Below are positions 1-49,951 of a DNA stretch of 49,951 bases, piece by piece. Below the pieces are notes generated by a model, which did no database searches, had not been told where the DNA came from, and saw only the letters and a list, made by a program, of their open reading frames with translations. The stretch spans positions 1 to 49,951 of the forward strand of contig CALDZJ010000030.1 in assembly GCA_937944055.1 (NCBI GenBank). Direction: 5' to 3'. Numbering within the stretch: the stretch's first letter is position 1; the number at the start of each line of letters is the position of its first letter. This DNA is from an uncultured Verrucomicrobiales bacterium (GTDB lineage: Bacteria; Verrucomicrobiota; Verrucomicrobiia; Verrucomicrobiales; Akkermansiaceae). The position numbers and the translations under genes were made by a program.

Positions 1-6
1 TTCATC

Positions 7-519
7 ATGGATCCCGAAGATTCTCTCAGCCTCGACCACGGCATTCCAGCTCCTGAGACCTACCTCCCGGGGAGCCCACTCTGGTTTTGGTGGCTCATGG
101 CAGCGGGAATCTTTCTCCTCCTCATCTTGGCCTCCTTTCTCTACCGCGCCTTTCGGAAAAAAACACTCCCGCCTCTCCTTCCCCCTCCTCACGATTTTTA
201 CGCCGCAGCGGCACTTCGCTTGCGCGAGCTAGAGGCCGGGTGTGATTCCCGTCCCCTCTCCGAAATGGCTGCTGATTGCTCGCTTACGATTCGTGCTTAT
301 TTAGCGGACTCCTTGTCAGAGCCTGCTCTTTACGAAACGGTCGAGGAATTTAAAGCCCGCCAAGTCGAGCTCCCTCGTGAAGCAGAGACGCTTCTAACCA
401 GCCTCAATGACGTGAAATACGCACGCTCCGCTATCGATCCCGCGCGCGCGCGCGAGTTTATCGACCACTCAAAGCAGTGTCTCGAAACGATTCACACAGC
501 CCAAAATCTGAAGGCATGA
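7..519 (+). CDS. DUF4381-type membrane protein of the Bat operon
   Basis: A 170-residue protein with a short soluble N-terminus, one membrane helix at about residues 28-46 (WWLMAAGIFLLLILASFL), a basic stop-transfer stretch (YRAFRKK), then a soluble helical domain. This architecture and the proline-rich linker followed by HDFYAAAALRLREL fit DUF4381 proteins, which commonly sit between the DUF58 and BatA genes of aerotolerance operons. Its stop codon overlaps the next ATG by four bases (ATGA), so it is translationally coupled to batA. No stop codon precedes the ATG inside the window, so the true start could lie upstream of the window. MoxR and DUF58 genes would be expected upstream, but they are outside what I can see. 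The biochemical role of the family is not established. Confidence 0.75.
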   Translation: MDPEDSLSLDHGIPAPETYLPGSPLWFWWLMAAGIFLLLILASFLYRAFRKKTLPPLLPPPHDFYAAAALRLRELEAGCDSRPLSEMAADCSLTIRAYLADSLSEPALYETVEEFKARQVELPREAETLLTSLNDVKYARSAIDPARAREFIDHSKQCLETIHTAQNLKA

Positions 520-1553
520 CTCTCTTTGATGATTACGTCTTAGCGGAGCCTTGGTGGCTCCTCCTCCTTCTCGCAGTCCCTCTTTTAATCCTCCTCGGCT
601 ACCGTGAGGGATCGCGCAGCTGGATCATCTACCCCACGCTGCGCGTCCTCGGCACGCTCGGGCGTAGGCCAGAGGATCGCGCCTTTCGTCTCGCACCACT
701 CATCCTCCCCTTCATGCTCATCCCTGCGATCATTGCGATGGCTCGGCCACAGGAGGCCAAGAGCCGCAGCTCGCGGACCGCAAGCGGGATCGATATCATG
801 ATCGCGCTCGATGTCTCATACTCGATGTCTACCGCAGATTTCTATGATTCCACCGCGCGGATGAGGCGGCCTGAGCGCCGGATTGAAGCCGCTAAAAAGA
901 TCATCAATGAATTCATCAAACGCCGCCCTGATGACCGCATCGGGATCGTCAGCTTTGCGGCACGCCCCTACACCGCGGCCCCGATCACGCTCGATCATCA
1001 GATCTTAGAACTCACCCTTCGAGACATCGCGCTTGTCAACAGTCGCACAGAAAGCGGGACCGCAATTGGCAGTGCCATCATGGCGGCCGGTGAGCGGCTT
1101 GAAAACCTCAAGCGCGATGACGAAGAGGCAAAGCAGAAGGAGGGAAAACCGAAGAGTAAGATCGTGGTTCTCGTCACTGATGGAGCCAGTAATTCTGGGC
1201 AACTCTCGCCCAGTGAAGCGGCAGGAATCGTTGCAGATCTCGAAATTAAAATCTATCCGGTCGCGATCGGAACCCCCCAAGGCCGCCTCAACGGGCTCGC
1301 CACGGGGCAGGAGTTCGATACCGAAACGCTTAAAAAAATCGCCGAAATCACGAAAGGGGATTTTTACCGAGCGCTCGACTACACCGGACTGCGTGAAGCA
1401 TTTAAAAGCATCGATGAACTTGAGAAAACGGAAGTGAAACGCAACACCTGGATTGTCCGCAAGGAACTGTATCCTTACTTCATCGCTCCCTCGCTTTTTC
1501 TAATCTTCGGCTTCCTCGTCTTCTCCGCCTTTAACCCTCCCCCCATGCCGTGA
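516..1553 (+). CDS. batA: BatA-like VWA-domain membrane protein
   Basis: A 345-residue inner-membrane protein with two N-terminal hydrophobic segments, a von Willebrand factor A domain and a C-terminal membrane helix (YFIAPSLFLIFGFLVF). The VWA domain has an intact metal-ion-dependent adhesion site: DVSYS, a later GTAIGSA threonine region and TDGASNSG. I chose the ATG at 516, which overlaps the preceding stop as ATGA; a GTG at 477 in the same frame would cut deep into the upstream gene. The stop overlaps the next GTG start by four bases. The Bat (Bacteroides aerotolerance) family is linked to oxidative and envelope stress tolerance, and BatA is thought to form a membrane complex with BatB. 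That role here is inferred from family and operon context. Confidence 0.88.
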   Translation: MTLFDDYVLAEPWWLLLLLAVPLLILLGYREGSRSWIIYPTLRVLGTLGRRPEDRAFRLAPLILPFMLIPAIIAMARPQEAKSRSSRTASGIDIMIALDVSYSMSTADFYDSTARMRRPERRIEAAKKIINEFIKRRPDDRIGIVSFAARPYTAAPITLDHQILELTLRDIALVNSRTESGTAIGSAIMAAGERLENLKRDDEEAKQKEGKPKSKIVVLVTDGASNSGQLSPSEAAGIVADLEIKIYPVAIGTPQGRLNGLATGQEFDTETLKKIAEITKGDFYRALDYTGLREAFKSIDELEKTEVKRNTWIVRKELYPYFIAPSLFLIFGFLVFSAFNPPPMP

Positions 1554-3487
1554 GATTGAATAGTCCAGAATGGCTTCTCTGCCTCCTCGCTTTACCTCTG
1601 CTCGCCCTCGTCGCCTACTTGATCCGCCGGAGACGTGGGGCGCGTTGGCAGAAATTGCTCGCAGCCCGCTTACGTGGCCGCCTCAGTCAGGCGCGCCCGT
1701 CTTGGATCGATTTCACCTCACTCGGGCTAGCTCTCCTTGGCTTGGCCGGATTAATCATCGCGATGGCCCAGCCCGAGTCGGGAGAAGAATGGATCGAGGT
1801 CGAAAGTGAGGGCCGTAATATTCTCTTCTGCATCGACATTTCCCGCAGCATGCTCGCAGAGGACGTTCAGCCAAATCGCCTACAAGCCTCGCGGGCCGCT
1901 GCTCTAGAAATTTTAGAACGCTTCCCGAATGATCGAGTCGGGGTTCTGCTCTATGCTGGGGAGAACTTGATACAATCTCCCCTCACGCTCGATCACGGCT
2001 TCGTGGAGCAGACTCTTGCGCAACTTAATCCGGCCGATATCCCCTACGGGGGCTCGAACCTAAGCGGAGCGATTCGTGACGGTGTGCGCCTCCTGAGTCA
2101 ATCGGGGCAACAAAGCCATCTCATGGTCGTTTTCAGCGATGGTGAAAACTCCACGAGTGGCGTAGAAGCGGCAGCCAACGAGGCCGCAAAGGAAGGGATC
2201 TTCATCTACGCCTTGGGGATGGGAACAAGCGAGGGCTCCTTCATCCCAGATGCCCGGCAGCGCGATGGGAAATTTCGGGATCGCAGCGGAAATCAAGTCT
2301 TCACGCAATTGAATGAGGAAGCCCTCCAAACGATTGCGACCCGTACCGCAGGATTTTACTCAAAAGGAATGGGGCGAACTTTTCTGCGAAAGCTTGATTC
2401 TGCGCTCAATGAGATGGACCGCTTTCGGGAAGAAGGAAAACACCAACGGGTTGCGAAACCGGCTCATCAATGGTTTCTTCTCTCTGGTCTCATTATGCTC
2501 ATGCTCTCGATCTTTGTGCGCATCCTTCCCCTGCGTTCGGCCCTTCCCCTCCTCCCCTTCCTTGCTTGCTTCTTCTCGTTCCAATCTGCGGAGGCCAGCT
2601 TAATGAAAGATGGGAGGGAAGCTTTAGAGCGGGGCGACTCCCTCGCGGCCTACCAATTTTTCAAACTTGCCGCGCAGGAGGAATCCGGCGAGCGCGCGAG
2701 GCGTCTGCAACTCGCCGCAGGCTCCGCTGCCTTTCAAGCGAAGAGTTGGGAAGCCGCCGCTGATTCTTTTAGTGAAGCGCTCGTCTCGGAGGATCTTCCC
2801 AGCCAGCAGCAAGCGCATTACGGTCTTGCCACCAGCCTCTTCTATCTCGGCATTCCACGCGAAACCGAGGAGCGGATCAAAGCCTGGCAAGGATCCGTGA
2901 AACATTACGAGGCCGCTTTAGACTTGGACCCTAATGATGCGAAAGCAGCCGAAAATTTACAGCGCGTGAAAGAACTCCTGCAAAGCACAGAAGAGAAACA
3001 GAAGGAGGAAGAAGAAAACCAGAGCGAGCAAACGGACGAGGCGGAGGATGAAAGCGAACAAGATCCTCAGCAAGAGGAGCAAGAGGAGCAAGAGGAGCAA
3101 AAAGAAGGGCAGGATGGAAAAGAGGGCGAGGATGAATCAGAAAAAGAAGGCAAGGGAGATCAGGGAAATCAAGGAGAAGAAGAGGAAGAAAAAGAGGAAG
3201 AGGAAGAGGAAGAACCTAAAACAGGGGATGAAACTCAGGAGCAGGAAGGGCCAGAAAAAGAAGAGAATGAGAAGAGAGAGAACTCCGAAAAAGGTGAATC
3301 CAAGCCTTCCCCGTCTGAACAAAAAGAGGCTCCGAATGAAAAACCAGCGGAGGGCAAGGAGGCCGAGCCCTTGAATGAATCCCGGGAGGAGCGGGCTCGC
3401 CGCTTGCTCAAACAATATGCCGATTTTGGAGGGAAAGCCCCGCGCCGGATCAGGAGACCCTATAATCGTTCCGCTCAGGACTGGTAG
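1550..3487 (+). CDS. batB: BatB-BatC fusion: VWA domain plus TPR and acidic tail
   Basis: A 645-residue protein. Two N-terminal membrane helices precede a VWA domain with a complete MIDAS (DISRS, GGSNLSGAI, SDGENSTSG), and a further membrane segment lies near residues 305-325. This is the BatB part. It continues without a break into a hydrophobic stretch and a TPR region (MKDGREALERGDSLAAYQFF, then YEAALDLDPNDAKAAENLQR), which is BatC-like. A very long Glu/Gln/Lys low-complexity tract follows, ending in RRIRRPYNRSAQDW. A BatB-BatC fusion is known in some lineages such as Leptospira. The start is a GTG that overlaps the batA stop as GTGA. The acidic tract is presumably periplasmic or disordered; its function is unknown. 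Confidence 0.85.
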   Translation: MRLNSPEWLLCLLALPLLALVAYLIRRRRGARWQKLLAARLRGRLSQARPSWIDFTSLGLALLGLAGLIIAMAQPESGEEWIEVESEGRNILFCIDISRSMLAEDVQPNRLQASRAAALEILERFPNDRVGVLLYAGENLIQSPLTLDHGFVEQTLAQLNPADIPYGGSNLSGAIRDGVRLLSQSGQQSHLMVVFSDGENSTSGVEAAANEAAKEGIFIYALGMGTSEGSFIPDARQRDGKFRDRSGNQVFTQLNEEALQTIATRTAGFYSKGMGRTFLRKLDSALNEMDRFREEGKHQRVAKPAHQWFLLSGLIMLMLSIFVRILPLRSALPLLPFLACFFSFQSAEASLMKDGREALERGDSLAAYQFFKLAAQEESGERARRLQLAAGSAAFQAKSWEAAADSFSEALVSEDLPSQQQAHYGLATSLFYLGIPRETEERIKAWQGSVKHYEAALDLDPNDAKAAENLQRVKELLQSTEEKQKEEEENQSEQTDEAEDESEQDPQQEEQEEQEEQKEGQDGKEGEDESEKEGKGDQGNQGEEEEEKEEEEEEEPKTGDETQEQEGPEKEENEKRENSEKGESKPSPSEQKEAPNEKPAEGKEAEPLNESREERARRLLKQYADFGGKAPRRIRRPYNRSAQDW

Positions 3488-3500
3488 AACTCATCACGCG

Positions 3501-5891
3501 ATGCCTTTTTTTTTCAAAGCCCTCATCCTTGTGCTACTCGGCACGCCTTTGGGATTATTCTCATCGGCTCAAGCTCAAGCTCAGGCTCAGCGCCAAAACA
3601 TGCCCTCGATCGAGGTCAGTCTTGCAAGCCGGATGTTAGTGGTCGGTGAGCAAAGCAGACTCACCTTACAGGTCAATGATGCCACGGTTGTTGATTGGCC
3701 TGACACTCCGAACGCTGCTCCGCTCGCACTCACTCGCTCGCAAAAAAATCGGGTGATTGTGAATCGGCAAATCCGAGAAGTCTTCGAATATCGTGTCACT
3801 GCCTATCAGCCAGGAGTCTTCACGATTCCCCCTTTTCGATTAAACACCCGCCAAGGGATCGTGACTTCAAAGGCGATCACCCTGAAGGTTGCCCCGCTGT
3901 CATCGCTGGCAACCAAAGGGATCACGATCCGCCCTGATACCGTTCCCTATCTTTCTGGGATCTTCCTTGAGAAGAGCTCGCCCTACCTTGGTGAGACGCA
4001 AGCGGTCGAAGCGAAGCTCTACGTCCCGAGCCGGCCGCCGTATCTCTTAAGACTCTACGATGGACAGGTGATCAAAATGGAAAAAGAAGGGATCGCGGCG
4101 TGGCGCTTCACTGCCGAGCGTCGTCCGAGCGGGGTTCTGAACCATGATGGGATTCAATTTCTGGCCTACACCTATCGGAGCTCCCTCAATGCCCTGAAGG
4201 AAGGTTCACGGCGAATCGGGCCGGGAAGTGCGCAAGCGGTTTTTCAAATGCGCCTTACCTCACGTGGGAGCTTTCGCTCAGTCGCTCAGCCTTTCCCGAT
4301 TGAATTCCCAGCGGCCGAGATGCGAGTGAGGCCCCTCCCGGCGGGGGCTCCAGCGGGATTTGCGGGAGCGGTGGGAAACTTCACCTTGGAGACTTCTAGC
4401 AGCACAAGAGAGCTGACACTTGGCGAGACCTTAACCGTCGAGGCTCGTGTCAGCGGGAGCGGAAATATCGATCAATTTCCCGGCCCCTTCCTCCTTGATC
4501 CAGCCGGAGCTTGGAAGCAATTCGAGATGATTTCCAAGCCGCCGGGCAGCGAGCGGCGCTCCAGCTCCGGGACGGTCGAGTTCTCCCAAGTTCTGCGACC
4601 GATGCGAAAATCATCTGCCCTCCCGCCCTATCGTTTCATCTTTTTTGATCCCGTCTTGGAGCGATACCGCACGCTTGAGAGCCCCTCGCAGCCCCTCGTG
4701 ATGACGGGTGAAGCGGCGACTGCCGAGGCTCCTGAGTCTAGCCTCGCCTTCCTCCCCCCTTCTGGGCGCGGCTTAAAAAACCTCAAGCCTGCGAATGAAC
4801 GGGCTTCGTCAAAATGGCTGTCTTGGACGACTTGGCCGCTTTGGATGTGGCAGATCTTTCCCGCTGCTCTTTTGCTCTTTCTTCTCGCTCGTGGAATGGC
4901 CACGCGGATCAAGAGCGCGCGACTTTCTAAGAAGCCAGCCCGCGAGTTCCAAGCAGCACTCGAGGAGATCCGTGCGAAGGCTGGGAACCAAGTAGAATTC
5001 TACCGTGAGGCCGCAAAATTTGTCACGACTTGGAAGGGCGCGGAGGGTTTCGAGGAGATTTTTGAAACTCGTGATGAGATTTGTTTCCGCCCGGATGCTC
5101 CGAGCGCTCCGGTGCCCGAGGCTGAGCGAAATCGCGTGATAAAGCGCCTAGAATCACTCTCGCCCATGCTACTCAGCGCGCTGCTTTTCCTGCTCCAATT
5201 CAGCCCACTCGGTGCAGGAGAACGCGATCCTGCCATCGAACGCACGCGCCTTCTCCAAGAGCTCAGTGAGACTCCAAGTCCCGAGCATTTTTACAACTTA
5301 GCGCTCTGCGAGAAAGAATTAGACCGGGGCGGAAAGGCCGCGCTTTGGGCCTATCGTTATGAAGCACAGGGTGGTGATGCCTCCGCCCTCTTGCAAGAGC
5401 TGCCGGGTCTGAAGGTCCCTCCGAAGGAAGGCTTGGACTGGCTGAGCTATTTCCCCCGGAGCCTCTACGGGCAAGTTGCGCTCGCCGGAGGATGGGCACT
5501 GGCTATTTTTCTGGTGTGTTTCTTTTCAAGACACAGCCATCCTCGGCTTTTTCTAAGGGGGCTCTCTGGGAGCATTGCAGCCTTGGCGCTCCCGCTTGCT
5601 GGGGCCGCTTTCCTGCTCTATCCAGATGAGATCGGCTTCGAGCCTCTGTCGCAACTTGCGGTGGTAAGCGCGGAGGACGCCGAGAGAGCCTCTCTCCAAA
5701 GCCAACCCTACCTTGGTGGGAACATCCTACGCGAGGATATCACAGGGAGTCTTTGTAAAATCATCGCGGAGCGAGCGGACTGGCTCAAGATCGAGCTCCC
5801 CGGAGGGCTTGCTGGCTGGACCCAAAAAACGCTCGTTGAGCCGATCCACCTTGATCTCGGCTCGCTGAGCGTTTTTGACAAATCCGAGTGA
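3501..5891 (+). CDS. batD: BatD-BatE fusion protein (aerotolerance)
   Basis: A 796-residue protein with a signal peptide (MPFFFKALILVLLGTPLGLF, then SSAQA). Residues of about 30-430 are a periplasmic BatD region of beta-rich domains, followed by a membrane helix near 445-465 (WQIFPAALLLFLL) and a cytoplasmic segment. Near residue 556 a second signal-like hydrophobic stretch (MLLSALLFLLQFSPLGAG) begins a BatE-like module: a TPR-like region, two membrane helices at about 655-675 and 683-703, and a C-terminal SH3-like domain ending in GWTQKTLVEP. The two halves are in one frame with no stop between them. I chose the ATG at 3501, 13 bp after the preceding stop, because of the signal peptide; the longer frame would start inside batB. 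The BatE assignment rests on architecture alone. Confidence 0.8.
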   Translation: MPFFFKALILVLLGTPLGLFSSAQAQAQAQRQNMPSIEVSLASRMLVVGEQSRLTLQVNDATVVDWPDTPNAAPLALTRSQKNRVIVNRQIREVFEYRVTAYQPGVFTIPPFRLNTRQGIVTSKAITLKVAPLSSLATKGITIRPDTVPYLSGIFLEKSSPYLGETQAVEAKLYVPSRPPYLLRLYDGQVIKMEKEGIAAWRFTAERRPSGVLNHDGIQFLAYTYRSSLNALKEGSRRIGPGSAQAVFQMRLTSRGSFRSVAQPFPIEFPAAEMRVRPLPAGAPAGFAGAVGNFTLETSSSTRELTLGETLTVEARVSGSGNIDQFPGPFLLDPAGAWKQFEMISKPPGSERRSSSGTVEFSQVLRPMRKSSALPPYRFIFFDPVLERYRTLESPSQPLVMTGEAATAEAPESSLAFLPPSGRGLKNLKPANERASSKWLSWTTWPLWMWQIFPAALLLFLLARGMATRIKSARLSKKPAREFQAALEEIRAKAGNQVEFYREAAKFVTTWKGAEGFEEIFETRDEICFRPDAPSAPVPEAERNRVIKRLESLSPMLLSALLFLLQFSPLGAGERDPAIERTRLLQELSETPSPEHFYNLALCEKELDRGGKAALWAYRYEAQGGDASALLQELPGLKVPPKEGLDWLSYFPRSLYGQVALAGGWALAIFLVCFFSRHSHPRLFLRGLSGSIAALALPLAGAAFLLYPDEIGFEPLSQLAVVSAEDAERASLQSQPYLGGNILREDITGSLCKIIAERADWLKIELPGGLAGWTQKTLVEPIHLDLGSLSVFDKSE

Positions 5892-5920
5892 GGATTAGGA
5901 AGTCGGGGATTAGGAAGTCG
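5892..5920. repeat. 15-bp tandem duplication at the clpC 3' end
   Basis: Two near-identical copies of GGATTAGGAAGTCG(G), one at 5892-5906 and one at 5907-5920. They span the short gap after the batD stop and the last codons and TAA stop of clpC on the opposite strand. The core TTAGGAAGTC recurs near 11432 in another intergenic region. Confidence 0.8.
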
Positions 5921-8447
5921 TCTTCTCGGGTGATTTTTTCTTCTTTCTCGCCTTCGTGCTGAAGTGAACTTTCTTAGCCCCTTTCTTGGCCTTCGCGGTG
6001 ACGTGTTGCCCTTCTTTAATTTCCCCAGCGAGCAAAGCCTCTGCCATGGGATCCTCGAGCAGTTGTTCCACCGCGCGGCGCATCGGTCTCGCCCCGTAAT
6101 CTGGATCGTACCCCTGCGTGACAATGAGGTCACGAGCCGCAGCATCGAGAACGAGGTCAATTTCTTTTTCTGCGAGACGCTTGACAAGTTTCTCAACCTC
6201 AAGATCGACGATCTCATTGAGAGCTTCCTTCTCAAGCATGCGGAAGACCACCAGCTCATCAAGCCGGTTGAGGAACTCAGGGCGGAAGTGCTTCTTAGCG
6301 ACCGAGTCAATCTTCGCCTTCATGCCCTCGAAGTCTGCCTGATCTTCCGACATCGCATTAAAGCCAAGCGAGGTCTGGCGTTTGATGCTCTCTGCGCCGA
6401 CGTTCGAGGTGAGAATGATGATGGTGTTTCGGAAATCGATCTTCCGGCCGAAGCTATCGGTAATCATGCCTTCTTCCAAAATTTGCAGGAGGAGGTTCAT
6501 GACATCTGGGTGCGCCTTCTCGACTTCATCGAAAAGGATCACCGAGTAAGGGCGACGCCGAACGGCCTCGGAAAGCTGACCTCCTTCATCATAGCCGACG
6601 TATCCTGGAGGCGAGCCGATGAGACGGCTCGCGCTGAATTTCTCCATGTATTCTGACATGTCGATCTGAATGAGAGATTCAGGATCACCGAACATGAAAT
6701 TAGCGAGGTTCCGAGCGAGGTAAGTTTTGCCCACCCCGGTTGGTCCAAGGAAGAGGAATGAGCCAATGGGGCGGCGCGGATCCTTCAAATCAGCGCGGGA
6801 ACGGCGCAGAGCCTTGGAGATCGCAGTGACTGCTTCATCCTGCCCAATGACCGTTTGCTTGAGGTCTTCCTCCATTTTGAGGAGCTTGGTGGCTTCCTTC
6901 TGCTCCATGCGCTGAAGCGGGACGCCCGTCCACTTAGAGACCACAGACATGATGTCATCTTCGACAATATCGACGATTTTCTCCTCGCTCTCATCGCGCC
7001 AGCCCTCGATCTGATCATCGAGTTCCTTACGGGTCGATTTCTCCTCATCGCGTAAAGCGGCGGCTTTTTCAAAGTCCTGATCATTAATGGCTGCGACCTT
7101 ATCGTCATTAATCTCGGCAATGCGCGCTTCCAGATCCTTCAAGCCAGCTGGGCGGGTCATTGTCTTAATGCGAGCGCGGGCCCCCGCTTCATCAACGACA
7201 TCGATCGCCTTATCGGGAAGGAAACGGCTCGTGAGGTAACGTGAGGTGAGCTTGACTGAAGCTTCTAGAGCCTCGTCGCTATAGCGCACCTTATGATGCG
7301 ACTCATACTTCTCTCGGAGTCCCTTCATGATCGCGATGGCGTCTTCCGTGGAGGGTTCATTCACCTTCACCTGCTGGAAGCGGCGCTCCAGCGCGGAGTC
7401 CTTCTCGATGTGCTTCCGGAACTCGTTCATGGTGGTGGCGCCGATGCATTGCAGCTCGGCACGGCTGAGGGCGGGCTTAATGATATTAGAGGCATCCATC
7501 GCTCCTTCCGCGGAGCCGGCGCCTACGATGGTGTGGAGCTCGTCAATGAAGAGGAGAACGTTCTGAACCTTCCGAATCTCATCCATTACGGCCTTGATCC
7601 GTTCTTCAAATTGCCCGCGGTACTTTGTCCCGGCGACCATTAGGGCAAGATCGAGCGTGATGACCTTCTTGTTACGCAGAATTTCTGGAACATCCCCGGC
7701 GGCAATTTCTTGCGCTAAGCCTTCGACGATGGCGGTCTTACCCACTCCAGCTTCACCGACTAAAACCGGATTATTCTTAGTGCGGCGGCACAGGATCTGG
7801 ATCACGCGCTCGATTTCAGAAGCGCGACCGATCACGGGATCTAACTCTCCGGCTTCCGCCATCTTAGTGAGGTCACGGCCAAAGGCCTTAAGCGCTGGAG
7901 TCTTGGTTTTCCCCTCCCCTGCCTCGCCATCGAGGTCCAAGTCATCCTCGTCCTCGAAGTCAAAATCATCATCTTCTGAATCCGAGGGAATGCTGCTGTC
8001 ATCGCCTGCAAAATTCGGATCAATTTCGGCGAGGACCTCATTGCGAGTGGTCTGGAGATCTACGTCGAGGCTCGTCAAAACACGCGCGGCCATGCCCTCC
8101 CCTTCGCGCAGGAGACCGAGTAAAATGTGTTCCGTGCCGACGTAGGAATGATTCAGTTGCTTTGCCTCTTTATTGGCGAGAGCGAGGACCTTTTTGACCC
8201 GTGGAGTGTAGGGAATATTGGTTGAAGTCTTTTGGTCAGGGCCAGTGCCCACTTCCTTTTCCACTTCCATCCGAACGGACTCAAGGTCTAGCCCCATGCG
8301 CTGTAAGACACTGACAGCGACCCCTTGACCGAGCTTGATGAGCCCTAGGAGGACGTGCTCAGTGCCGATGTAATTATGATTGAATCGGTCAGCTTCTTTG
8401 CGGGCCAGCGCCAGGACTTGCTGTGCGCGAGGTGTAAAATTGTTCAT
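5910..8447 (-). CDS. clpC: ClpC, AAA+ unfoldase of the Clp protease
   Basis: An 845-residue Hsp100 unfoldase that feeds proteins to ClpP. It has two N-terminal Clp repeats (each with [11 protein letters not shown] or [11 protein letters not shown]), an unusually acidic linker near residues 146-180, AAA-1 ([17 protein letters not shown]), a UVR-type coiled middle region ([17 protein letters not shown]) and AAA-2 ([17 protein letters not shown]). SLGF after AAA-2 fits the ClpP-docking tripeptide loop, and the C-terminus is lysine-rich. The start at [12 protein letters not shown] matches the usual ClpC N-terminus; a longer frame adds 29 residues that are not family-like. It is the last gene after mcsA and mcsB on the same strand, the same order as in Firmicutes but without ctsR. 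clpP is not in the window. The 3' end carries a 15-bp tandem repeat. Confidence 0.97.
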
Positions 8448-8475
8448 TGGAATTCGTTCGGTTTCGGGGACTTCG

Positions 8476-9567
8476 TTAATTTTCTTTTCCTGAAATATCA
8501 ATAGCAGCTGGGAGGGATGATTGCAAATGCTCACGGATCATTTGCGCACGCATGATGTCACGAGCGGAGGGCTCGAGCTTTTGGCCGGCGCTCCATTGGA
8601 GGTGAGCGGGTTGGGTCTCCATGAACAAGCGGTCGCAGACTTCCACTAAGCTTGCGGGCATGATTTGGAGATCCGCGCCAAGGCGTAACATGGAGAGATC
8701 ATTCAGGGCTTCTTTTGAAGAAATAATGTGGGCATGGGTCAAGGTTCCGGCAGCCCGTCCGACGTGATCTTTCACCATGATTGGATCCTCAATGAGGAGC
8801 TTCCCGCGAGCCTGCGTCTCGTAGCGCGAGACATCACTGATGACGCGGGTGAGGCGGTCCAAGATCACCTCCTCAGACTCGCCGAGGGTCGATTGATTCG
8901 AAATCTGATAGAGGTTCCCGAGCGACTCCGTGCCTTCTCCGTACAGCCCTCGCACCGCGAGGCCAAGCTTCCCGATCCCTTTGAGAACTTGCGTGATTTG
9001 GTCGCTGAGAACGAGCCCGGGGAGATGCAGCATGGCAGAAGCGCGCATGCCAGTCCCGAGATTGGTGGGGCAAGCGGTGAGGTAACCGAGCTGCGGATCA
9101 ACCGCAAAGGTGAGTTTTTTTTCAAGACTCTGATCGATCGAGTGAGCGAGCTGATAGGCCTCCTTGAGCTGTAAGCTGGGGCGGATTGCTTGGATGCGAA
9201 GGTGATCTTCCTCATTAATCATGAGGCTGAGAGACTGCTTCCGATTCACGACCGAGCCACTGCCCTCATTACGCGCGGCTTGCTCGCGACTGATGAGGTG
9301 GCGCTCTACGAGGACCTGCTTTTGGAGAGAGTCCAAGTCCGAGAGCTCATGGGAAAATCCGGCCTTCATTTCAGGGAGCGCCTCCAGCTCGCTTTGCAAA
9401 GAATCACGCACCTTTTGGCGCTCTTTTTTACGAGCCCAGCCGGGGAATGGGGCTTGTGCGATGTTGCGCGCAAGGCGGACCCGGCTGGTGAGGACCACCG
9501 AGTTCTCCTCATCATGCCCCGTCATCCAGTCGGCGGGATTCTTCAGGAGGGTGGCGAAGCGCATCAT
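8476..9567 (-). CDS. mcsB: McsB, protein-arginine kinase
   Basis: A 363-residue ATP:guanido phosphotransferase-family protein matching McsB, which phosphorylates arginine residues and so marks proteins for ClpCP. Visible motifs are the nucleotide-binding SRVRLARN (residues 28-35), NEEDHLR (118-124), and the active-site cysteine at 166 in CPTNLGTGMRAS. The N-terminal PxxWM (PADWM) typical of bacterial McsB is present. The start overlaps the stop of mcsA by four bases, indicating translational coupling. clpC starts 28 bp downstream. The length equals that of Bacillus McsB. Standalone guanidino kinases such as creatine or arginine kinase are unlikely, because the flanking mcsA and clpC give the standard context. 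Confidence 0.95.
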   Translation of the reverse strand: MMRFATLLKNPADWMTGHDEENSVVLTSRVRLARNIAQAPFPGWARKKERQKVRDSLQSELEALPEMKAGFSHELSDLDSLQKQVLVERHLISREQAARNEGSGSVVNRKQSLSLMINEEDHLRIQAIRPSLQLKEAYQLAHSIDQSLEKKLTFAVDPQLGYLTACPTNLGTGMRASAMLHLPGLVLSDQITQVLKGIGKLGLAVRGLYGEGTESLGNLYQISNQSTLGESEEVILDRLTRVISDVSRYETQARGKLLIEDPIMVKDHVGRAAGTLTHAHIISSKEALNDLSMLRLGADLQIMPASLVEVCDRLFMETQPAHLQWSAGQKLEPSARDIMRAQMIREHLQSSLPAAIDISGKEN

Positions 9568-10127
9568 GAGGCGCTGACCCCTTTCTCCTTGCTGCTTTCG
9601 AGCTCTTGAAGCTGGTCCCGTAATTTGGCGGCCTTTTCAAAATCTTCCTCGCTGATCGCGCTTTCTAAGTCGGCTTTCAAATCTGAGAGTTGCGCCTTTA
9701 AGGCTTGTTGTTGTGCGAGGCCAGCGGGCATGTAACCTGCGTGGACTTGGCCCTTGTGCATGGAGGGAAGACGGCGAGCAATCTCGCCCGCGAAAGTGCG
9801 GTAGCAATCAGGACATCCTAAGCGGCCGACTTTTTGGAGATCGGTAAGGGTGAAGCCGCAATTGAGGCACTTCGCGAGGCTGTCGATCGCGGGCAAGCTG
9901 GAGAGATGTTCGTTCCCCTCGCCAGGCTGGCCGCCTGCTAGGATTTCATCTGCCATGAGCATCCCATCCGGATCCGTAATTCCCTTTGCTTCAGCGCACG
10001 TTTCGCAAAGGACGAATTTCTTCAACTTCCCCTCGGCCACTTGCGTGAAAAACACGGTGGCTTTTTCCTGACACGAATCGCACTTCATCAACACGGAAAG
10101 ATTAGCCACTCCCTCTGGGATAGCCAC
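9564..10127 (-). CDS. mcsA: McsA, UVR-domain zinc protein, McsB activator
   Basis: A 187-residue protein with four zinc-ligand CxxC pairs: CDSC, CETC, CLNC and CPDC. The C-terminal UVR motif is SAISEEDFEKAAKLRDQLQE. This is the McsA layout; McsA binds and activates the arginine kinase McsB encoded next. I kept the GTG start at 10127 because a good Shine-Dalgarno (AAGGGAG on the minus strand) lies about eight bases before it. An ATG at 10088 would give the compact MKCDSCQEKAT start and has no visible ribosome-binding site. It is the first gene of mcsA-mcsB-clpC and divergent from the SDR gene across 132 bp. The heat-shock repressor gene ctsR, which leads this operon in Firmicutes, is absent. 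Confidence 0.9.
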   Translation of the reverse strand: MAIPEGVANLSVLMKCDSCQEKATVFFTQVAEGKLKKFVLCETCAEAKGITDPDGMLMADEILAGGQPGEGNEHLSSLPAIDSLAKCLNCGFTLTDLQKVGRLGCPDCYRTFAGEIARRLPSMHKGQVHAGYMPAGLAQQQALKAQLSDLKADLESAISEEDFEKAAKLRDQLQELESSKEKGVSAS

Positions 10128-10259
10128 CGAAAATTCTCCCTTTCCCTCTTCAATCTCCCCTCCTCCCGTGGCTCAGTCACGAGACTTTCCTTTTTACGAA
10201 ACAAAACTATTAAAAGTTCTTAGATCATTTCTTGCCCAAAAGCCCTCTCGCATTACTCT

Positions 10260-11057
10260 ATGAGGCAGATGAAATCAGCTCAGTATCTGGAAGAAATGTT
10301 CGGCCTAAAAGGCAAGACAGCAGTCATCATTGGTGGAACGGGAGAACTCTGTTCCTACATGGCGCTGGGGCTTGCTCAAGCCGGAGCGGAGGTCGTGCTT
10401 GTCGGGCGGAACGAGGAGAAGGCCAATGAGCGCCTGAAAGTGATCGAGGAAGCCGGTGGGAAGGGATATTTTGCTCAGGCCGATTCGAGCGATCGCCAAT
10501 CTCTCAATGAGTTGCTCGATTCTGTCGTCGCGCAATCTGGAAAGGTCGATATCTTGATCAACGGAGCCGGGATCAACTCCCCTAGCCCCTTTGTGGAAAT
10601 CACGGATGAGGAGGCGCTTGAGATTCTCAACGTCAACCTCGTCGGCGTGATGCGGGCCTGTCAGGTCTTCGGCAATTATTTCCTGAGTCGCGATGTGCCG
10701 GCCTCGATCATTAATCTCGGATCAATCTCTGGGATCAATCCCCTTTCACGGGTCTTTACTTACTCAGCCTCGAAGGCGGCCGTCCATAATCTGAGCCGAA
10801 ATCTCGCGCGGGAGTGGGCGGATCGTGATATCCGGGTGAACACGCTGGTTCCCGGATTTTTCCCAGCGGAGCAGAACCGCAAGGTGCTGGATGAATCACG
10901 AGTCGCTGAAATCCTCCGTCACACCCCATCTTCGCGCTTTGGAAATCCGCATGAGTTGATTGGGGCGACTATACTGCTGGCCTCAAACCGGGCTGGGAGC
11001 TTCATCACGGGCTCCGAGATTGTGGTCGATGGTGGCTTTAACTCGATGACGATCTAG
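10260..11057 (+). CDS. SDR-family dehydrogenase, sugar-acid type
   Basis: A 265-residue classical short-chain dehydrogenase/reductase. The NAD(P)-binding glycine motif is [11 protein letters not shown] (about residues 25-35), NGAG follows at 101-104, and the catalytic Ser155, Tyr168 and Lys172 (YSASK) are present. The C-terminus [14 protein letters not shown] is typical. The closest families by feel are gluconate 5-dehydrogenase and fructuronate/mannonate oxidoreductase-type SDRs, so a sugar-acid substrate is likely but not proven. A KDG-type kinase elsewhere in the window would fit such a pathway. The gene stands alone, divergent from mcsA. Its TAG stop overlaps the stop of the convergent ftsB-like gene within one CTAG. 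Confidence 0.8.
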
Positions 11058-11401
11058 TTCCGAATTTCCACGATCGTTTCTCCGGGGATTTGAGCCCGGA
11101 GGGGGTCTCTGGCCCGCGCTTCTAGATAGCGCGGGTTTTTCTTGAGAGCGCGACTTTCATCGTGAAGCTGATCGCGCTTTTTACGCAGAGCTAGCTCGTT
11201 TTGCTCAGCGTCGAGGAGCTCGGTCTCGATCTTTTTAAGCAAGCGGAATTGTGGGATCGCCGGAATGATAAAGGCGGCACAGGTGACTACCACGAAGAGC
11301 CAAAAAACGAATAAAGTGGGCTTCCCGAAGAGGCCGCGAGGCTCCCGATCAGCAGAAAACTCCGCTGACCGATCAGTCGCTGCTCTCTTGCGCCGTGCCA
11401 T
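11054..11401 (-). CDS. FtsB/DivIC-family septum formation initiator protein
   Basis: A 115-residue bitopic protein: a basic cytoplasmic N-terminus ([11 protein letters not shown]), one membrane helix around residues 29-50 ([19 protein letters not shown]), then a coiled-coil periplasmic domain ([20 protein letters not shown]). The conserved-type tail [22 protein letters not shown] resembles the FtsB/DivIC ending (E-x-xAR-x-x-gmv-pGE). The family links early and late divisome proteins with FtsL and FtsQ. It follows eno on the same strand, as ftsB does in many bacteria, but a terminator separates them, so it probably has its own promoter in the 85 bp upstream. The stop codon is shared in a CTAG with the convergent SDR gene. 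Confidence 0.85.
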
Positions 11402-11486
11402 GAGGTGAGCTTATGACAAAAAAATAGTTACTTAGGAAGTCTTAATTATTTGCGGAGAATGAACTCAGGGTTGCTTCGGCCCCATG

Positions 11487-11519
11487 AAAAAGCCGCAAGG
11501 TCAGTCCCTGCGGCTTTTT
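11487..11519 (-). terminator. Rho-independent terminator after eno
   Basis: A perfect 11-bp inverted repeat (AAAAAGCCGCA / TGCGGCTTTTT) with an 11-base loop lies 31 bp past the eno stop. The stem ends in a T-run on either strand, so it could act in both directions. It separates eno from the ftsB-like gene. Confidence 0.9.
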
Positions 11520-11549
11520 GAAGAGATTTAGAAAAGCGGGGCTCTGATC

Positions 11550-12872
<1,323 letters not shown>

Positions 12873-14708
12873 TTAAAATTCGCGGATCGACTTGATCGTG
12901 ACTTCGATGAGTTCCTCGGTGACGGGATCGTGAATTTTCACGCTGTCTTCTACGGCTTTTCCGAGGAGGGCTTGTCCCATTACGGAGAGGTATGAGATGA
13001 TGTGCTCTTCTGGGACGGCATCCCATGCGCCGAGCATCGTGAGTTCACGTTCGCTGCCATCGGCGAGAGTCACCATGACTTTGGTGCCGATATTGACGCT
13101 GCCGGTATCTGCTCCTTTAAAGTCAGTGGGGCGAGCCCGCTCGAGGTCTTTCTCGAGGTCATTCTTACGGGTGTTGAGGACGGTCTGCATCTGCTTGGCT
13201 GCGTGATACTCGAAGTTCTCACGCAGGTCACCGTGTGCACGGGCCGCGGAGATTTCCTTCACGTTTGCCGGAATGCGGTTATTGACGAGATCCTCGTATT
13301 CCGCCTTGCGACGGTCCAGACTCTCGAAGGAGACGATGAGGGTGTCATCGCCCGTTGATTTTGATTCACCAGTGACCATTTCCTGCGTGGCCGGGACTTT
13401 TTTAATGACCCGCGCCATGAGTGACTTCCGGTCAAGGTCAGGGAAGGCTGGGCTAGCAAGAAGTTTCCGAGCAAAGTTCCGCACGTCGTTGATTTCCATG
13501 CCATCGAGGAGATCGGCAACCAGGTCCTTATCGTCTAGGAGGAGGTTTCCGAGGCGGCCACTGCGCCGAGGCCCGTCATCGAGCGAATCTTGCTCCAGAA
13601 CGGTAAGAATGACGGATCCGACGGAGCCATCGAAGACTTTTTCAGCTGCTTTCTTGCGTTCGCGGCAAATCCAAGCGAGAGCATCTGGCCCGAGTGCGTG
13701 GCGAGAGAGCGCCACTTTAATATGGGCGTTGAGCTCCTTGTTTTTCTCTTGCTCACTCAAGAGTTTGGCAATCTCGGAAACTCCGCGTGAGCTGATACGA
13801 CCGAAGACGGCGAGAATCTTTTTCACCCAGTCGTTACCGAAGGCGGCCGGGAAGGCTTCTAGAATCCGCTTGAGACGTGCGGCGGCGACTTGGTTCAAGT
13901 CCTCAGAAAGGTTTCCGTCTGCGACTTGCAGAACTTCGGCCAGTTTTGGCGCATCTGGGGCGATCGACTCCTCTTGCTTGACCTCTTGGGCGATTTCATT
14001 CCGCAGGGAAATTAGCTCAAGTGATTGTGCAGGGGCCAGCTTCATGAGCTTCAAGGCTGCATCGTTGACGATTTCAAAGGCCTTGCCGAGAAGTCCCTCG
14101 GTGGCAGCGACCAGTGGGGCCTCTCGTTGGATTGCTTCTAGCGCTTTGACACGTCCTTTTGGCGTGCGGGCTTGATCGAGGTCTTCCACTAAAGCCTCAC
14201 CGGGTCCGGTGGACTCATCGCGGAGCACGAGAGGATCGGTGCGCTTGGTGGGAACCGAGACACGCTTGCTTTCGCGGAGGGCTTTTTTAGTCTTTTCCCA
14301 CCATTTCTTGTAACCGGGTTCCTCGATGATACTTCCACAAAGCTCGGCATCGAGCTGATCCATCGTCATCTGGCCGCCGCGAGTTGCGATGGTGCGGACC
14401 ACGAGTTCAACGGGGTCCTTTTTTCCTAATTCCTTGAGTTCATCGAGCTGATTGACCTTCTGAGCGCGGACGTCATCAGCCTCGACGTGTTCGGTCTTTT
14501 CAAGGGCTAATTTAAGCCCCATGACCTTATTTTTCTCGGACTCGAAATCGATGGTTACTTTGCCATTAAATAAATCCCAGTCAGTGACGACTCCGCCGCC
14601 GTAGCCTTTGTGGATTCGAAAGGAACCGGGAGCAATTTTTGAGAGTGTCTCACCGACGGCCTCAGTAATTCGGCCCGCCTCCACTAACTTCGCGACATCA
14701 GGATGCAT
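12873..14708 (-). CDS. greA: GreA transcript-cleavage factor with long N-terminal extension
   Basis: A 611-residue protein whose last ~160 residues are a GreA/GreB factor. The coiled-coil tip is GDLRENFEYHAAK (residues 493-505), which retains the acidic pair Asp494 and Glu497 needed to stimulate RNA-polymerase backtrack cleavage. An FKBP-like C-terminal domain follows. About 440 N-terminal residues precede it; they are mostly helical, with a basic segment near residues 25-75 (GSFRIHKGYGGGVVTDWDLF). E. coli GreA is about 158 residues. Long GreA proteins of this general type are known from Chlamydiae and relatives. The extension has no motif I can name. It is cytosolic and lies upstream of eno on the same strand. 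Confidence 0.9.
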   Translation of the reverse strand: MHPDVAKLVEAGRITEAVGETLSKIAPGSFRIHKGYGGGVVTDWDLFNGKVTIDFESEKNKVMGLKLALEKTEHVEADDVRAQKVNQLDELKELGKKDPVELVVRTIATRGGQMTMDQLDAELCGSIIEEPGYKKWWEKTKKALRESKRVSVPTKRTDPLVLRDESTGPGEALVEDLDQARTPKGRVKALEAIQREAPLVAATEGLLGKAFEIVNDAALKLMKLAPAQSLELISLRNEIAQEVKQEESIAPDAPKLAEVLQVADGNLSEDLNQVAAARLKRILEAFPAAFGNDWVKKILAVFGRISSRGVSEIAKLLSEQEKNKELNAHIKVALSRHALGPDALAWICRERKKAAEKVFDGSVGSVILTVLEQDSLDDGPRRSGRLGNLLLDDKDLVADLLDGMEINDVRNFARKLLASPAFPDLDRKSLMARVIKKVPATQEMVTGESKSTGDDTLIVSFESLDRRKAEYEDLVNNRIPANVKEISAARAHGDLRENFEYHAAKQMQTVLNTRKNDLEKDLERARPTDFKGADTGSVNIGTKVMVTLADGSERELTMLGAWDAVPEEHIISYLSVMGQALLGKAVEDSVKIHDPVTEELIEVTIKSIREF

Positions 14709-14794
14709 GTCGCAAGATTGCTTTGAGAGTTCTTCAATAGCAAGACCTGAAGCAAAAAACCTTCAAGATAGTCTTTATTTAAGTTTCGTCAATT

Positions 14795-15505
14795 TCATTC
14801 CTTCGGAGTTTCTTTTTTAGGAATGTCAGGAAGTTCACAATGAGGGGCCTCGCTTGAGGTGATTTCTTGGTTTTCAAGGGTCACCTTCAGGAGTTTGAAG
14901 GAAGCTTGCCATTTCTGCGGGACGAGCTCGCTGAGGTTGTCCTCAGTCACGAGGGCGGAGTAGACATTAGTGCCATCCTCGCTGACCTTGAAGCGCCATC
15001 CTTCTCCTTCTTTTTCTAAGCTAAGACTGGTCTTTTTGACGACGGTCGAGGCACGGCGTTCCCGTTTCTCAAGAAAGGTCATGGCTTCTGGATGCTTAGC
15101 ACGATCTGCGGCGAGGTGAGCCTGCCGAGAGGCCTCGGTTCCTAAGGTGAGCTTCAGGGATTGCAGGCTCCCCTCTCGGAAGAATTGGATTTTTAATTCA
15201 TCGCCGGGGGACTTCTCCCCTAGAAGCACGAGCATTTGGCTCTTGTTGACCAAAATTTGGTCCTCAAATTTCCACCAAAAATCTCCGGCTTTCCCTCCGG
15301 CTTTGGCGAGGGGGCCTCCGGGTGCGACTCGGGCGACCTTCAGGCCCACTCCCTTCCCTAATTTCAAATCAGGCTGGCTGGGATCACCCGCTGCGGGCGA
15401 GGTGATCGAAACACCAATCCAAGGCAATTCCCGCGCGTGGGTGGAATTGACGAGAAGAGAAAGGATGATGATTCTTAGGAAGGCCACAATTGTGAAGATG
15501 GGCAA
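14795..15505 (-). CDS. Exported PDZ-domain protein
   Basis: A 236-residue protein with an N-terminal signal peptide (FLRIIILSLLVNSTHA) and a PDZ-like domain around residues 30-120. The PDZ character is visible in WIGVSITSP at the start and GLKVARVAPGGPLAKAGGKA, GDFWWKFED and GDELKIQFFR further on. The C-terminal half has no recognised domain and ends in a lysine-rich tail. There is no protease triad, so it is a PDZ-only protein that may bind a periplasmic partner. It is the third gene after an ECF sigma factor and a putative anti-sigma factor on the same strand, 18 bp from the latter. That suggests an envelope-stress role, which is inference. Confidence 0.65.
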   Translation of the reverse strand: MPIFTIVAFLRIIILSLLVNSTHARELPWIGVSITSPAAGDPSQPDLKLGKGVGLKVARVAPGGPLAKAGGKAGDFWWKFEDQILVNKSQMLVLLGEKSPGDELKIQFFREGSLQSLKLTLGTEASRQAHLAADRAKHPEAMTFLEKRERRASTVVKKTSLSLEKEGEGWRFKVSEDGTNVYSALVTEDNLSELVPQKWQASFKLLKVTLENQEITSSEAPHCELPDIPKKETPKE

Positions 15506-15523
15506 ATGAACGAGATGGATGAC

Positions 15524-16021
15524 TTAGAATTCGGTCTTGGGGGAATCAATGAGGTGCTGGTCTGTGGTCTCGACCGTGACGATAATTCCCGATTCACGAT
15601 GCTGCACCACTTCTTTAGTGACCTCGGTTTCTTGGACGAGTTCCCGGACTTGACCCTCCTTTGAGACGTAGACTCCGCGGGGCTCCTCGGTCCCAAGCAT
15701 CCAAGTCTCGCGGTCGAGCTGGTCAAAGTCAGCGGCGATGATCTGTTGCGCTTGGCTAAGATTAGAGAGCGGGGCGGTGTTTTGATCTTTGCCAAGATAC
15801 CACCCTCCTCCGAGTCCGAGGGCTAAGGCGACGGAGGCCGCTACGGCTCCCCCGAGCCAAGAGATCCCGAGCGGAGAATTTTGAGGAGTTTTCACAGTCT
15901 CTGCGGAGGTCTCGCAGAGTTCATCAATGAGCTCGTGACAGCGGCCACGGCTTTCCATGCTTTGAGCACGTGGGATGAGCGTCTCGAGTTGTTGTTCGAG
16001 CGATTTGAGTGATTTATCCAT
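15524..16021 (-). CDS. Putative membrane anti-sigma factor
   Basis: A 165-residue protein with a helical, charged N-terminal domain of about 50 residues (LEQQLETLIPRAQSMESRGR, then CHELIDELCET), one membrane helix at roughly residues 53-75 (SWLGGAVAASVALALGLGGG), and an extracytoplasmic C-terminal domain. Its start overlaps the stop of the ECF sigma gene by eight bases. That overlap and the single-pass topology fit a membrane-bound anti-sigma factor. No HXXXCXXC zinc motif is seen, so it is not a ZAS-type factor, and I cannot assign it to a named family. The call rests mostly on position and topology. Confidence 0.6.
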   Translation of the reverse strand: MDKSLKSLEQQLETLIPRAQSMESRGRCHELIDELCETSAETVKTPQNSPLGISWLGGAVAASVALALGLGGGWYLGKDQNTAPLSNLSQAQQIIAADFDQLDRETWMLGTEEPRGVYVSKEGQVRELVQETEVTKEVVQHRESGIIVTVETTDQHLIDSPKTEF

Positions 16022-16547
16022 GGTTCGTTTGTTTGAGATGTTTGAGCTTTTTTTGAAGTTGCTCGAGAGCGTAGCGGTAGCGTGAAGCGGCGGTGTTATT
16101 TGAGATGCTGAGGAGTTTTCCGATTTCCGCGAAAGTGAGACCGCCCCAGATTTTCAGGGTGAGGACTTCGCGCAGTTTGTCAGGGAGGGCATCGACCTCC
16201 TGCCGTAAGATTTCGGCCTCCTCGGTCTCCTCCATGGTGGGATCCAGCCAATGATCTTCTTCTTTTTGAAATTGAATGATTTTTTTGTCCCGTTTTTCAC
16301 GTCGCCCCTTTCGGCGCCCTTGATCTAGGCCGAGATAGCGCATGACGGAGAAGGCGAGAGGGAGATCTGGGGGGCGGTGTCCCCTTTCCTCTTGGTAGCT
16401 CCAGAGCTTGATGAGGGCGTCTTGGAGCAGGTCCTCAGCCTCCTCAGCGCTGTGGCAGCGGGCACGGGCGTAAGCGAGGAGACGTGGCGCGCTTTCATCG
16501 AGCCAGGTCTTCCACTGGGGGCCGAGTTTATCCCTTCTCTGATCCAT
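16014..16547 (-). CDS. ECF-type RNA polymerase sigma factor
   Basis: A 177-residue sigma-70-family factor without regions 1 and 3. Region 2 is visible at about residues 17-75 (HSAEEAEDLLQDALIKLW), a basic linker follows (GRRKGRREKRDKK), and region 4 carries the helix-turn-helix LPDKLREVLTLKIWGGLTFA followed by EIGKLLSISNNTAASRYRYA. Region 4 is expected to contact the -35 element. It is the first gene of a three-gene cassette with a putative anti-sigma factor and a PDZ protein. It lies just downstream of tRNA-Val on the same strand with 68 bp between. The specific regulon is unknown. Confidence 0.92.
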   Translation of the reverse strand: MDQRRDKLGPQWKTWLDESAPRLLAYARARCHSAEEAEDLLQDALIKLWSYQEERGHRPPDLPLAFSVMRYLGLDQGRRKGRREKRDKKIIQFQKEEDHWLDPTMEETEEAEILRQEVDALPDKLREVLTLKIWGGLTFAEIGKLLSISNNTAASRYRYALEQLQKKLKHLKQTNHG

Positions 16548-16615
16548 CGTTCAGCTAAGAGAATGCCTGAATCGTGGGCATTTGTCTCAAAAAAAGTGAA
16601 GTTTTTGCTTGGTGA

Positions 16616-16690
16616 TGGTGGTCGATACTGGATTTGAACCAGTGACATCTTGCGTGTGAAGCAAGCGCTCTACCACTGAGCTAATCGACC
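16616..16690 (-). tRNA. tRNA-Val (CAC)
   Basis: A full cloverleaf on the minus strand: acceptor stem GGTCGAT/ATCGACC, D-loop with AGCTCAGTGGTAGAGC, anticodon stem CTTGC/GCAAG with loop TTCACAC giving anticodon CAC, and T-arm CTGGTTCAAATCCAG. A 3' CCA is encoded after discriminator A. Confidence 0.95.
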
Positions 16691-16734
16691 CCGAGGAAGC
16701 TCACCAGCACTCTCAAATCATGAAGAGCTGCCTT

Positions 16735-16766
16735 AAAAGCAAAGAAGCCCCGGTCTGGGGCCTCTT
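16735..16766 (-). terminator. Rho-independent terminator after tRNA-Leu
   Basis: On the minus strand, AAGAGGCCCC and GGGGCTTCTT form a 10-bp stem (one G-T pair) with loop AGACC at 16742-16766. A T-rich run (TTTGCTTTT) follows. It sits 21 bp after the tRNA-Leu 3' end and before tRNA-Val. Confidence 0.85.
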
Positions 16767-16787
16767 AAAGTGGGAAAGTCAGAGAAA

Positions 16788-16875
16788 TGGTGCTCGAGGG
16801 GGGAGTCGAACCCCCACGTCCGCAATGGACACCAGATCCTTAGTCTGGCGCGTCTACCAATTCCGCCACCCGAGC
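16788..16875 (-). tRNA. tRNA-Leu (AAG)
   Basis: A type II tRNA with a long variable arm on the minus strand. The acceptor stem is GCTCGGG/CTCGAGC with one G-T pair, the anticodon stem is CCAGA/TCTGG with loop CTAAGGA (anticodon AAG), the variable arm includes TGTCCATTGCGGACG, and the T-arm is GGGGGTTCGACTCCCCC. A 3' CCA is encoded. Confidence 0.95.
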
Positions 16876-16951
16876 TTAAGCACTGTTTCTCTGACGGCGG
16901 AGGAAGTAGTCGCCCCTCTCGCCTTTATCAAGAATTACTTTGAAAAAAAAA

Positions 16952-17935
16952 TCACCCTTGCGAAATGGAGACTGAGCGGGTGTAGCGGTAGGCATTTTCC
17001 TCGAGGAATTTTGCCTTATCAACTCGGTTTTGGAAGGGGCTCTTTTTGAGGATTGCGACCCCTTCATCAGAGAGGACGGTGATCGCTAACTCCACGGCCG
17101 CAACGCGCCCGGCAGAGAACTCTGAGCGTGTGTTTAAATTCGGAGCGAGGCCAGATCCGTTGATGGCGAATTTATTCATGACATTGCCCCCTCCTCCGGA
17201 GGACATCACTGGGATGCTGACGGTCGCGTTTTCGCCACTACGGTCTCGATAGTTGATGATGAAGGTCACGGTGAATTCATAGACATTTTCGCACATCAGG
17301 TCTGCGAGATCATTTCCCCCTCCGCGAATGTCGAAGGTTTGCTCAAGATCGTCAGTGCTGCTGACGCCGTTATAGGTTTCATCTGGATTGAGGAGCTTAC
17401 GATAGAGCACGAAGGTTGAGAAATTCTCGCTCTGGTCGCCCCAGACTGGGTCTGCGAAGTCGAGTTGATAAGAGACGACGGAGACGTCCCCTCCTCGGTC
17501 GGCATCGCGGTCCCCGACATTGCCTCCCACTCGTTCCCGGCTCCCAGCATTTCCGTCATAACGATCGGAGGCTGCGGTGTAGAAAATCAGGCGAGCGGCA
17601 TTTGGGCTAGACTCGGCCTCGGGACCTATTCCTTCGTTTTCAGAAGTCGCGAGCAGCCACTGGCTATCATTATTGCCTTGGCGGATGATGATTGACTCGA
17701 GATCTCGGCCTAGCGCGCTGAGCATCGTTTTGGCTTGGCCAGCAGCTCGAATTTCAGTCCGCGCGCCTTTCCAGGCATCGATCGCGGATCCCGTGATGAC
17801 GATGGTCAATGAGACTAGGACGATGGTGATTGTCATTGCAACGAGGAGCTCGGCGAGCGTGAAGCCCTTCGCTCCAGCTGAGGCACCTTTCCCGGTGGGA
17901 GTGCGATGGGAGCCATTTTCACGGGTAATTTTCAT
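16952..17935 (-). CDS. Prepilin-like protein, Verru_Chthon cassette protein C type
   Basis: A 327-residue protein with a type IV prepilin/pseudopilin N-terminus: a basic leader ending in KGFTLAELLVAMTITIVLVS, with the predicted cleavage after the Gly before FTLAE and Glu at position +5. The rest is a soluble extracytoplasmic domain with SALGRDLESIIIRQGN near the N-terminal helix. Domain size, position as third of three consecutive prepilin-like genes and the extended PilJ/PulJ-like helix suggest protein C of the Verru_Chthon cassette, known only from Verrucomicrobiota. The exact letter is an inference. A PulJ-like minor pseudopilin is the general alternative. No secretion ATPase, secretin or prepilin peptidase gene is nearby. 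Confidence 0.7.
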   Translation of the reverse strand: MKITRENGSHRTPTGKGASAGAKGFTLAELLVAMTITIVLVSLTIVITGSAIDAWKGARTEIRAAGQAKTMLSALGRDLESIIIRQGNNDSQWLLATSENEGIGPEAESSPNAARLIFYTAASDRYDGNAGSRERVGGNVGDRDADRGGDVSVVSYQLDFADPVWGDQSENFSTFVLYRKLLNPDETYNGVSSTDDLEQTFDIRGGGNDLADLMCENVYEFTVTFIINYRDRSGENATVSIPVMSSGGGGNVMNKFAINGSGLAPNLNTRSEFSAGRVAAVELAITVLSDEGVAILKKSPFQNRVDKAKFLEENAYRYTRSVSISQG

Positions 17936-17968
17936 AGGTGATTGGTAAAAAGTTTTGGGGCGCTTGCT

Positions 17969-18721
17969 TTATCGGCTTACGGCGAGATTTCGCGAGAAGA
18001 TCGGGCGAAGAAAGTCATCCGGATCAAAGGCCTCGGTGAGGAATTGAAAGGACGTGGTGGGGAGATTATAATATTCAGCTTCGAAGGCGACGACTGCTTC
18101 TGGGTAGGCCTCAGGATCGCTCGAAAAATCTTCCCCTGGATCGTAGGGGTCGACGATCACGCCGGCTCTATCAGAGACGCGCAGTGCCTCGCCCTCGAAA
18201 ATGAGCTGTCTCATTTTGACGAAGAAGACACGGCCTTCCACGACATTGAGATCTTCTTCGAGGAAGGGATCGCTGAGACGCCGGACCATCGGGCGGATGA
18301 TGAAGTCCTCCCCGGCGATGCCGAGCTCACGCGGAGCTGGAACGAGGGTGCCGTCTTCGCGGGTTTCGTCTGGGAGGGCGCGATATTTGTAGACGATGAC
18401 GGTTTGACCAGGTTCCTCTGACTGTGAAATCCACTCGAGCGCTTTGCCGAAGGGATCACCCCGATAGCGCCGTCTTTCTGCGCCCTCTCGGACCACGCTG
18501 AGTTCCCTCTCTAAGCTGGCTTGAAGACGACTGGCTTCATCGGTCGAGAGCGTTTTCTTGATGGTCCGTGCGGCAGGCCCGAAGACTGCAAGGAAGCCAG
18601 TGATCAAGACCACTAGGATCCCCAAGGCGATGACTGACTCGGCCAGAGTGAAGCCCTTAGAGAATTTGCAATCTCTTGAATTCTTGCTGAGAGTGGGCTG
18701 AAATGTGTGTTGTTGGAGCAT
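17969..18721 (-). CDS. Prepilin-like protein, Verru_Chthon cassette protein B type
   Basis: A 250-residue pseudopilin-like protein. The leader ends in SKGFTLAESVIALGILVVLI, giving the Gly-Phe cleavage site and Glu+5. The N-terminal helix continues as FGPAARTIKKTLSTDEASRL, and the mature domain is acidic and soluble. It lies between the other two prepilin-like genes on the same strand, with gaps of about 30 bp on each side, so the three are probably one transcript. I chose the ATG at 18721; a TTG at 18742 would add seven residues. Assignment to protein B of the Verru_Chthon cassette follows gene order and the PulI/PulJ-like leader and is moderate in certainty. Confidence 0.68.
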   Translation of the reverse strand: MLQQHTFQPTLSKNSRDCKFSKGFTLAESVIALGILVVLITGFLAVFGPAARTIKKTLSTDEASRLQASLERELSVVREGAERRRYRGDPFGKALEWISQSEEPGQTVIVYKYRALPDETREDGTLVPAPRELGIAGEDFIIRPMVRRLSDPFLEEDLNVVEGRVFFVKMRQLIFEGEALRVSDRAGVIVDPYDPGEDFSSDPEAYPEAVVAFEAEYYNLPTTSFQFLTEAFDPDDFLRPIFSRNLAVSR

Positions 18722-18752
18722 GACGTGCGTGATGTTTTTCAACTACTAAAAA

Positions 18753-19451
18753 TTACTGAGAGCCTCCGAGGTCGAGGCGGTTGATGTCGCGGATTAGGGT
18801 GGTTCCGCCATTCTTGAGGACCACAAAGCCCCCCACATCTTTGCTTCCACCGAGGATTGGTTCTTCGGCGCCGGTTGGGCGGGCTCCGCTTGAGATGACG
18901 AAGCCGGCTCCAGGGGTGGAAATGACTCCCTGACCGTTAAATTCGTAATAATAACATTGGCGAGTGTCGGAGGCATCTGAAGTGAGCTGGTGTTGCTCGG
19001 TGGGCAGGACTCCCCCGGCCCGCATGTCAGCGCGGCTCATTTCAGGGCTGAAGTAGACGCTTTTGGGGAGAAAGGTGGGTGAGCCAGCGCGGGACCATTC
19101 CTCTTCCTCATTACCGTCTTCATCAATCTCTTTAAATACGACCATCATCATGCGGCGATAGCGCTCTCGCTCGGTGGGATCATTATCGTTAAGGTCACTG
19201 TGGATGATTAAGCGGGCGCGTGTGTTATTATTCACTGCGAGGCTGCGAGCCTGAGCGAGGAGGCCTTCTCCCATGGCTAAACCGGCTGTGACTCCCTGCC
19301 CTTTACCGATCTGGTTGATTCCCACGGATGCAAGAGAGAGTAGAACCGCGATGATTGTCATGACCGCTAGGAGTTCCACGAGGCTAAATCCCTTTCGGAG
19401 AGTGCGCAAGGTCAGGGAACGAGCGCGAATTGATCGACTATTCTTAATCAT
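18753..19451 (-). CDS. Prepilin-like protein, Verru_Chthon cassette protein D type
   Basis: A 232-residue pseudopilin-like protein. The leader ends in RKGFSLVELLAVMTIIAVLL with a Gly-Phe cleavage site and Glu+5, and the helix continues as SLASVGINQIGKGQGVTAGL. The mature part contains EGLLAQARSLAVNNNTRARL, similar to GspH/FimT-like minor pseudopilins, which is the class Verru_Chthon protein D belongs to. It is the first of the three cassette genes here. The large cassette protein A (over 1,000 residues) that normally accompanies B, C and D is not next to them: galE lies upstream and tRNA-Leu downstream. Export by a type II-like or type IV pilus machinery encoded elsewhere is inferred. Confidence 0.65.
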   Translation of the reverse strand: MIKNSRSIRARSLTLRTLRKGFSLVELLAVMTIIAVLLSLASVGINQIGKGQGVTAGLAMGEGLLAQARSLAVNNNTRARLIIHSDLNDNDPTERERYRRMMMVVFKEIDEDGNEEEEWSRAGSPTFLPKSVYFSPEMSRADMRAGGVLPTEQHQLTSDASDTRQCYYYEFNGQGVISTPGAGFVISSGARPTGAEEPILGGSKDVGGFVVLKNGGTTLIRDINRLDLGGSQ

Positions 19452-19526
19452 TTTGTTGTCTAAAGATCGTTTGAAATTGGGAGGAGTTCAAGGGAAAAGT
19501 TGTAGTTACACTGTATTCTCGCTCTT

Positions 19527-20531
19527 TCATTCAGAAAAGTATCCCCGGTGGGGTGCGGACATCCATTTCCAGGCCGTTTCGATCATGGAGCGGGCGTCCC
19601 TCCGGGAGGCTTCCCAGCCGAGGCTCTCCTTGGCCATCGTAGGATCTGCGATGAGTTGTGCGGGATCGCCAGCCCGGCGTTGGCCATAGGTCACGGGGAC
19701 TTCTTGTCCCGTGACTTCCTTGGCCATATCGATGATTTCTTTGACTGAAATTCCAACTCCGGTGCCGAGGTTGCATTGAAGTGATGCTCCCCCGTTCATG
19801 AGGTGTCTTAGCGCGGCAAGATGAGCGCTGGCCAAGTCTTCTACGTGGATATAGTCGCGAATGCAGGTTCCGTCTGGCGTGGGGTAATCCGTCCCGAAGA
19901 CCGTTATCTCTGGGATTTCTCCCCTGACAGCCTTGAGGACCAGTGGGATGAGGTGTGTTTCAGGATCATGATCCTCACCGATCAGGCCATCGCTGGCGCA
20001 GCCACTGGCGTTAAAATAGCGCAGTGCGACGCTCTTTAAATCCCACGCGCTGTCGCAGTCATCGAGAATCCACTCCACCATTAACTTGCTTTTTCCGTAG
20101 GGGCTGAGGGGTTTTTGGGGGTGATCCTCGGTAAGTGGAAGCGTTTCAGGCTCGCCGTATGTGGCGCAGGTTGAAGAAAAGACGAAAGACGTGCAGGAGA
20201 ACTCCGCCATCACTTCAAGGAGGGTCAGCGGCTCGGCGGTGTTATTGCGATAATATTTTAGCGGGTCTGTCACGGACTCACCGACGTAGGCGTATGCGGC
20301 GAAGTGGATGACTCCTGAAAATTGGTGTTTTTTGAAAAGATCCCTTAGGAGCTCACGATCCCCGACCGCTCCGACGACCAGCTCGACGCCTTCGTCGACA
20401 ATTGCTCCGCGGTGCCCGTAGACCAAATTATCAAGAACGATCACCTGATAGCCTTCCGCGGCTAAAAGTCGGACGGTGTGTGAGCCGATGTAGCCAGCTC
20501 CTCCCGTGACGAGAACAGTTTGTTTTCCCAT
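19527..20531 (-). CDS. galE: UDP-glucose 4-epimerase
   Basis: A 334-residue extended-SDR epimerase that interconverts UDP-glucose and UDP-galactose in the cytosol. The NAD-binding motif is TGGAGYIGSHTVR at the N-terminus, DNLVYGHRGA follows, the catalytic Tyr-Lys lies in SPYGKSK, and the substrate-region motifs YFNASGC, DYPTPDGTCIRDYIHVEDLA and NLGTG are all present. The preferred ATG at 20531 gives MGKQTVLVTGG; an ATG nine bases upstream is equally possible, and a TTG at 20579 is unlikely. It is downstream of the rhomboid gene on the same strand. It probably supplies UDP-galactose for lipopolysaccharide or exopolysaccharide. Confidence 0.95.
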   Translation of the reverse strand: MGKQTVLVTGGAGYIGSHTVRLLAAEGYQVIVLDNLVYGHRGAIVDEGVELVVGAVGDRELLRDLFKKHQFSGVIHFAAYAYVGESVTDPLKYYRNNTAEPLTLLEVMAEFSCTSFVFSSTCATYGEPETLPLTEDHPQKPLSPYGKSKLMVEWILDDCDSAWDLKSVALRYFNASGCASDGLIGEDHDPETHLIPLVLKAVRGEIPEITVFGTDYPTPDGTCIRDYIHVEDLASAHLAALRHLMNGGASLQCNLGTGVGISVKEIIDMAKEVTGQEVPVTYGQRRAGDPAQLIADPTMAKESLGWEASRRDARSMIETAWKWMSAPHRGYFSE

Positions 20532-20600
20532 GTTTGCCATGTTGGCGCGCAGTGAATCAGGGCCGTGCGAACTCGTCAAACCATGACTCTTCAGAACTGC

Positions 20601-21461
20601 CTACTCGTTTTCGCTGGACTGTCTTCTCATCCGCGTGAGGTCATCGAGCGTCAGTAAGGGAGGAAAAAAACGTGGGATTAAAACCCAGCCGAGGAGCCCA
20701 CCTGTGAAGTGAGCGAGATGAGAGATTTCGAAGAGAAAAGGCCCAAACGCCTGTTCCAACCAAGTTCCTAGTTCTGACACGAGCGGCAAGGAGAGTCCCG
20801 GCGTCAGAAGAAAAAGAAAGGCGCTGGAAATTAAGACCCCCTTCCCCAGATTACGGGCTGAAGCGGGAATCAGGAGCATGCGCGAATCTGGCGAGAGCGC
20901 AAAGAAGGCTAAGAGCATGCCCATCACTCCGCCGGAAGCGCCCACGAGAAGGCCGCTGGGAAGATCTGAAAAGATCGCTTGGGCGGCTACGTGGGCTAGT
21001 CCCGCTCCTACGCTGCAAATTAAAAATAGGAAAAAAATCCTCCAACTACTCAAAACGTGGCTCAAGCGAGCAGAGGCGTAATAAAAAAGAACAGCATTGA
21101 GGCCGAGATGAGACCAATTCCCATGCAGCCAACTGTGGGTCAGAAAGCGCCAAATCTGCCCTGCACGTATCCCCTCCCAAGAGAGCCCTCCTCTAAGGTA
21201 AAAGGCCGTCACCGCCTCGTTCCCTCGCTGATGATAGATCGCGTAAGTTGCCAAATGGACCGCTAACATCACCAAGACCCCAAAAGTTGCGGTATTGAGC
21301 CCCGGATTCTGAAGCAGGACCCAGCGCGGCCCTCTTTGCTGATCCTCGCTCCTGAAAGTCACTAGGAAGAGAGACCATATGGAGAAGAAAACGCTCACCT
21401 TTTCTTTCGTTTTTTTCGCTTCTTGTTTCTTGCTGCGCTCTTGACAGAAGGGCCGCTCCAT
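20601..21461 (-). CDS. Rhomboid-family intramembrane serine protease
   Basis: A 286-residue polytopic membrane protein with the rhomboid fold. It has IWRFLTHSWLHGNWSHLGLN (the WR and HxxxxHxxxN region), the catalytic serine in GASGGVMGML, and the catalytic histidine in HLAHFTGGLLGW. Six or seven membrane helices are expected. It should cleave substrates inside or near membrane segments; its substrates are unknown. The start is uncertain: the ATG at 21461 leaves 21 bp to the divergent lysA start, whereas an in-frame ATG at 21497 would overlap lysA. Both divergent genes would then need to share a very compact promoter region. It has a charged N-terminal extension before the first helix. Confidence 0.88.
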   Translation of the reverse strand: MERPFCQERSKKQEAKKTKEKVSVFFSIWSLFLVTFRSEDQQRGPRWVLLQNPGLNTATFGVLVMLAVHLATYAIYHQRGNEAVTAFYLRGGLSWEGIRAGQIWRFLTHSWLHGNWSHLGLNAVLFYYASARLSHVLSSWRIFFLFLICSVGAGLAHVAAQAIFSDLPSGLLVGASGGVMGMLLAFFALSPDSRMLLIPASARNLGKGVLISSAFLFLLTPGLSLPLVSELGTWLEQAFGPFLFEISHLAHFTGGLLGWVLIPRFFPPLLTLDDLTRMRRQSSENE

Positions 21462-21482
21462 CGACCATACGCCCTCAATCCG

Positions 21483-22775
21483 ATGCATTCTTTTCACTAC
21501 TCAAAGGGCAGTCTCCACTGCGAAAACGTCTCCCTCTCCCAGCTCACAGCAGAACACGGCACGCCACTTTATGTTTACTCGGCCGAGACCTTTCGGGATC
21601 GTTTCACGAAGCTCGATACTGCTTTTGAGGGCATCGACCATGAGCTGGCTTACGCGGTGAAGGCGAATTCTAACCTCTCAGTGCTGCGCTTGCTGGCCGG
21701 GCTCGGAAGTGGCTTTGACATCGTCTCTGGCGGGGAGCTCTACCGCGTGATAAAAGCAGGAGGAGACCCTGCGAAGTGCACTTTTGCGGGAGTGGGCAAG
21801 ACACGGGCCGAGATCGAATACGCCTTAAAGGAAGGGATCTACTCGATCAATGTCGAGTCCGAGGAGGAGGCGGCTTTTATCAGTGAAGTGGCAGTGGAAA
21901 TGGACCTCACCGCGCCCATCGCCTTTCGGGTAAATCCCAATGTCGATGCGAAGACGCACAAATACATCTCGACCGGCAAGTCTGAGAATAAGTTCGGCAT
22001 CGATTTCGAGTTCATCAGAGCCGCCTACGAGCGCGCCTCGAGCCTCCCTAATCTCCAGCTTAAGGGGCTACAAATGCACATCGGTTCACAGCTCACCTCC
22101 GTAGAGCCCTTTGTGGAAGCGGTTAAAAAAGCGGCCCCTCTCGCGGCGGAGCTTAAGAGCAAGTATGGCATCGAATTCTTCTCAATTGGCGGAGGGATCG
22201 GCATTGTTTATGAGGAAGCCTTAGCCTCTGGAAAAGAAGCTTGGTGGACGGAGCAAGACGAGGCCACCCGTCCTCTCACGCCGGAGCGATACGCCAGCGC
22301 AATCATCCCCTCGCTCCAAGATCTCGGCTTGAAAATCCTCCTTGAGCCCGGCCGCTTCATTGCAGGGAATGCCGGAGTTCTCCTCACGGAATGCCTGTAT
22401 GAAAAGAAAGGGAGCAGTAAGACCTTTAAAATCGTCGACTCCGGAATGCACCATCTCATCCGGCCCGCACTTTATGAGGGGCACCACGAGATTGTCCCGC
22501 TGATCGAGCCGACCGGTGAGATGGAGTCCGTGGACGTTGTCGGGCCGATTTGTGAGAGCGGAGATTTCTTTTGCCAAAACCGTGAGCTGCCCCGCTTCAG
22601 CCCCGGAGAGGCTGTCGCTCTAATGAGCGCCGGGGCCTACGGAATGGTCATGGCCACCACTTATAATTCCCACCCTCTCCCGGCAGAAATTTTGGTGGAT
22701 GGGGCAGAGGCGAAACTCGTCCGAAAGCGCCAGACTTTCGATGACCTCATCGAGGCGGAAGAAGTTTCAATTTAA
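21483..22775 (+). CDS. lysA: Diaminopimelate decarboxylase
   Basis: A 430-residue fold-III PLP enzyme for the last step of lysine synthesis, converting meso-diaminopimelate to L-lysine. The PLP-binding lysine is Lys60 in AYAVKANSN. GSGFDIVSGGEL, HIGSQL, the phosphate-binding GGGIG, LEPGRFIAGNAG, and CESGDFF with the catalytic cysteine near the C-terminus all match LysA. I chose the ATG at 21483 because MHSFHYSKGSLHCENVSL matches the family start; an upstream ATG in the same frame would overlap the divergent rhomboid gene. A sigma-factor gene follows 40 bp downstream on the same strand. All key residues look intact. Confidence 0.96.
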   Translation: MHSFHYSKGSLHCENVSLSQLTAEHGTPLYVYSAETFRDRFTKLDTAFEGIDHELAYAVKANSNLSVLRLLAGLGSGFDIVSGGELYRVIKAGGDPAKCTFAGVGKTRAEIEYALKEGIYSINVESEEEAAFISEVAVEMDLTAPIAFRVNPNVDAKTHKYISTGKSENKFGIDFEFIRAAYERASSLPNLQLKGLQMHIGSQLTSVEPFVEAVKKAAPLAAELKSKYGIEFFSIGGGIGIVYEEALASGKEAWWTEQDEATRPLTPERYASAIIPSLQDLGLKILLEPGRFIAGNAGVLLTECLYEKKGSSKTFKIVDSGMHHLIRPALYEGHHEIVPLIEPTGEMESVDVVGPICESGDFFCQNRELPRFSPGEAVALMSAGAYGMVMATTYNSHPLPAEILVDGAEAKLVRKRQTFDDLIEAEEVSI

Positions 22776-22815
22776 AACGCGACTCCCAGCCTCTCTGGCG
22801 GTTAGATCAGCGGAG

Positions 22816-23400
22816 ATGGCTGATCAATCGAACGAGGAAGACGTGGCTTTAATGGCCCGGATCGCTCGTGACGATGAAGAAGCCTTCCGTATTTTGGTGG
22901 AAAAACATCAGCATGCCGTGGTGGGCACGGTTGCTAAGATGACGAATCATTCGGCAGATAGTGAGGACATCGCCCAGCAAGTCTTTTTAAGGCTTTGGAA
23001 ATCGGCTAAGCGCTATCAGGCGACCGCAAAATTCACGACCTTCCTTTTCACCATCACTCGGAATCTCGTCTTTAATGCCACCCGTAAAAAATCGCGTCGG
23101 AAGGAACACTCGCTGGACGAGCAAGAGGAGCAATGGCAACGATCGATCGAGGACCCGAATCATTCCGCACGCCCGGACCAGTCACTCGCCGCCGCGGAGT
23201 TAAGAAAAGCGATTGATCTTGCGATCTCGGAACTGCCTGAAAAGCAGCGCCTCGCGCTTATTTTAAGGCGCTATGAAAACATGCCTTACGAGGAAATCGC
23301 TGGAGTCCTAAAGCTCTCTGTCTCGGCCGTAAAGAGCCAGCTCTTCCGCGCGCGGGCTGCCCTACGTGAATCACTGGGCACTTATCTTGAGGGGCGCTAA
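22816..23400 (+). CDS. ECF-type RNA polymerase sigma factor
   Basis: A 194-residue sigma-70-family factor. Region 2 covers about residues 20-90 (DEEAFRILVEKHQHAVVGTV, then DSEDIAQQVFLRLWKSAKRY), and region 4 has the helix-turn-helix LPEKQRLALILRRYENMPYE followed by EIAGVLKLSVSAVKSQLFRA. I chose the ATG at 22816 (MADQSNEEDVALM), preceded by CGGAG; the longer frame runs into lysA. Unlike the other ECF gene in this window it has no obvious anti-sigma partner next to it: the next gene is convergent. The regulon is unknown. It differs clearly in sequence from the factor at 16.0-16.5 kb. Confidence 0.92.
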   Translation: MADQSNEEDVALMARIARDDEEAFRILVEKHQHAVVGTVAKMTNHSADSEDIAQQVFLRLWKSAKRYQATAKFTTFLFTITRNLVFNATRKKSRRKEHSLDEQEEQWQRSIEDPNHSARPDQSLAAAELRKAIDLAISELPEKQRLALILRRYENMPYEEIAGVLKLSVSAVKSQLFRARAALRESLGTYLEGR

Positions 23401-23401
23401 A

Positions 23402-23977
23402 TCAGTCCTTGGGGAGCTCTGTGAAGACTCTCCAATTCAATTCGCCATAGTCGATCTTTTGTAACTCGTATGCGTAGATCGCATCGTCATTATACGGGTC
23501 GATCGTGACCGCGAGATCGATCAGGGCGCGAGCGAGCAAGAGATTCTTCTCGCCCTTTTGCTCGAAGAGCGTTTCGGCCCGGGTCACAAAGAGCGTGGCG
23601 AGAGTCCTCGGGCTGTATTCCGCCTCAACTGCTTTTGGCAAAATCCCCTTCGCGAGCTGCGACCTCGTCACCACCGCTCGCCGATTACGTGAGGAAAGAT
23701 GCAGCGCTAAGCCGAGTGCCTTGCGGGCGAAATCGAGAGAGGCTTTATCTGCCTTCCGCGTGACCACCCAATTCGTGGCAAAGCTTGCCATCGCCCCGGC
23801 ATATTCATCGCGCTCCCGGTCTAGGAGGCCTAAGCCCTCTTTAAAAATGCTCTCACGGATTAAAGGGGCTTTGAATTCAAAGCCCTTAATCTCTTTGACC
23901 TCCTTGGCATCTTCCTGTGCCGCTAAAGCAAGAGCCATCAGCCACACGAGGCACGCTTGTCTTAGTAGGCGAATCAC
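23402..23977 (-). CDS. Exported protein of unknown function, TPR-like
   Basis: A 191-residue protein that I do not recognise. With the GTG start at 23977 it has a signal peptide (IRLLRQACLVWLMALALA, then AQ). The mature part is helical and TPR-like, with segments such as SLDFARKALGLALHLSSRNR and LLLARALIDLAVTIDPYNDD. The longer frame upstream has no signal and would run through the divergent cyclo-ligase gene. Its 3' end is one base from the stop of the convergent sigma-factor gene. It is divergent from 5-FTHF cyclo-ligase with about 19 bp between starts. A periplasmic scaffold or binding role is possible but unsupported. Confidence 0.6.
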   Translation of the reverse strand: MIRLLRQACLVWLMALALAAQEDAKEVKEIKGFEFKAPLIRESIFKEGLGLLDRERDEYAGAMASFATNWVVTRKADKASLDFARKALGLALHLSSRNRRAVVTRSQLAKGILPKAVEAEYSPRTLATLFVTRAETLFEQKGEKNLLLARALIDLAVTIDPYNDDAIYAYELQKIDYGELNWRVFTELPKD

Positions 23978-23996
23978 CCTTATAGTTTTCGACAAG

Positions 23997-24584
23997 ATGA
24001 GAGGGAAAACAAGAGTCAAAGCGGGACTCCACGCGCAGAAAAAAGACCTGCGCATCCAGATGCGATCCCGCCTCGCTTCCCTGCCCCTTGCCGAGCGCCA
24101 GTCCCAATCCCAAGAGATTTGTAAACAGCTCAGCCTCATCCTGCCGACTGGGGCGCGGGTCGCCCTCTTTGCGGGCTTAGCGCGCGAGGTCCACTTGCTG
24201 AGTCTTCTGGAGACTGAAAAAGAAGACAAAGGCCGCTCATGGTATCTTCCGCGAGTGGTCGCAGAATCGGGGACCAAGTCGCGGATGGATTTCCAGCCCG
24301 TAGACGCTGCCACGAAGCTCAAAAAAAGTGCCCTTGGGATCATGGAACCGCAGGCTGGGCCCGCAGCGCAGCAGCTCGATGTTATCGTCTGCCCCGGGCT
24401 CGCTTTCACGGCCCAAGGAGAGCGCCTCGGACAAGGTGGCGGCTTTTATGATCGTGCTCTTGCCAAATTCCCCTCCGCTCGTTTTATCGGCGTTTGCTTC
24501 TCTTGCCAACTCCTTGAGGTGCTCCCCAGCGAGGCGCATGACATCAAAATGGCACAGGTTCTCACGCCCCTTCAGGGACCTTGA
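23997..24584 (+). CDS. 5-formyltetrahydrofolate cyclo-ligase
   Basis: A 195-residue ATP-dependent enzyme of one-carbon metabolism that converts 5-formyl-THF to 5,10-methenyl-THF. The family features are the basic N-terminal helix (KKDLRIQMRSRLASLPLAER), VALFAGL, and the ATP/substrate loop GQGGGFYDRAL, followed by IGVCFSCQL. The length is normal for YgfA/FAU1-type enzymes. The ATG at 23997 gives the expected N-terminus; the upstream in-frame extension lies opposite the divergent exported-protein gene. Its 3' end overlaps the 3' end of convergent apaG by 23 bp. Confidence 0.93.
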   Translation: MRGKTRVKAGLHAQKKDLRIQMRSRLASLPLAERQSQSQEICKQLSLILPTGARVALFAGLAREVHLLSLLETEKEDKGRSWYLPRVVAESGTKSRMDFQPVDAATKLKKSALGIMEPQAGPAAQQLDVIVCPGLAFTAQGERLGQGGGFYDRALAKFPSARFIGVCFSCQLLEVLPSEAHDIKMAQVLTPLQGP

Positions 24585-24942
24585 GGTGGAAGTCTGGGAT
24601 CCTCACGCGCACTCCGCCACCTGATTCTTTTTTGCCGAAAAATGCCCCGCTCGCGACGCTGTCTCGCCCCACCGTGTGATAAGAATTATAGCTAAAGCGC
24701 TCCCCTGCCTTGATGGTAGGAGTCTCCCCTACCACGCCCTCGCCCTCCACCACCGTGGTATCTCCTGTGGTGTCTTTTACGATCCATTTGCGCCCAGCAA
24801 TCGTCACCGCCTCCCCTGAATCATTCACGATTGTCAGAAAATAAACGAAGGGATGGGGCTTCTCCTCTGGCGCATCAAGATGGGGCATAAAGATCACATC
24901 CTCTACTAGGACCCGTAAACCAGGCAGTTCATCAAAGCTCAT
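24562..24942 (-). CDS. apaG: ApaG/DUF525-domain protein
   Basis: A 126-residue single-domain ApaG protein with an FN3-like beta sandwich. Family features visible are the FVYFLTIVNDSGEAVTIAGR strand region, the RKWIVKDTTG motif, GEGVVGETPTIKAGERFSY and GAFFG. ApaG proteins bind pyrophosphate-type ligands and have been linked to Co2+/Mg2+ phenotypes, but the molecular role is not settled. The ATG at 24942 is preferred over a GTG two codons upstream. It overlaps the convergent cyclo-ligase gene at the 3' ends. Confidence 0.9.
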   Translation of the reverse strand: MSFDELPGLRVLVEDVIFMPHLDAPEEKPHPFVYFLTIVNDSGEAVTIAGRKWIVKDTTGDTTVVEGEGVVGETPTIKAGERFSYNSYHTVGRDSVASGAFFGKKESGGGVRVRIPDFHLKVPEGA

Positions 24943-25023
24943 CCCCACTCGGGGAGCTTAGCTTTCTTAACGCTCCGGGGCAAGACCCCCTTAAACCACT
25001 CGCACAACTTGCGAAACGAGCAC

Positions 25024-25044
25024 ATCGCGATACCTTCTCGCGAT
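25024..25044 (+). promoter_or_regulatory. Hairpin abutting the thiD start codon
   Basis: A perfect 7-bp inverted repeat, ATCGCGA / TCGCGAT, with a 7-base loop ends exactly at the base before the thiD ATG. In mRNA it would cover the ribosome-landing zone. No TPP riboswitch core is visible upstream. Confidence 0.4.
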
Positions 25045-25848
25045 ATGAATAGCTCGATCGCCATGACCATTGCCGGATCTGATTGCTCTGCCGGAGCAGG
25101 ATTACAGGCGGATTTGAAAACCTTTGCGAGCCTCGGAGTGCATGGGCTCACGGCGGTCAGCTGTGTGGTCTCAGAGACTCCGCTTCAGGTGAACACGGTC
25201 CATCCCGTGCCGCCCGTAGTCCTCCAAGACCAAATCAGCCTCCTGCTAGAGAGCTACCCCGTCGCGGCCGTAAAGACAGGCATGCTTTACTCCAAAGCCC
25301 ACATCGTAGCCGTCAGCGAACTCATTGCAGATTTACAAGCTCCCGTGGTGGTTGACCCCGTGATGGTGGCCTCAACGGGCGATCCACTCTTAGAAGAAGA
25401 CGCCCTGCAAGCGATCGCTGAGCGCCTTTTGCCAAATGCCCAAGTCATGACGCCCAACATCCCCGAGGCCGAACTCCTCCTCTCCACCAAGATCGAAAGC
25501 TTCGAGCAGCAGCAAGCCGCCGCGCAGGAATTAGCGAATCGCTACAATCTCGCCTGCTACCTCAAGGGAGGCCACGCCAAGGAAGATCAAAAGCACCGTG
25601 ATGTCCTCGCCTCCGCAGGGGAGGTGGAATTTTTCGAAGCCCCGCATCTCGAACTTCCGCAGAGCCATGGGACTGGCTGCACTCTTGCGGCCGCTCTCAC
25701 CGCTGGACTGGCCAATGGCCTCTCGCTCTCTGAAGCCTCGAAGCAAGCTCAGCGCTTCACTCATCAGGCGCTGAAGAATTCCCTCATTTGGACCAGCCCC
25801 ACGAGTGGCGCACAAATCAGTCATTTAGCCCAAACTCAAGAAATTTGA
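25045..25848 (+). CDS. thiD: Hydroxymethylpyrimidine/phosphomethylpyrimidine kinase
   Basis: A 267-residue ribokinase-fold kinase of thiamine synthesis, phosphorylating HMP and then HMP-phosphate. It starts with AMTIAGSDCSAGAGLQADLK, the classic ThiD N-terminus. DPVMVASTGD, TPNIPEAELL and the C-terminal anion-hole motif HGTGCTLAAALTAGLA, with its catalytic region, follow. I chose the ATG at 25045, which gives MNSSIAMTIAGSD; the longer frame adds 12 residues without family similarity. A short hairpin sits directly before this ATG. No other thiamine genes are adjacent; apaG is divergent and an outer-membrane protein gene follows 140 bp downstream. Confidence 0.95.
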   Translation: MNSSIAMTIAGSDCSAGAGLQADLKTFASLGVHGLTAVSCVVSETPLQVNTVHPVPPVVLQDQISLLLESYPVAAVKTGMLYSKAHIVAVSELIADLQAPVVVDPVMVASTGDPLLEEDALQAIAERLLPNAQVMTPNIPEAELLLSTKIESFEQQQAAAQELANRYNLACYLKGGHAKEDQKHRDVLASAGEVEFFEAPHLELPQSHGTGCTLAAALTAGLANGLSLSEASKQAQRFTHQALKNSLIWTSPTSGAQISHLAQTQEI

Positions 25849-25988
25849 GATCTGGATTCTTCGAATAAATATCGTTTTGCTCACGTCGATTCACTTGCAC
25901 CAGCGAAGTTTCATTCCATACTCTCTGGAGGTCAAAAAAAGGCCCCCGAAAAACCGGCCACCTCGGCTGGCAAAATCTAAATAAAACT

Positions 25989-26645
25989 ATGAAAAAACAC
26001 ATTGCTACCGCGGCTTTTGTCGCACTCTCGTCTCCTGCTTTTGCAGACTTCCAAGGCCTCGTTGATCGTCATGACGACGCCCAAGTTTCCCTCCTCGGTG
26101 CTGTTGGTGATACCGTTGGGACCGTTGGCCGTGGAATCGGAAATGTTGGCCGTGGTGTTCTGGGCACTCCATCACGGGTCGCTGGCGTGAATGATGGCCT
26201 GCCTCCGATGCTTGCTAAAGGCACTCAAGAGTTCGGTGTTTCCGGAAGCATCAACTTCGCAGATGACATCGTCTACAATCTTGACCTCACCTACGGCTGG
26301 TTCATCAAGGATCGCTGGCAGGTCGGTTTCGAGCTCGGACTTCAGGGGGAGGACAGTGACTTCGGTTTCGGCCTCGGTCTCTTCACTGAGTATAACTTCC
26401 AGTTCAACGAGACCTCCAAGTGGGTCCCATTCATCGGCTTCTCAGCACAATGGGCTCGCCTTGATTCTGATGTTTTAGACGCCAGCTCGATCGCCCTCGG
26501 CCTCGATCTTGGTGTGAAATACTTCATCCGCGAAAACATCGCGATCAGTTTCGCGCTCGGTGCTGAATTTGGCTTCGATGACGTCTTCCCCGGGGGAGAT
26601 GACTTCCAGGAGCAGATCAACATCGGAACACGCTTCTACTTCTAA
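25989..26645 (+). CDS. Outer-membrane beta-barrel protein
   Basis: A 218-residue protein with a clean signal peptide (MKKHIATAAFVALSSPAFA). A glycine-rich stretch at about residues 35-65 (GDTVGTVGRGIGNVGRGVLG) precedes alternating beta strands such as NLDLTYGWFIKDRWQVGFEL and FGFGLGLFTEYNFQF. It ends in IGTRFYF, the C-terminal aromatic typical of outer-membrane barrels recognised by BamA. An 8- to 10-strand OmpW/OmpA-like barrel is likely, with no specific function assigned. It is a single gene with about 140 bp upstream and a strong terminator downstream. The early glycine-rich segment has internal repeats of a V-G-R-G-I/V type. Confidence 0.8.
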   Translation: MKKHIATAAFVALSSPAFADFQGLVDRHDDAQVSLLGAVGDTVGTVGRGIGNVGRGVLGTPSRVAGVNDGLPPMLAKGTQEFGVSGSINFADDIVYNLDLTYGWFIKDRWQVGFELGLQGEDSDFGFGLGLFTEYNFQFNETSKWVPFIGFSAQWARLDSDVLDASSIALGLDLGVKYFIRENIAISFALGAEFGFDDVFPGGDDFQEQINIGTRFYF

Positions 26646-26685
26646 AAAATCAGCAGACTCTCCCACGGAGAGAAGCTTCTTAAAG

Positions 26686-26720
26686 AAAACCTCGTCCGTT
26701 CTTTCGGGCGGGGTTTTTTT
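26686..26720 (+). terminator. Rho-independent terminator after the outer-membrane protein gene
   Basis: AAAACCTCGTCCG and CGGGCGGGGTTTT form a 13-bp stem with two G-T pairs and the loop TTCTTT, followed by a T-run. It starts 41 bp after the stop codon. Confidence 0.92.
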
Positions 26721-26775
26721 CTTCCCCCCAGCTCCCCCAGCTCCCCTGCTCAGCCAATGCTCTGGGAGAGGTGGA

Positions 26776-27648
26776 CTAGGCTCCGAGCACGATTGCTAAG
26801 GCGATCATCATAAGAATCGCGCCGAAGCTCTGCTTCCCGACAAAGCGTGGATCACTGCGCTTCCCAATCAGATAAAGAAAGAGAACTGCCAGTAGGCCGC
26901 GCGTGCTAAAGACGACATTACTGAGAGTCGGTTGAGCGTAAGTGCTGAAGGCGAGATTCACCACCAGAGCTTGAACACCCAAGAGAACCGCCGCCGCCAA
27001 AACGAAGGAAAGAATCACCGGAGATTTCAGAACCACCGTCACTTCCTTTCTGCGTTGTAGCAGCAGAGCAAGGGAAATGAGAGCGCCGGTCACCATCATC
27101 AGGCTCAGCCAGCGTTCCTTCCCAATCTCACGACTTTGCCAAGCGGTCAGGAAATCATTAAGCCCGTAAAAGAGACAAGCCATCAAGGTCAGTCCCACCG
27201 TGACACGGTGCTTTCGCCAGCCTTCAGCACTGCCGCCGGAGACAAAAAATACCGCAAGGGTCGCCAAGATCGCGCCACTCACGAGGGACCATGAACCTGG
27301 CTCTAATCCCACTAGAATGGAGAAGAAACCCACGATGAGCACCTTGATCCCAAGCGCGGAGGAATGGACCGCTAGATCGCCGGTTTTCACGGATTGGATG
27401 GCGAACCACTGGCCCAGAAAAAAGAAAACACCATTCCCGATCGCCCACCAATCCTTGCCGCTAAACTGCCAGCCTCCGCTGGGCTCTAAATACCCGAAAA
27501 AGATGCCCGTGGTGACGAGGTTCGCAATCGCCACCGTGACGGTCAGTGAGCCTCCCCGCGAACCTGCTTGCTGGATACACCAGCCTAAGACGGGATGAAG
27601 AGCCGCGCCGATCAAGGGGAGCCAGACCGCTCCACTCAGCCAAGACAT
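26776..27648 (-). CDS. DMT-superfamily (EamA-like) transporter
   Basis: A 290-residue integral membrane protein with about ten hydrophobic segments in two halves, as in EamA/DMT permeases. Visible features include a first helix with AAL, a half-repeat boundary near residue 145 (GSAEGWRKHRVTVGLTLMAC), and ACLFYGLNDFLTAWQSREIG at the start of the second half. The family exports or imports small metabolites, amino acids or nucleotide sugars; the substrate cannot be read from the sequence. The gene is convergent with the outer-membrane protein gene. It follows the ThuA-protein gene on the same strand with 28 bp between, so they could be co-transcribed. Confidence 0.78.
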   Translation of the reverse strand: MSWLSGAVWLPLIGAALHPVLGWCIQQAGSRGGSLTVTVAIANLVTTGIFFGYLEPSGGWQFSGKDWWAIGNGVFFFLGQWFAIQSVKTGDLAVHSSALGIKVLIVGFFSILVGLEPGSWSLVSGAILATLAVFFVSGGSAEGWRKHRVTVGLTLMACLFYGLNDFLTAWQSREIGKERWLSLMMVTGALISLALLLQRRKEVTVVLKSPVILSFVLAAAVLLGVQALVVNLAFSTYAQPTLSNVVFSTRGLLAVLFLYLIGKRSDPRFVGKQSFGAILMMIALAIVLGA

Positions 27649-27676
27649 GTTTAAATAAAGGGAGGGAATGACTCCC

Positions 27677-28591
27677 TTACTCAGCTACCTTCTCAGCCGC
27701 CGTAATAGGTGTGGTCTTATCCTTAGTAGGAAAGTCTTCTGACCATTCGATAGTGACCGAATTCGTGGCAGCCCACTCAGTTCCGCGCAGCATGGTGTCA
27801 TAGAATCCACGGCACTGCATCGAGTAATCAATGTGGCCCAAGGTGGTGTGGAACACGCGCCCTTCTCCGTAAGTGAGAGCCATCAACATCGGCTCATCGC
27901 GATGAGTTTTCTCGCTCAGAGCGGTAGCCAAAACCGTCATGTTCTTTGCAGGGCCACGGAGCTTGTCATAAAGTTCATCCTTGGTGTGCAGCCAATCGGA
28001 GGTCATTCCCGCCGTGATGGGGTGATCATCAGCCCGCTTCGTTACGATGAATTCACGCTGCGGCCCGTGGTTCCCGCCGGGGCCCTCTGAACGGTCTACG
28101 ACCAGCTCACCGTCCTTATAATAGACATAAGGCCCGCTCTTTTCATTACGCCCGCCCCAGCCACCAAGACCGATCATCTCATTATACTCAGGCCACATTG
28201 AAAAGGCATTGTCAGCAGCATGAACTACTACAAAGCCGCCGCCATTCTCGACAAAATCCACAAAAGCGGCGCGCACCTCGCCAGGCCACATTTGGCCGTT
28301 ATAGTTACTCACTACCACATCATACTTTGAAAACTCGGGCCGCCAAGCGTCCCACTCAGCTTCCGTGCCCTTCTCATCGGGGCTGGTGCTCACCTCTACC
28401 ACGAACTTGTCATTTGTTCCGTAAATTTGTTGGAGGATCGGAGTGGTTTCCTTCCACTTATGGTTATTTTGACCATCGAGGATGAGGACCTTGATGACAT
28501 TTTCTCCTTCTTCCTTTTTTTGAGCCAGTCCGACAAATGCAAAACAGGCAAGGACCATCATCGAGATGGCGAGTGTGAAACGTTGCTTCAT
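27677..28591 (-). CDS. Exported ThuA-domain protein
   Basis: A 304-residue protein with a signal peptide ([18 protein letters not shown]) and a ThuA domain with a glutamine-amidotransferase-like fold. Family features visible are [54 protein letters not shown], the histidine-rich region [10 protein letters not shown] and [20 protein letters not shown]. ThuA proteins are abundant in Verrucomicrobiota and Planctomycetota and are linked to carbohydrate (trehalose, keto-sugar) metabolism, usually without biochemical proof. I chose the ATG at 28591 because it gives the signal peptide and is preceded by GAGAGG. It is divergent from the M20 peptidase gene across about 80 bp. Confidence 0.88.
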
Positions 28592-28672
28592 AGAAAGAAG
28601 CCTCTCAAATTCTCCTCGGAATTGCAAAGACGAAAAACTTCTAATCGGCTGATTCTCCTCTAAGTTGGTGAG

Positions 28673-29812
28673 GTGAAGTCAGTGGTCGAACTCCTCCAAG
28701 CCCTCGTGCGAATCCCCTCGGTAAATCCCGAGGGCGATCCAGGCGTTTCACCCGGTGGTGAGAAGAAGATGGCAGAATTTGTGGGGGGATTTCTTGAGCC
28801 CTTCGGCTTCGAAATCACCTTAGAAGAGGTCCCAGGGGTGGCCGCGGATCGGCCGAATTTGATTGCGCGAGCGCCGGGCTCAGATGAGCGGCCTCGGATC
28901 TTACTCGGCCCTCACCTCGACACGGTGGGAATTGCTGGAATGAGTATTGATCCCTTCCGTGCTGAAATTCGCGATGGCAAGGTTCATGGACGAGGGACCT
29001 CCGATACCAAAGGCCCCATGGCGGCCATGCTGTGGGGGCTAAAGGAAAATGCCCCCCTGCTCGCGCAGCTCCCCGTTGCGGTCGATTTTATCGGCTTCAT
29101 GGGTGAAGAATCCAGCCAGCCGGGCTCACGGCACTTTGGCCAGCATCGAGCCGCGGACTATCAATTCGCAATTGTGGGCGAGCCAACTTCTCTGCAAGCA
29201 GTCTATTGCACGAAGGGCTGCCTGTGGGCCACGCTCGGAAGCCGTGGAAAATCAACACACGCCTCGCAACCTGAACTCGGCGAAAATGCGATTTTAAAAA
29301 TGCTGACCGCACTGCAAGAACTGCACGGTCTTTTCTTACAAAATCTCCGTGCGAGTAAGCACGCTGTCTTAGGATCCTCCACCCTAAATCTCGGCATGAT
29401 TGAGGGCGGGACGCGGCCTAATATTGTGCCCGCTCATGCTACCGCTACGCTGGATATCCGCAGCGTCCCCTCCCTCGTTCGAGAGCGGCCAGCGGTCGAG
29501 CTGCTTCAGGAATTCATCGCAGATCGCGGGCTCGATCTCGAGCTCCTCAGCTTTGCGGAGTCTCCCCCCATGGAGATGTCAGCTACGCACCCTTGGCTTC
29601 AAAAGCTTCAAGCGCTTGATCCTAAGCTCGTCCTCACCGGGGCGCCTTGGTTCTCTGACGCCGCCCACCTTTCTGCGGCAGGACTCCCCTCGATCTGCCT
29701 TGGTCCGGGCTCGATCGATCAAGCGCACACGGCTGATGAGTTCATCGCGATTTCCGAGCTCGAAGCCGGAGCACGTTACTTCAGTAAAATGATTGCGGGG
29801 CTTACGATTTAG
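28673..29812 (+). CDS. M20-family metallopeptidase/deacylase (ArgE/DapE-like)
   Basis: A 379-residue dinuclear-zinc hydrolase. Metal ligands and catalytic residues are visible in GPHLDTVG (His and catalytic Asp), [14 protein letters not shown] (bridging Asp), MGEESSQPG (catalytic and ligand Glu) and the late QAHTADEFI (His). The lid/dimerisation domain lies between about residues 180 and 290 and contains [19 protein letters not shown]. The substrate could be acetylornithine, succinyl-DAP or another N-acyl amino acid; the sequence alone does not decide. The start is a GTG. It converges on the class IV aminotransferase gene with 9 bp between the stops. With lysA distant, no pathway neighbour pins the substrate. 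Confidence 0.88.
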
Positions 29813-29821
29813 CTCCCCGGG

Positions 29822-30565
29822 CTAAGGGAGTTTTGCTCTCAATTCATGGAATAAGGGCGAGGGCGCAGGCATCTTCTTACCGTCGATCTCGCTCACGTAT
29901 CGGAGCCGGCGGATCGAGTTGCTGAGCCAAATCTCATCGACTTCCTGAAGGACCTCGAAGGGCCAGCTCCCCTCTTCAACCGCGGTGCATGCCAACACCT
30001 GCTTGCGCATCACTCCGGGGAGGCAACCTGAAGCTAAGGAGGGCGTGAAAAGCCTGCCCTCTTTGATGAAAAAGACATTCGAGAGGCAGCCCTCGCAGAG
30101 TTCTCCTTGAGTGTTTGGCCTGAGCACCTCATCACTTTTAGCAAGGCGCAAGAGACTCATGTTTTCCGCGTAGGAGCTGCACTTGATGCCGGCCAAGGGG
30201 CTGCGTTCATTGATCGGAGCTTGAGGGGCAAGAGTGGCCTTGGCCCCCAGACTCTCGGGCTCTAAGGGAAGAGTCGTGATGAGGCAATTTTCGCCAAGCG
30301 TGATGCGGATTCGGGCCTCTTGGAGCTGGTTCACTTCAAGGAGTTTTCGGACTCGCTCATGAAGGTTTTTTTCATCCGGAATCACGAACGAAAAAAATGC
30401 GGAGGCCTTTTTTAAACGTTGATAGTGATCTTCAAAGAACAGGGGCTCCCCGCCAATCGCACGGATTGTTTCAAAGACCCCTTCGCCGCGCAGATAGGTG
30501 GCATCCCTAATCGGGACCCCCACCGCGCTCGCTTCCACTATGGACTCATTCCACGATACGATCAT
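29822..30565 (-). CDS. Class IV PLP aminotransferase / aminodeoxychorismate lyase-like
   Basis: A 247-residue fold-IV PLP protein. The N-terminus contains RGEGVFETIRAIGGEPLFFE, the probable PLP lysine is Lys128 in GIKCSSY, and the family signature is ELCEGCLSNVFFIKEGRLF. SGCLPGVMRKQVL follows. It could be 4-amino-4-deoxychorismate lyase (PabC), which makes p-aminobenzoate for folate, or a branched-chain or D-amino-acid aminotransferase. The short length and lone context favour PabC-like. Residues next to the lysine diverge from the usual pattern, so the precise activity is uncertain. It is divergent from the AcpH-like gene, with 39 bp between the starts if the latter begins at the TTG. Confidence 0.8.
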   Translation of the reverse strand: MIVSWNESIVEASAVGVPIRDATYLRGEGVFETIRAIGGEPLFFEDHYQRLKKASAFFSFVIPDEKNLHERVRKLLEVNQLQEARIRITLGENCLITTLPLEPESLGAKATLAPQAPINERSPLAGIKCSSYAENMSLLRLAKSDEVLRPNTQGELCEGCLSNVFFIKEGRLFTPSLASGCLPGVMRKQVLACTAVEEGSWPFEVLQEVDEIWLSNSIRRLRYVSEIDGKKMPAPSPLFHELRAKLP

Positions 30566-30604
30566 CGACAGTTCTTTAACCAGCCATTAAGACCGTCACA
30601 AGCT

Positions 30605-31213
30605 TTGAACTTCCTCGCGCACTTTCACCTTGCTGAGCCGACCGATGCCTCCCGCGTCGGGGCCTTGCTGGGAGACTTTCTGCGAGGGACTCCCGCCCAC
30701 CTTTCTGAGACTCTGCCGGAGGAACTCGTCGCAGGCATTGTCCTGCATCGCGCGATTGATCGCTTCACCGATTCACATCCCGTTTTCCTGAAAGCGAAGA
30801 AGCTTCTAGCGCCTCCTCGCCGCCGCTTTGCGGGGATTATTATTGATCTCTATTTCGATCACTTCCTCTCGCTTTCTTGGGCGCAGTATTCAGGCACCCC
30901 TCTTCCCGAGTTCATTCAGGAAATCCATCATCTCCTGAGTCGTCGTGCCGCGTGGCTCAGCACAGAGCTCAATGACCTCATTGCTAAAATGAAGCAGGAA
31001 AATTGGCTGGGGACTTACGGAACGATCCCGGGCTTAACGCTCACCTTTCAGCGTATGAGTGAGCGGCGAGACTTCTTAAAACCCTTGATCGGGGCAGAGG
31101 AGGACCTGCTGAGCCATTACGACTCATTCCGCCAAGCCTTTGACGAATTTTATCCGGAACTCCTCGCATATGCGCGGGGTAAAAACCCGGGAGGAGCATT
31201 TAATTCCCCATAA
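30605..31213 (+). CDS. AcpH-like ACP phosphodiesterase (DUF479 family)
   Basis: A 202-residue helical HD-like hydrolase. The N-terminal MNFLAHFHLAEPTDASRVGA, followed by LLGDFLRG, is the AcpH/DUF479 signature. GIVLHRAIDRFTDSHPVF and RRRFAGIIIDLYFDHFLSLS add the conserved His and Asp residues. In E. coli this family removes 4'-phosphopantetheine from acyl-carrier protein. The start is a TTG at 30605 that reproduces the conserved family N-terminus; any upstream start would read into the divergent aminotransferase gene. The 3' end overlaps that of the convergent cysteine-cluster gene by 64 bp. Key histidine and aspartate residues look intact. Confidence 0.85.
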   Translation: MNFLAHFHLAEPTDASRVGALLGDFLRGTPAHLSETLPEELVAGIVLHRAIDRFTDSHPVFLKAKKLLAPPRRRFAGIIIDLYFDHFLSLSWAQYSGTPLPEFIQEIHHLLSRRAAWLSTELNDLIAKMKQENWLGTYGTIPGLTLTFQRMSERRDFLKPLIGAEEDLLSHYDSFRQAFDEFYPELLAYARGKNPGGAFNSP

Positions 31214-31803
31214 AAATTTCGCCCAGAAAGCTCGCTCAACATTTCTAATTCCATGGCGAGAGATTCCCGAGCTGGGGCAGCAGCATCGCTCGCTCGCCCA
31301 CAGGGAGTGTGGCTGGCAAAACGGGCCTCGTCTTGCTCCCGGGAGCGGAGGGTTAAAACAGCCCTGCCACCGCGCTTCGCGATTAAGAGAGGGTGCAACC
31401 AGCAAGAAATCGGCTTGTAATACCAAGCGGGGCGACCTTCCTCGACCGCCCGCAACTGCCAGCGGCAGCGATGCGCCTCGTCTAAAAAAACGCAGCGAGT
31501 GCGGGGGAAGTGCGCGGGGAAATCACGGGCCACTTGCGCAGCCGAGGCGGGCCGAGTCTTACTGCGAATCTTCCCATCTTCATCGACCATGATGCCATCG
31601 CCTCCCCCAAGATCGGACAAGATCTTCCCCTCTTCTTCAGAGAGCACCACACCATCGTGACAGCAAGTGGCCCGGCAGCGCGTCAGCTCACAAACTGCGA
31701 GGGGCTGCTCAAAAGCCTCATGATCCACCGCAGCCTCCCTCAATTGCTGGGCGAGTTCCTCAATTGAATTTTGAAACACCGATGATTTTTGTTCGCCAAA
31801 CAC
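31150..31803 (-). CDS. Cysteine-cluster protein, YkgJ/DUF3109-like
   Basis: A 217-residue soluble protein with a Cys-rich metal-site pattern: TRCRATCCHDGVVLSEEEG near residue 42, RTRCVFLDEAHRCRWQ near 103-118, ISCWLHP near 133 and HTPCGR near 164. This resembles the YkgJ/DUF3109 families of putative zinc- or iron-cluster proteins, whose function is unknown. The C-terminal 21 residues are encoded antisense to the end of the AcpH-like gene. I am confident that it is a gene because the cysteine pattern is non-random, but only moderately sure of the family. It is divergent from the EF-hand protein gene across 76 bp. Confidence 0.7.
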   Translation of the reverse strand: MFGEQKSSVFQNSIEELAQQLREAAVDHEAFEQPLAVCELTRCRATCCHDGVVLSEEEGKILSDLGGGDGIMVDEDGKIRSKTRPASAAQVARDFPAHFPRTRCVFLDEAHRCRWQLRAVEEGRPAWYYKPISCWLHPLLIAKRGGRAVLTLRSREQDEARFASHTPCGRASDAAAPARESLAMELEMLSELSGRNFYGELNAPPGFLPRAYARSSG

Positions 31804-31879
31804 CTTAGAGATGTTAGATTTTCTTTACGGAAGGTCAATCCATCGCTGACTTCTCCCTGATCTTCAAAGCACCAACTTT

Positions 31880-32416
31880 ATGAAATCCACCTCATTTGCA
31901 ACTGCCGCATTTCTTCTCGGCCTCTTCAGCCCCCTATCGGCGCAGGCTGAGGACCGTGCGATTGGCGAAGGCACCCTCCCTCAATTTTTACAACAATTCG
32001 ACACCAATGAGGACGGCCGGATCGATGAGGAGGAGCGTCAGGCAATCCGTGATCTCCGCACCCAGATGCGGGAAGAGCGCCGGAACTCGATCGACCGAGA
32101 TGGAGATGGGCAGATTTCCGCAGAGGAAATTGAGGCCGCTCGCGCAGCTCTCCGTGAGCAGATTGAAGCACGTCGCATGGAGAAATTTACCGAAATTGCG
32201 GGAGAAGATGGACTCATTAGCCCGGAAGAATACTCCCAGATTCCTGGGATGAACCGCCTCCCCGACTTTATCTTCGATGCCATTTTTGACCGTCTCGATG
32301 CAGACGATAGCGGCGACATTACCCTAGAGGAATTTTTCCAACGCCTCCGCAGGCATCGCACAGAGCGCTCTTCCATCTCTCAGGAAGAGGTCGCTGAATC
32401 AGCGGATCGGCGCTAG
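31880..32416 (+). CDS. Exported EF-hand calcium-binding protein
   Basis: A 178-residue protein with a signal peptide (MKSTSFATAAFLLGLFSPLS, then AQA). It has three good calcium-binding EF-hand loops: DTNEDGRIDEEE, DRDGDGQISAEE and DADDSGDITLEE. A degenerate fourth (GEDGLISPEE) lies between the second and third. Charged helices separate the loops (for example ARAALREQIEARRMEKFTEI). EF-hand proteins of this exported type are frequent in Verrucomicrobiota and Planctomycetota; their partners are usually unknown. It stands alone, is followed by a terminator, and lies upstream of another exported protein. Confidence 0.85.
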   Translation: MKSTSFATAAFLLGLFSPLSAQAEDRAIGEGTLPQFLQQFDTNEDGRIDEEERQAIRDLRTQMREERRNSIDRDGDGQISAEEIEAARAALREQIEARRMEKFTEIAGEDGLISPEEYSQIPGMNRLPDFIFDAIFDRLDADDSGDITLEEFFQRLRRHRTERSSISQEEVAESADRR

Positions 32417-32447
32417 AAAGCCCTCCACACCCTCCCTCCATTTTTTA

Positions 32448-32486
32448 AAGGCAGCTAACTTCTCAGGAAGTTAGCTGTTTGATTTT
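32448..32486 (+). terminator. Rho-independent terminator after the EF-hand gene
   Basis: CAGCTAACTTC and GAAGTTAGCTG form a perfect 11-bp stem with loop TCAG at 32452-32477, followed by TTTGATTTT. Confidence 0.88.
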
Positions 32487-32505
32487 AAAGCCCCTCCCAA
32501 TCCTG

Positions 32506-33474
32506 ATGAAGATCCTCTTAGCCAGCTTCCTTACTCTCTCAATCTCTCAGGGGGGGCTTCTCTACTCCACCGATTTTGAGGACTTCACCCCAGGAGAAAA
32601 CCAGTGGTCCGCCCAGCCTGATTGGCTTTCTAATAATGACAATCGCAGCAACCCGGGAGTCGATTTCATCGACGAGCAAGCCTTCAATCAGGCCTTAGGA
32701 AAAACGGCCACTCTCGGGCTGAGACAACCGAGCCGGACTCGCACCCGGTTAGTTCACCTTCTAAATCACGACCATGAGGCGAGCGGCGAAGCGATCATCG
32801 AGATTGAAACGCTCATCTCTCTTAAGGATTCCTCAAATGGCCAGCGAGACGACTTTTACTTTTCGATCTTTAATGAAAATGGAACGGCCCTCGCCTCGAT
32901 CCGCCTCGATAATGAGGACCCTGCGACTCTCGGCAGCAATTTTGGATTTTGGAGGGAAGATGGCGTGAACCAATTCGACACGAATTTCGATTTCATCCAC
33001 GAAGAACTCTATGACCTTTTCATCACGATCGATCTCTCCCGCAATCTCTGGAGCGCCAGCCTCGGCGGTACGCCACTCTTTGAGAGTGCCCCTTTTACCA
33101 ACGCCGCCTCCGGTTCAGAGATATCGCTAGCAGCAGTCGCTTACGAGTGGGAGCTCACCGCTAATCTCAGCTCCTTGCATGGTGACAACTTCCTCCTCGT
33201 CGGTGATCTCCGCATTGTGAGCAAGGCAAGTGGAGACCTCCCTCAGCTTGAAATTCTGACGGACTCCACAGGCAATCCCATCATTTCCTGGCAGGGATTT
33301 GCGGGAAAAACCTATCAGATTGAATACTCAGATCAGCTCGCGGGAGAGAGCTGGAAGCGCGACCTCCCAGATTCTTCTTTTTCGACCGATGAGATTTCCC
33401 GTCGCTTTGAGTTCCGACCCGGCCGCAACCAGCCTCAAGGAAGGCGCTTTTTCAGACTCGTTCAGAGTGACTGA
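32506..33474 (+). CDS. Secreted protein of unknown function
   Basis: A 322-residue protein that I cannot assign to a characterised family. It has a signal peptide (MKILLASFLTLSISQG) and a large beta-rich domain (for example YSTDFEDFTPGENQWSAQPD near the start and NGTALASIRLDNEDPATLGS further on). That domain resembles a concanavalin-like jelly-roll. A small C-terminal module follows (FAGKTYQIEYSDQLAGESWK), of a type often found at the ends of Verrucomicrobiota surface proteins. I chose the ATG at 32506 because it gives the signal peptide; a TTG at 32479 lies in the preceding terminator. Its 3' end overlaps convergent cdd by 13 bp. No PEP-CTERM anchor is visible. Confidence 0.72.
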   Translation: MKILLASFLTLSISQGGLLYSTDFEDFTPGENQWSAQPDWLSNNDNRSNPGVDFIDEQAFNQALGKTATLGLRQPSRTRTRLVHLLNHDHEASGEAIIEIETLISLKDSSNGQRDDFYFSIFNENGTALASIRLDNEDPATLGSNFGFWREDGVNQFDTNFDFIHEELYDLFITIDLSRNLWSASLGGTPLFESAPFTNAASGSEISLAAVAYEWELTANLSSLHGDNFLLVGDLRIVSKASGDLPQLEILTDSTGNPIISWQGFAGKTYQIEYSDQLAGESWKRDLPDSSFSTDEISRRFEFRPGRNQPQGRRFFRLVQSD

Positions 33475-33848
33475 GGGCCGAAGGCCTGCGGCAGTAGTTG
33501 ATCGAGCGTTGCGCTCTGCACCAAATCCCCTTTTTCATCTGCCATGAGAATGGGTAAGCGTGGCGCGAATTCATTGAGGACTTGTCGACAGGCTCCGCAG
33601 GGACTCCCACCTCCCTTCACGACAATCGCCATTTTCGCGAAGTTTACCACGCCTGCTGCCACTGCCGAGCCGATCGCCACCCGCTCCGCGCAGATCGTGA
33701 GCCCGTAAGAGGCATTCTCGATATTCACCCCGGTGAACACTTGGCCAGATTCGCTTAGCAGGGCCGCACTCACCGGAAACTGAGAATACGGGGCATAGGA
33801 GTTCCCCTTCACTGCGAGGGCTACTTTGATGAGTTCCAGATCCGTCAT
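33462..33848 (-). CDS. cdd: Cytidine deaminase
   Basis: A 128-residue zinc deaminase that converts cytidine or deoxycytidine to uridine or deoxyuridine in pyrimidine salvage. The zinc site is present: CAE at residues 53-55 with catalytic Glu55, and PCGACRQ with Cys84 and Cys87. [15 protein letters not shown] and [10 protein letters not shown] match the substrate pocket of the homotetrameric class. Its ATG overlaps the deoD stop by four bases, and it is the last gene of deoB-deoD-cdd on the minus strand. The 3' end overlaps the convergent secreted-protein gene by 13 bp. Confidence 0.95.
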
Positions 33849-34573
33849 TCTGAGATATTTTTAGCGGCTTCTAGCGCGATTTTCATCATCTCCGTAAAGC
33901 TTTTTTCCCGCTCTTCACTACTCGTGCTTTCTCCCGTTCTAATGTGATCGCTCACCGTGCAAATCGTCATCCCTCTTGCGCCAAACTCCGCGCCAAACTC
34001 CGCGCACACTCCATAGAGCCCTGCCGCTTCCATCTCCACGCCGAGGACCCCCATCTTCTCCATCCGATCGAACATTTCGGGCAGCGGAGTGTAGAAAAGA
34101 TCTGCCGAAAAAAGATTCCCCACCTTCACCTCCACCCCTAAGTCGCGCGCCGCATTCACGTGCGCAGCCAAAAGTTCATAATTGGCAGTCGCAGCGTAAT
34201 CGTACCCGCCAAAGCGCGCTCGGTTCACCCCGCTATCGGTGCAGGCTCCCATTCCGATCAAGACATCTCGTACCTTCACCTCCGGTGATACGGCTCCGCA
34301 ACTCCCCACTCGGATGAGATTCTTAACCCCATAATCGCTGATCAATTCCTTGGCGTAAATCGAGATTGATGGAATGCCCATCCCACTCCCCATCACTGAA
34401 ATAGGGCTCCCCTGATAACTCCCAGTGAAGCCCAGCATATTGCGCACCCCGTTCACTTGCTGGATGTTATCTAAAAAAGTCTCCGCAATGAATTTCGCGC
34501 GAAGAGGATCGCCAGGAAGGAGCACCGTTTCGGCAAACCCTCCGGCCGGAGTCTCAAGGTGAGGTGTTGGCAT
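33845..34573 (-). CDS. deoD: Purine-nucleoside phosphorylase, DeoD type
   Basis: A 242-residue hexameric-type PNP that phosphorolyses purine (deoxy)nucleosides to base plus (deoxy)ribose-1-phosphate. Features visible are the N-terminal [20 protein letters not shown], followed by [46 protein letters not shown] and [10 protein letters not shown] with the catalytic Asp. A 12-bp tandem duplication gives AEFGAEFGA before [11 protein letters not shown], four residues longer than usual there. The gene lies between deoB (9 bp upstream) and cdd (ATGA overlap). The product ribose-1-phosphate is the substrate of DeoB. Confidence 0.95.
33978..34001. repeat. 12-bp in-frame tandem duplication inside deoD
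   Basis: Two exact copies of GCGCCAAACTCC back to back, followed by a partial third (GCG). On the coding strand they encode AEFG twice. Confidence 0.85.
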
Positions 34574-34582
34574 TGGGAAGTC

Positions 34583-35770
34583 CTAAGCAATTGGGCGCCC
34601 TTCGTCCATCTCCACTCCAAAGAACTTCCCGATCGTCGCGCCGACATCAGAAAAACTATCGCGAATTCCATAATCTCCCTGATACTTAGAAGCTTTATAA
34701 AGGACGGGAACTCTTTCACGCGTGTGATCTGTCCCACGCCAAGTCGGATCATTCCCATGGTCAGCAGTGATGAGCACAAGGTCCTCTTTCGAGACGCTTT
34801 CCAGAAATTTTCCAAATTCGGCATCCCATTGCTCGAGCGCCAAGCCGTAAGCCTCGGGGTCTCGGCGATGTCCGTAAAGCATATCAAAATCGACAAAATT
34901 CGTCATGATTAAGCCTGGCTCAGCGAGCTCCTCTTTCGCTTTTCGCGTGGCGTCCCAGAGCGCGGCGTGTCCATTTGCCTTCAGCTCTTTCGTAAAGCCC
35001 TGATGAGCAAAAATGTCGCCAATTTTTCCGATTCCCACCACTGGGAATCCAGCCTCTTTCACCCGCTCTAGGACAGTCGCCCGCGGAGGAGGGACCACAT
35101 AATCTCTGCGATTTCCGCTTCTCAGGAATTCGCCCTGCTTCCCCACAAAGGGCCGAGCAATGACGCGCCCGATCAAGGGCTCCATGACGGCCTCCCGCGC
35201 GACTTCACAAAGCTGATAAAGCCTCTCTAAACCAAAGGCCTCCTCATGCGCCGCGATTTGAAAAACCGAATCTGCGGAAGTGTAGAAAATCGGTTTTCCA
35301 GTGGAGACACTCTCGTTTCCGAGCCGCGCAATAATCTTGGTGCCACTCGCATGGCAATGCCCCAGTGAGCCTTCGAGCTCACAAGTTTCATGCAAATGTT
35401 CCAACAATTCCTGCGGAAAACACTGAGGGCGATTTGGGTAGTATCCCCAGTGCCAACGAGCTGGAACCCCAGCCATTTCCCAATGCCCGCTCGGGGTGTC
35501 TTTGCCCGTAGAAATCTCCGTCGCGGCCGCGAAGGCCGCTGACACCCTTTGCTCTTTCCACCCCGCCGGATAGCGCCCGTGAACCAGACGATATGATTCC
35601 CCTAAGCCCAGATCTTGAAGATTCGGCAAATGCAGGGGCCTTCCTTTTACCTCTAAAAACCACTCAGCAATGTGACCCAAGGTGTCACTCCCTTCGTCAC
35701 CAAAATCCGCCGCATCAGGAGCCCCGCCAATCCCGACTGAATCCAACACAAAGCAAAAGAAAGTTCCCAT
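34583..35770 (-). CDS. deoB: Phosphopentomutase
   Basis: A 395-residue alkaline-phosphatase-superfamily enzyme that converts (deoxy)ribose-1-phosphate to (deoxy)ribose-5-phosphate. The N-terminal metal site and catalytic region are FVLDSVGIGGAPDA followed by GDEGSDTLGHIA. KDTPSGHWEMAG, YTSADSVFQIAAHEE, NFVDFDMLYGHRRDPEAYG and the C-terminal metal site ITADHGNDPTWRGTDHTRE are all intact. The length is normal for DeoB. It leads the deoB-deoD-cdd operon, with a 9-bp gap to deoD. Together the three enzymes funnel nucleosides into pentose phosphate metabolism. No DeoR-like regulator is adjacent. Confidence 0.96.
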   Translation of the reverse strand: MGTFFCFVLDSVGIGGAPDAADFGDEGSDTLGHIAEWFLEVKGRPLHLPNLQDLGLGESYRLVHGRYPAGWKEQRVSAAFAAATEISTGKDTPSGHWEMAGVPARWHWGYYPNRPQCFPQELLEHLHETCELEGSLGHCHASGTKIIARLGNESVSTGKPIFYTSADSVFQIAAHEEAFGLERLYQLCEVAREAVMEPLIGRVIARPFVGKQGEFLRSGNRRDYVVPPPRATVLERVKEAGFPVVGIGKIGDIFAHQGFTKELKANGHAALWDATRKAKEELAEPGLIMTNFVDFDMLYGHRRDPEAYGLALEQWDAEFGKFLESVSKEDLVLITADHGNDPTWRGTDHTRERVPVLYKASKYQGDYGIRDSFSDVGATIGKFFGVEMDEGRPIA

Positions 35771-35891
35771 TCCCTGAGTTTAAAAAAAATCAAGCCGATG
35801 TCACTCCCGCAGGCCCTAGCAGTGAGTGAAACTTGTGGCCGCTAGATCAGGATCACTGCGCATGATCGCTCAACTGAGAACTTGGAAGATC

Positions 35892-36278
35892 TCAGTCGAG
35901 AAGCTTCTCCGGCAGGCCCTCTTCCGGAAACGCGCAGGACCCCTTCGTCACGAGTGACTTGCGATGACGCGCAATCAAGCGATACCCCCACTCGCGCAGT
36001 CTGCTGGGAATGATTTTCAAGATCCACGCGATGACGCGTCCCAGCCCCCCGGCCTCCTCGAAGGCCCCTCCCGCTGCGATGCTTCCTCGGAAAATTTCAC
36101 CCCCACGCAGGAGGGCCATTGAATCTTCCTCCTCAGAAATCCCCCACTCATTCGCCGTCTTTCCTCCCAGCGGGGCAAAGCGGAGACGGTCCCCTGCATC
36201 CAGCCGATTCAGCCAGCGCACACTCCCGCAACAGAGCAGGCACTCACTGTCAAAGAACACGATTATTCCCTCGCTCAC
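35892..36278 (-). CDS. DCC-family thiol-disulfide oxidoreductase-like protein (DUF393)
   Basis: A 128-residue protein of the DCC/DUF393 family, a thioredoxin-fold group named for its DxxCxxC motif. The motif here is FDSECLLC near the N-terminus, with Cys13 and Cys16. FAPLGGKTA and the C-terminal YRLIARHRKSL also fit. I chose the GTG at 36278 because it gives the typical start SEGIIVFFDSECLLC. A longer frame from 36344 would overlap the divergent radC gene. Redox activity is expected by family but unproven. The gap to radC is 46 bp. Confidence 0.82.
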   Translation of the reverse strand: MSEGIIVFFDSECLLCCGSVRWLNRLDAGDRLRFAPLGGKTANEWGISEEEDSMALLRGGEIFRGSIAAGGAFEEAGGLGRVIAWILKIIPSRLREWGYRLIARHRKSLVTKGSCAFPEEGLPEKLLD

Positions 36279-36324
36279 GAGTGAAGCTTGCCAGCTCCCC
36301 ACGAAAAATCGAAGATTCTTTGTG

Positions 36325-37023
36325 ATGGCCGAGCACCAACGCATTCACGATCTCCCCCCAGAGCAAAAACCTCGCGAAAAAATGGCGGCTCTTGGGGCCA
36401 GTGCTCTTTCTAATGAGGAACTTTTAGCGATCTTCCTGCGCACGGGCACCCGGGGATCCAGCGCGATTGAAATCGGCCGCCAACTCTTGCGTAAGCATGG
36501 TGGCTTAGTCCCCTTAGCCCGTCTCGATCTCGCCGAACTCTGCAAAGAGCACGGCCTAGGTCTGGCGAAAGCCTGCCAACTCCAAGCTGCCTTCGAGCTA
36601 GGAACCCGCGCCGCACGCGATGGCTCAAGCGCTGTGATCCTCACGAAAAGCTCCGACATTTACGATTTTTTGGCACCCCAATTAGCCCACCTTGCCTCAG
36701 AAAAACTCTTCGTCCTCAGCCTGCACGGGAATGGGCGCTTGATCAAAATGCGTGAGCTCTCGAGCGGCTCTTCCAATCAAACAGTCGCCTCGGTCTCTGA
36801 AATTCTGGGGCCGGTTCTCATCGACCAAGCTCCGAACTTTATCGTGGCGCATAATCACCCCTCAGGAAATTCTTCACCCAGTGTAAGTGATCAGAGAATC
36901 ACGGCCTCCCTGAAGAAAGCGGCCCTCATTATGGGGCTTAATTTTGTCGATCACCTCATCGTTGGTCGTCCGCACGATGGCACCTCGGGCTACTATTCCT
37001 TTACTGAAGATCACCAAATTTAA
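36325..37023 (+). CDS. radC: RadC-family protein (JAMM metalloprotease-like)
   Basis: A 232-residue RadC/YicR protein. The N-terminal helix-hairpin-helix region includes PREKMAALGASALSNEELLA followed by IFLRTG. The C-terminal MPN/JAMM domain has the metal motif HNHPSGNSSPSVSD at residues 176-189 and a preceding catalytic Glu candidate. Despite the name, a role in DNA repair is disputed; the function is unknown. I chose the ATG at 36325 (MAEHQRIHDLPPEQKPRE matches the family). lpxA starts four bases after its stop, so the two are almost certainly co-transcribed. Confidence 0.93.
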   Translation: MAEHQRIHDLPPEQKPREKMAALGASALSNEELLAIFLRTGTRGSSAIEIGRQLLRKHGGLVPLARLDLAELCKEHGLGLAKACQLQAAFELGTRAARDGSSAVILTKSSDIYDFLAPQLAHLASEKLFVLSLHGNGRLIKMRELSSGSSNQTVASVSEILGPVLIDQAPNFIVAHNHPSGNSSPSVSDQRITASLKKAALIMGLNFVDHLIVGRPHDGTSGYYSFTEDHQI

Positions 37024-37027
37024 TCCC

Positions 37028-37804
37028 ATGCCTCAAATCCACCCACTGGCTCTCGTCTCAGATTCCGCACAGCTCGCTCCAGATGTGGAGGTTGCCCCTT
37101 TCGCAATCATTGAGGACAATGTCACGATCGGTCCGGGCTGCCGGATCGCATCTCAAGCGAAAATTTGCTCGGGAGTCATCATGGGCTCCGATAATATCGT
37201 CCATCATGGCGCGGTGCTTGGTGGAGACCCACAGGATCTTAATTTTGATCCTGCCAGCTCCTCCGGAGTGCTCATCGGAAATGGCAATACCTTCCGTGAG
37301 TATGTCACCATTAATCGCAGCACTCAGGCTGAAAGTCACACCACGATTGGCGACCGTAACTTCCTAATGGCGGTGGCCCATCTCGCTCATGATGTCACGA
37401 TGGGGCATGACAACATCCTCGCGAATAATGTCATGATCGCGGGGCACTGCCAGCTTGGCTCGCACATCTTCCTAGGCGGCGGCAGTGCGATTCACCAATT
37501 CATCCACATCGGGGACTTCGCCATGACACAGGGCAACTGCGGCATGACCCGTGACGTTCCTCCCTACTGCATCGTCCATAAAATTAATGAGCTCTCTGGC
37601 TTAAACGTCATCGGGCTCAAGCGCGCGGGCTTTTCTCCAGAAGAAAGAAAAGAGCTCAAGCGCGCCTACTCCCTCTTATTAAATTCGAAAGCCACGCGAG
37701 CGGACGCCCTGCAAGAAGTCGATCAGCTCAGCTGGGGCCCACTGGCTACCAAATTGATTGAGGCCGTTCGCACTCCCTCCGTGAAGGGCATTCTCACGCG
37801 CTAG
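37028..37804 (+). CDS. lpxA: Acyl-ACP--UDP-N-acetylglucosamine O-acyltransferase
   Basis: A 258-residue left-handed beta-helix enzyme, first in lipid A synthesis, which transfers a 3-hydroxyacyl chain to UDP-GlcNAc. Hexapeptide repeats are visible through most of the protein (for example VEVAPFAIIEDNVTIGPGCR). The catalytic histidine region AVAHLAHDVTMGHDNILANN, GHCQLGSHIFLGGGSAIHQF and the C-terminal helical domain with GLNVIGLKRAGFSPEERKEL are typical. The ATG at 37028 gives MPQIHPLALVSDSAQLA. Its presence implies a lipopolysaccharide-bearing outer membrane. The usual lpxD-fabZ-lpxA-lpxB cluster is not here; radC is upstream. Confidence 0.95.
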   Translation: MPQIHPLALVSDSAQLAPDVEVAPFAIIEDNVTIGPGCRIASQAKICSGVIMGSDNIVHHGAVLGGDPQDLNFDPASSSGVLIGNGNTFREYVTINRSTQAESHTTIGDRNFLMAVAHLAHDVTMGHDNILANNVMIAGHCQLGSHIFLGGGSAIHQFIHIGDFAMTQGNCGMTRDVPPYCIVHKINELSGLNVIGLKRAGFSPEERKELKRAYSLLLNSKATRADALQEVDQLSWGPLATKLIEAVRTPSVKGILTR

Positions 37805-37864
37805 CTCCCTTTTGATTGCATCTTTTTCTAGGGGCTCTAAAAACATGTCTGACAAATCACACGC

Positions 37865-38842
37865 ATGAGCAAAAGAGTCCTACTCACCACCACCTCCTTC
37901 CAAGACACCCCCGGCAGCCATCAAACGCTTCTTGATTCACAAGACTGGGAAATCGTCCGCGCACGTGGCCCCCTCTCTGAAGCGGAAATGCTAGACCTCG
38001 CGGGTGAGTTCGATGCCTTCCTCTGCGGAGATGACGCCATCACGGCTGCCGTCATTGACCGATCACTTCCGCGTCTCCAGATCATTTCTAAGTACGGCAT
38101 CGGTCTGGATAAGATTGAGGTGGACCACGCCACCGCGAAAAAAGTCCCCGTCCTTTTCACCCCCGGGGTGAACCACACGACCGTCGCCGAGCACACCTTT
38201 GGCCTGCTCCTGAGCCTCAGCAAAAAAATCCACTCAAATGCCCTCGCGGTCGAAAATGGCGAGTGGGTCGCGGGTTGGAAAAAACCCGTCGGGAATGAAA
38301 TCATGGGAAAGACCATCGGCATCTTGGGGCTCGGCCGGATCGGGAAAGAAGTCGCGATCCGGGCACGCGCCTTCGGCATGGAAATCATCGCCTTCGACCC
38401 TTACTTTGATGAGGCCTTCGCCGCCCAGCATCAGATCAAGCGCTGCACTGACATGGATGAGGTGCTGCATCACGCAGACGTCGTCTCACTCCACTGCTTT
38501 CTAAATGCCGAGACGGAAGACATGATCAATGCCGCTAAAATCGCTGAAATGCGCGATCAAGTCATCGTCCTAAACTGCGCGCGCGGAGAACTCGTCAACA
38601 GCGAGGCAATCGCTGAAGCTCTCAAGTCTGGCAAGCTCGGTGGATACGGGGCAGATGTTCTAGACGCTGAGCCTCCGGCCCCTGATCACCCCCTCATCGG
38701 CGCTCCAAACTGTATCATCACGAGCCATATCGGCTCACGCACTCATCAATCAGTCCAACGGCAAGCAAACCGCTGCCTCCACAATGCCATCAACTTCTTC
38801 GCCGGTGAAGATGATGTTCTCTGCGCCAACGGCCTCATTTAA
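37865..38842 (+). CDS. D-2-hydroxyacid dehydrogenase (SerA-like)
   Basis: A 325-residue NAD-dependent D-isomer-specific hydroxyacid dehydrogenase. The Rossmann motif is GILGLGRIGKEVAIRARAFG, and catalytic residues lie in NCARGELVN (Arg), DAEPPAPDHPL (Glu) and TSHIGSRT (His). There is no C-terminal ACT domain, unlike full-length SerA. It could be 3-phosphoglycerate dehydrogenase or a keto-acid/2-ketogluconate-type reductase. The next gene, a KDG-type kinase 18 bp downstream, argues for sugar-acid catabolism, but serine synthesis is not excluded. The catalytic Arg, Glu and His are all present. Confidence 0.85.
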   Translation: MSKRVLLTTTSFQDTPGSHQTLLDSQDWEIVRARGPLSEAEMLDLAGEFDAFLCGDDAITAAVIDRSLPRLQIISKYGIGLDKIEVDHATAKKVPVLFTPGVNHTTVAEHTFGLLLSLSKKIHSNALAVENGEWVAGWKKPVGNEIMGKTIGILGLGRIGKEVAIRARAFGMEIIAFDPYFDEAFAAQHQIKRCTDMDEVLHHADVVSLHCFLNAETEDMINAAKIAEMRDQVIVLNCARGELVNSEAIAEALKSGKLGGYGADVLDAEPPAPDHPLIGAPNCIITSHIGSRTHQSVQRQANRCLHNAINFFAGEDDVLCANGLI

Positions 38843-38860
38843 CCTCTTCATTTCACTCCT

Positions 38861-39961
38861 ATGAGTCTCGATATCAAACCTGCCTCCGCCTGCGCCTACG
38901 ACATCATCTCGATGGGCGAAATTATGCTCCGTCTCGATCCCGGCGATGGCCGAGTCCGCACAACTCGCCAATTCCAAGCTTGGGAAGGCGGCGGGGAATA
39001 CAATGTGGCCCGTGGTCTGCGCCGCTGCTTTGGAAAACGGGCCGCCGTGCTCACGGGCTTCGTCGATAACGAAGTGGGCCGCCTGCTCGAAGACCTCGTG
39101 ATGCAGGGCGGAGTCGATCCCCAATTCATCAAGTGGACGGACTTTGATGGCCTCGGCGTAGCGGCTCGGAATGGGCTAAACTTCACCGAGCGGGGCTTCG
39201 GCCTGCGGGCGGCAAAAGGGACTTCTGACCGTGGTCACACCGCAGCCAGTCAGCTGAAATTTGAGGACTTCGACTTTGAACACATTTTTGGCAGCTTAGG
39301 CGTCCGCTGGTTCCACACTGGAGGGATCTTTGCCGCTCTCTCAGAGGGGAACGCTCAGCTCACCATCGAGGCCTGTAAAATCGCCAAAAAATATGGCACA
39401 ATCGTATCCTACGATCTGAACTACCGGCCCTCCCTTTGGAAGTCGATCGGTGGGCAGGAAAAGTGCCAAGAAGTGAACCGCGAGATCGCAAAATACGTGG
39501 ATGTCATGATTGGGAATGAGGAAGACTTCACAGCCTGTCTTGGCTTCCAAGTGGAGGGTGTCGATGAGGAAAATATTACCGGAATTGATGTCTCAAATTT
39601 CAAGAAAATGATCGAGAAAGCGGTCGAGACTTTTCCAAATTTCAAGGCAACTGCCACCACCCTGCGCGAGGTTCATACCGCCTCGGATAATGACTGGGCT
39701 GCCTTGGCTTGGCATGAGGGTCAATTTCATCATTCGGTGAACCGTGAGCACCTTGAAATCTTCGACCGAGTCGGGGGAGGTGACTCCTTCGCCTCCGGCC
39801 TCATTTACGGGTTTTTAGAGTTTAATGACGCCGCGCAAGCGGTCGAGTGGGGCGCAGCACATGGGGCCCTGGCCATGACCACTCCCGGCGACACCACGAT
39901 GGTCACGCGGGATGAAGTGGCGAAACTCGTCGGCGGAGGATCGGCCCGCGTCGATCGCTAA
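38861..39961 (+). CDS. PfkB-family sugar kinase, 2-keto-3-deoxygluconate kinase type
   Basis: A 366-residue ribokinase-fold kinase. The N-terminal substrate region is ISMGEIMLRLDPGDGRVR followed by WEGGGEYNVARGLRRC. Phosphate- and ATP-binding residues lie in VGGGDSFASGLIYGFLEF, with the catalytic Asp of GGGDS intact. SYDLNYRPSLWKS and the GNEEDF region match KDG kinases (KdgK) from Bacteroidetes and Verrucomicrobiota, which run about 340-370 residues. The product would be KDPG for the Entner-Doudoroff route. It follows the hydroxyacid dehydrogenase by 18 bp. The SDR at 10.3 kb and this pair could belong to one uronate route, which is inference. Confidence 0.82.
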   Translation: MSLDIKPASACAYDIISMGEIMLRLDPGDGRVRTTRQFQAWEGGGEYNVARGLRRCFGKRAAVLTGFVDNEVGRLLEDLVMQGGVDPQFIKWTDFDGLGVAARNGLNFTERGFGLRAAKGTSDRGHTAASQLKFEDFDFEHIFGSLGVRWFHTGGIFAALSEGNAQLTIEACKIAKKYGTIVSYDLNYRPSLWKSIGGQEKCQEVNREIAKYVDVMIGNEEDFTACLGFQVEGVDEENITGIDVSNFKKMIEKAVETFPNFKATATTLREVHTASDNDWAALAWHEGQFHHSVNREHLEIFDRVGGGDSFASGLIYGFLEFNDAAQAVEWGAAHGALAMTTPGDTTMVTRDEVAKLVGGGSARVDR

Positions 39962-39995
39962 AGAAATGCTCCCCCCCTTCTCCTCGCACTTCAGA

Positions 39996-40766
39996 ATGTC
40001 ACGACTCTCCCCACTTTTTTTTCTCGTTTCGCTGCTCCTGCTCTCTTGCTCCGGCCCGGGCGGACCGCGGGACTTCCGGACTTCTTTTTCGGCCCCTCAA
40101 CTGCCGCCACCGGGGGGCTCTCCAAACATTTTTAAAAGCTATTCGGCGGAGGGCGATGCCGTGATGATGGATGGGTGGGCCCGTGACTTTGATCTATCAG
40201 GAGTCTCTTTCAATGAGCGAATGACTTTGACCCTCGTCACGAAGCGCCACGTCGTAATGGCCAAGCACTACCCTCGCAAGCCCGGCTCTCCCGTCATTTT
40301 TCATGACCGCAATGGCCGGCGCTTAGTGCGGATCATCCTGAAAGTCCGGCCCGTCTTCGGAGATGTCTCCGTGGGCTTGCTCGATCATGAGGTCCCAGCG
40401 GGCTATCACATTTACGCCCTTCCGACCCCGAGGGAAGATTACACGCAGCTCGTGGGAGAAACCGCAGTCTTAACGGATCAAAACCGGCGGCTCTTTTTTC
40501 ATGAAATCAGGCTCGTCACTCCGACCTTCATCTCCTTCCGCTGGCCGAAAGAAAGCGCGCATGGCTGGGGGAAAAAACTGATCGGTGGCGATAGCGGAAA
40601 CCCCTCTTTTCTCATCTCAGGAAAGGAGCTCGTCTTGATTGAGACTCACAGCACTGGCGGCGGCGGAGCCGGTCCCTTTTATGGGAACCCGCAGCTCCAA
40701 AAACGCCTGCAAGAGGAAATCACGCGCCTTGCTCCCGGCTATCGCTTCCGGACAAAGGATCTTTAA
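39996..40766 (+). CDS. Lipoprotein with trypsin-like serine protease triad
   Basis: A 256-residue lipoprotein. The signal peptide ends in the lipobox LLLLSC (lipidated Cys18). The body resembles a trypsin/chymotrypsin fold: LVTKRHVVMAKHY carries a His91 in the position of the TAAHC histidine, GDVSVGLLDHEVP supplies Asp123, and GGDSGNPSFLISGKELVLIE carries Ser200 in the classic GDSGxP motif. The spacing is plausible for a short bacterial S1-like protein, although I have no alignment. The ATG at 39996 is preferred for the lipobox; an ATG at 39966 would add ten residues. It follows the kinase gene by 34 bp. Substrate and location of the catalytic domain are unknown. Confidence 0.6.
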   Translation: MSRLSPLFFLVSLLLLSCSGPGGPRDFRTSFSAPQLPPPGGSPNIFKSYSAEGDAVMMDGWARDFDLSGVSFNERMTLTLVTKRHVVMAKHYPRKPGSPVIFHDRNGRRLVRIILKVRPVFGDVSVGLLDHEVPAGYHIYALPTPREDYTQLVGETAVLTDQNRRLFFHEIRLVTPTFISFRWPKESAHGWGKKLIGGDSGNPSFLISGKELVLIETHSTGGGGAGPFYGNPQLQKRLQEEITRLAPGYRFRTKDL

Positions 40767-40780
40767 ATTAAAAAAACGCG

Positions 40781-43357
40781 CTACTTCACGCCCATCTCGC
40801 CGAGGCGATTATTGGCACTATGATAGCCTTGGCGGATTTCTAATTGATCGCCCTCATCCCTTGCGAGTTCTTGCCATAAAATTTTGGCTTCCTCTAAATA
40901 CTTCACGGCGAGCTCTCGCTTATTCCGGAGGTCTGCGGAGTAGCCTAAATCTGTGCAGAGATAGGCGAGGGATTTACGCACTTCTGAGGGGTGAGGGCGC
41001 GTCATCTCACTTGCTAAAAGGGCTCTTAATTCACCTCGGGCCACTTCTCCCATCTCCAGTTCTGATTCACTCTGCCCTTGCAGGCCCATGAGGCCAGCGA
41101 GCTGCCACTTCAGGGAGGCAAGAAGGTAGCGCCCGCTCCAATGCTTGGGCTGATTTGCCAAGCCTGCTTCTAAGTTTTTGATGCTTTTGCTCAAGAGTGC
41201 CTGAGCCTCCTTCGGCTTACCCTCATCGCGAAGTGCAGTGGCGATGATCCCTTGCTGAGAGGCTAGATCAACTGCTAGGCGAAAATCATCCGGGAGTTTT
41301 CCTGCCAGTGAACGGAGTTTAGCCACCCCCTCGCGCGCCAGTGCTTCCGCGCCGAAGGTGTCTCCCTGCTGCCACTTTGAGACGGCGCGGGCTGCGGTCG
41401 CTGAGGCGATCTGGTATTCTAACTCCGGCGAGGGATTTTTTTGCTTCTTAGCCAAGGCGCTGAAACTTGCGGCGGCATCTGCTCGGAGTTTGGCGGCGTT
41501 TTCAAAGGCACCTTCACCCTCCGCGGCGCTTGCGGCAGAGAGGTAGCGCCTCCCTACTAAAAGGGCCGCCGTGGGGTTCTCCGGATGCAGTTCTGCGAGC
41601 TCTTGATAGGATTTTAAGCTGGCCAGAAAGTCGAGTTCGGCTCGTGAAGTATCCCCTTTGGCCATCCACATCCGCCCCCGCGCCAGCTCGATCGCGGCCT
41701 TGGCTCGGAGGGCTCGTGACTCGTCATTGACCCAGACACGCTGAGCGATTAGCTCCGTCGGGTCGATGAGAGGGTCGAGATTTTTAGGGTCAAGCTTCGA
41801 GCTCACAAGGAGTAACCTCATGCGGGCCCGTGCGAGGTAGTCTTCAGTTAAGTCCCCCTGCTCAACTGCCTCGTTGAGCAATAATTTACCGAGACGCAGA
41901 TCCCCCCGAGCAAGGGCCAGCTCGGCCTTTCTTAAACGGAGTAAAGCGGCGTGCTTGGCCAGCTCGGGGCGCTCCGCTAAGCCCTGCAGTTGTTCATCGA
42001 TTTTTTCGGTGAGGTAGGTGAGGCGTTCGGCCCGCCCTTCTAGAACGGGTAGGTTATCGATCCCCTCCTCGAGCAGCCAGTTAAAGAGCGTGTCATTGGT
42101 TTGCTGCACGGAGGTCAGCTGGATTGCTGCTTTTCCTTGCTCGTTTTTTAAAGCGATCTGAGATTCATCACGTTTGTTGAGCGCTTTCTCCTCGCTGGCG
42201 AGGGAAGCATCTCGCTGTTGCTTTAAAGCGCGCATCGAGGCTTCTGTTTCCGCTTGATACTCCGCCAAGGCTGCTTGAGCTTTTCTGGCCTCCCCCACGC
42301 GGGTGTTTTGAGTCAGCGCCCAGGCAGCGCCGAGGCCCAGCGCGATGAGGGAAGCCACCGCAAAGAGAGCGGTCATGACTCCCTTCTTGCGCAGAGCGGA
42401 TTTTTCACTCGCCACTAAGCGGCGCTTTTCTGCTTCAGTCGCCAATTCGCCTTCAAGGCGGTCAAAATAGCGAGTGACTTCGCGCATGTTGCCGGGGCGG
42501 CCCATCGGATCCAGCGAGAGGCAGAAATTAACGATCTCACGTCGCCGAGCCTCGCGCTCATCCTTCGGCTCGGTCGGCCAGCTGAACGTCGCATCTCCTT
42601 CCAAGCCCTCTGCGATCCCTTGGTAATCTGCCTCGATGCCAAAGCGTTGCTGGGTGCCTGGGGCTGGGCTAACGCCTTCAAAGACCTCATGGCAGCGCGG
42701 AAACACTCCCGTGAGAAGGCGATAAGCCAAAACTCCAAAGGCATAGACATCCCAGCGGTATCCTGCTTCCTCGAGGTATCCTTCAGGGTAGCGCAGCTGC
42801 TCCGGCGGAGCGTAAAGGAGGGCGTCACTATAAGTCATGCGGTGGACTCCGGGCATGAAGCCACTGGCATAATCTGCGAACAAGGGTTCTCCCTCATTCT
42901 CAAAAAAGATATTCCCGGGCTTCAAGTTCCCATGAGCGACCTTGGAGGTGTGCAAGGCGGCCAGTCGACTCGCGAGGCGAAGAATCAAAGGCCATGATTG
43001 ATCATTCGATTGATACTTCTCAAAAAATGTTTGTAGCGTGCGCGGGCGGTATTGTTCAAATCCCTCGAGCGCTTCCCCTTCATTCACGGCTTCACGATCC
43101 GCCATGAGAGGCATCACGATGCAGCTGGGCCGGGCCTCCAGAGTCTGTGCCAGGACCGGCACCGCGACATTGCGGAATCCCCCCTCCATGACACGGCTCA
43201 CGCGGCTTGCTAGGAGTGAGCTATTGGATGAGAGGACCTCAAAGGCCTTGATGGCACAGCGTGATCCATCTTCACGCTCTGCTTCATAGACCGTGCCAGA
43301 TGCACCAGTGCCAATTTCAGCGAGGATCTTGTATCCTTGGATATTAGGGGGTTCCAT
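40781..43357 (-). CDS. Membrane kinase-like TPR protein, probable pseudokinase
   Basis: An 858-residue protein with an N-terminal Hanks-type kinase domain, one membrane helix (residues 327-348, MTALFAVASLIALGLGAAWA) and a long helical/TPR-like C-terminal domain of about 500 residues. The glycine loop is IGTGASGTVYEA and the lysine of AIKAFE is present. The catalytic loop reads HGNLKPGN (142-149), so the catalytic Asp is replaced by Asn144. The metal Asp in ADYASG (Asp162, in place of DFG) is kept, and APPEQLR replaces APE. This is a likely pseudokinase or a very weak kinase. It is convergent with the lipoprotein gene and lies downstream of rex on the same strand. Confidence 0.85.
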   Translation of the reverse strand: MEPPNIQGYKILAEIGTGASGTVYEAEREDGSRCAIKAFEVLSSNSSLLASRVSRVMEGGFRNVAVPVLAQTLEARPSCIVMPLMADREAVNEGEALEGFEQYRPRTLQTFFEKYQSNDQSWPLILRLASRLAALHTSKVAHGNLKPGNIFFENEGEPLFADYASGFMPGVHRMTYSDALLYAPPEQLRYPEGYLEEAGYRWDVYAFGVLAYRLLTGVFPRCHEVFEGVSPAPGTQQRFGIEADYQGIAEGLEGDATFSWPTEPKDEREARRREIVNFCLSLDPMGRPGNMREVTRYFDRLEGELATEAEKRRLVASEKSALRKKGVMTALFAVASLIALGLGAAWALTQNTRVGEARKAQAALAEYQAETEASMRALKQQRDASLASEEKALNKRDESQIALKNEQGKAAIQLTSVQQTNDTLFNWLLEEGIDNLPVLEGRAERLTYLTEKIDEQLQGLAERPELAKHAALLRLRKAELALARGDLRLGKLLLNEAVEQGDLTEDYLARARMRLLLVSSKLDPKNLDPLIDPTELIAQRVWVNDESRALRAKAAIELARGRMWMAKGDTSRAELDFLASLKSYQELAELHPENPTAALLVGRRYLSAASAAEGEGAFENAAKLRADAAASFSALAKKQKNPSPELEYQIASATAARAVSKWQQGDTFGAEALAREGVAKLRSLAGKLPDDFRLAVDLASQQGIIATALRDEGKPKEAQALLSKSIKNLEAGLANQPKHWSGRYLLASLKWQLAGLMGLQGQSESELEMGEVARGELRALLASEMTRPHPSEVRKSLAYLCTDLGYSADLRNKRELAVKYLEEAKILWQELARDEGDQLEIRQGYHSANNRLGEMGVK

Positions 43358-43529
43358 AAGTTACGAAAGTTGAGAAATCCACAAAAACGGGCAAAAGTCC
43401 AGCCTTCGAAGCTTGAGATTTTCGCCCAAGGCATTCCTTTCCGTGAGATTTCACCACGCGGGCCTCCCCGTCATCTGGGTTTCAAAAGCACACCTTCGGC
43501 GTGATCAAGGACCAAGCGCCCAGCCCCCT

Positions 43530-44195
43530 TTAGGAGCTCACATCGGCATCTGTCTCGAGCGGACAGGGCTTTTCCTGTTTGATAAAGAAACTCACTTGTT
43601 CTAGTTCCAGAGCGAGGTCGACGCTATTCACGGTGACGGATTCAGGCACTTGCAGAACGGTGGGCGAGAAGTTCAAAATCCCCTGCACCCCTGCTTCAAC
43701 GAGCTCATTGGCGACTTCTTGAGCATGTTCTGCAGGAACGGAGAGAACGGCCAATCTCACCTGATTCTGCGCAATGTAAGCGGGCATTTCAGAGACGTGC
43801 CGGACCGTGACATCAATCCCTCTCAGGACGACTGCTTCAGGGACCGCATCGAAGGCAGAAACCACCTCAAAGCCCTCTTTTTGGAAGCCGTCATAACGTA
43901 AGAGCGCAGCCCCTAAGTTACCCACTCCGACGAGAATCACGGGTTGGAGATGCTCCCGCCCGAGCACCTCTCGGATCGCATCAGAGAGCTCGGCAATCGG
44001 GTAGCCCAGCCCGCGCGTCCCAAAAGTCCCCAAATAGCCAAGATCACGACGCAGCTGTGCGGCATTTACCCCAGCAGCTTTTGCTAAAGTGGATGAACTG
44101 ACGGTTTCCATCTGATTCTCATCAAGCCGCTTCAGGCAGCGATGGTAAATTGAAAGGCGGTAAATCGTCTTTCCTGGAATAAGGGGCTTTTCCAT
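43530..44195 (-). CDS. rex: Rex, redox-sensing transcriptional repressor
   Basis: A 221-residue Rex-family regulator. It has an N-terminal winged helix-turn-helix (TLAKAAGVNAAQLRRDLGYL followed by GTFGTRG), then a Rossmann domain with the NADH-binding GVGNLGAALL (residues 90-99) and a C-terminal domain-swap helix. Rex binds its operator when NADH is low and releases it when NADH is high. The start MEKPLIPGKTIYRLSIY at 44195 matches the family, so I reject the longer frame from 44237. Its probable target, an operator upstream of nuoG, lies about 0.45 kb away. tRNA-Tyr and a terminator separate rex from the nuo operon. Confidence 0.95.
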   Translation of the reverse strand: MEKPLIPGKTIYRLSIYHRCLKRLDENQMETVSSSTLAKAAGVNAAQLRRDLGYLGTFGTRGLGYPIAELSDAIREVLGREHLQPVILVGVGNLGAALLRYDGFQKEGFEVVSAFDAVPEAVVLRGIDVTVRHVSEMPAYIAQNQVRLAVLSVPAEHAQEVANELVEAGVQGILNFSPTVLQVPESVTVNSVDLALELEQVSFFIKQEKPCPLETDADVSS

Positions 44196-44280
44196 AGTCC
44201 TAAAAATCACCTTCATGCCTAAAAAGTCAAGAAACACTCTATTTCAAACCTTCTCTTACTTTCCGGTGGAGAGGGCCTAA

Positions 44281-44312
44281 AAAAAGCCCACACATCTCTG
44301 TGAGGGCTTTTT
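44281..44312 (-). terminator. Rho-independent terminator between tRNA-Tyr and rex
   Basis: AAAAAGCCCACACA and TGTGAGGGCTTTTT form a 14-bp stem with one mismatch and the loop TCTC, ending in T-runs on both strands. It lies 7 bp beyond the tRNA-Tyr 3' end. Confidence 0.88.
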
Positions 44313-44319
44313 AGAAAGC

Positions 44320-44405
44320 TGGTGGGCAGAGAAGGATTCGAACCTTCGTACACTTACGTGAGCAGATTTACAGTCTGCCGCCTTTAACCACTCGGCCATC
44401 TACCC
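44320..44405 (-). tRNA. tRNA-Tyr (GTA)
   Basis: A type II tRNA with a long variable arm on the minus strand. The acceptor stem is GGGTAGA/TCTGCCC with one T-G pair, the anticodon stem is GCAGA/TCTGC with loop CTGTAAA (anticodon GTA), and the T-arm is AAGGTTCGAATCCTT. A 3' CCA is encoded. Confidence 0.95.
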
Positions 44406-44641
44406 ATATTAGGCTCCGATTGCTCGGAAGATTTTTCGTGGGCCAACGCGCCTTGCAGCGCGTCGACGGCGGGGATTTATGAACCGGAGCGCCTTCGCGC
44501 AAGAAGAAAGTGATTCTTTTGTGATCAATTTTCAGAATGCTTGCCGATGAGGGAATTGCCCCCCCTCTCTCGGGAGGTCGATTGTATTCTGAGTCGAGGT
44601 CCCTAAGCGCTAGAGAATCAACACTCTCATCTTCTCGGGCG

Positions 44642-44667
44642 GACTTTGTGAAATATTTCACAAAGTC
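44642..44667. promoter_or_regulatory. Rex operator (26-bp perfect palindrome)
   Basis: A perfect 26-bp palindrome whose core TTGTGAAATATTTCACAA (44646-44663) fits the Rex consensus TTGTGA-N6-TCACAA exactly; the perfect symmetry extends four more bases on each side. It ends 95 bp before the nuoG ATG. The rex gene is divergent and about 0.45 kb away. Confidence 0.9.
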
Positions 44668-44669
44668 GC

Positions 44670-44698
44670 TTTACGGCACGCCAAAGGCCTTGCATAGT
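44670..44698 (+). promoter_or_regulatory. Possible nuo operon promoter
   Basis: TTTACG (44670-44675) and CATAGT (44693-44698) are separated by 17 bp and each match four of six consensus bases. The pair starts three bases after the Rex palindrome, a position where bound Rex would interfere with polymerase. This is weak evidence without transcript data. Confidence 0.35.
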
Positions 44699-44761
44699 GC
44701 CGCCGCTACGGACCTTTGGTGGGTCTGATGCACCCTTGTTTTAAACCAGCGCGATAGAACG

Positions 44762-46528
44762 ATGAGCGAAGATGCCCCGGCAACAACCGCAACGGCTGAG
44801 AAGAAGCTTCCCAAAGATTTGGCCGCCGAGAATGGCATGGTCAACGTGCAGATTGATGGACACTGGATTCAGGTTCCACGTGGGACTCGCATGATCGAGG
44901 CCGCCAAGATGGCTGAGAAAGAAGTCCCTCACTATTGCTACCACCCTAAGCTTTCTTCCCCCGGTAACTGCCGGATGTGCCTGGTCCAAATGGGCATGCC
45001 TCCCCGTCCCGCTCCCGGAGCGGAGCCTGAATATGGCGAAGACGGCTATCAGGAAATCGGCTGGATGCCTCGCCCTGTCATTGCTTGTGCGAACACCGTG
45101 GCCGAGAACATGGGAATCCGTACCACGGGCGAGTTGGTCGAGGACACTCGCAAGGGCGTGATGGAATTCCTCCTCATTAACCACCCTCTCGATTGCCCGA
45201 TCTGCGACCAAGCTGGTGAGTGTAAGCTCCAAGAATTTTCCGTCGAACACGGCAGCGGGCAATCCCGCTTCCAAGAATCGAAAATCAAGAAGCCCAAGAA
45301 CGTCGACATTGGTAAAAACATCCGCCTCGATGACGAACGCTGTATTATGTGCAGCCGCTGCATCCGCTTCATGGATGAAGTTGCGGAGGAACCCGTTCTC
45401 GGTTTCTCACAACGCGGCACCCACACTTCGGTGACGGTCCACCCCGGACATCGCCTTGACAATAACTACTCGCTCAACACCGCAGACATCTGTCCAGTGG
45501 GAGCGCTCACTTCTAATGACTTCCGCTTTCAAATGCGGGTGTGGTTCTTGAAAGAAACCAAGAGCATCGACATCAACTGCGGAACCGGAGCCAACACCGT
45601 GATCTGGACTCGTGGAAACGAGATCTTCCGCGTCACTCCTCGCCAGAACGATGAGGTCAACTCGGCTTGGATGCCCGATAGCCACCGCCTCGCTTTCCAT
45701 TCTCTTCAGACCGAAGACCGCCTCACCCGTCCTCTGATTCACAAGAATGGCCAACACGCTGAGAGCACTTGGCTCGAAGCCACTTCAAAGGCCGCCGAGG
45801 GCCTCGGCATGCGCCAGCCAAATGAGGTCGCGATCATTGCTTCCGGCCGTATGAGTAATGAGGAACTCTACCTCACGCACAAGATTGCGCAATCCATCGG
45901 GACCGACCTCGTCTCAATCGTCCCGCGCAAGGAGAAGTCAGACGGAAAACTCATCTCTGAAGATCGCAATCCCAATACAACTGGCGCGAACTTGATTTTG
46001 GGAACTGACGAGGCCTGCGCGAAGCTCGATGCGATCCGTGAAGGGGTCATTTCAGGCCGGATTAAGTCCCTCATTGTCCTACAAGAAGACCTCCTAGGAG
46101 ATGCCGACTTTAAAAAAGAAGAACTGGCCAAGCTGGAGCACCTCGTCGTCACGCACACCCATGCCAATCCAACTGCCGCGCAGGCCACGGTGGTTCTCCC
46201 CGGCACGGGCTTTGCTGAAAAGCGCGCCACTTATGTCAATGTTACCGGCCGCTTACAACGCGCGAATCAAGCGGTCATCGCCCCCGGCGAGGCTCGCGAT
46301 GATTGGGAGATCCTCTCCGCCTTGCTCGCCAAGTTGGACAAAGACTACCAGGCGCCCGCCTCGATGGATGGGGTGTTCAATGCCCTCGCACAAGAGATTC
46401 CCGCCTTCCAAGGTCAGAGCTTCGGCTCGATAGGTGACCTCGGCGTTTCCATCACTGAGACCGGAATTACGATTCCACTTCTTGAGCAGGAAAAAGCCCG
46501 TAAGGAATCCGGCATCATCGTAGGATAA
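44762..46528 (+). CDS. nuoG: NADH-quinone oxidoreductase subunit G
   Basis: A 588-residue iron-sulfur subunit of complex I. The N-terminal ferredoxin-like domain has the 2Fe-2S cysteines 59, 70, 73 and 109. The His/Cys-ligated 4Fe-4S site is His141, Cys145, Cys148 and Cys154 in NHPLDCPICDQAGEC. A further 4Fe-4S site has CIMCSRC (194-200) and Cys244 in DICPVG. A shortened molybdopterin-oxidoreductase-like domain without a cofactor follows. The protein is much shorter than E. coli NuoG (908 residues), and an acidic/alanine leader precedes MVNVQIDG. It opens this cluster under a Rex operator; subunits A-F are not upstream in this window. Confidence 0.95.
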   Translation: MSEDAPATTATAEKKLPKDLAAENGMVNVQIDGHWIQVPRGTRMIEAAKMAEKEVPHYCYHPKLSSPGNCRMCLVQMGMPPRPAPGAEPEYGEDGYQEIGWMPRPVIACANTVAENMGIRTTGELVEDTRKGVMEFLLINHPLDCPICDQAGECKLQEFSVEHGSGQSRFQESKIKKPKNVDIGKNIRLDDERCIMCSRCIRFMDEVAEEPVLGFSQRGTHTSVTVHPGHRLDNNYSLNTADICPVGALTSNDFRFQMRVWFLKETKSIDINCGTGANTVIWTRGNEIFRVTPRQNDEVNSAWMPDSHRLAFHSLQTEDRLTRPLIHKNGQHAESTWLEATSKAAEGLGMRQPNEVAIIASGRMSNEELYLTHKIAQSIGTDLVSIVPRKEKSDGKLISEDRNPNTTGANLILGTDEACAKLDAIREGVISGRIKSLIVLQEDLLGDADFKKEELAKLEHLVVTHTHANPTAAQATVVLPGTGFAEKRATYVNVTGRLQRANQAVIAPGEARDDWEILSALLAKLDKDYQAPASMDGVFNALAQEIPAFQGQSFGSIGDLGVSITETGITIPLLEQEKARKESGIIVG

Positions 46529-46549
46529 AGCACTTTAAGAACTCCAAAA

Positions 46550-47782
46550 ATGGACATTACTCTTTTCATTGCCGCCGCCATCAAGATCGGCGTTTTCATC
46601 GGAATCACGATGACTTTTGTGAGCATCTGCGTCATCTTTGAGCGCCGCTTTTCAGCCATTATTCAGGATCGCGTCGGGCCAAACCGCACCATGGTCCCGC
46701 TCTCGATCCTTGGCTTCAAAAAAGACTTCGCCCTCCCCATTGGTGGCCTCACGCAACCGGTGGCTGATGGGCTCAAATTCATCTTAAAAGAGGACTTCAC
46801 CCCTTCTTACGTTCGCACGGTCTTCTTCTGGCTCGCGCCCGTTCTCGTGGTGGTTCCAGCCCTCCTCACCATGGCTGTCGTTCCCTTCGGCAGCCCGATG
46901 GAATTTGGCGATACCGTCATCCCCATGGCTGTGGCTGACCTCAACGTCGGTCCCCTCTTCATCTTCGCCATCGCTTCCCTTTCGGTTTACGGCATCACCC
47001 TTGCTGGTTGGGCATCGAACTCTAAGTATCCTTTCTTCGGTGGGGTCCGCGCCTGTGCACAAATGATCTCTTACGAGATTGCGCTCGGCCTCTCCATCAT
47101 TCCCGTTCTCATGTTTTTCGGGACCTTGAACCTTGGACACATCGTCGAGTATCAAGTCGCCAACGGCTGGCTCCTCCTTCCTTTCTGGGGCGAAGGCTTA
47201 TCGCTTCAGCGCTGGCTTCTCCTCATCCCTCTCGGCATTTCCTTCGTGATCTTCACCACCTCGATTTTCGCGGAAACCAACCGCATGCCTTTCGATCTTC
47301 CGGAGTGTGAAACCGAGCTCGTTGGCGGATACCACACCGAATATTCCTCGATGAAATTCGCCCTCTTCTTCATGGGAGAATACGCCGCGATGGTCGTGGG
47401 CTCCGCCTTGATCGTCACTCTCTTCTTTGGTGGATGGTCCATTGGCTTCGGCATCGATGGCCTCCTTCCCACCGGCGCTTGGTGGGTCAGCCTTCTCCAC
47501 ATTGGCTGCTTCCTCACCAAGGTCACCGTCTTCATCCTCTTCTTCATCCTCGTGCGCTGGACCATTCCACGTTTCCGTTATGATCAGCTCATGAATCTCG
47601 GTTGGATCGTCTTTTTCGAAGCCGCTCTTATCAACGTCTTCATCGCCGCTCTTGTCGTAGCTCTCCCAAGCATCGGCTTCATGGGCTTCGTCATCGGCTT
47701 CATCATCCTCCTGATTGCTTCAGTCTTACTGATCATGATCGCAAAAGGAGCTACTAAGAAACCTTCGGCCACCGCAGTCTAG
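46550..47782 (+). CDS. nuoH: NADH-quinone oxidoreductase subunit H
   Basis: A 410-residue polytopic membrane subunit at the quinone site of complex I. Conserved elements are the QDRVGPNR loop, PIGGLTQPVADGLKFILKED, the ASNSKYPFFGGVRACAQMIS and YEIALGLS stretch, and the acidic loop FAETNRMPFDLPECETELVG followed by GYHTEYSSMKFALFFMGEY. It is longer than the E. coli protein (325 residues), mostly through extra loop and terminal segments. It starts 21 bp after nuoG and is followed by nuoI after 23 bp. Function in the quinone-reduction/proton path is by family. Confidence 0.96.
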   Translation: MDITLFIAAAIKIGVFIGITMTFVSICVIFERRFSAIIQDRVGPNRTMVPLSILGFKKDFALPIGGLTQPVADGLKFILKEDFTPSYVRTVFFWLAPVLVVVPALLTMAVVPFGSPMEFGDTVIPMAVADLNVGPLFIFAIASLSVYGITLAGWASNSKYPFFGGVRACAQMISYEIALGLSIIPVLMFFGTLNLGHIVEYQVANGWLLLPFWGEGLSLQRWLLLIPLGISFVIFTTSIFAETNRMPFDLPECETELVGGYHTEYSSMKFALFFMGEYAAMVVGSALIVTLFFGGWSIGFGIDGLLPTGAWWVSLLHIGCFLTKVTVFILFFILVRWTIPRFRYDQLMNLGWIVFFEAALINVFIAALVVALPSIGFMGFVIGFIILLIASVLLIMIAKGATKKPSATAV

Positions 47783-47805
47783 ACCATCTTTAACACCTTC
47801 AACTC

Positions 47806-48372
47806 ATGGCTATCATCAAAGTCCAACGTCCAAAGCTCTCTCCCGGAGAGAAGATCTACTTTGGGTCTATTTTTAAGGGCATGATCATCACTCTGCGTCA
47901 CGCATTCCGATCACTCGTCGGAAAGTCCACAGGCGCCAAAGAGCTCAACTCCTCTGGTGTCGGTATCACGATGCAATACCCCGAACAAAAGTGGGACGAA
48001 GAGCTTCCTGAGTATTACCGTGGCACTCCTGCTCTCGTCACCGACGAGCAAGACCGCGAGCGCTGCGTCTCTTGCCAACTTTGCGAATTCATCTGCCCGC
48101 CCAAGGCCATCAAAATCACGCCAGGCGAAATTCCTTCGAACGACGAGTGGGCCAAAGTTGAAAAACGGCCTCAAGCCTTCGACATCGACATGATCCGCTG
48201 CATCTACTGTGGCATGTGTGAGGAAGTTTGCCCCGAGCAAGCGATCTACCTTCGTCCCGACTACGTCGTCACCGGAACCACCCGCAAGGAAATGGTCCAC
48301 GACAAAGACCGCCTCTACGAAATCGGCGGAAAACGCGTCGGCCTCGTCAACAAGTGGAATGAGCTTAAGTGA
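47806..48372 (+). CDS. nuoI: NADH-quinone oxidoreductase subunit I
   Basis: A 188-residue ferredoxin-like subunit that binds clusters N6a and N6b. Two 4Fe-4S motifs are intact: CVSCQLCEFICP (Cys87, 90, 93, 97) and CIYCGMCEEVCP (Cys132, 135, 138, 142). The N-terminal amphipathic region docks the subunit on the membrane arm. The TGA stop lies inside the first unit of the repeat tract that precedes the inserted four-helix-bundle gene. In most nuo operons nuoJ would follow directly. Confidence 0.97.
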   Translation: MAIIKVQRPKLSPGEKIYFGSIFKGMIITLRHAFRSLVGKSTGAKELNSSGVGITMQYPEQKWDEELPEYYRGTPALVTDEQDRERCVSCQLCEFICPPKAIKITPGEIPSNDEWAKVEKRPQAFDIDMIRCIYCGMCEEVCPEQAIYLRPDYVVTGTTRKEMVHDKDRLYEIGGKRVGLVNKWNELK

Positions 48373-48399
48373 TTGGTGATTAGGTTAAGAAGTTATTAA
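48369..48399. repeat. Left 8-bp-period repeat tract of the four-helix-bundle cassette
   Basis: Consecutive units GTGATTG (one base short), GTGATTAG, GTTAAGAA and GTTATTAA. They fill the gap from the nuoI stop to the base before the ATG at 48401. Read on the other strand they give TAAT/TTAAC/TAATCAC-like units similar to the right tract. Confidence 0.75.
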
Positions 48400-48400
48400 G

Positions 48401-48784
48401 ATGGGTAATTTACAAACATTTGAGGAACTCGAAGCTTGGAAGGCATGCCGTGCTTTCCGAATCTTCATTGCCAAAAATGTGACCCTTAAACTTCAGGAGC
48501 AACGCGAATATTCTCTCGCTGATCAACTCAAACGCTCTTCTCGATCTACAACTCACAACATTGCCGAAGGATTTGGACGCTTCCATTACCGCGACAACTA
48601 CAAGTTCTGCTCCATCGTTCGCGGCTCTCTAACAGAAGCACTCGACCAAGTCATCTGTGCTTACGACGACGATCTCATTTCAAAAGAAATTTTAAACAAT
48701 GTCCGCGAACTGTTTAGCCATGCTTCCAAAGTTCTCAACGGATATATGTCCTATCTCGCCAAGTCCGCAACCAAGTCTCAATAA
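48401..48784 (+). CDS. Four-helix-bundle protein, 23S rRNA-intervening-sequence (IVP/S23) family
   Basis: A 127-residue all-helical protein with the family pattern FEELEAWKACRAFRIFI near the N-terminus, YSLADQLKRSSRSTTHNIAE followed by GFGRFHYRDNYKFC, and a late helix with LFSHASKVLNGYMSYLAKSA. Members are found inside 23S rRNA intervening sequences in some bacteria, and as free genes scattered in many others; the fold resembles Avd of diversity-generating retroelements. No RT or variable-region gene is here. It sits between nuoI and nuoJ, in the same direction, flanked by 8-bp-period repeats. Three hand-counted 60-base lines within it each had 28 G or C, against 34 in a sampled nuoH line, which hints at foreign origin. 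Function unknown. Confidence 0.88.
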   Translation: MGNLQTFEELEAWKACRAFRIFIAKNVTLKLQEQREYSLADQLKRSSRSTTHNIAEGFGRFHYRDNYKFCSIVRGSLTEALDQVICAYDDDLISKEILNNVRELFSHASKVLNGYMSYLAKSATKSQ

Positions 48785-48821
48785 CCCACTAACCTGTTAA
48801 CCCAATAACCTACTAACCGGT
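48782..48821. repeat. Right 8-bp tandem repeat tract (TAACC plus three bases, five units)
   Basis: Five consecutive 8-bp units, each TAACC followed by CAC, TGT, CAA, TAC or GGT. The first three bases of unit 1 are the TAA stop of the four-helix-bundle gene, and the last unit ends three bases before the nuoJ ATG. The period is exact. Confidence 0.9.
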
Positions 48822-48824
48822 TCC

Positions 48825-49424
48825 ATGGACACAATTGCTTTCTACCTCTTCGCCATCCTCGCCGTCACTGGCGGGATATTCCTCGTAGCCTTTCGGAACC
48901 CCGTTTCCAGCGCCCTTGCGATGGTTCTTTCCTTCGTCGGACTCGCCGGACTCTTCATTGGGCTCAATGCCTACTTCGTCGGGATTGTTCAAATCCTCGT
49001 CTATGCGGGCGCCATCATGGTCCTCTTCATCTTTATCATCATGCTGCTCGATCTCAACGACGAGAAGCCGGTGAAGTTTAAATCGTCGACCATTCTCGCT
49101 GGAGTGGTGATCCCCCTCCTCCTCGTCGCTCAAGTCCTCGGAGTCATTCAATCCAACAACACCGGCGACGCGGGCGAGTTTGTAAAAATCGATGCCAGCA
49201 CAATGGCCGAGTCGGCGAAGGCCTATCCTGAAGACTCAGCGATTTATAAAAGCCTCGCTCACGAAAAAACTCCCAAGCTTCCCGATACCAACCTCATCGG
49301 GCACTCCATTTTCAATAGCTACAACTTCCCCCTCCAAATCATGGGGGCCTTGCTTCTGGTCGCCACCATCGGGGTCGTCGTTCTCTCTAAACGTTCCGCC
49401 AAAAGGGCTCCGACTGAGTCCTAG
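48825..49424 (+). CDS. nuoJ: NADH-quinone oxidoreductase subunit J
   Basis: A 199-residue membrane subunit of the proton-pumping arm with five hydrophobic helices. The family features are GGIFLVAFRNPVSSALAMVL at the first helices, VQILVYAGAIMVLFIFIIML (the conserved pi-bulge helix region) and a last helix LQIMGALLLVATIGVVVLSK. A loop of about 60 residues with TPKLPDTNLIGHSIFNSYN separates the last two helices. It starts three bases after the right repeat tract, so the inserted cassette has left this start intact. nuoK follows 63 bp downstream. Confidence 0.95.
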   Translation: MDTIAFYLFAILAVTGGIFLVAFRNPVSSALAMVLSFVGLAGLFIGLNAYFVGIVQILVYAGAIMVLFIFIIMLLDLNDEKPVKFKSSTILAGVVIPLLLVAQVLGVIQSNNTGDAGEFVKIDASTMAESAKAYPEDSAIYKSLAHEKTPKLPDTNLIGHSIFNSYNFPLQIMGALLLVATIGVVVLSKRSAKRAPTES

Positions 49425-49443
49425 TTCGTTCCGCCCTCCTTCC

Positions 49444-49478
49444 CAATCGTTCATTCCGCAATCGTCCATTTGTTCATT
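49444..49478. repeat. Short direct repeats between nuoJ and nuoK
   Basis: CAATCGTTCATT at 49444-49455 and CAATCGTCCATT at 49459-49470 differ by one base and are 15 bp apart. A third partial copy, GTTCATT, lies at 49472-49478, just before the nuoK start region. Confidence 0.6.
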
Positions 49479-49487
49479 TTCTCCGCC

Positions 49488-49817
49488 ATGGCTTCGCTCA
49501 ACGAATTCCTCTTCATCTCCGGCCTCCTCTTCGCGATTGGGCTCGCGGGAGTCATCATCCGACGCAACATCATCGTCATCTTCATGTCGCTCGAGCTCAT
49601 GCTCGCGGCTGCCAGCCTAACCTTGGTCGCCTTTTCCAGATTTCACGCGAATAACCCGTTAAACAACGGCCTTCCCGACTACAACGGGCAGGTCTTTGTC
49701 TTCTTCATCATTACCGTAGCTGCCGCGGAGGTCGCCGTTGGTCTCGCCATCATCGTCGCTCTCTACCGCGCTCGCCAAACCATCAACGTCGAGGATCTCA
49801 CCTCAATGCGCGGCTAA
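49488..49817 (+). CDS. nuoK: NADH-quinone oxidoreductase subunit K
   Basis: A 109-residue subunit with three membrane helices. It contains [20 protein letters not shown] followed by [10 protein letters not shown], which holds the membrane Glu used in proton transfer, and [20 protein letters not shown] with a second conserved Glu. I chose the ATG at 49488 ([15 protein letters not shown]); a TTG at 49470 would add six residues from the repeat region. The length is close to the usual 100 residues. nuoL starts 21 bp downstream. Confidence 0.96.
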
Positions 49818-49838
49818 CTTTTTGACTTCTGATTTCTC

Positions 49839-49951
49839 ATGGACTCACTCGCTTGGCTACTCCTAGGCCTTCCTCTTCTCTCCGCCGCTGTCATCCATTT
49901 CGGGCTGAAGCAGATGCAATCGATCTCGGCCCTCGTCGCGACCGCTTCTGC
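49839..49951 (+). CDS. nuoL: NADH-quinone oxidoreductase subunit L, 5' end
   Basis: The first 37 codons of a hydrophobic protein, MDSLAWLLLGLPLLSAAVIH, continuing as FGLKQMQSISALVAT and cut by the end of the window. Position after nuoK and the amphipathic leading helix fit NuoL, the large antiporter-like subunit of the membrane arm. The identification rests mainly on gene order; no discriminating motif is reached. Confidence 0.8.
   Translation, partial: MDSLAWLLLGLPLLSAAVIHFGLKQMQSISALVATAS

Follow-up and report, generated by a model that had tools for sequence, protein, structure and literature searches.

Why should a gene of the IVP family stand between nuoI and nuoJ, and what are the short repeats that bound it on both sides? 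We addressed this question at the end of a 49,951-nucleotide stretch of DNA from an uncultured Verrucomicrobiales bacterium (the whole stretch analysed, hereafter the window), where the gene order is nuoH, nuoI, IVP, nuoJ, nuoK, with nuoI and nuoJ identified by profile and nuoH and nuoK by eye. The IVP gene (48401..48784, on the + strand like every feature of this locus) encodes a protein of 127 aa with a pI of 8.8 that matches PF05635 (9.7e-24, 84.1 bits, curated cut-off 33.8) and TIGR02436 (1.4e-21, 76.8 bits, curated cut-off 24), which places it in the family named '23S rRNA intervening sequence protein' (IVP). The family, also called four helix bundle protein, is common in bacterial annotation, and we know of no established function for it. 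A sequence-only reading of the window had proposed that a 127-residue IVP/S23 gene of low GC content separates nuoI from nuoJ; the ORF coordinates and both profile matches agree, and the GC content of the gene is 44.5% against 54.8% for the window, within the lowest 0.4% of 384-nt windows.

Two arrays at the nuoI–nuoJ junction

Both neighbours of the IVP gene are intact, and the arrays occupy the spaces between them. The upstream gene, nuoI (47806..48372), has its TGA stop inside the left array (48369..48400; GTGATTGG TGATTAGG TTAAGAAG TTATTAAG), which consists of degenerate 8-mers on the G-richer strand and is complementary to the right array (48782..48821; TAACCCAC TAACCTGT TAACCCAA TAACCTAC TAACCGGT). 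The latter comprises five units of TAACC plus three bases with an exact period of 8; its first unit holds the stop codon of the IVP gene, and the tract stops 3 bp short of the ATG of nuoJ (48825..49424), all as the sequence-only reading had described. The right array has a lag-8 self-match score of 13, a value that one of 5000 letter shuffles attained when every lag between 5 and 12 was allowed, and this is the only period-7/8 tract in the window with a score of at least 13. The left tract had likewise been described as 8-bp repeats that are roughly the reverse complement of the right, of which the complementarity held up but the regularity did not: the inverted-complement score of the two arms, 22, was reached by none of 218 pairings with the arms of other loci and by 16 of 2000 shuffles, while the periodicity of the left array is not significant on its own (1142 of 5000 shuffles reach its score). 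The score of 22 lies below the set-wide 99th-percentile cut-off of 24, and a sibling genome (G010), whose left array has one difference in 32 nt, scores 25. A strict finder of periodic hairpins, described below, misses the window locus, whose arms are decayed.

The predicted minimum free energy fold of the window RNA closes the IVP ORF with both arms but is just modestly better than shuffles (z -1.66, 5 of 100 shuffles as good), and 25 of 109 mismatched arms equalled or surpassed the duplex energy of the arms, -16.7. Across 81 loci, 17 had own-arm duplexes below the 1st percentile of mismatched ones (means -30.8 versus -18.5). RNA pairing energy separates own from mismatched arms less well than sequence complementarity does, and is not decisive.

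We compared the nuoI–nuoJ gap in 20 genus members with a nuoJ locus (24 searched) and at ten other loci of the order. The relatives are not uniformly filled at this site. The gap is 3–7 nt in 16 of the 20 genus members and filled in the window's genome and G010 (452 nt); in G013 (48 nt) and G022 (30 nt, aagtaacccaataactcaa) it holds what by eye may be solo remnants of a right arm. Elsewhere in the order, a different IVP lineage fills the gap in G040 and G043; inverted arrays with no gene are present, as judged by eye, in G037 (107 nt) and G038 (126 nt); G039 has 58 nt and G047 31 nt, three gaps are 3–4 nt, and one was unmeasurable. When filled and empty gaps were compared by eye for a target-site duplication, none was identified, the empty ones (3–7 nt) being too short and variable. 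That the array unit was copied from the target site was considered and rejected: TAACC recalls some empty gaps (TAACCCC, by eye), but the elements of G040 and G043 carry unrelated units there. G043 has two IVP genes at different nuo junctions, the second after nuoK, and its nuoJ–nuoK gap (130 nt) resembles arrays without a gene; in G034, three IVP genes fall within a 5-kb stretch in or close to the nuo operon (compare loci L014, L066 and L094).

Mirrored arrays across the order and beyond

Our survey of the order covered 58 genomes, the window's included, and found 129 IVP matches in 48 of them. It used 115 of these matches (14 of the weakest were omitted, and one on contig C19 of the window's own genome, the weakest of all, was kept). 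Loci were oriented and the 120 bp on each side of the gene compared, which after four rows with short flanks were dropped left 111 usable loci. In the inverted-arm test, the left flank was scored against the reverse complement of the locus's own right flank, with a cut-off of 24 set at the 99th percentile of mismatched pairs. Inverted arms beyond the cut-off were found at 62 of the 111 loci, with 49 failing the test, compared with 0 of 105 for flanks taken 250 bp further out, so that IVP genes elsewhere are not randomly flanked. With separate cut-offs, 57 of 81 loci with matches of at least 53 bits and 5 of 30 below that passed (distant controls, 1/75 and 0/30). Direct rather than inverted arrays were present at seven of the 111.

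Self-match in both arms peaks at lag 7, with further peaks at 14 and 21. For the 63 loci selected on their inverted score the lag-7 peak was 12.0/10.5, against 3.2/3.6 in distant flanks, and the other 48 loci of the order gave 7.6/6.2 versus 3.7/3.5; the dominant period among the selected 63 was 7 in 38, 14 in 7 and 8 in 7. The strict finder, which demands inverted arms that are both periodic, was run with equal thresholds on IVP loci and background, excluding the duplicate locus L154. It recovered such arms at 47 of 94 non-core loci of the order and at none of 21 loci of an acidic core subfamily, and in the background it found no periodic inverted hairpin in 449,951 bases (the window and 400 kb of G040 from which known IVP places were excluded: a sample of one genome besides the window, unmatched for intergenic DNA).

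The acidic core subfamily of IVP-like proteins (L005 and its equivalents, e.g. G000:C26:24444-24758, G000 being the window's genome) occurs about once per genus member, with no arrays and with a CTTGTCA word upstream. Its median pI is 4.96, and it serves as a natural negative control for the arrays. It is possibly a domesticated relative. Non-core IVPs have a median pI of 8.67 (52 of 86 above 8, 6 of 86 below 6).

For other phyla we took the best 80 of 583 species-genome loci confirmed for one IVP subfamily, which is not a random sample; the inverted-arm test had 78 usable loci once L154 (a duplicate of a G043 locus) and one short-flank locus were dropped. By title, these best 80 of 583 come from Bacteroidota, Planctomycetota, Acidobacteria, Nitrospirae, Chloroflexi, candidate phyla, Deltaproteobacteria and others. 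Among them, inverted arms exceeded the null at 37 of 78 loci, direct arrays at 9 of 78 and either at 42 of 78 (distant controls, 0/75); they too peak at lag 7, and the strict finder recovered periodic inverted arms at 51 of 79. Chance repeats as the source of the arrays are rejected by the inverted-arm counts in both data sets and by the empty background of the strict finder. Where an arm has a tract (106/170 in the order, 119/158 in the multi-phylum set), its median length is 4.6 units in either data set. Shine-Dalgarno-like words in the left arm are a weak signal (18/63 and 29/79 loci), and G-C skew is higher in the left arm at 57/63 and 60/78 loci, counts that stand without a control flank. 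Eight cyanobacterial plasmid loci were taken from 33 plasmid records with matches, and by eye all eight have heptamer arrays, one of them (L150) in direct orientation. The array–IVP–inverted array unit is old and widespread, not a peculiarity of this locus.

Most elements sit inside co-directional runs of genes. Using crude longest-ORF picks as neighbour calls, both neighbours were co-directional with the IVP gene at 62 of 81 non-core loci of the order having both neighbours called and at 55 of 63 loci from the best 80 of 583, compared with 1 of 16 for the core subfamily. Junctions in the order, assigned by eye from grouped neighbour sequences, include nuo H-I, I-J, J-K and K-L, metK-ahcY, nrdB-nrdA, sdh, gyrB-gyrA, ilvB-ilvN, moxR-DUF58 and DUF1553-DUF1501. 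Pfam typing of the neighbours at 20 loci from the best 80 of 583 (for two loci, on a single side) showed that about half adjoin recognised partners: lspA-lgt, gspE-gspF, cas1-cas2, leuA-leuC, leuC-leuD, gatA-gatB, two TldD/PmbA-type genes, UDP-glucose dehydrogenase with an epimerase, two sugar epimerases, and moxR-DUF58. Others show no obvious partnership (gmk-nadD, ahcY-metF, PRiA4_ORF3-NA37, DeoR-PTAC, redoxin-GATase), and at further junctions from the best 80 of 583, FloA, PrgI, AcrB or a response regulator lies beside an unnamed gene; one element has rplB upstream and rpsS, by eye, downstream. Because random operon junctions also join related genes, this pairing is an observation and not a test. 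Cyanobacterial plasmid junctions include cas10-cmr3, cas6-cas4 and, antisense, nrdB-nrdA (a Nostoc plasmid). Three IVP elements lie within CRISPR-Cas operons (L172, cas1-cas2; L149, cas10-cmr3; L150, cas6-cas4), and a figure legend in PMC10910872 names an IVP domain near CRISPR systems. In PMC5524665, a table of phage elements lists guanylate kinase, a four helix bundle protein and nicotinate adenylyltransferase consecutively in both strains of Flavobacterium columnare.

Inheritance of arrays and proteins

We next consider how proteins and arrays are related across loci. A tree of 89 IVP proteins, 57 of them labelled by junction (32 unlabelled or core rows were left out of the clustering test), is limited in its support by the shortness of the proteins. 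The labels rest on one matching neighbour cluster, with G040 2524469 and G034 987828 set to nuo by hand, the latter by position alone. The tree follows junction, with 27 changes compared with a shuffled mean of 42.9 (reached by 0 of 2000 shuffles), and weakly follows host family, with 19 changes versus 24.4 (3 of 2000); by genome it showed no clustering (47 changes versus 46.9). Separate IVP lineages share junctions, at least three of them in nuo and three at moxR-DUF58, and one clade of nine proteins, with an SH-aLRT value of 99 and no bootstrap, spans different junctions in Verrucomicrobiota, Acidobacteria, Planctomycetota and cyanobacterial plasmids.

Arrays were compared for sharing among the 62 loci with an inverted score of at least 24. 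IVP pairs more than 60% identical share their array in 10 of 16 cases (6 of 10 at the same junction and 4 of 6 at others, some of which may be unlabelled same-junction pairs), never in opposite orientation, and sharing falls to about 1% among different-junction pairs less than 30% identical. Among these other pairs, that of nrdB-nrdA in G032 with metK-ahcY in G040, 65% identical, clearly comes from different operons. Complementarity was compared over 85 loci without the score filter: at 40–60% protein identity, cross-locus complementarity is 12.9–15.1, near the random value of 12.7, versus 24.7–29.9 within a locus. Independent drift would lower cross- and within-locus scores together, which was not seen, implying that some process or selection renews both arms. 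As judged by these comparisons, arrays are inherited with the protein yet change fast, and both arms of an element change together.

The protein itself is under purifying selection. Between the window's genome and G010, the IVP gene has dN 0.031 and dS 0.358, a dN/dS of 0.087, similar to the values for nuoJ (dN 0.053, dS 0.469); its closeness to nuoJ indicates that the protein is maintained and so is not decaying cargo, and the ratio suggests that it is useful and not merely parasitic.

Arrays also occur on their own. In 400 kb of G040 there are 7 orphan tracts of period 7/8, and at distances of more than 150 b from IVP genes the finder met gene-less periodic hairpins at 5 places within 178,935 b and at 16 within 270,285 b, a second IVP lying inside some of these; arrays can thus arise or persist without the gene. 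The window has a gene-less tract resembling a right array in the nuoJ–nuoK gap (49434..49487, + strand), which by eye resembles the right arm that an IVP element has in an sdh operon of a sibling species (G001), and the same gap in G010 is 15 bp, or about two units, shorter. Elsewhere in the window's genome, an orphan array (L002, G000:C94:5296-5327) matches the left array of the window with 88% identity across 32 bp and stands in right-arm orientation immediately before the start codon of another gene. A short 15-bp tandem at a gene's end (window 5892-5920, GGATTAGGAAGTCGG) may be an orphan array. In G040, an inverted pair of heptamer arrays with no IVP gene (L243:9041-9110) lies between two apparent tRNA genes, upstream of 23S rRNA words.

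A proposed intervening element in protein operons

The reading we prefer, with a probability of roughly 0.6, is that the gene in the window represents a single copy of a small (~450 bp) element that resembles an intervening sequence (IVS), made up of an array, one IVP gene and the same array inverted, and dwelling in protein operons. Such elements carry about five 7–8-nt units per array and occupy gene junctions, mostly inside co-directional runs, where both host genes stay intact and the IVP gene is presumably transcribed from the host promoter. The arms would act as the element's inverted ends and could pair, so that the host transcript would loop out the IVP gene in the manner of the 23S rRNA IVS, with RNase III the likely processor of the paired arms. 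Spread would be rare, through insertion at junctions and through transfer along with conserved flanking genes, and the arms might be kept alike by slippage and copying between them or by selection for pairing. The sequence-only reading had proposed a mobile or recombining unit of gene and inverted micro-repeats that enters operons without breaking them. The unit architecture is borne out and proved general across loci, and both of the checks set by that reading, on relatives at this site and on the flanks of other IVP genes, came out in its favour, but mobility found less support: no near-identical IVP copy turned up at another site in the window's genome, where no recent transposition was seen, and between copies whose junctions clearly differ, protein identity reaches ~65% at most.

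What the protein might do is suggested by its relatives. The window IVP matches the solved protein 2gsc (1.5e-7), and a profile of 18 IVP relatives matches 2gsc and 2rld, both of them single entries that contain five chains. A pentamer is also formed by Avd, which serves diversity-generating retroelements as their accessory protein, and ring proteins such as TRAP bind repeated units. PMC10053308 states that 4DWL and 2GSC are homologous. Because IVPs outside the core subfamily are mostly basic, related to Avd and represented by five chains per solved entry, we infer a probable pentamer that would bind about five units of RNA or single-stranded DNA. At approximately one unit per subunit, such binding would favour arrays of 4–5 units and would tie the array to its protein.

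Several known systems share parts of this design. Foldback elements and MITEs have inverted ends, which in foldback elements are built of short tandem subrepeats, and gene-less versions exist. The window element differs from these: its sole ORF of at least 90 aa is the IVP gene, so it has no transposase, and the arrays are common only to close relatives and thus do not supply the shared terminal inverted repeats of a classical transposon or MITE. Cyanobacterial STRR are tandem heptamers in intergenic DNA, as are the GGGAATC repeats of Xanthomonas and Nostoc and the TAACTGA repeats of Beggiatoaceae; our arrays have the same form but are paired, inverted and tied to an IVP gene. The accessible text of PMC4692102 describes inverted GGGAATC pairs in Xanthomonas, and term searches of that text and of the accessible text of PMC4679880 returned neither S23 nor four helix. 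In Geobacter metallireducens, four tandem octamers or five tandem heptamers occur mostly as opposite-strand pairs at variable distance (PMC2700814, in part), which recalls the paired short arrays seen here; within each of those classes, however, the sites follow a single consensus and are interpreted as binding a regulator, whereas our arrays differ by locus, and the searchable text contains neither S23 nor four helix. The 23S rRNA IVS has complementary ends with one S23p ORF in the loop, measures 428–444 nt in Coxiella and is excised by RNase III (PMC4990558, in part). The window element shares its protein family, its approximate size (~450) and its single ORF between complementary ends, but lies between the protein genes nuoI and nuoJ and not in a 23S rRNA helix, and its ends are 7–8-nt tandem arrays of locus-specific sequence for which a role of RNase III is a prediction; three 23S words sought in the loci matched only the control stretch L243. 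An open-access literature search, with subscription papers mostly outside its scope, returned no account in the available texts linking IVP genes to flanking short-repeat arrays.

Other explanations must be weighed against the operon-dwelling element. Each IVP subfamily could be a resident operon gene that serves the surrounding complex, its arrays being regulatory binding sites and the whole inherited vertically and often lost. The clustering of IVPs by junction across host families, stronger than that by host family, fits this account, as do the many junctions that join partners of one complex or pathway and the dN/dS of 0.087. We nonetheless consider it unlikely given how patchy the gene is, with 16 of 20 genus members having 3–7 nt at nuoI–nuoJ, the separate lineages found in nuo and at moxR-DUF58, the single clade that spans unrelated junctions and four phyla, and the antisense IVP gene between nrdB and nrdA on a Nostoc plasmid. 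A recombining cassette, close to the sequence-only reading, would instead make the arrays the unit's sites of entry and exit, used by a host recombinase or by microhomology repair, leaving array-only states of the kind judged by eye at nuoI–nuoJ (gene-less arrays in G037 and G038, and possible solo right arms in G013 and G022); array sequences differ between loci, however, and so offer no shared site, which makes this improbable.

Two further accounts fare still less well. If the arrays were ordinary, slippage-prone intergenic heptamer microsatellites of the STRR kind, IVP genes would merely lie among them, and orphan arrays of the same style without IVP genes are what one would expect, as are the reported over-representation of heptamer repeats in bacteria (PMC4692102, in part) and the paired four-unit octamer sites on opposite strands in Geobacter metallireducens (PMC2700814, in part). 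This is quite improbable in view of the strict finder's empty background, with the composition noted above, set against 47 of 94 loci in the order and 51 of 79 from the best 80 of 583, of the excess of within-locus over cross-locus complementarity, and of the array-free core subfamily (0/21). Least probable by our estimate is a retro-mobile element in which an Avd-like IVP works with a reverse transcriptase supplied by another locus and cDNA synthesis rewrites the arms. Its appeal lies in the resemblance of PF05635 to Avd, of diversity-generating retroelements (PMC10053308, in part). Against it, there is no RVT_1 match (E <= 1e-8) on the window's contig (C30), the only RVT_1 match in its genome is weak (39 bits) and on contig C35, and G024, G032, G034, G040, G052 and G055, with 4–8 IVP matches each, have none at that threshold. 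Since several IVP-rich genomes thus lack a reverse transcriptase match, an enzyme acting in trans is unlikely to be a general requirement.

Returning to the operon-dwelling element, a broader version of it, tentative and in our judgement short of an even chance, would make these 'operon IVSs' pan-bacterial minimal mobile elements at the junctions of co-transcribed operons. Each would carry a single protein, a pentamer that binds nucleic acid, together with inverted arrays that renew themselves and have about five 7–8-nt units, one per subunit; an unknown copying process would rewrite the arms together, the element would be looped or cut from the host mRNA, and the rRNA IVS would then be one specialised branch. 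For the IVP family, the findings supply a defined context, that of mirrored and concertedly changing arrays at operon junctions, together with a testable ligand in the protein's own array and a testable RNA fate. They also raise the question of how two inverted arrays that lie apart come to be rewritten in concert, and they would extend the idea of the intervening sequence from rRNA to messenger operons.
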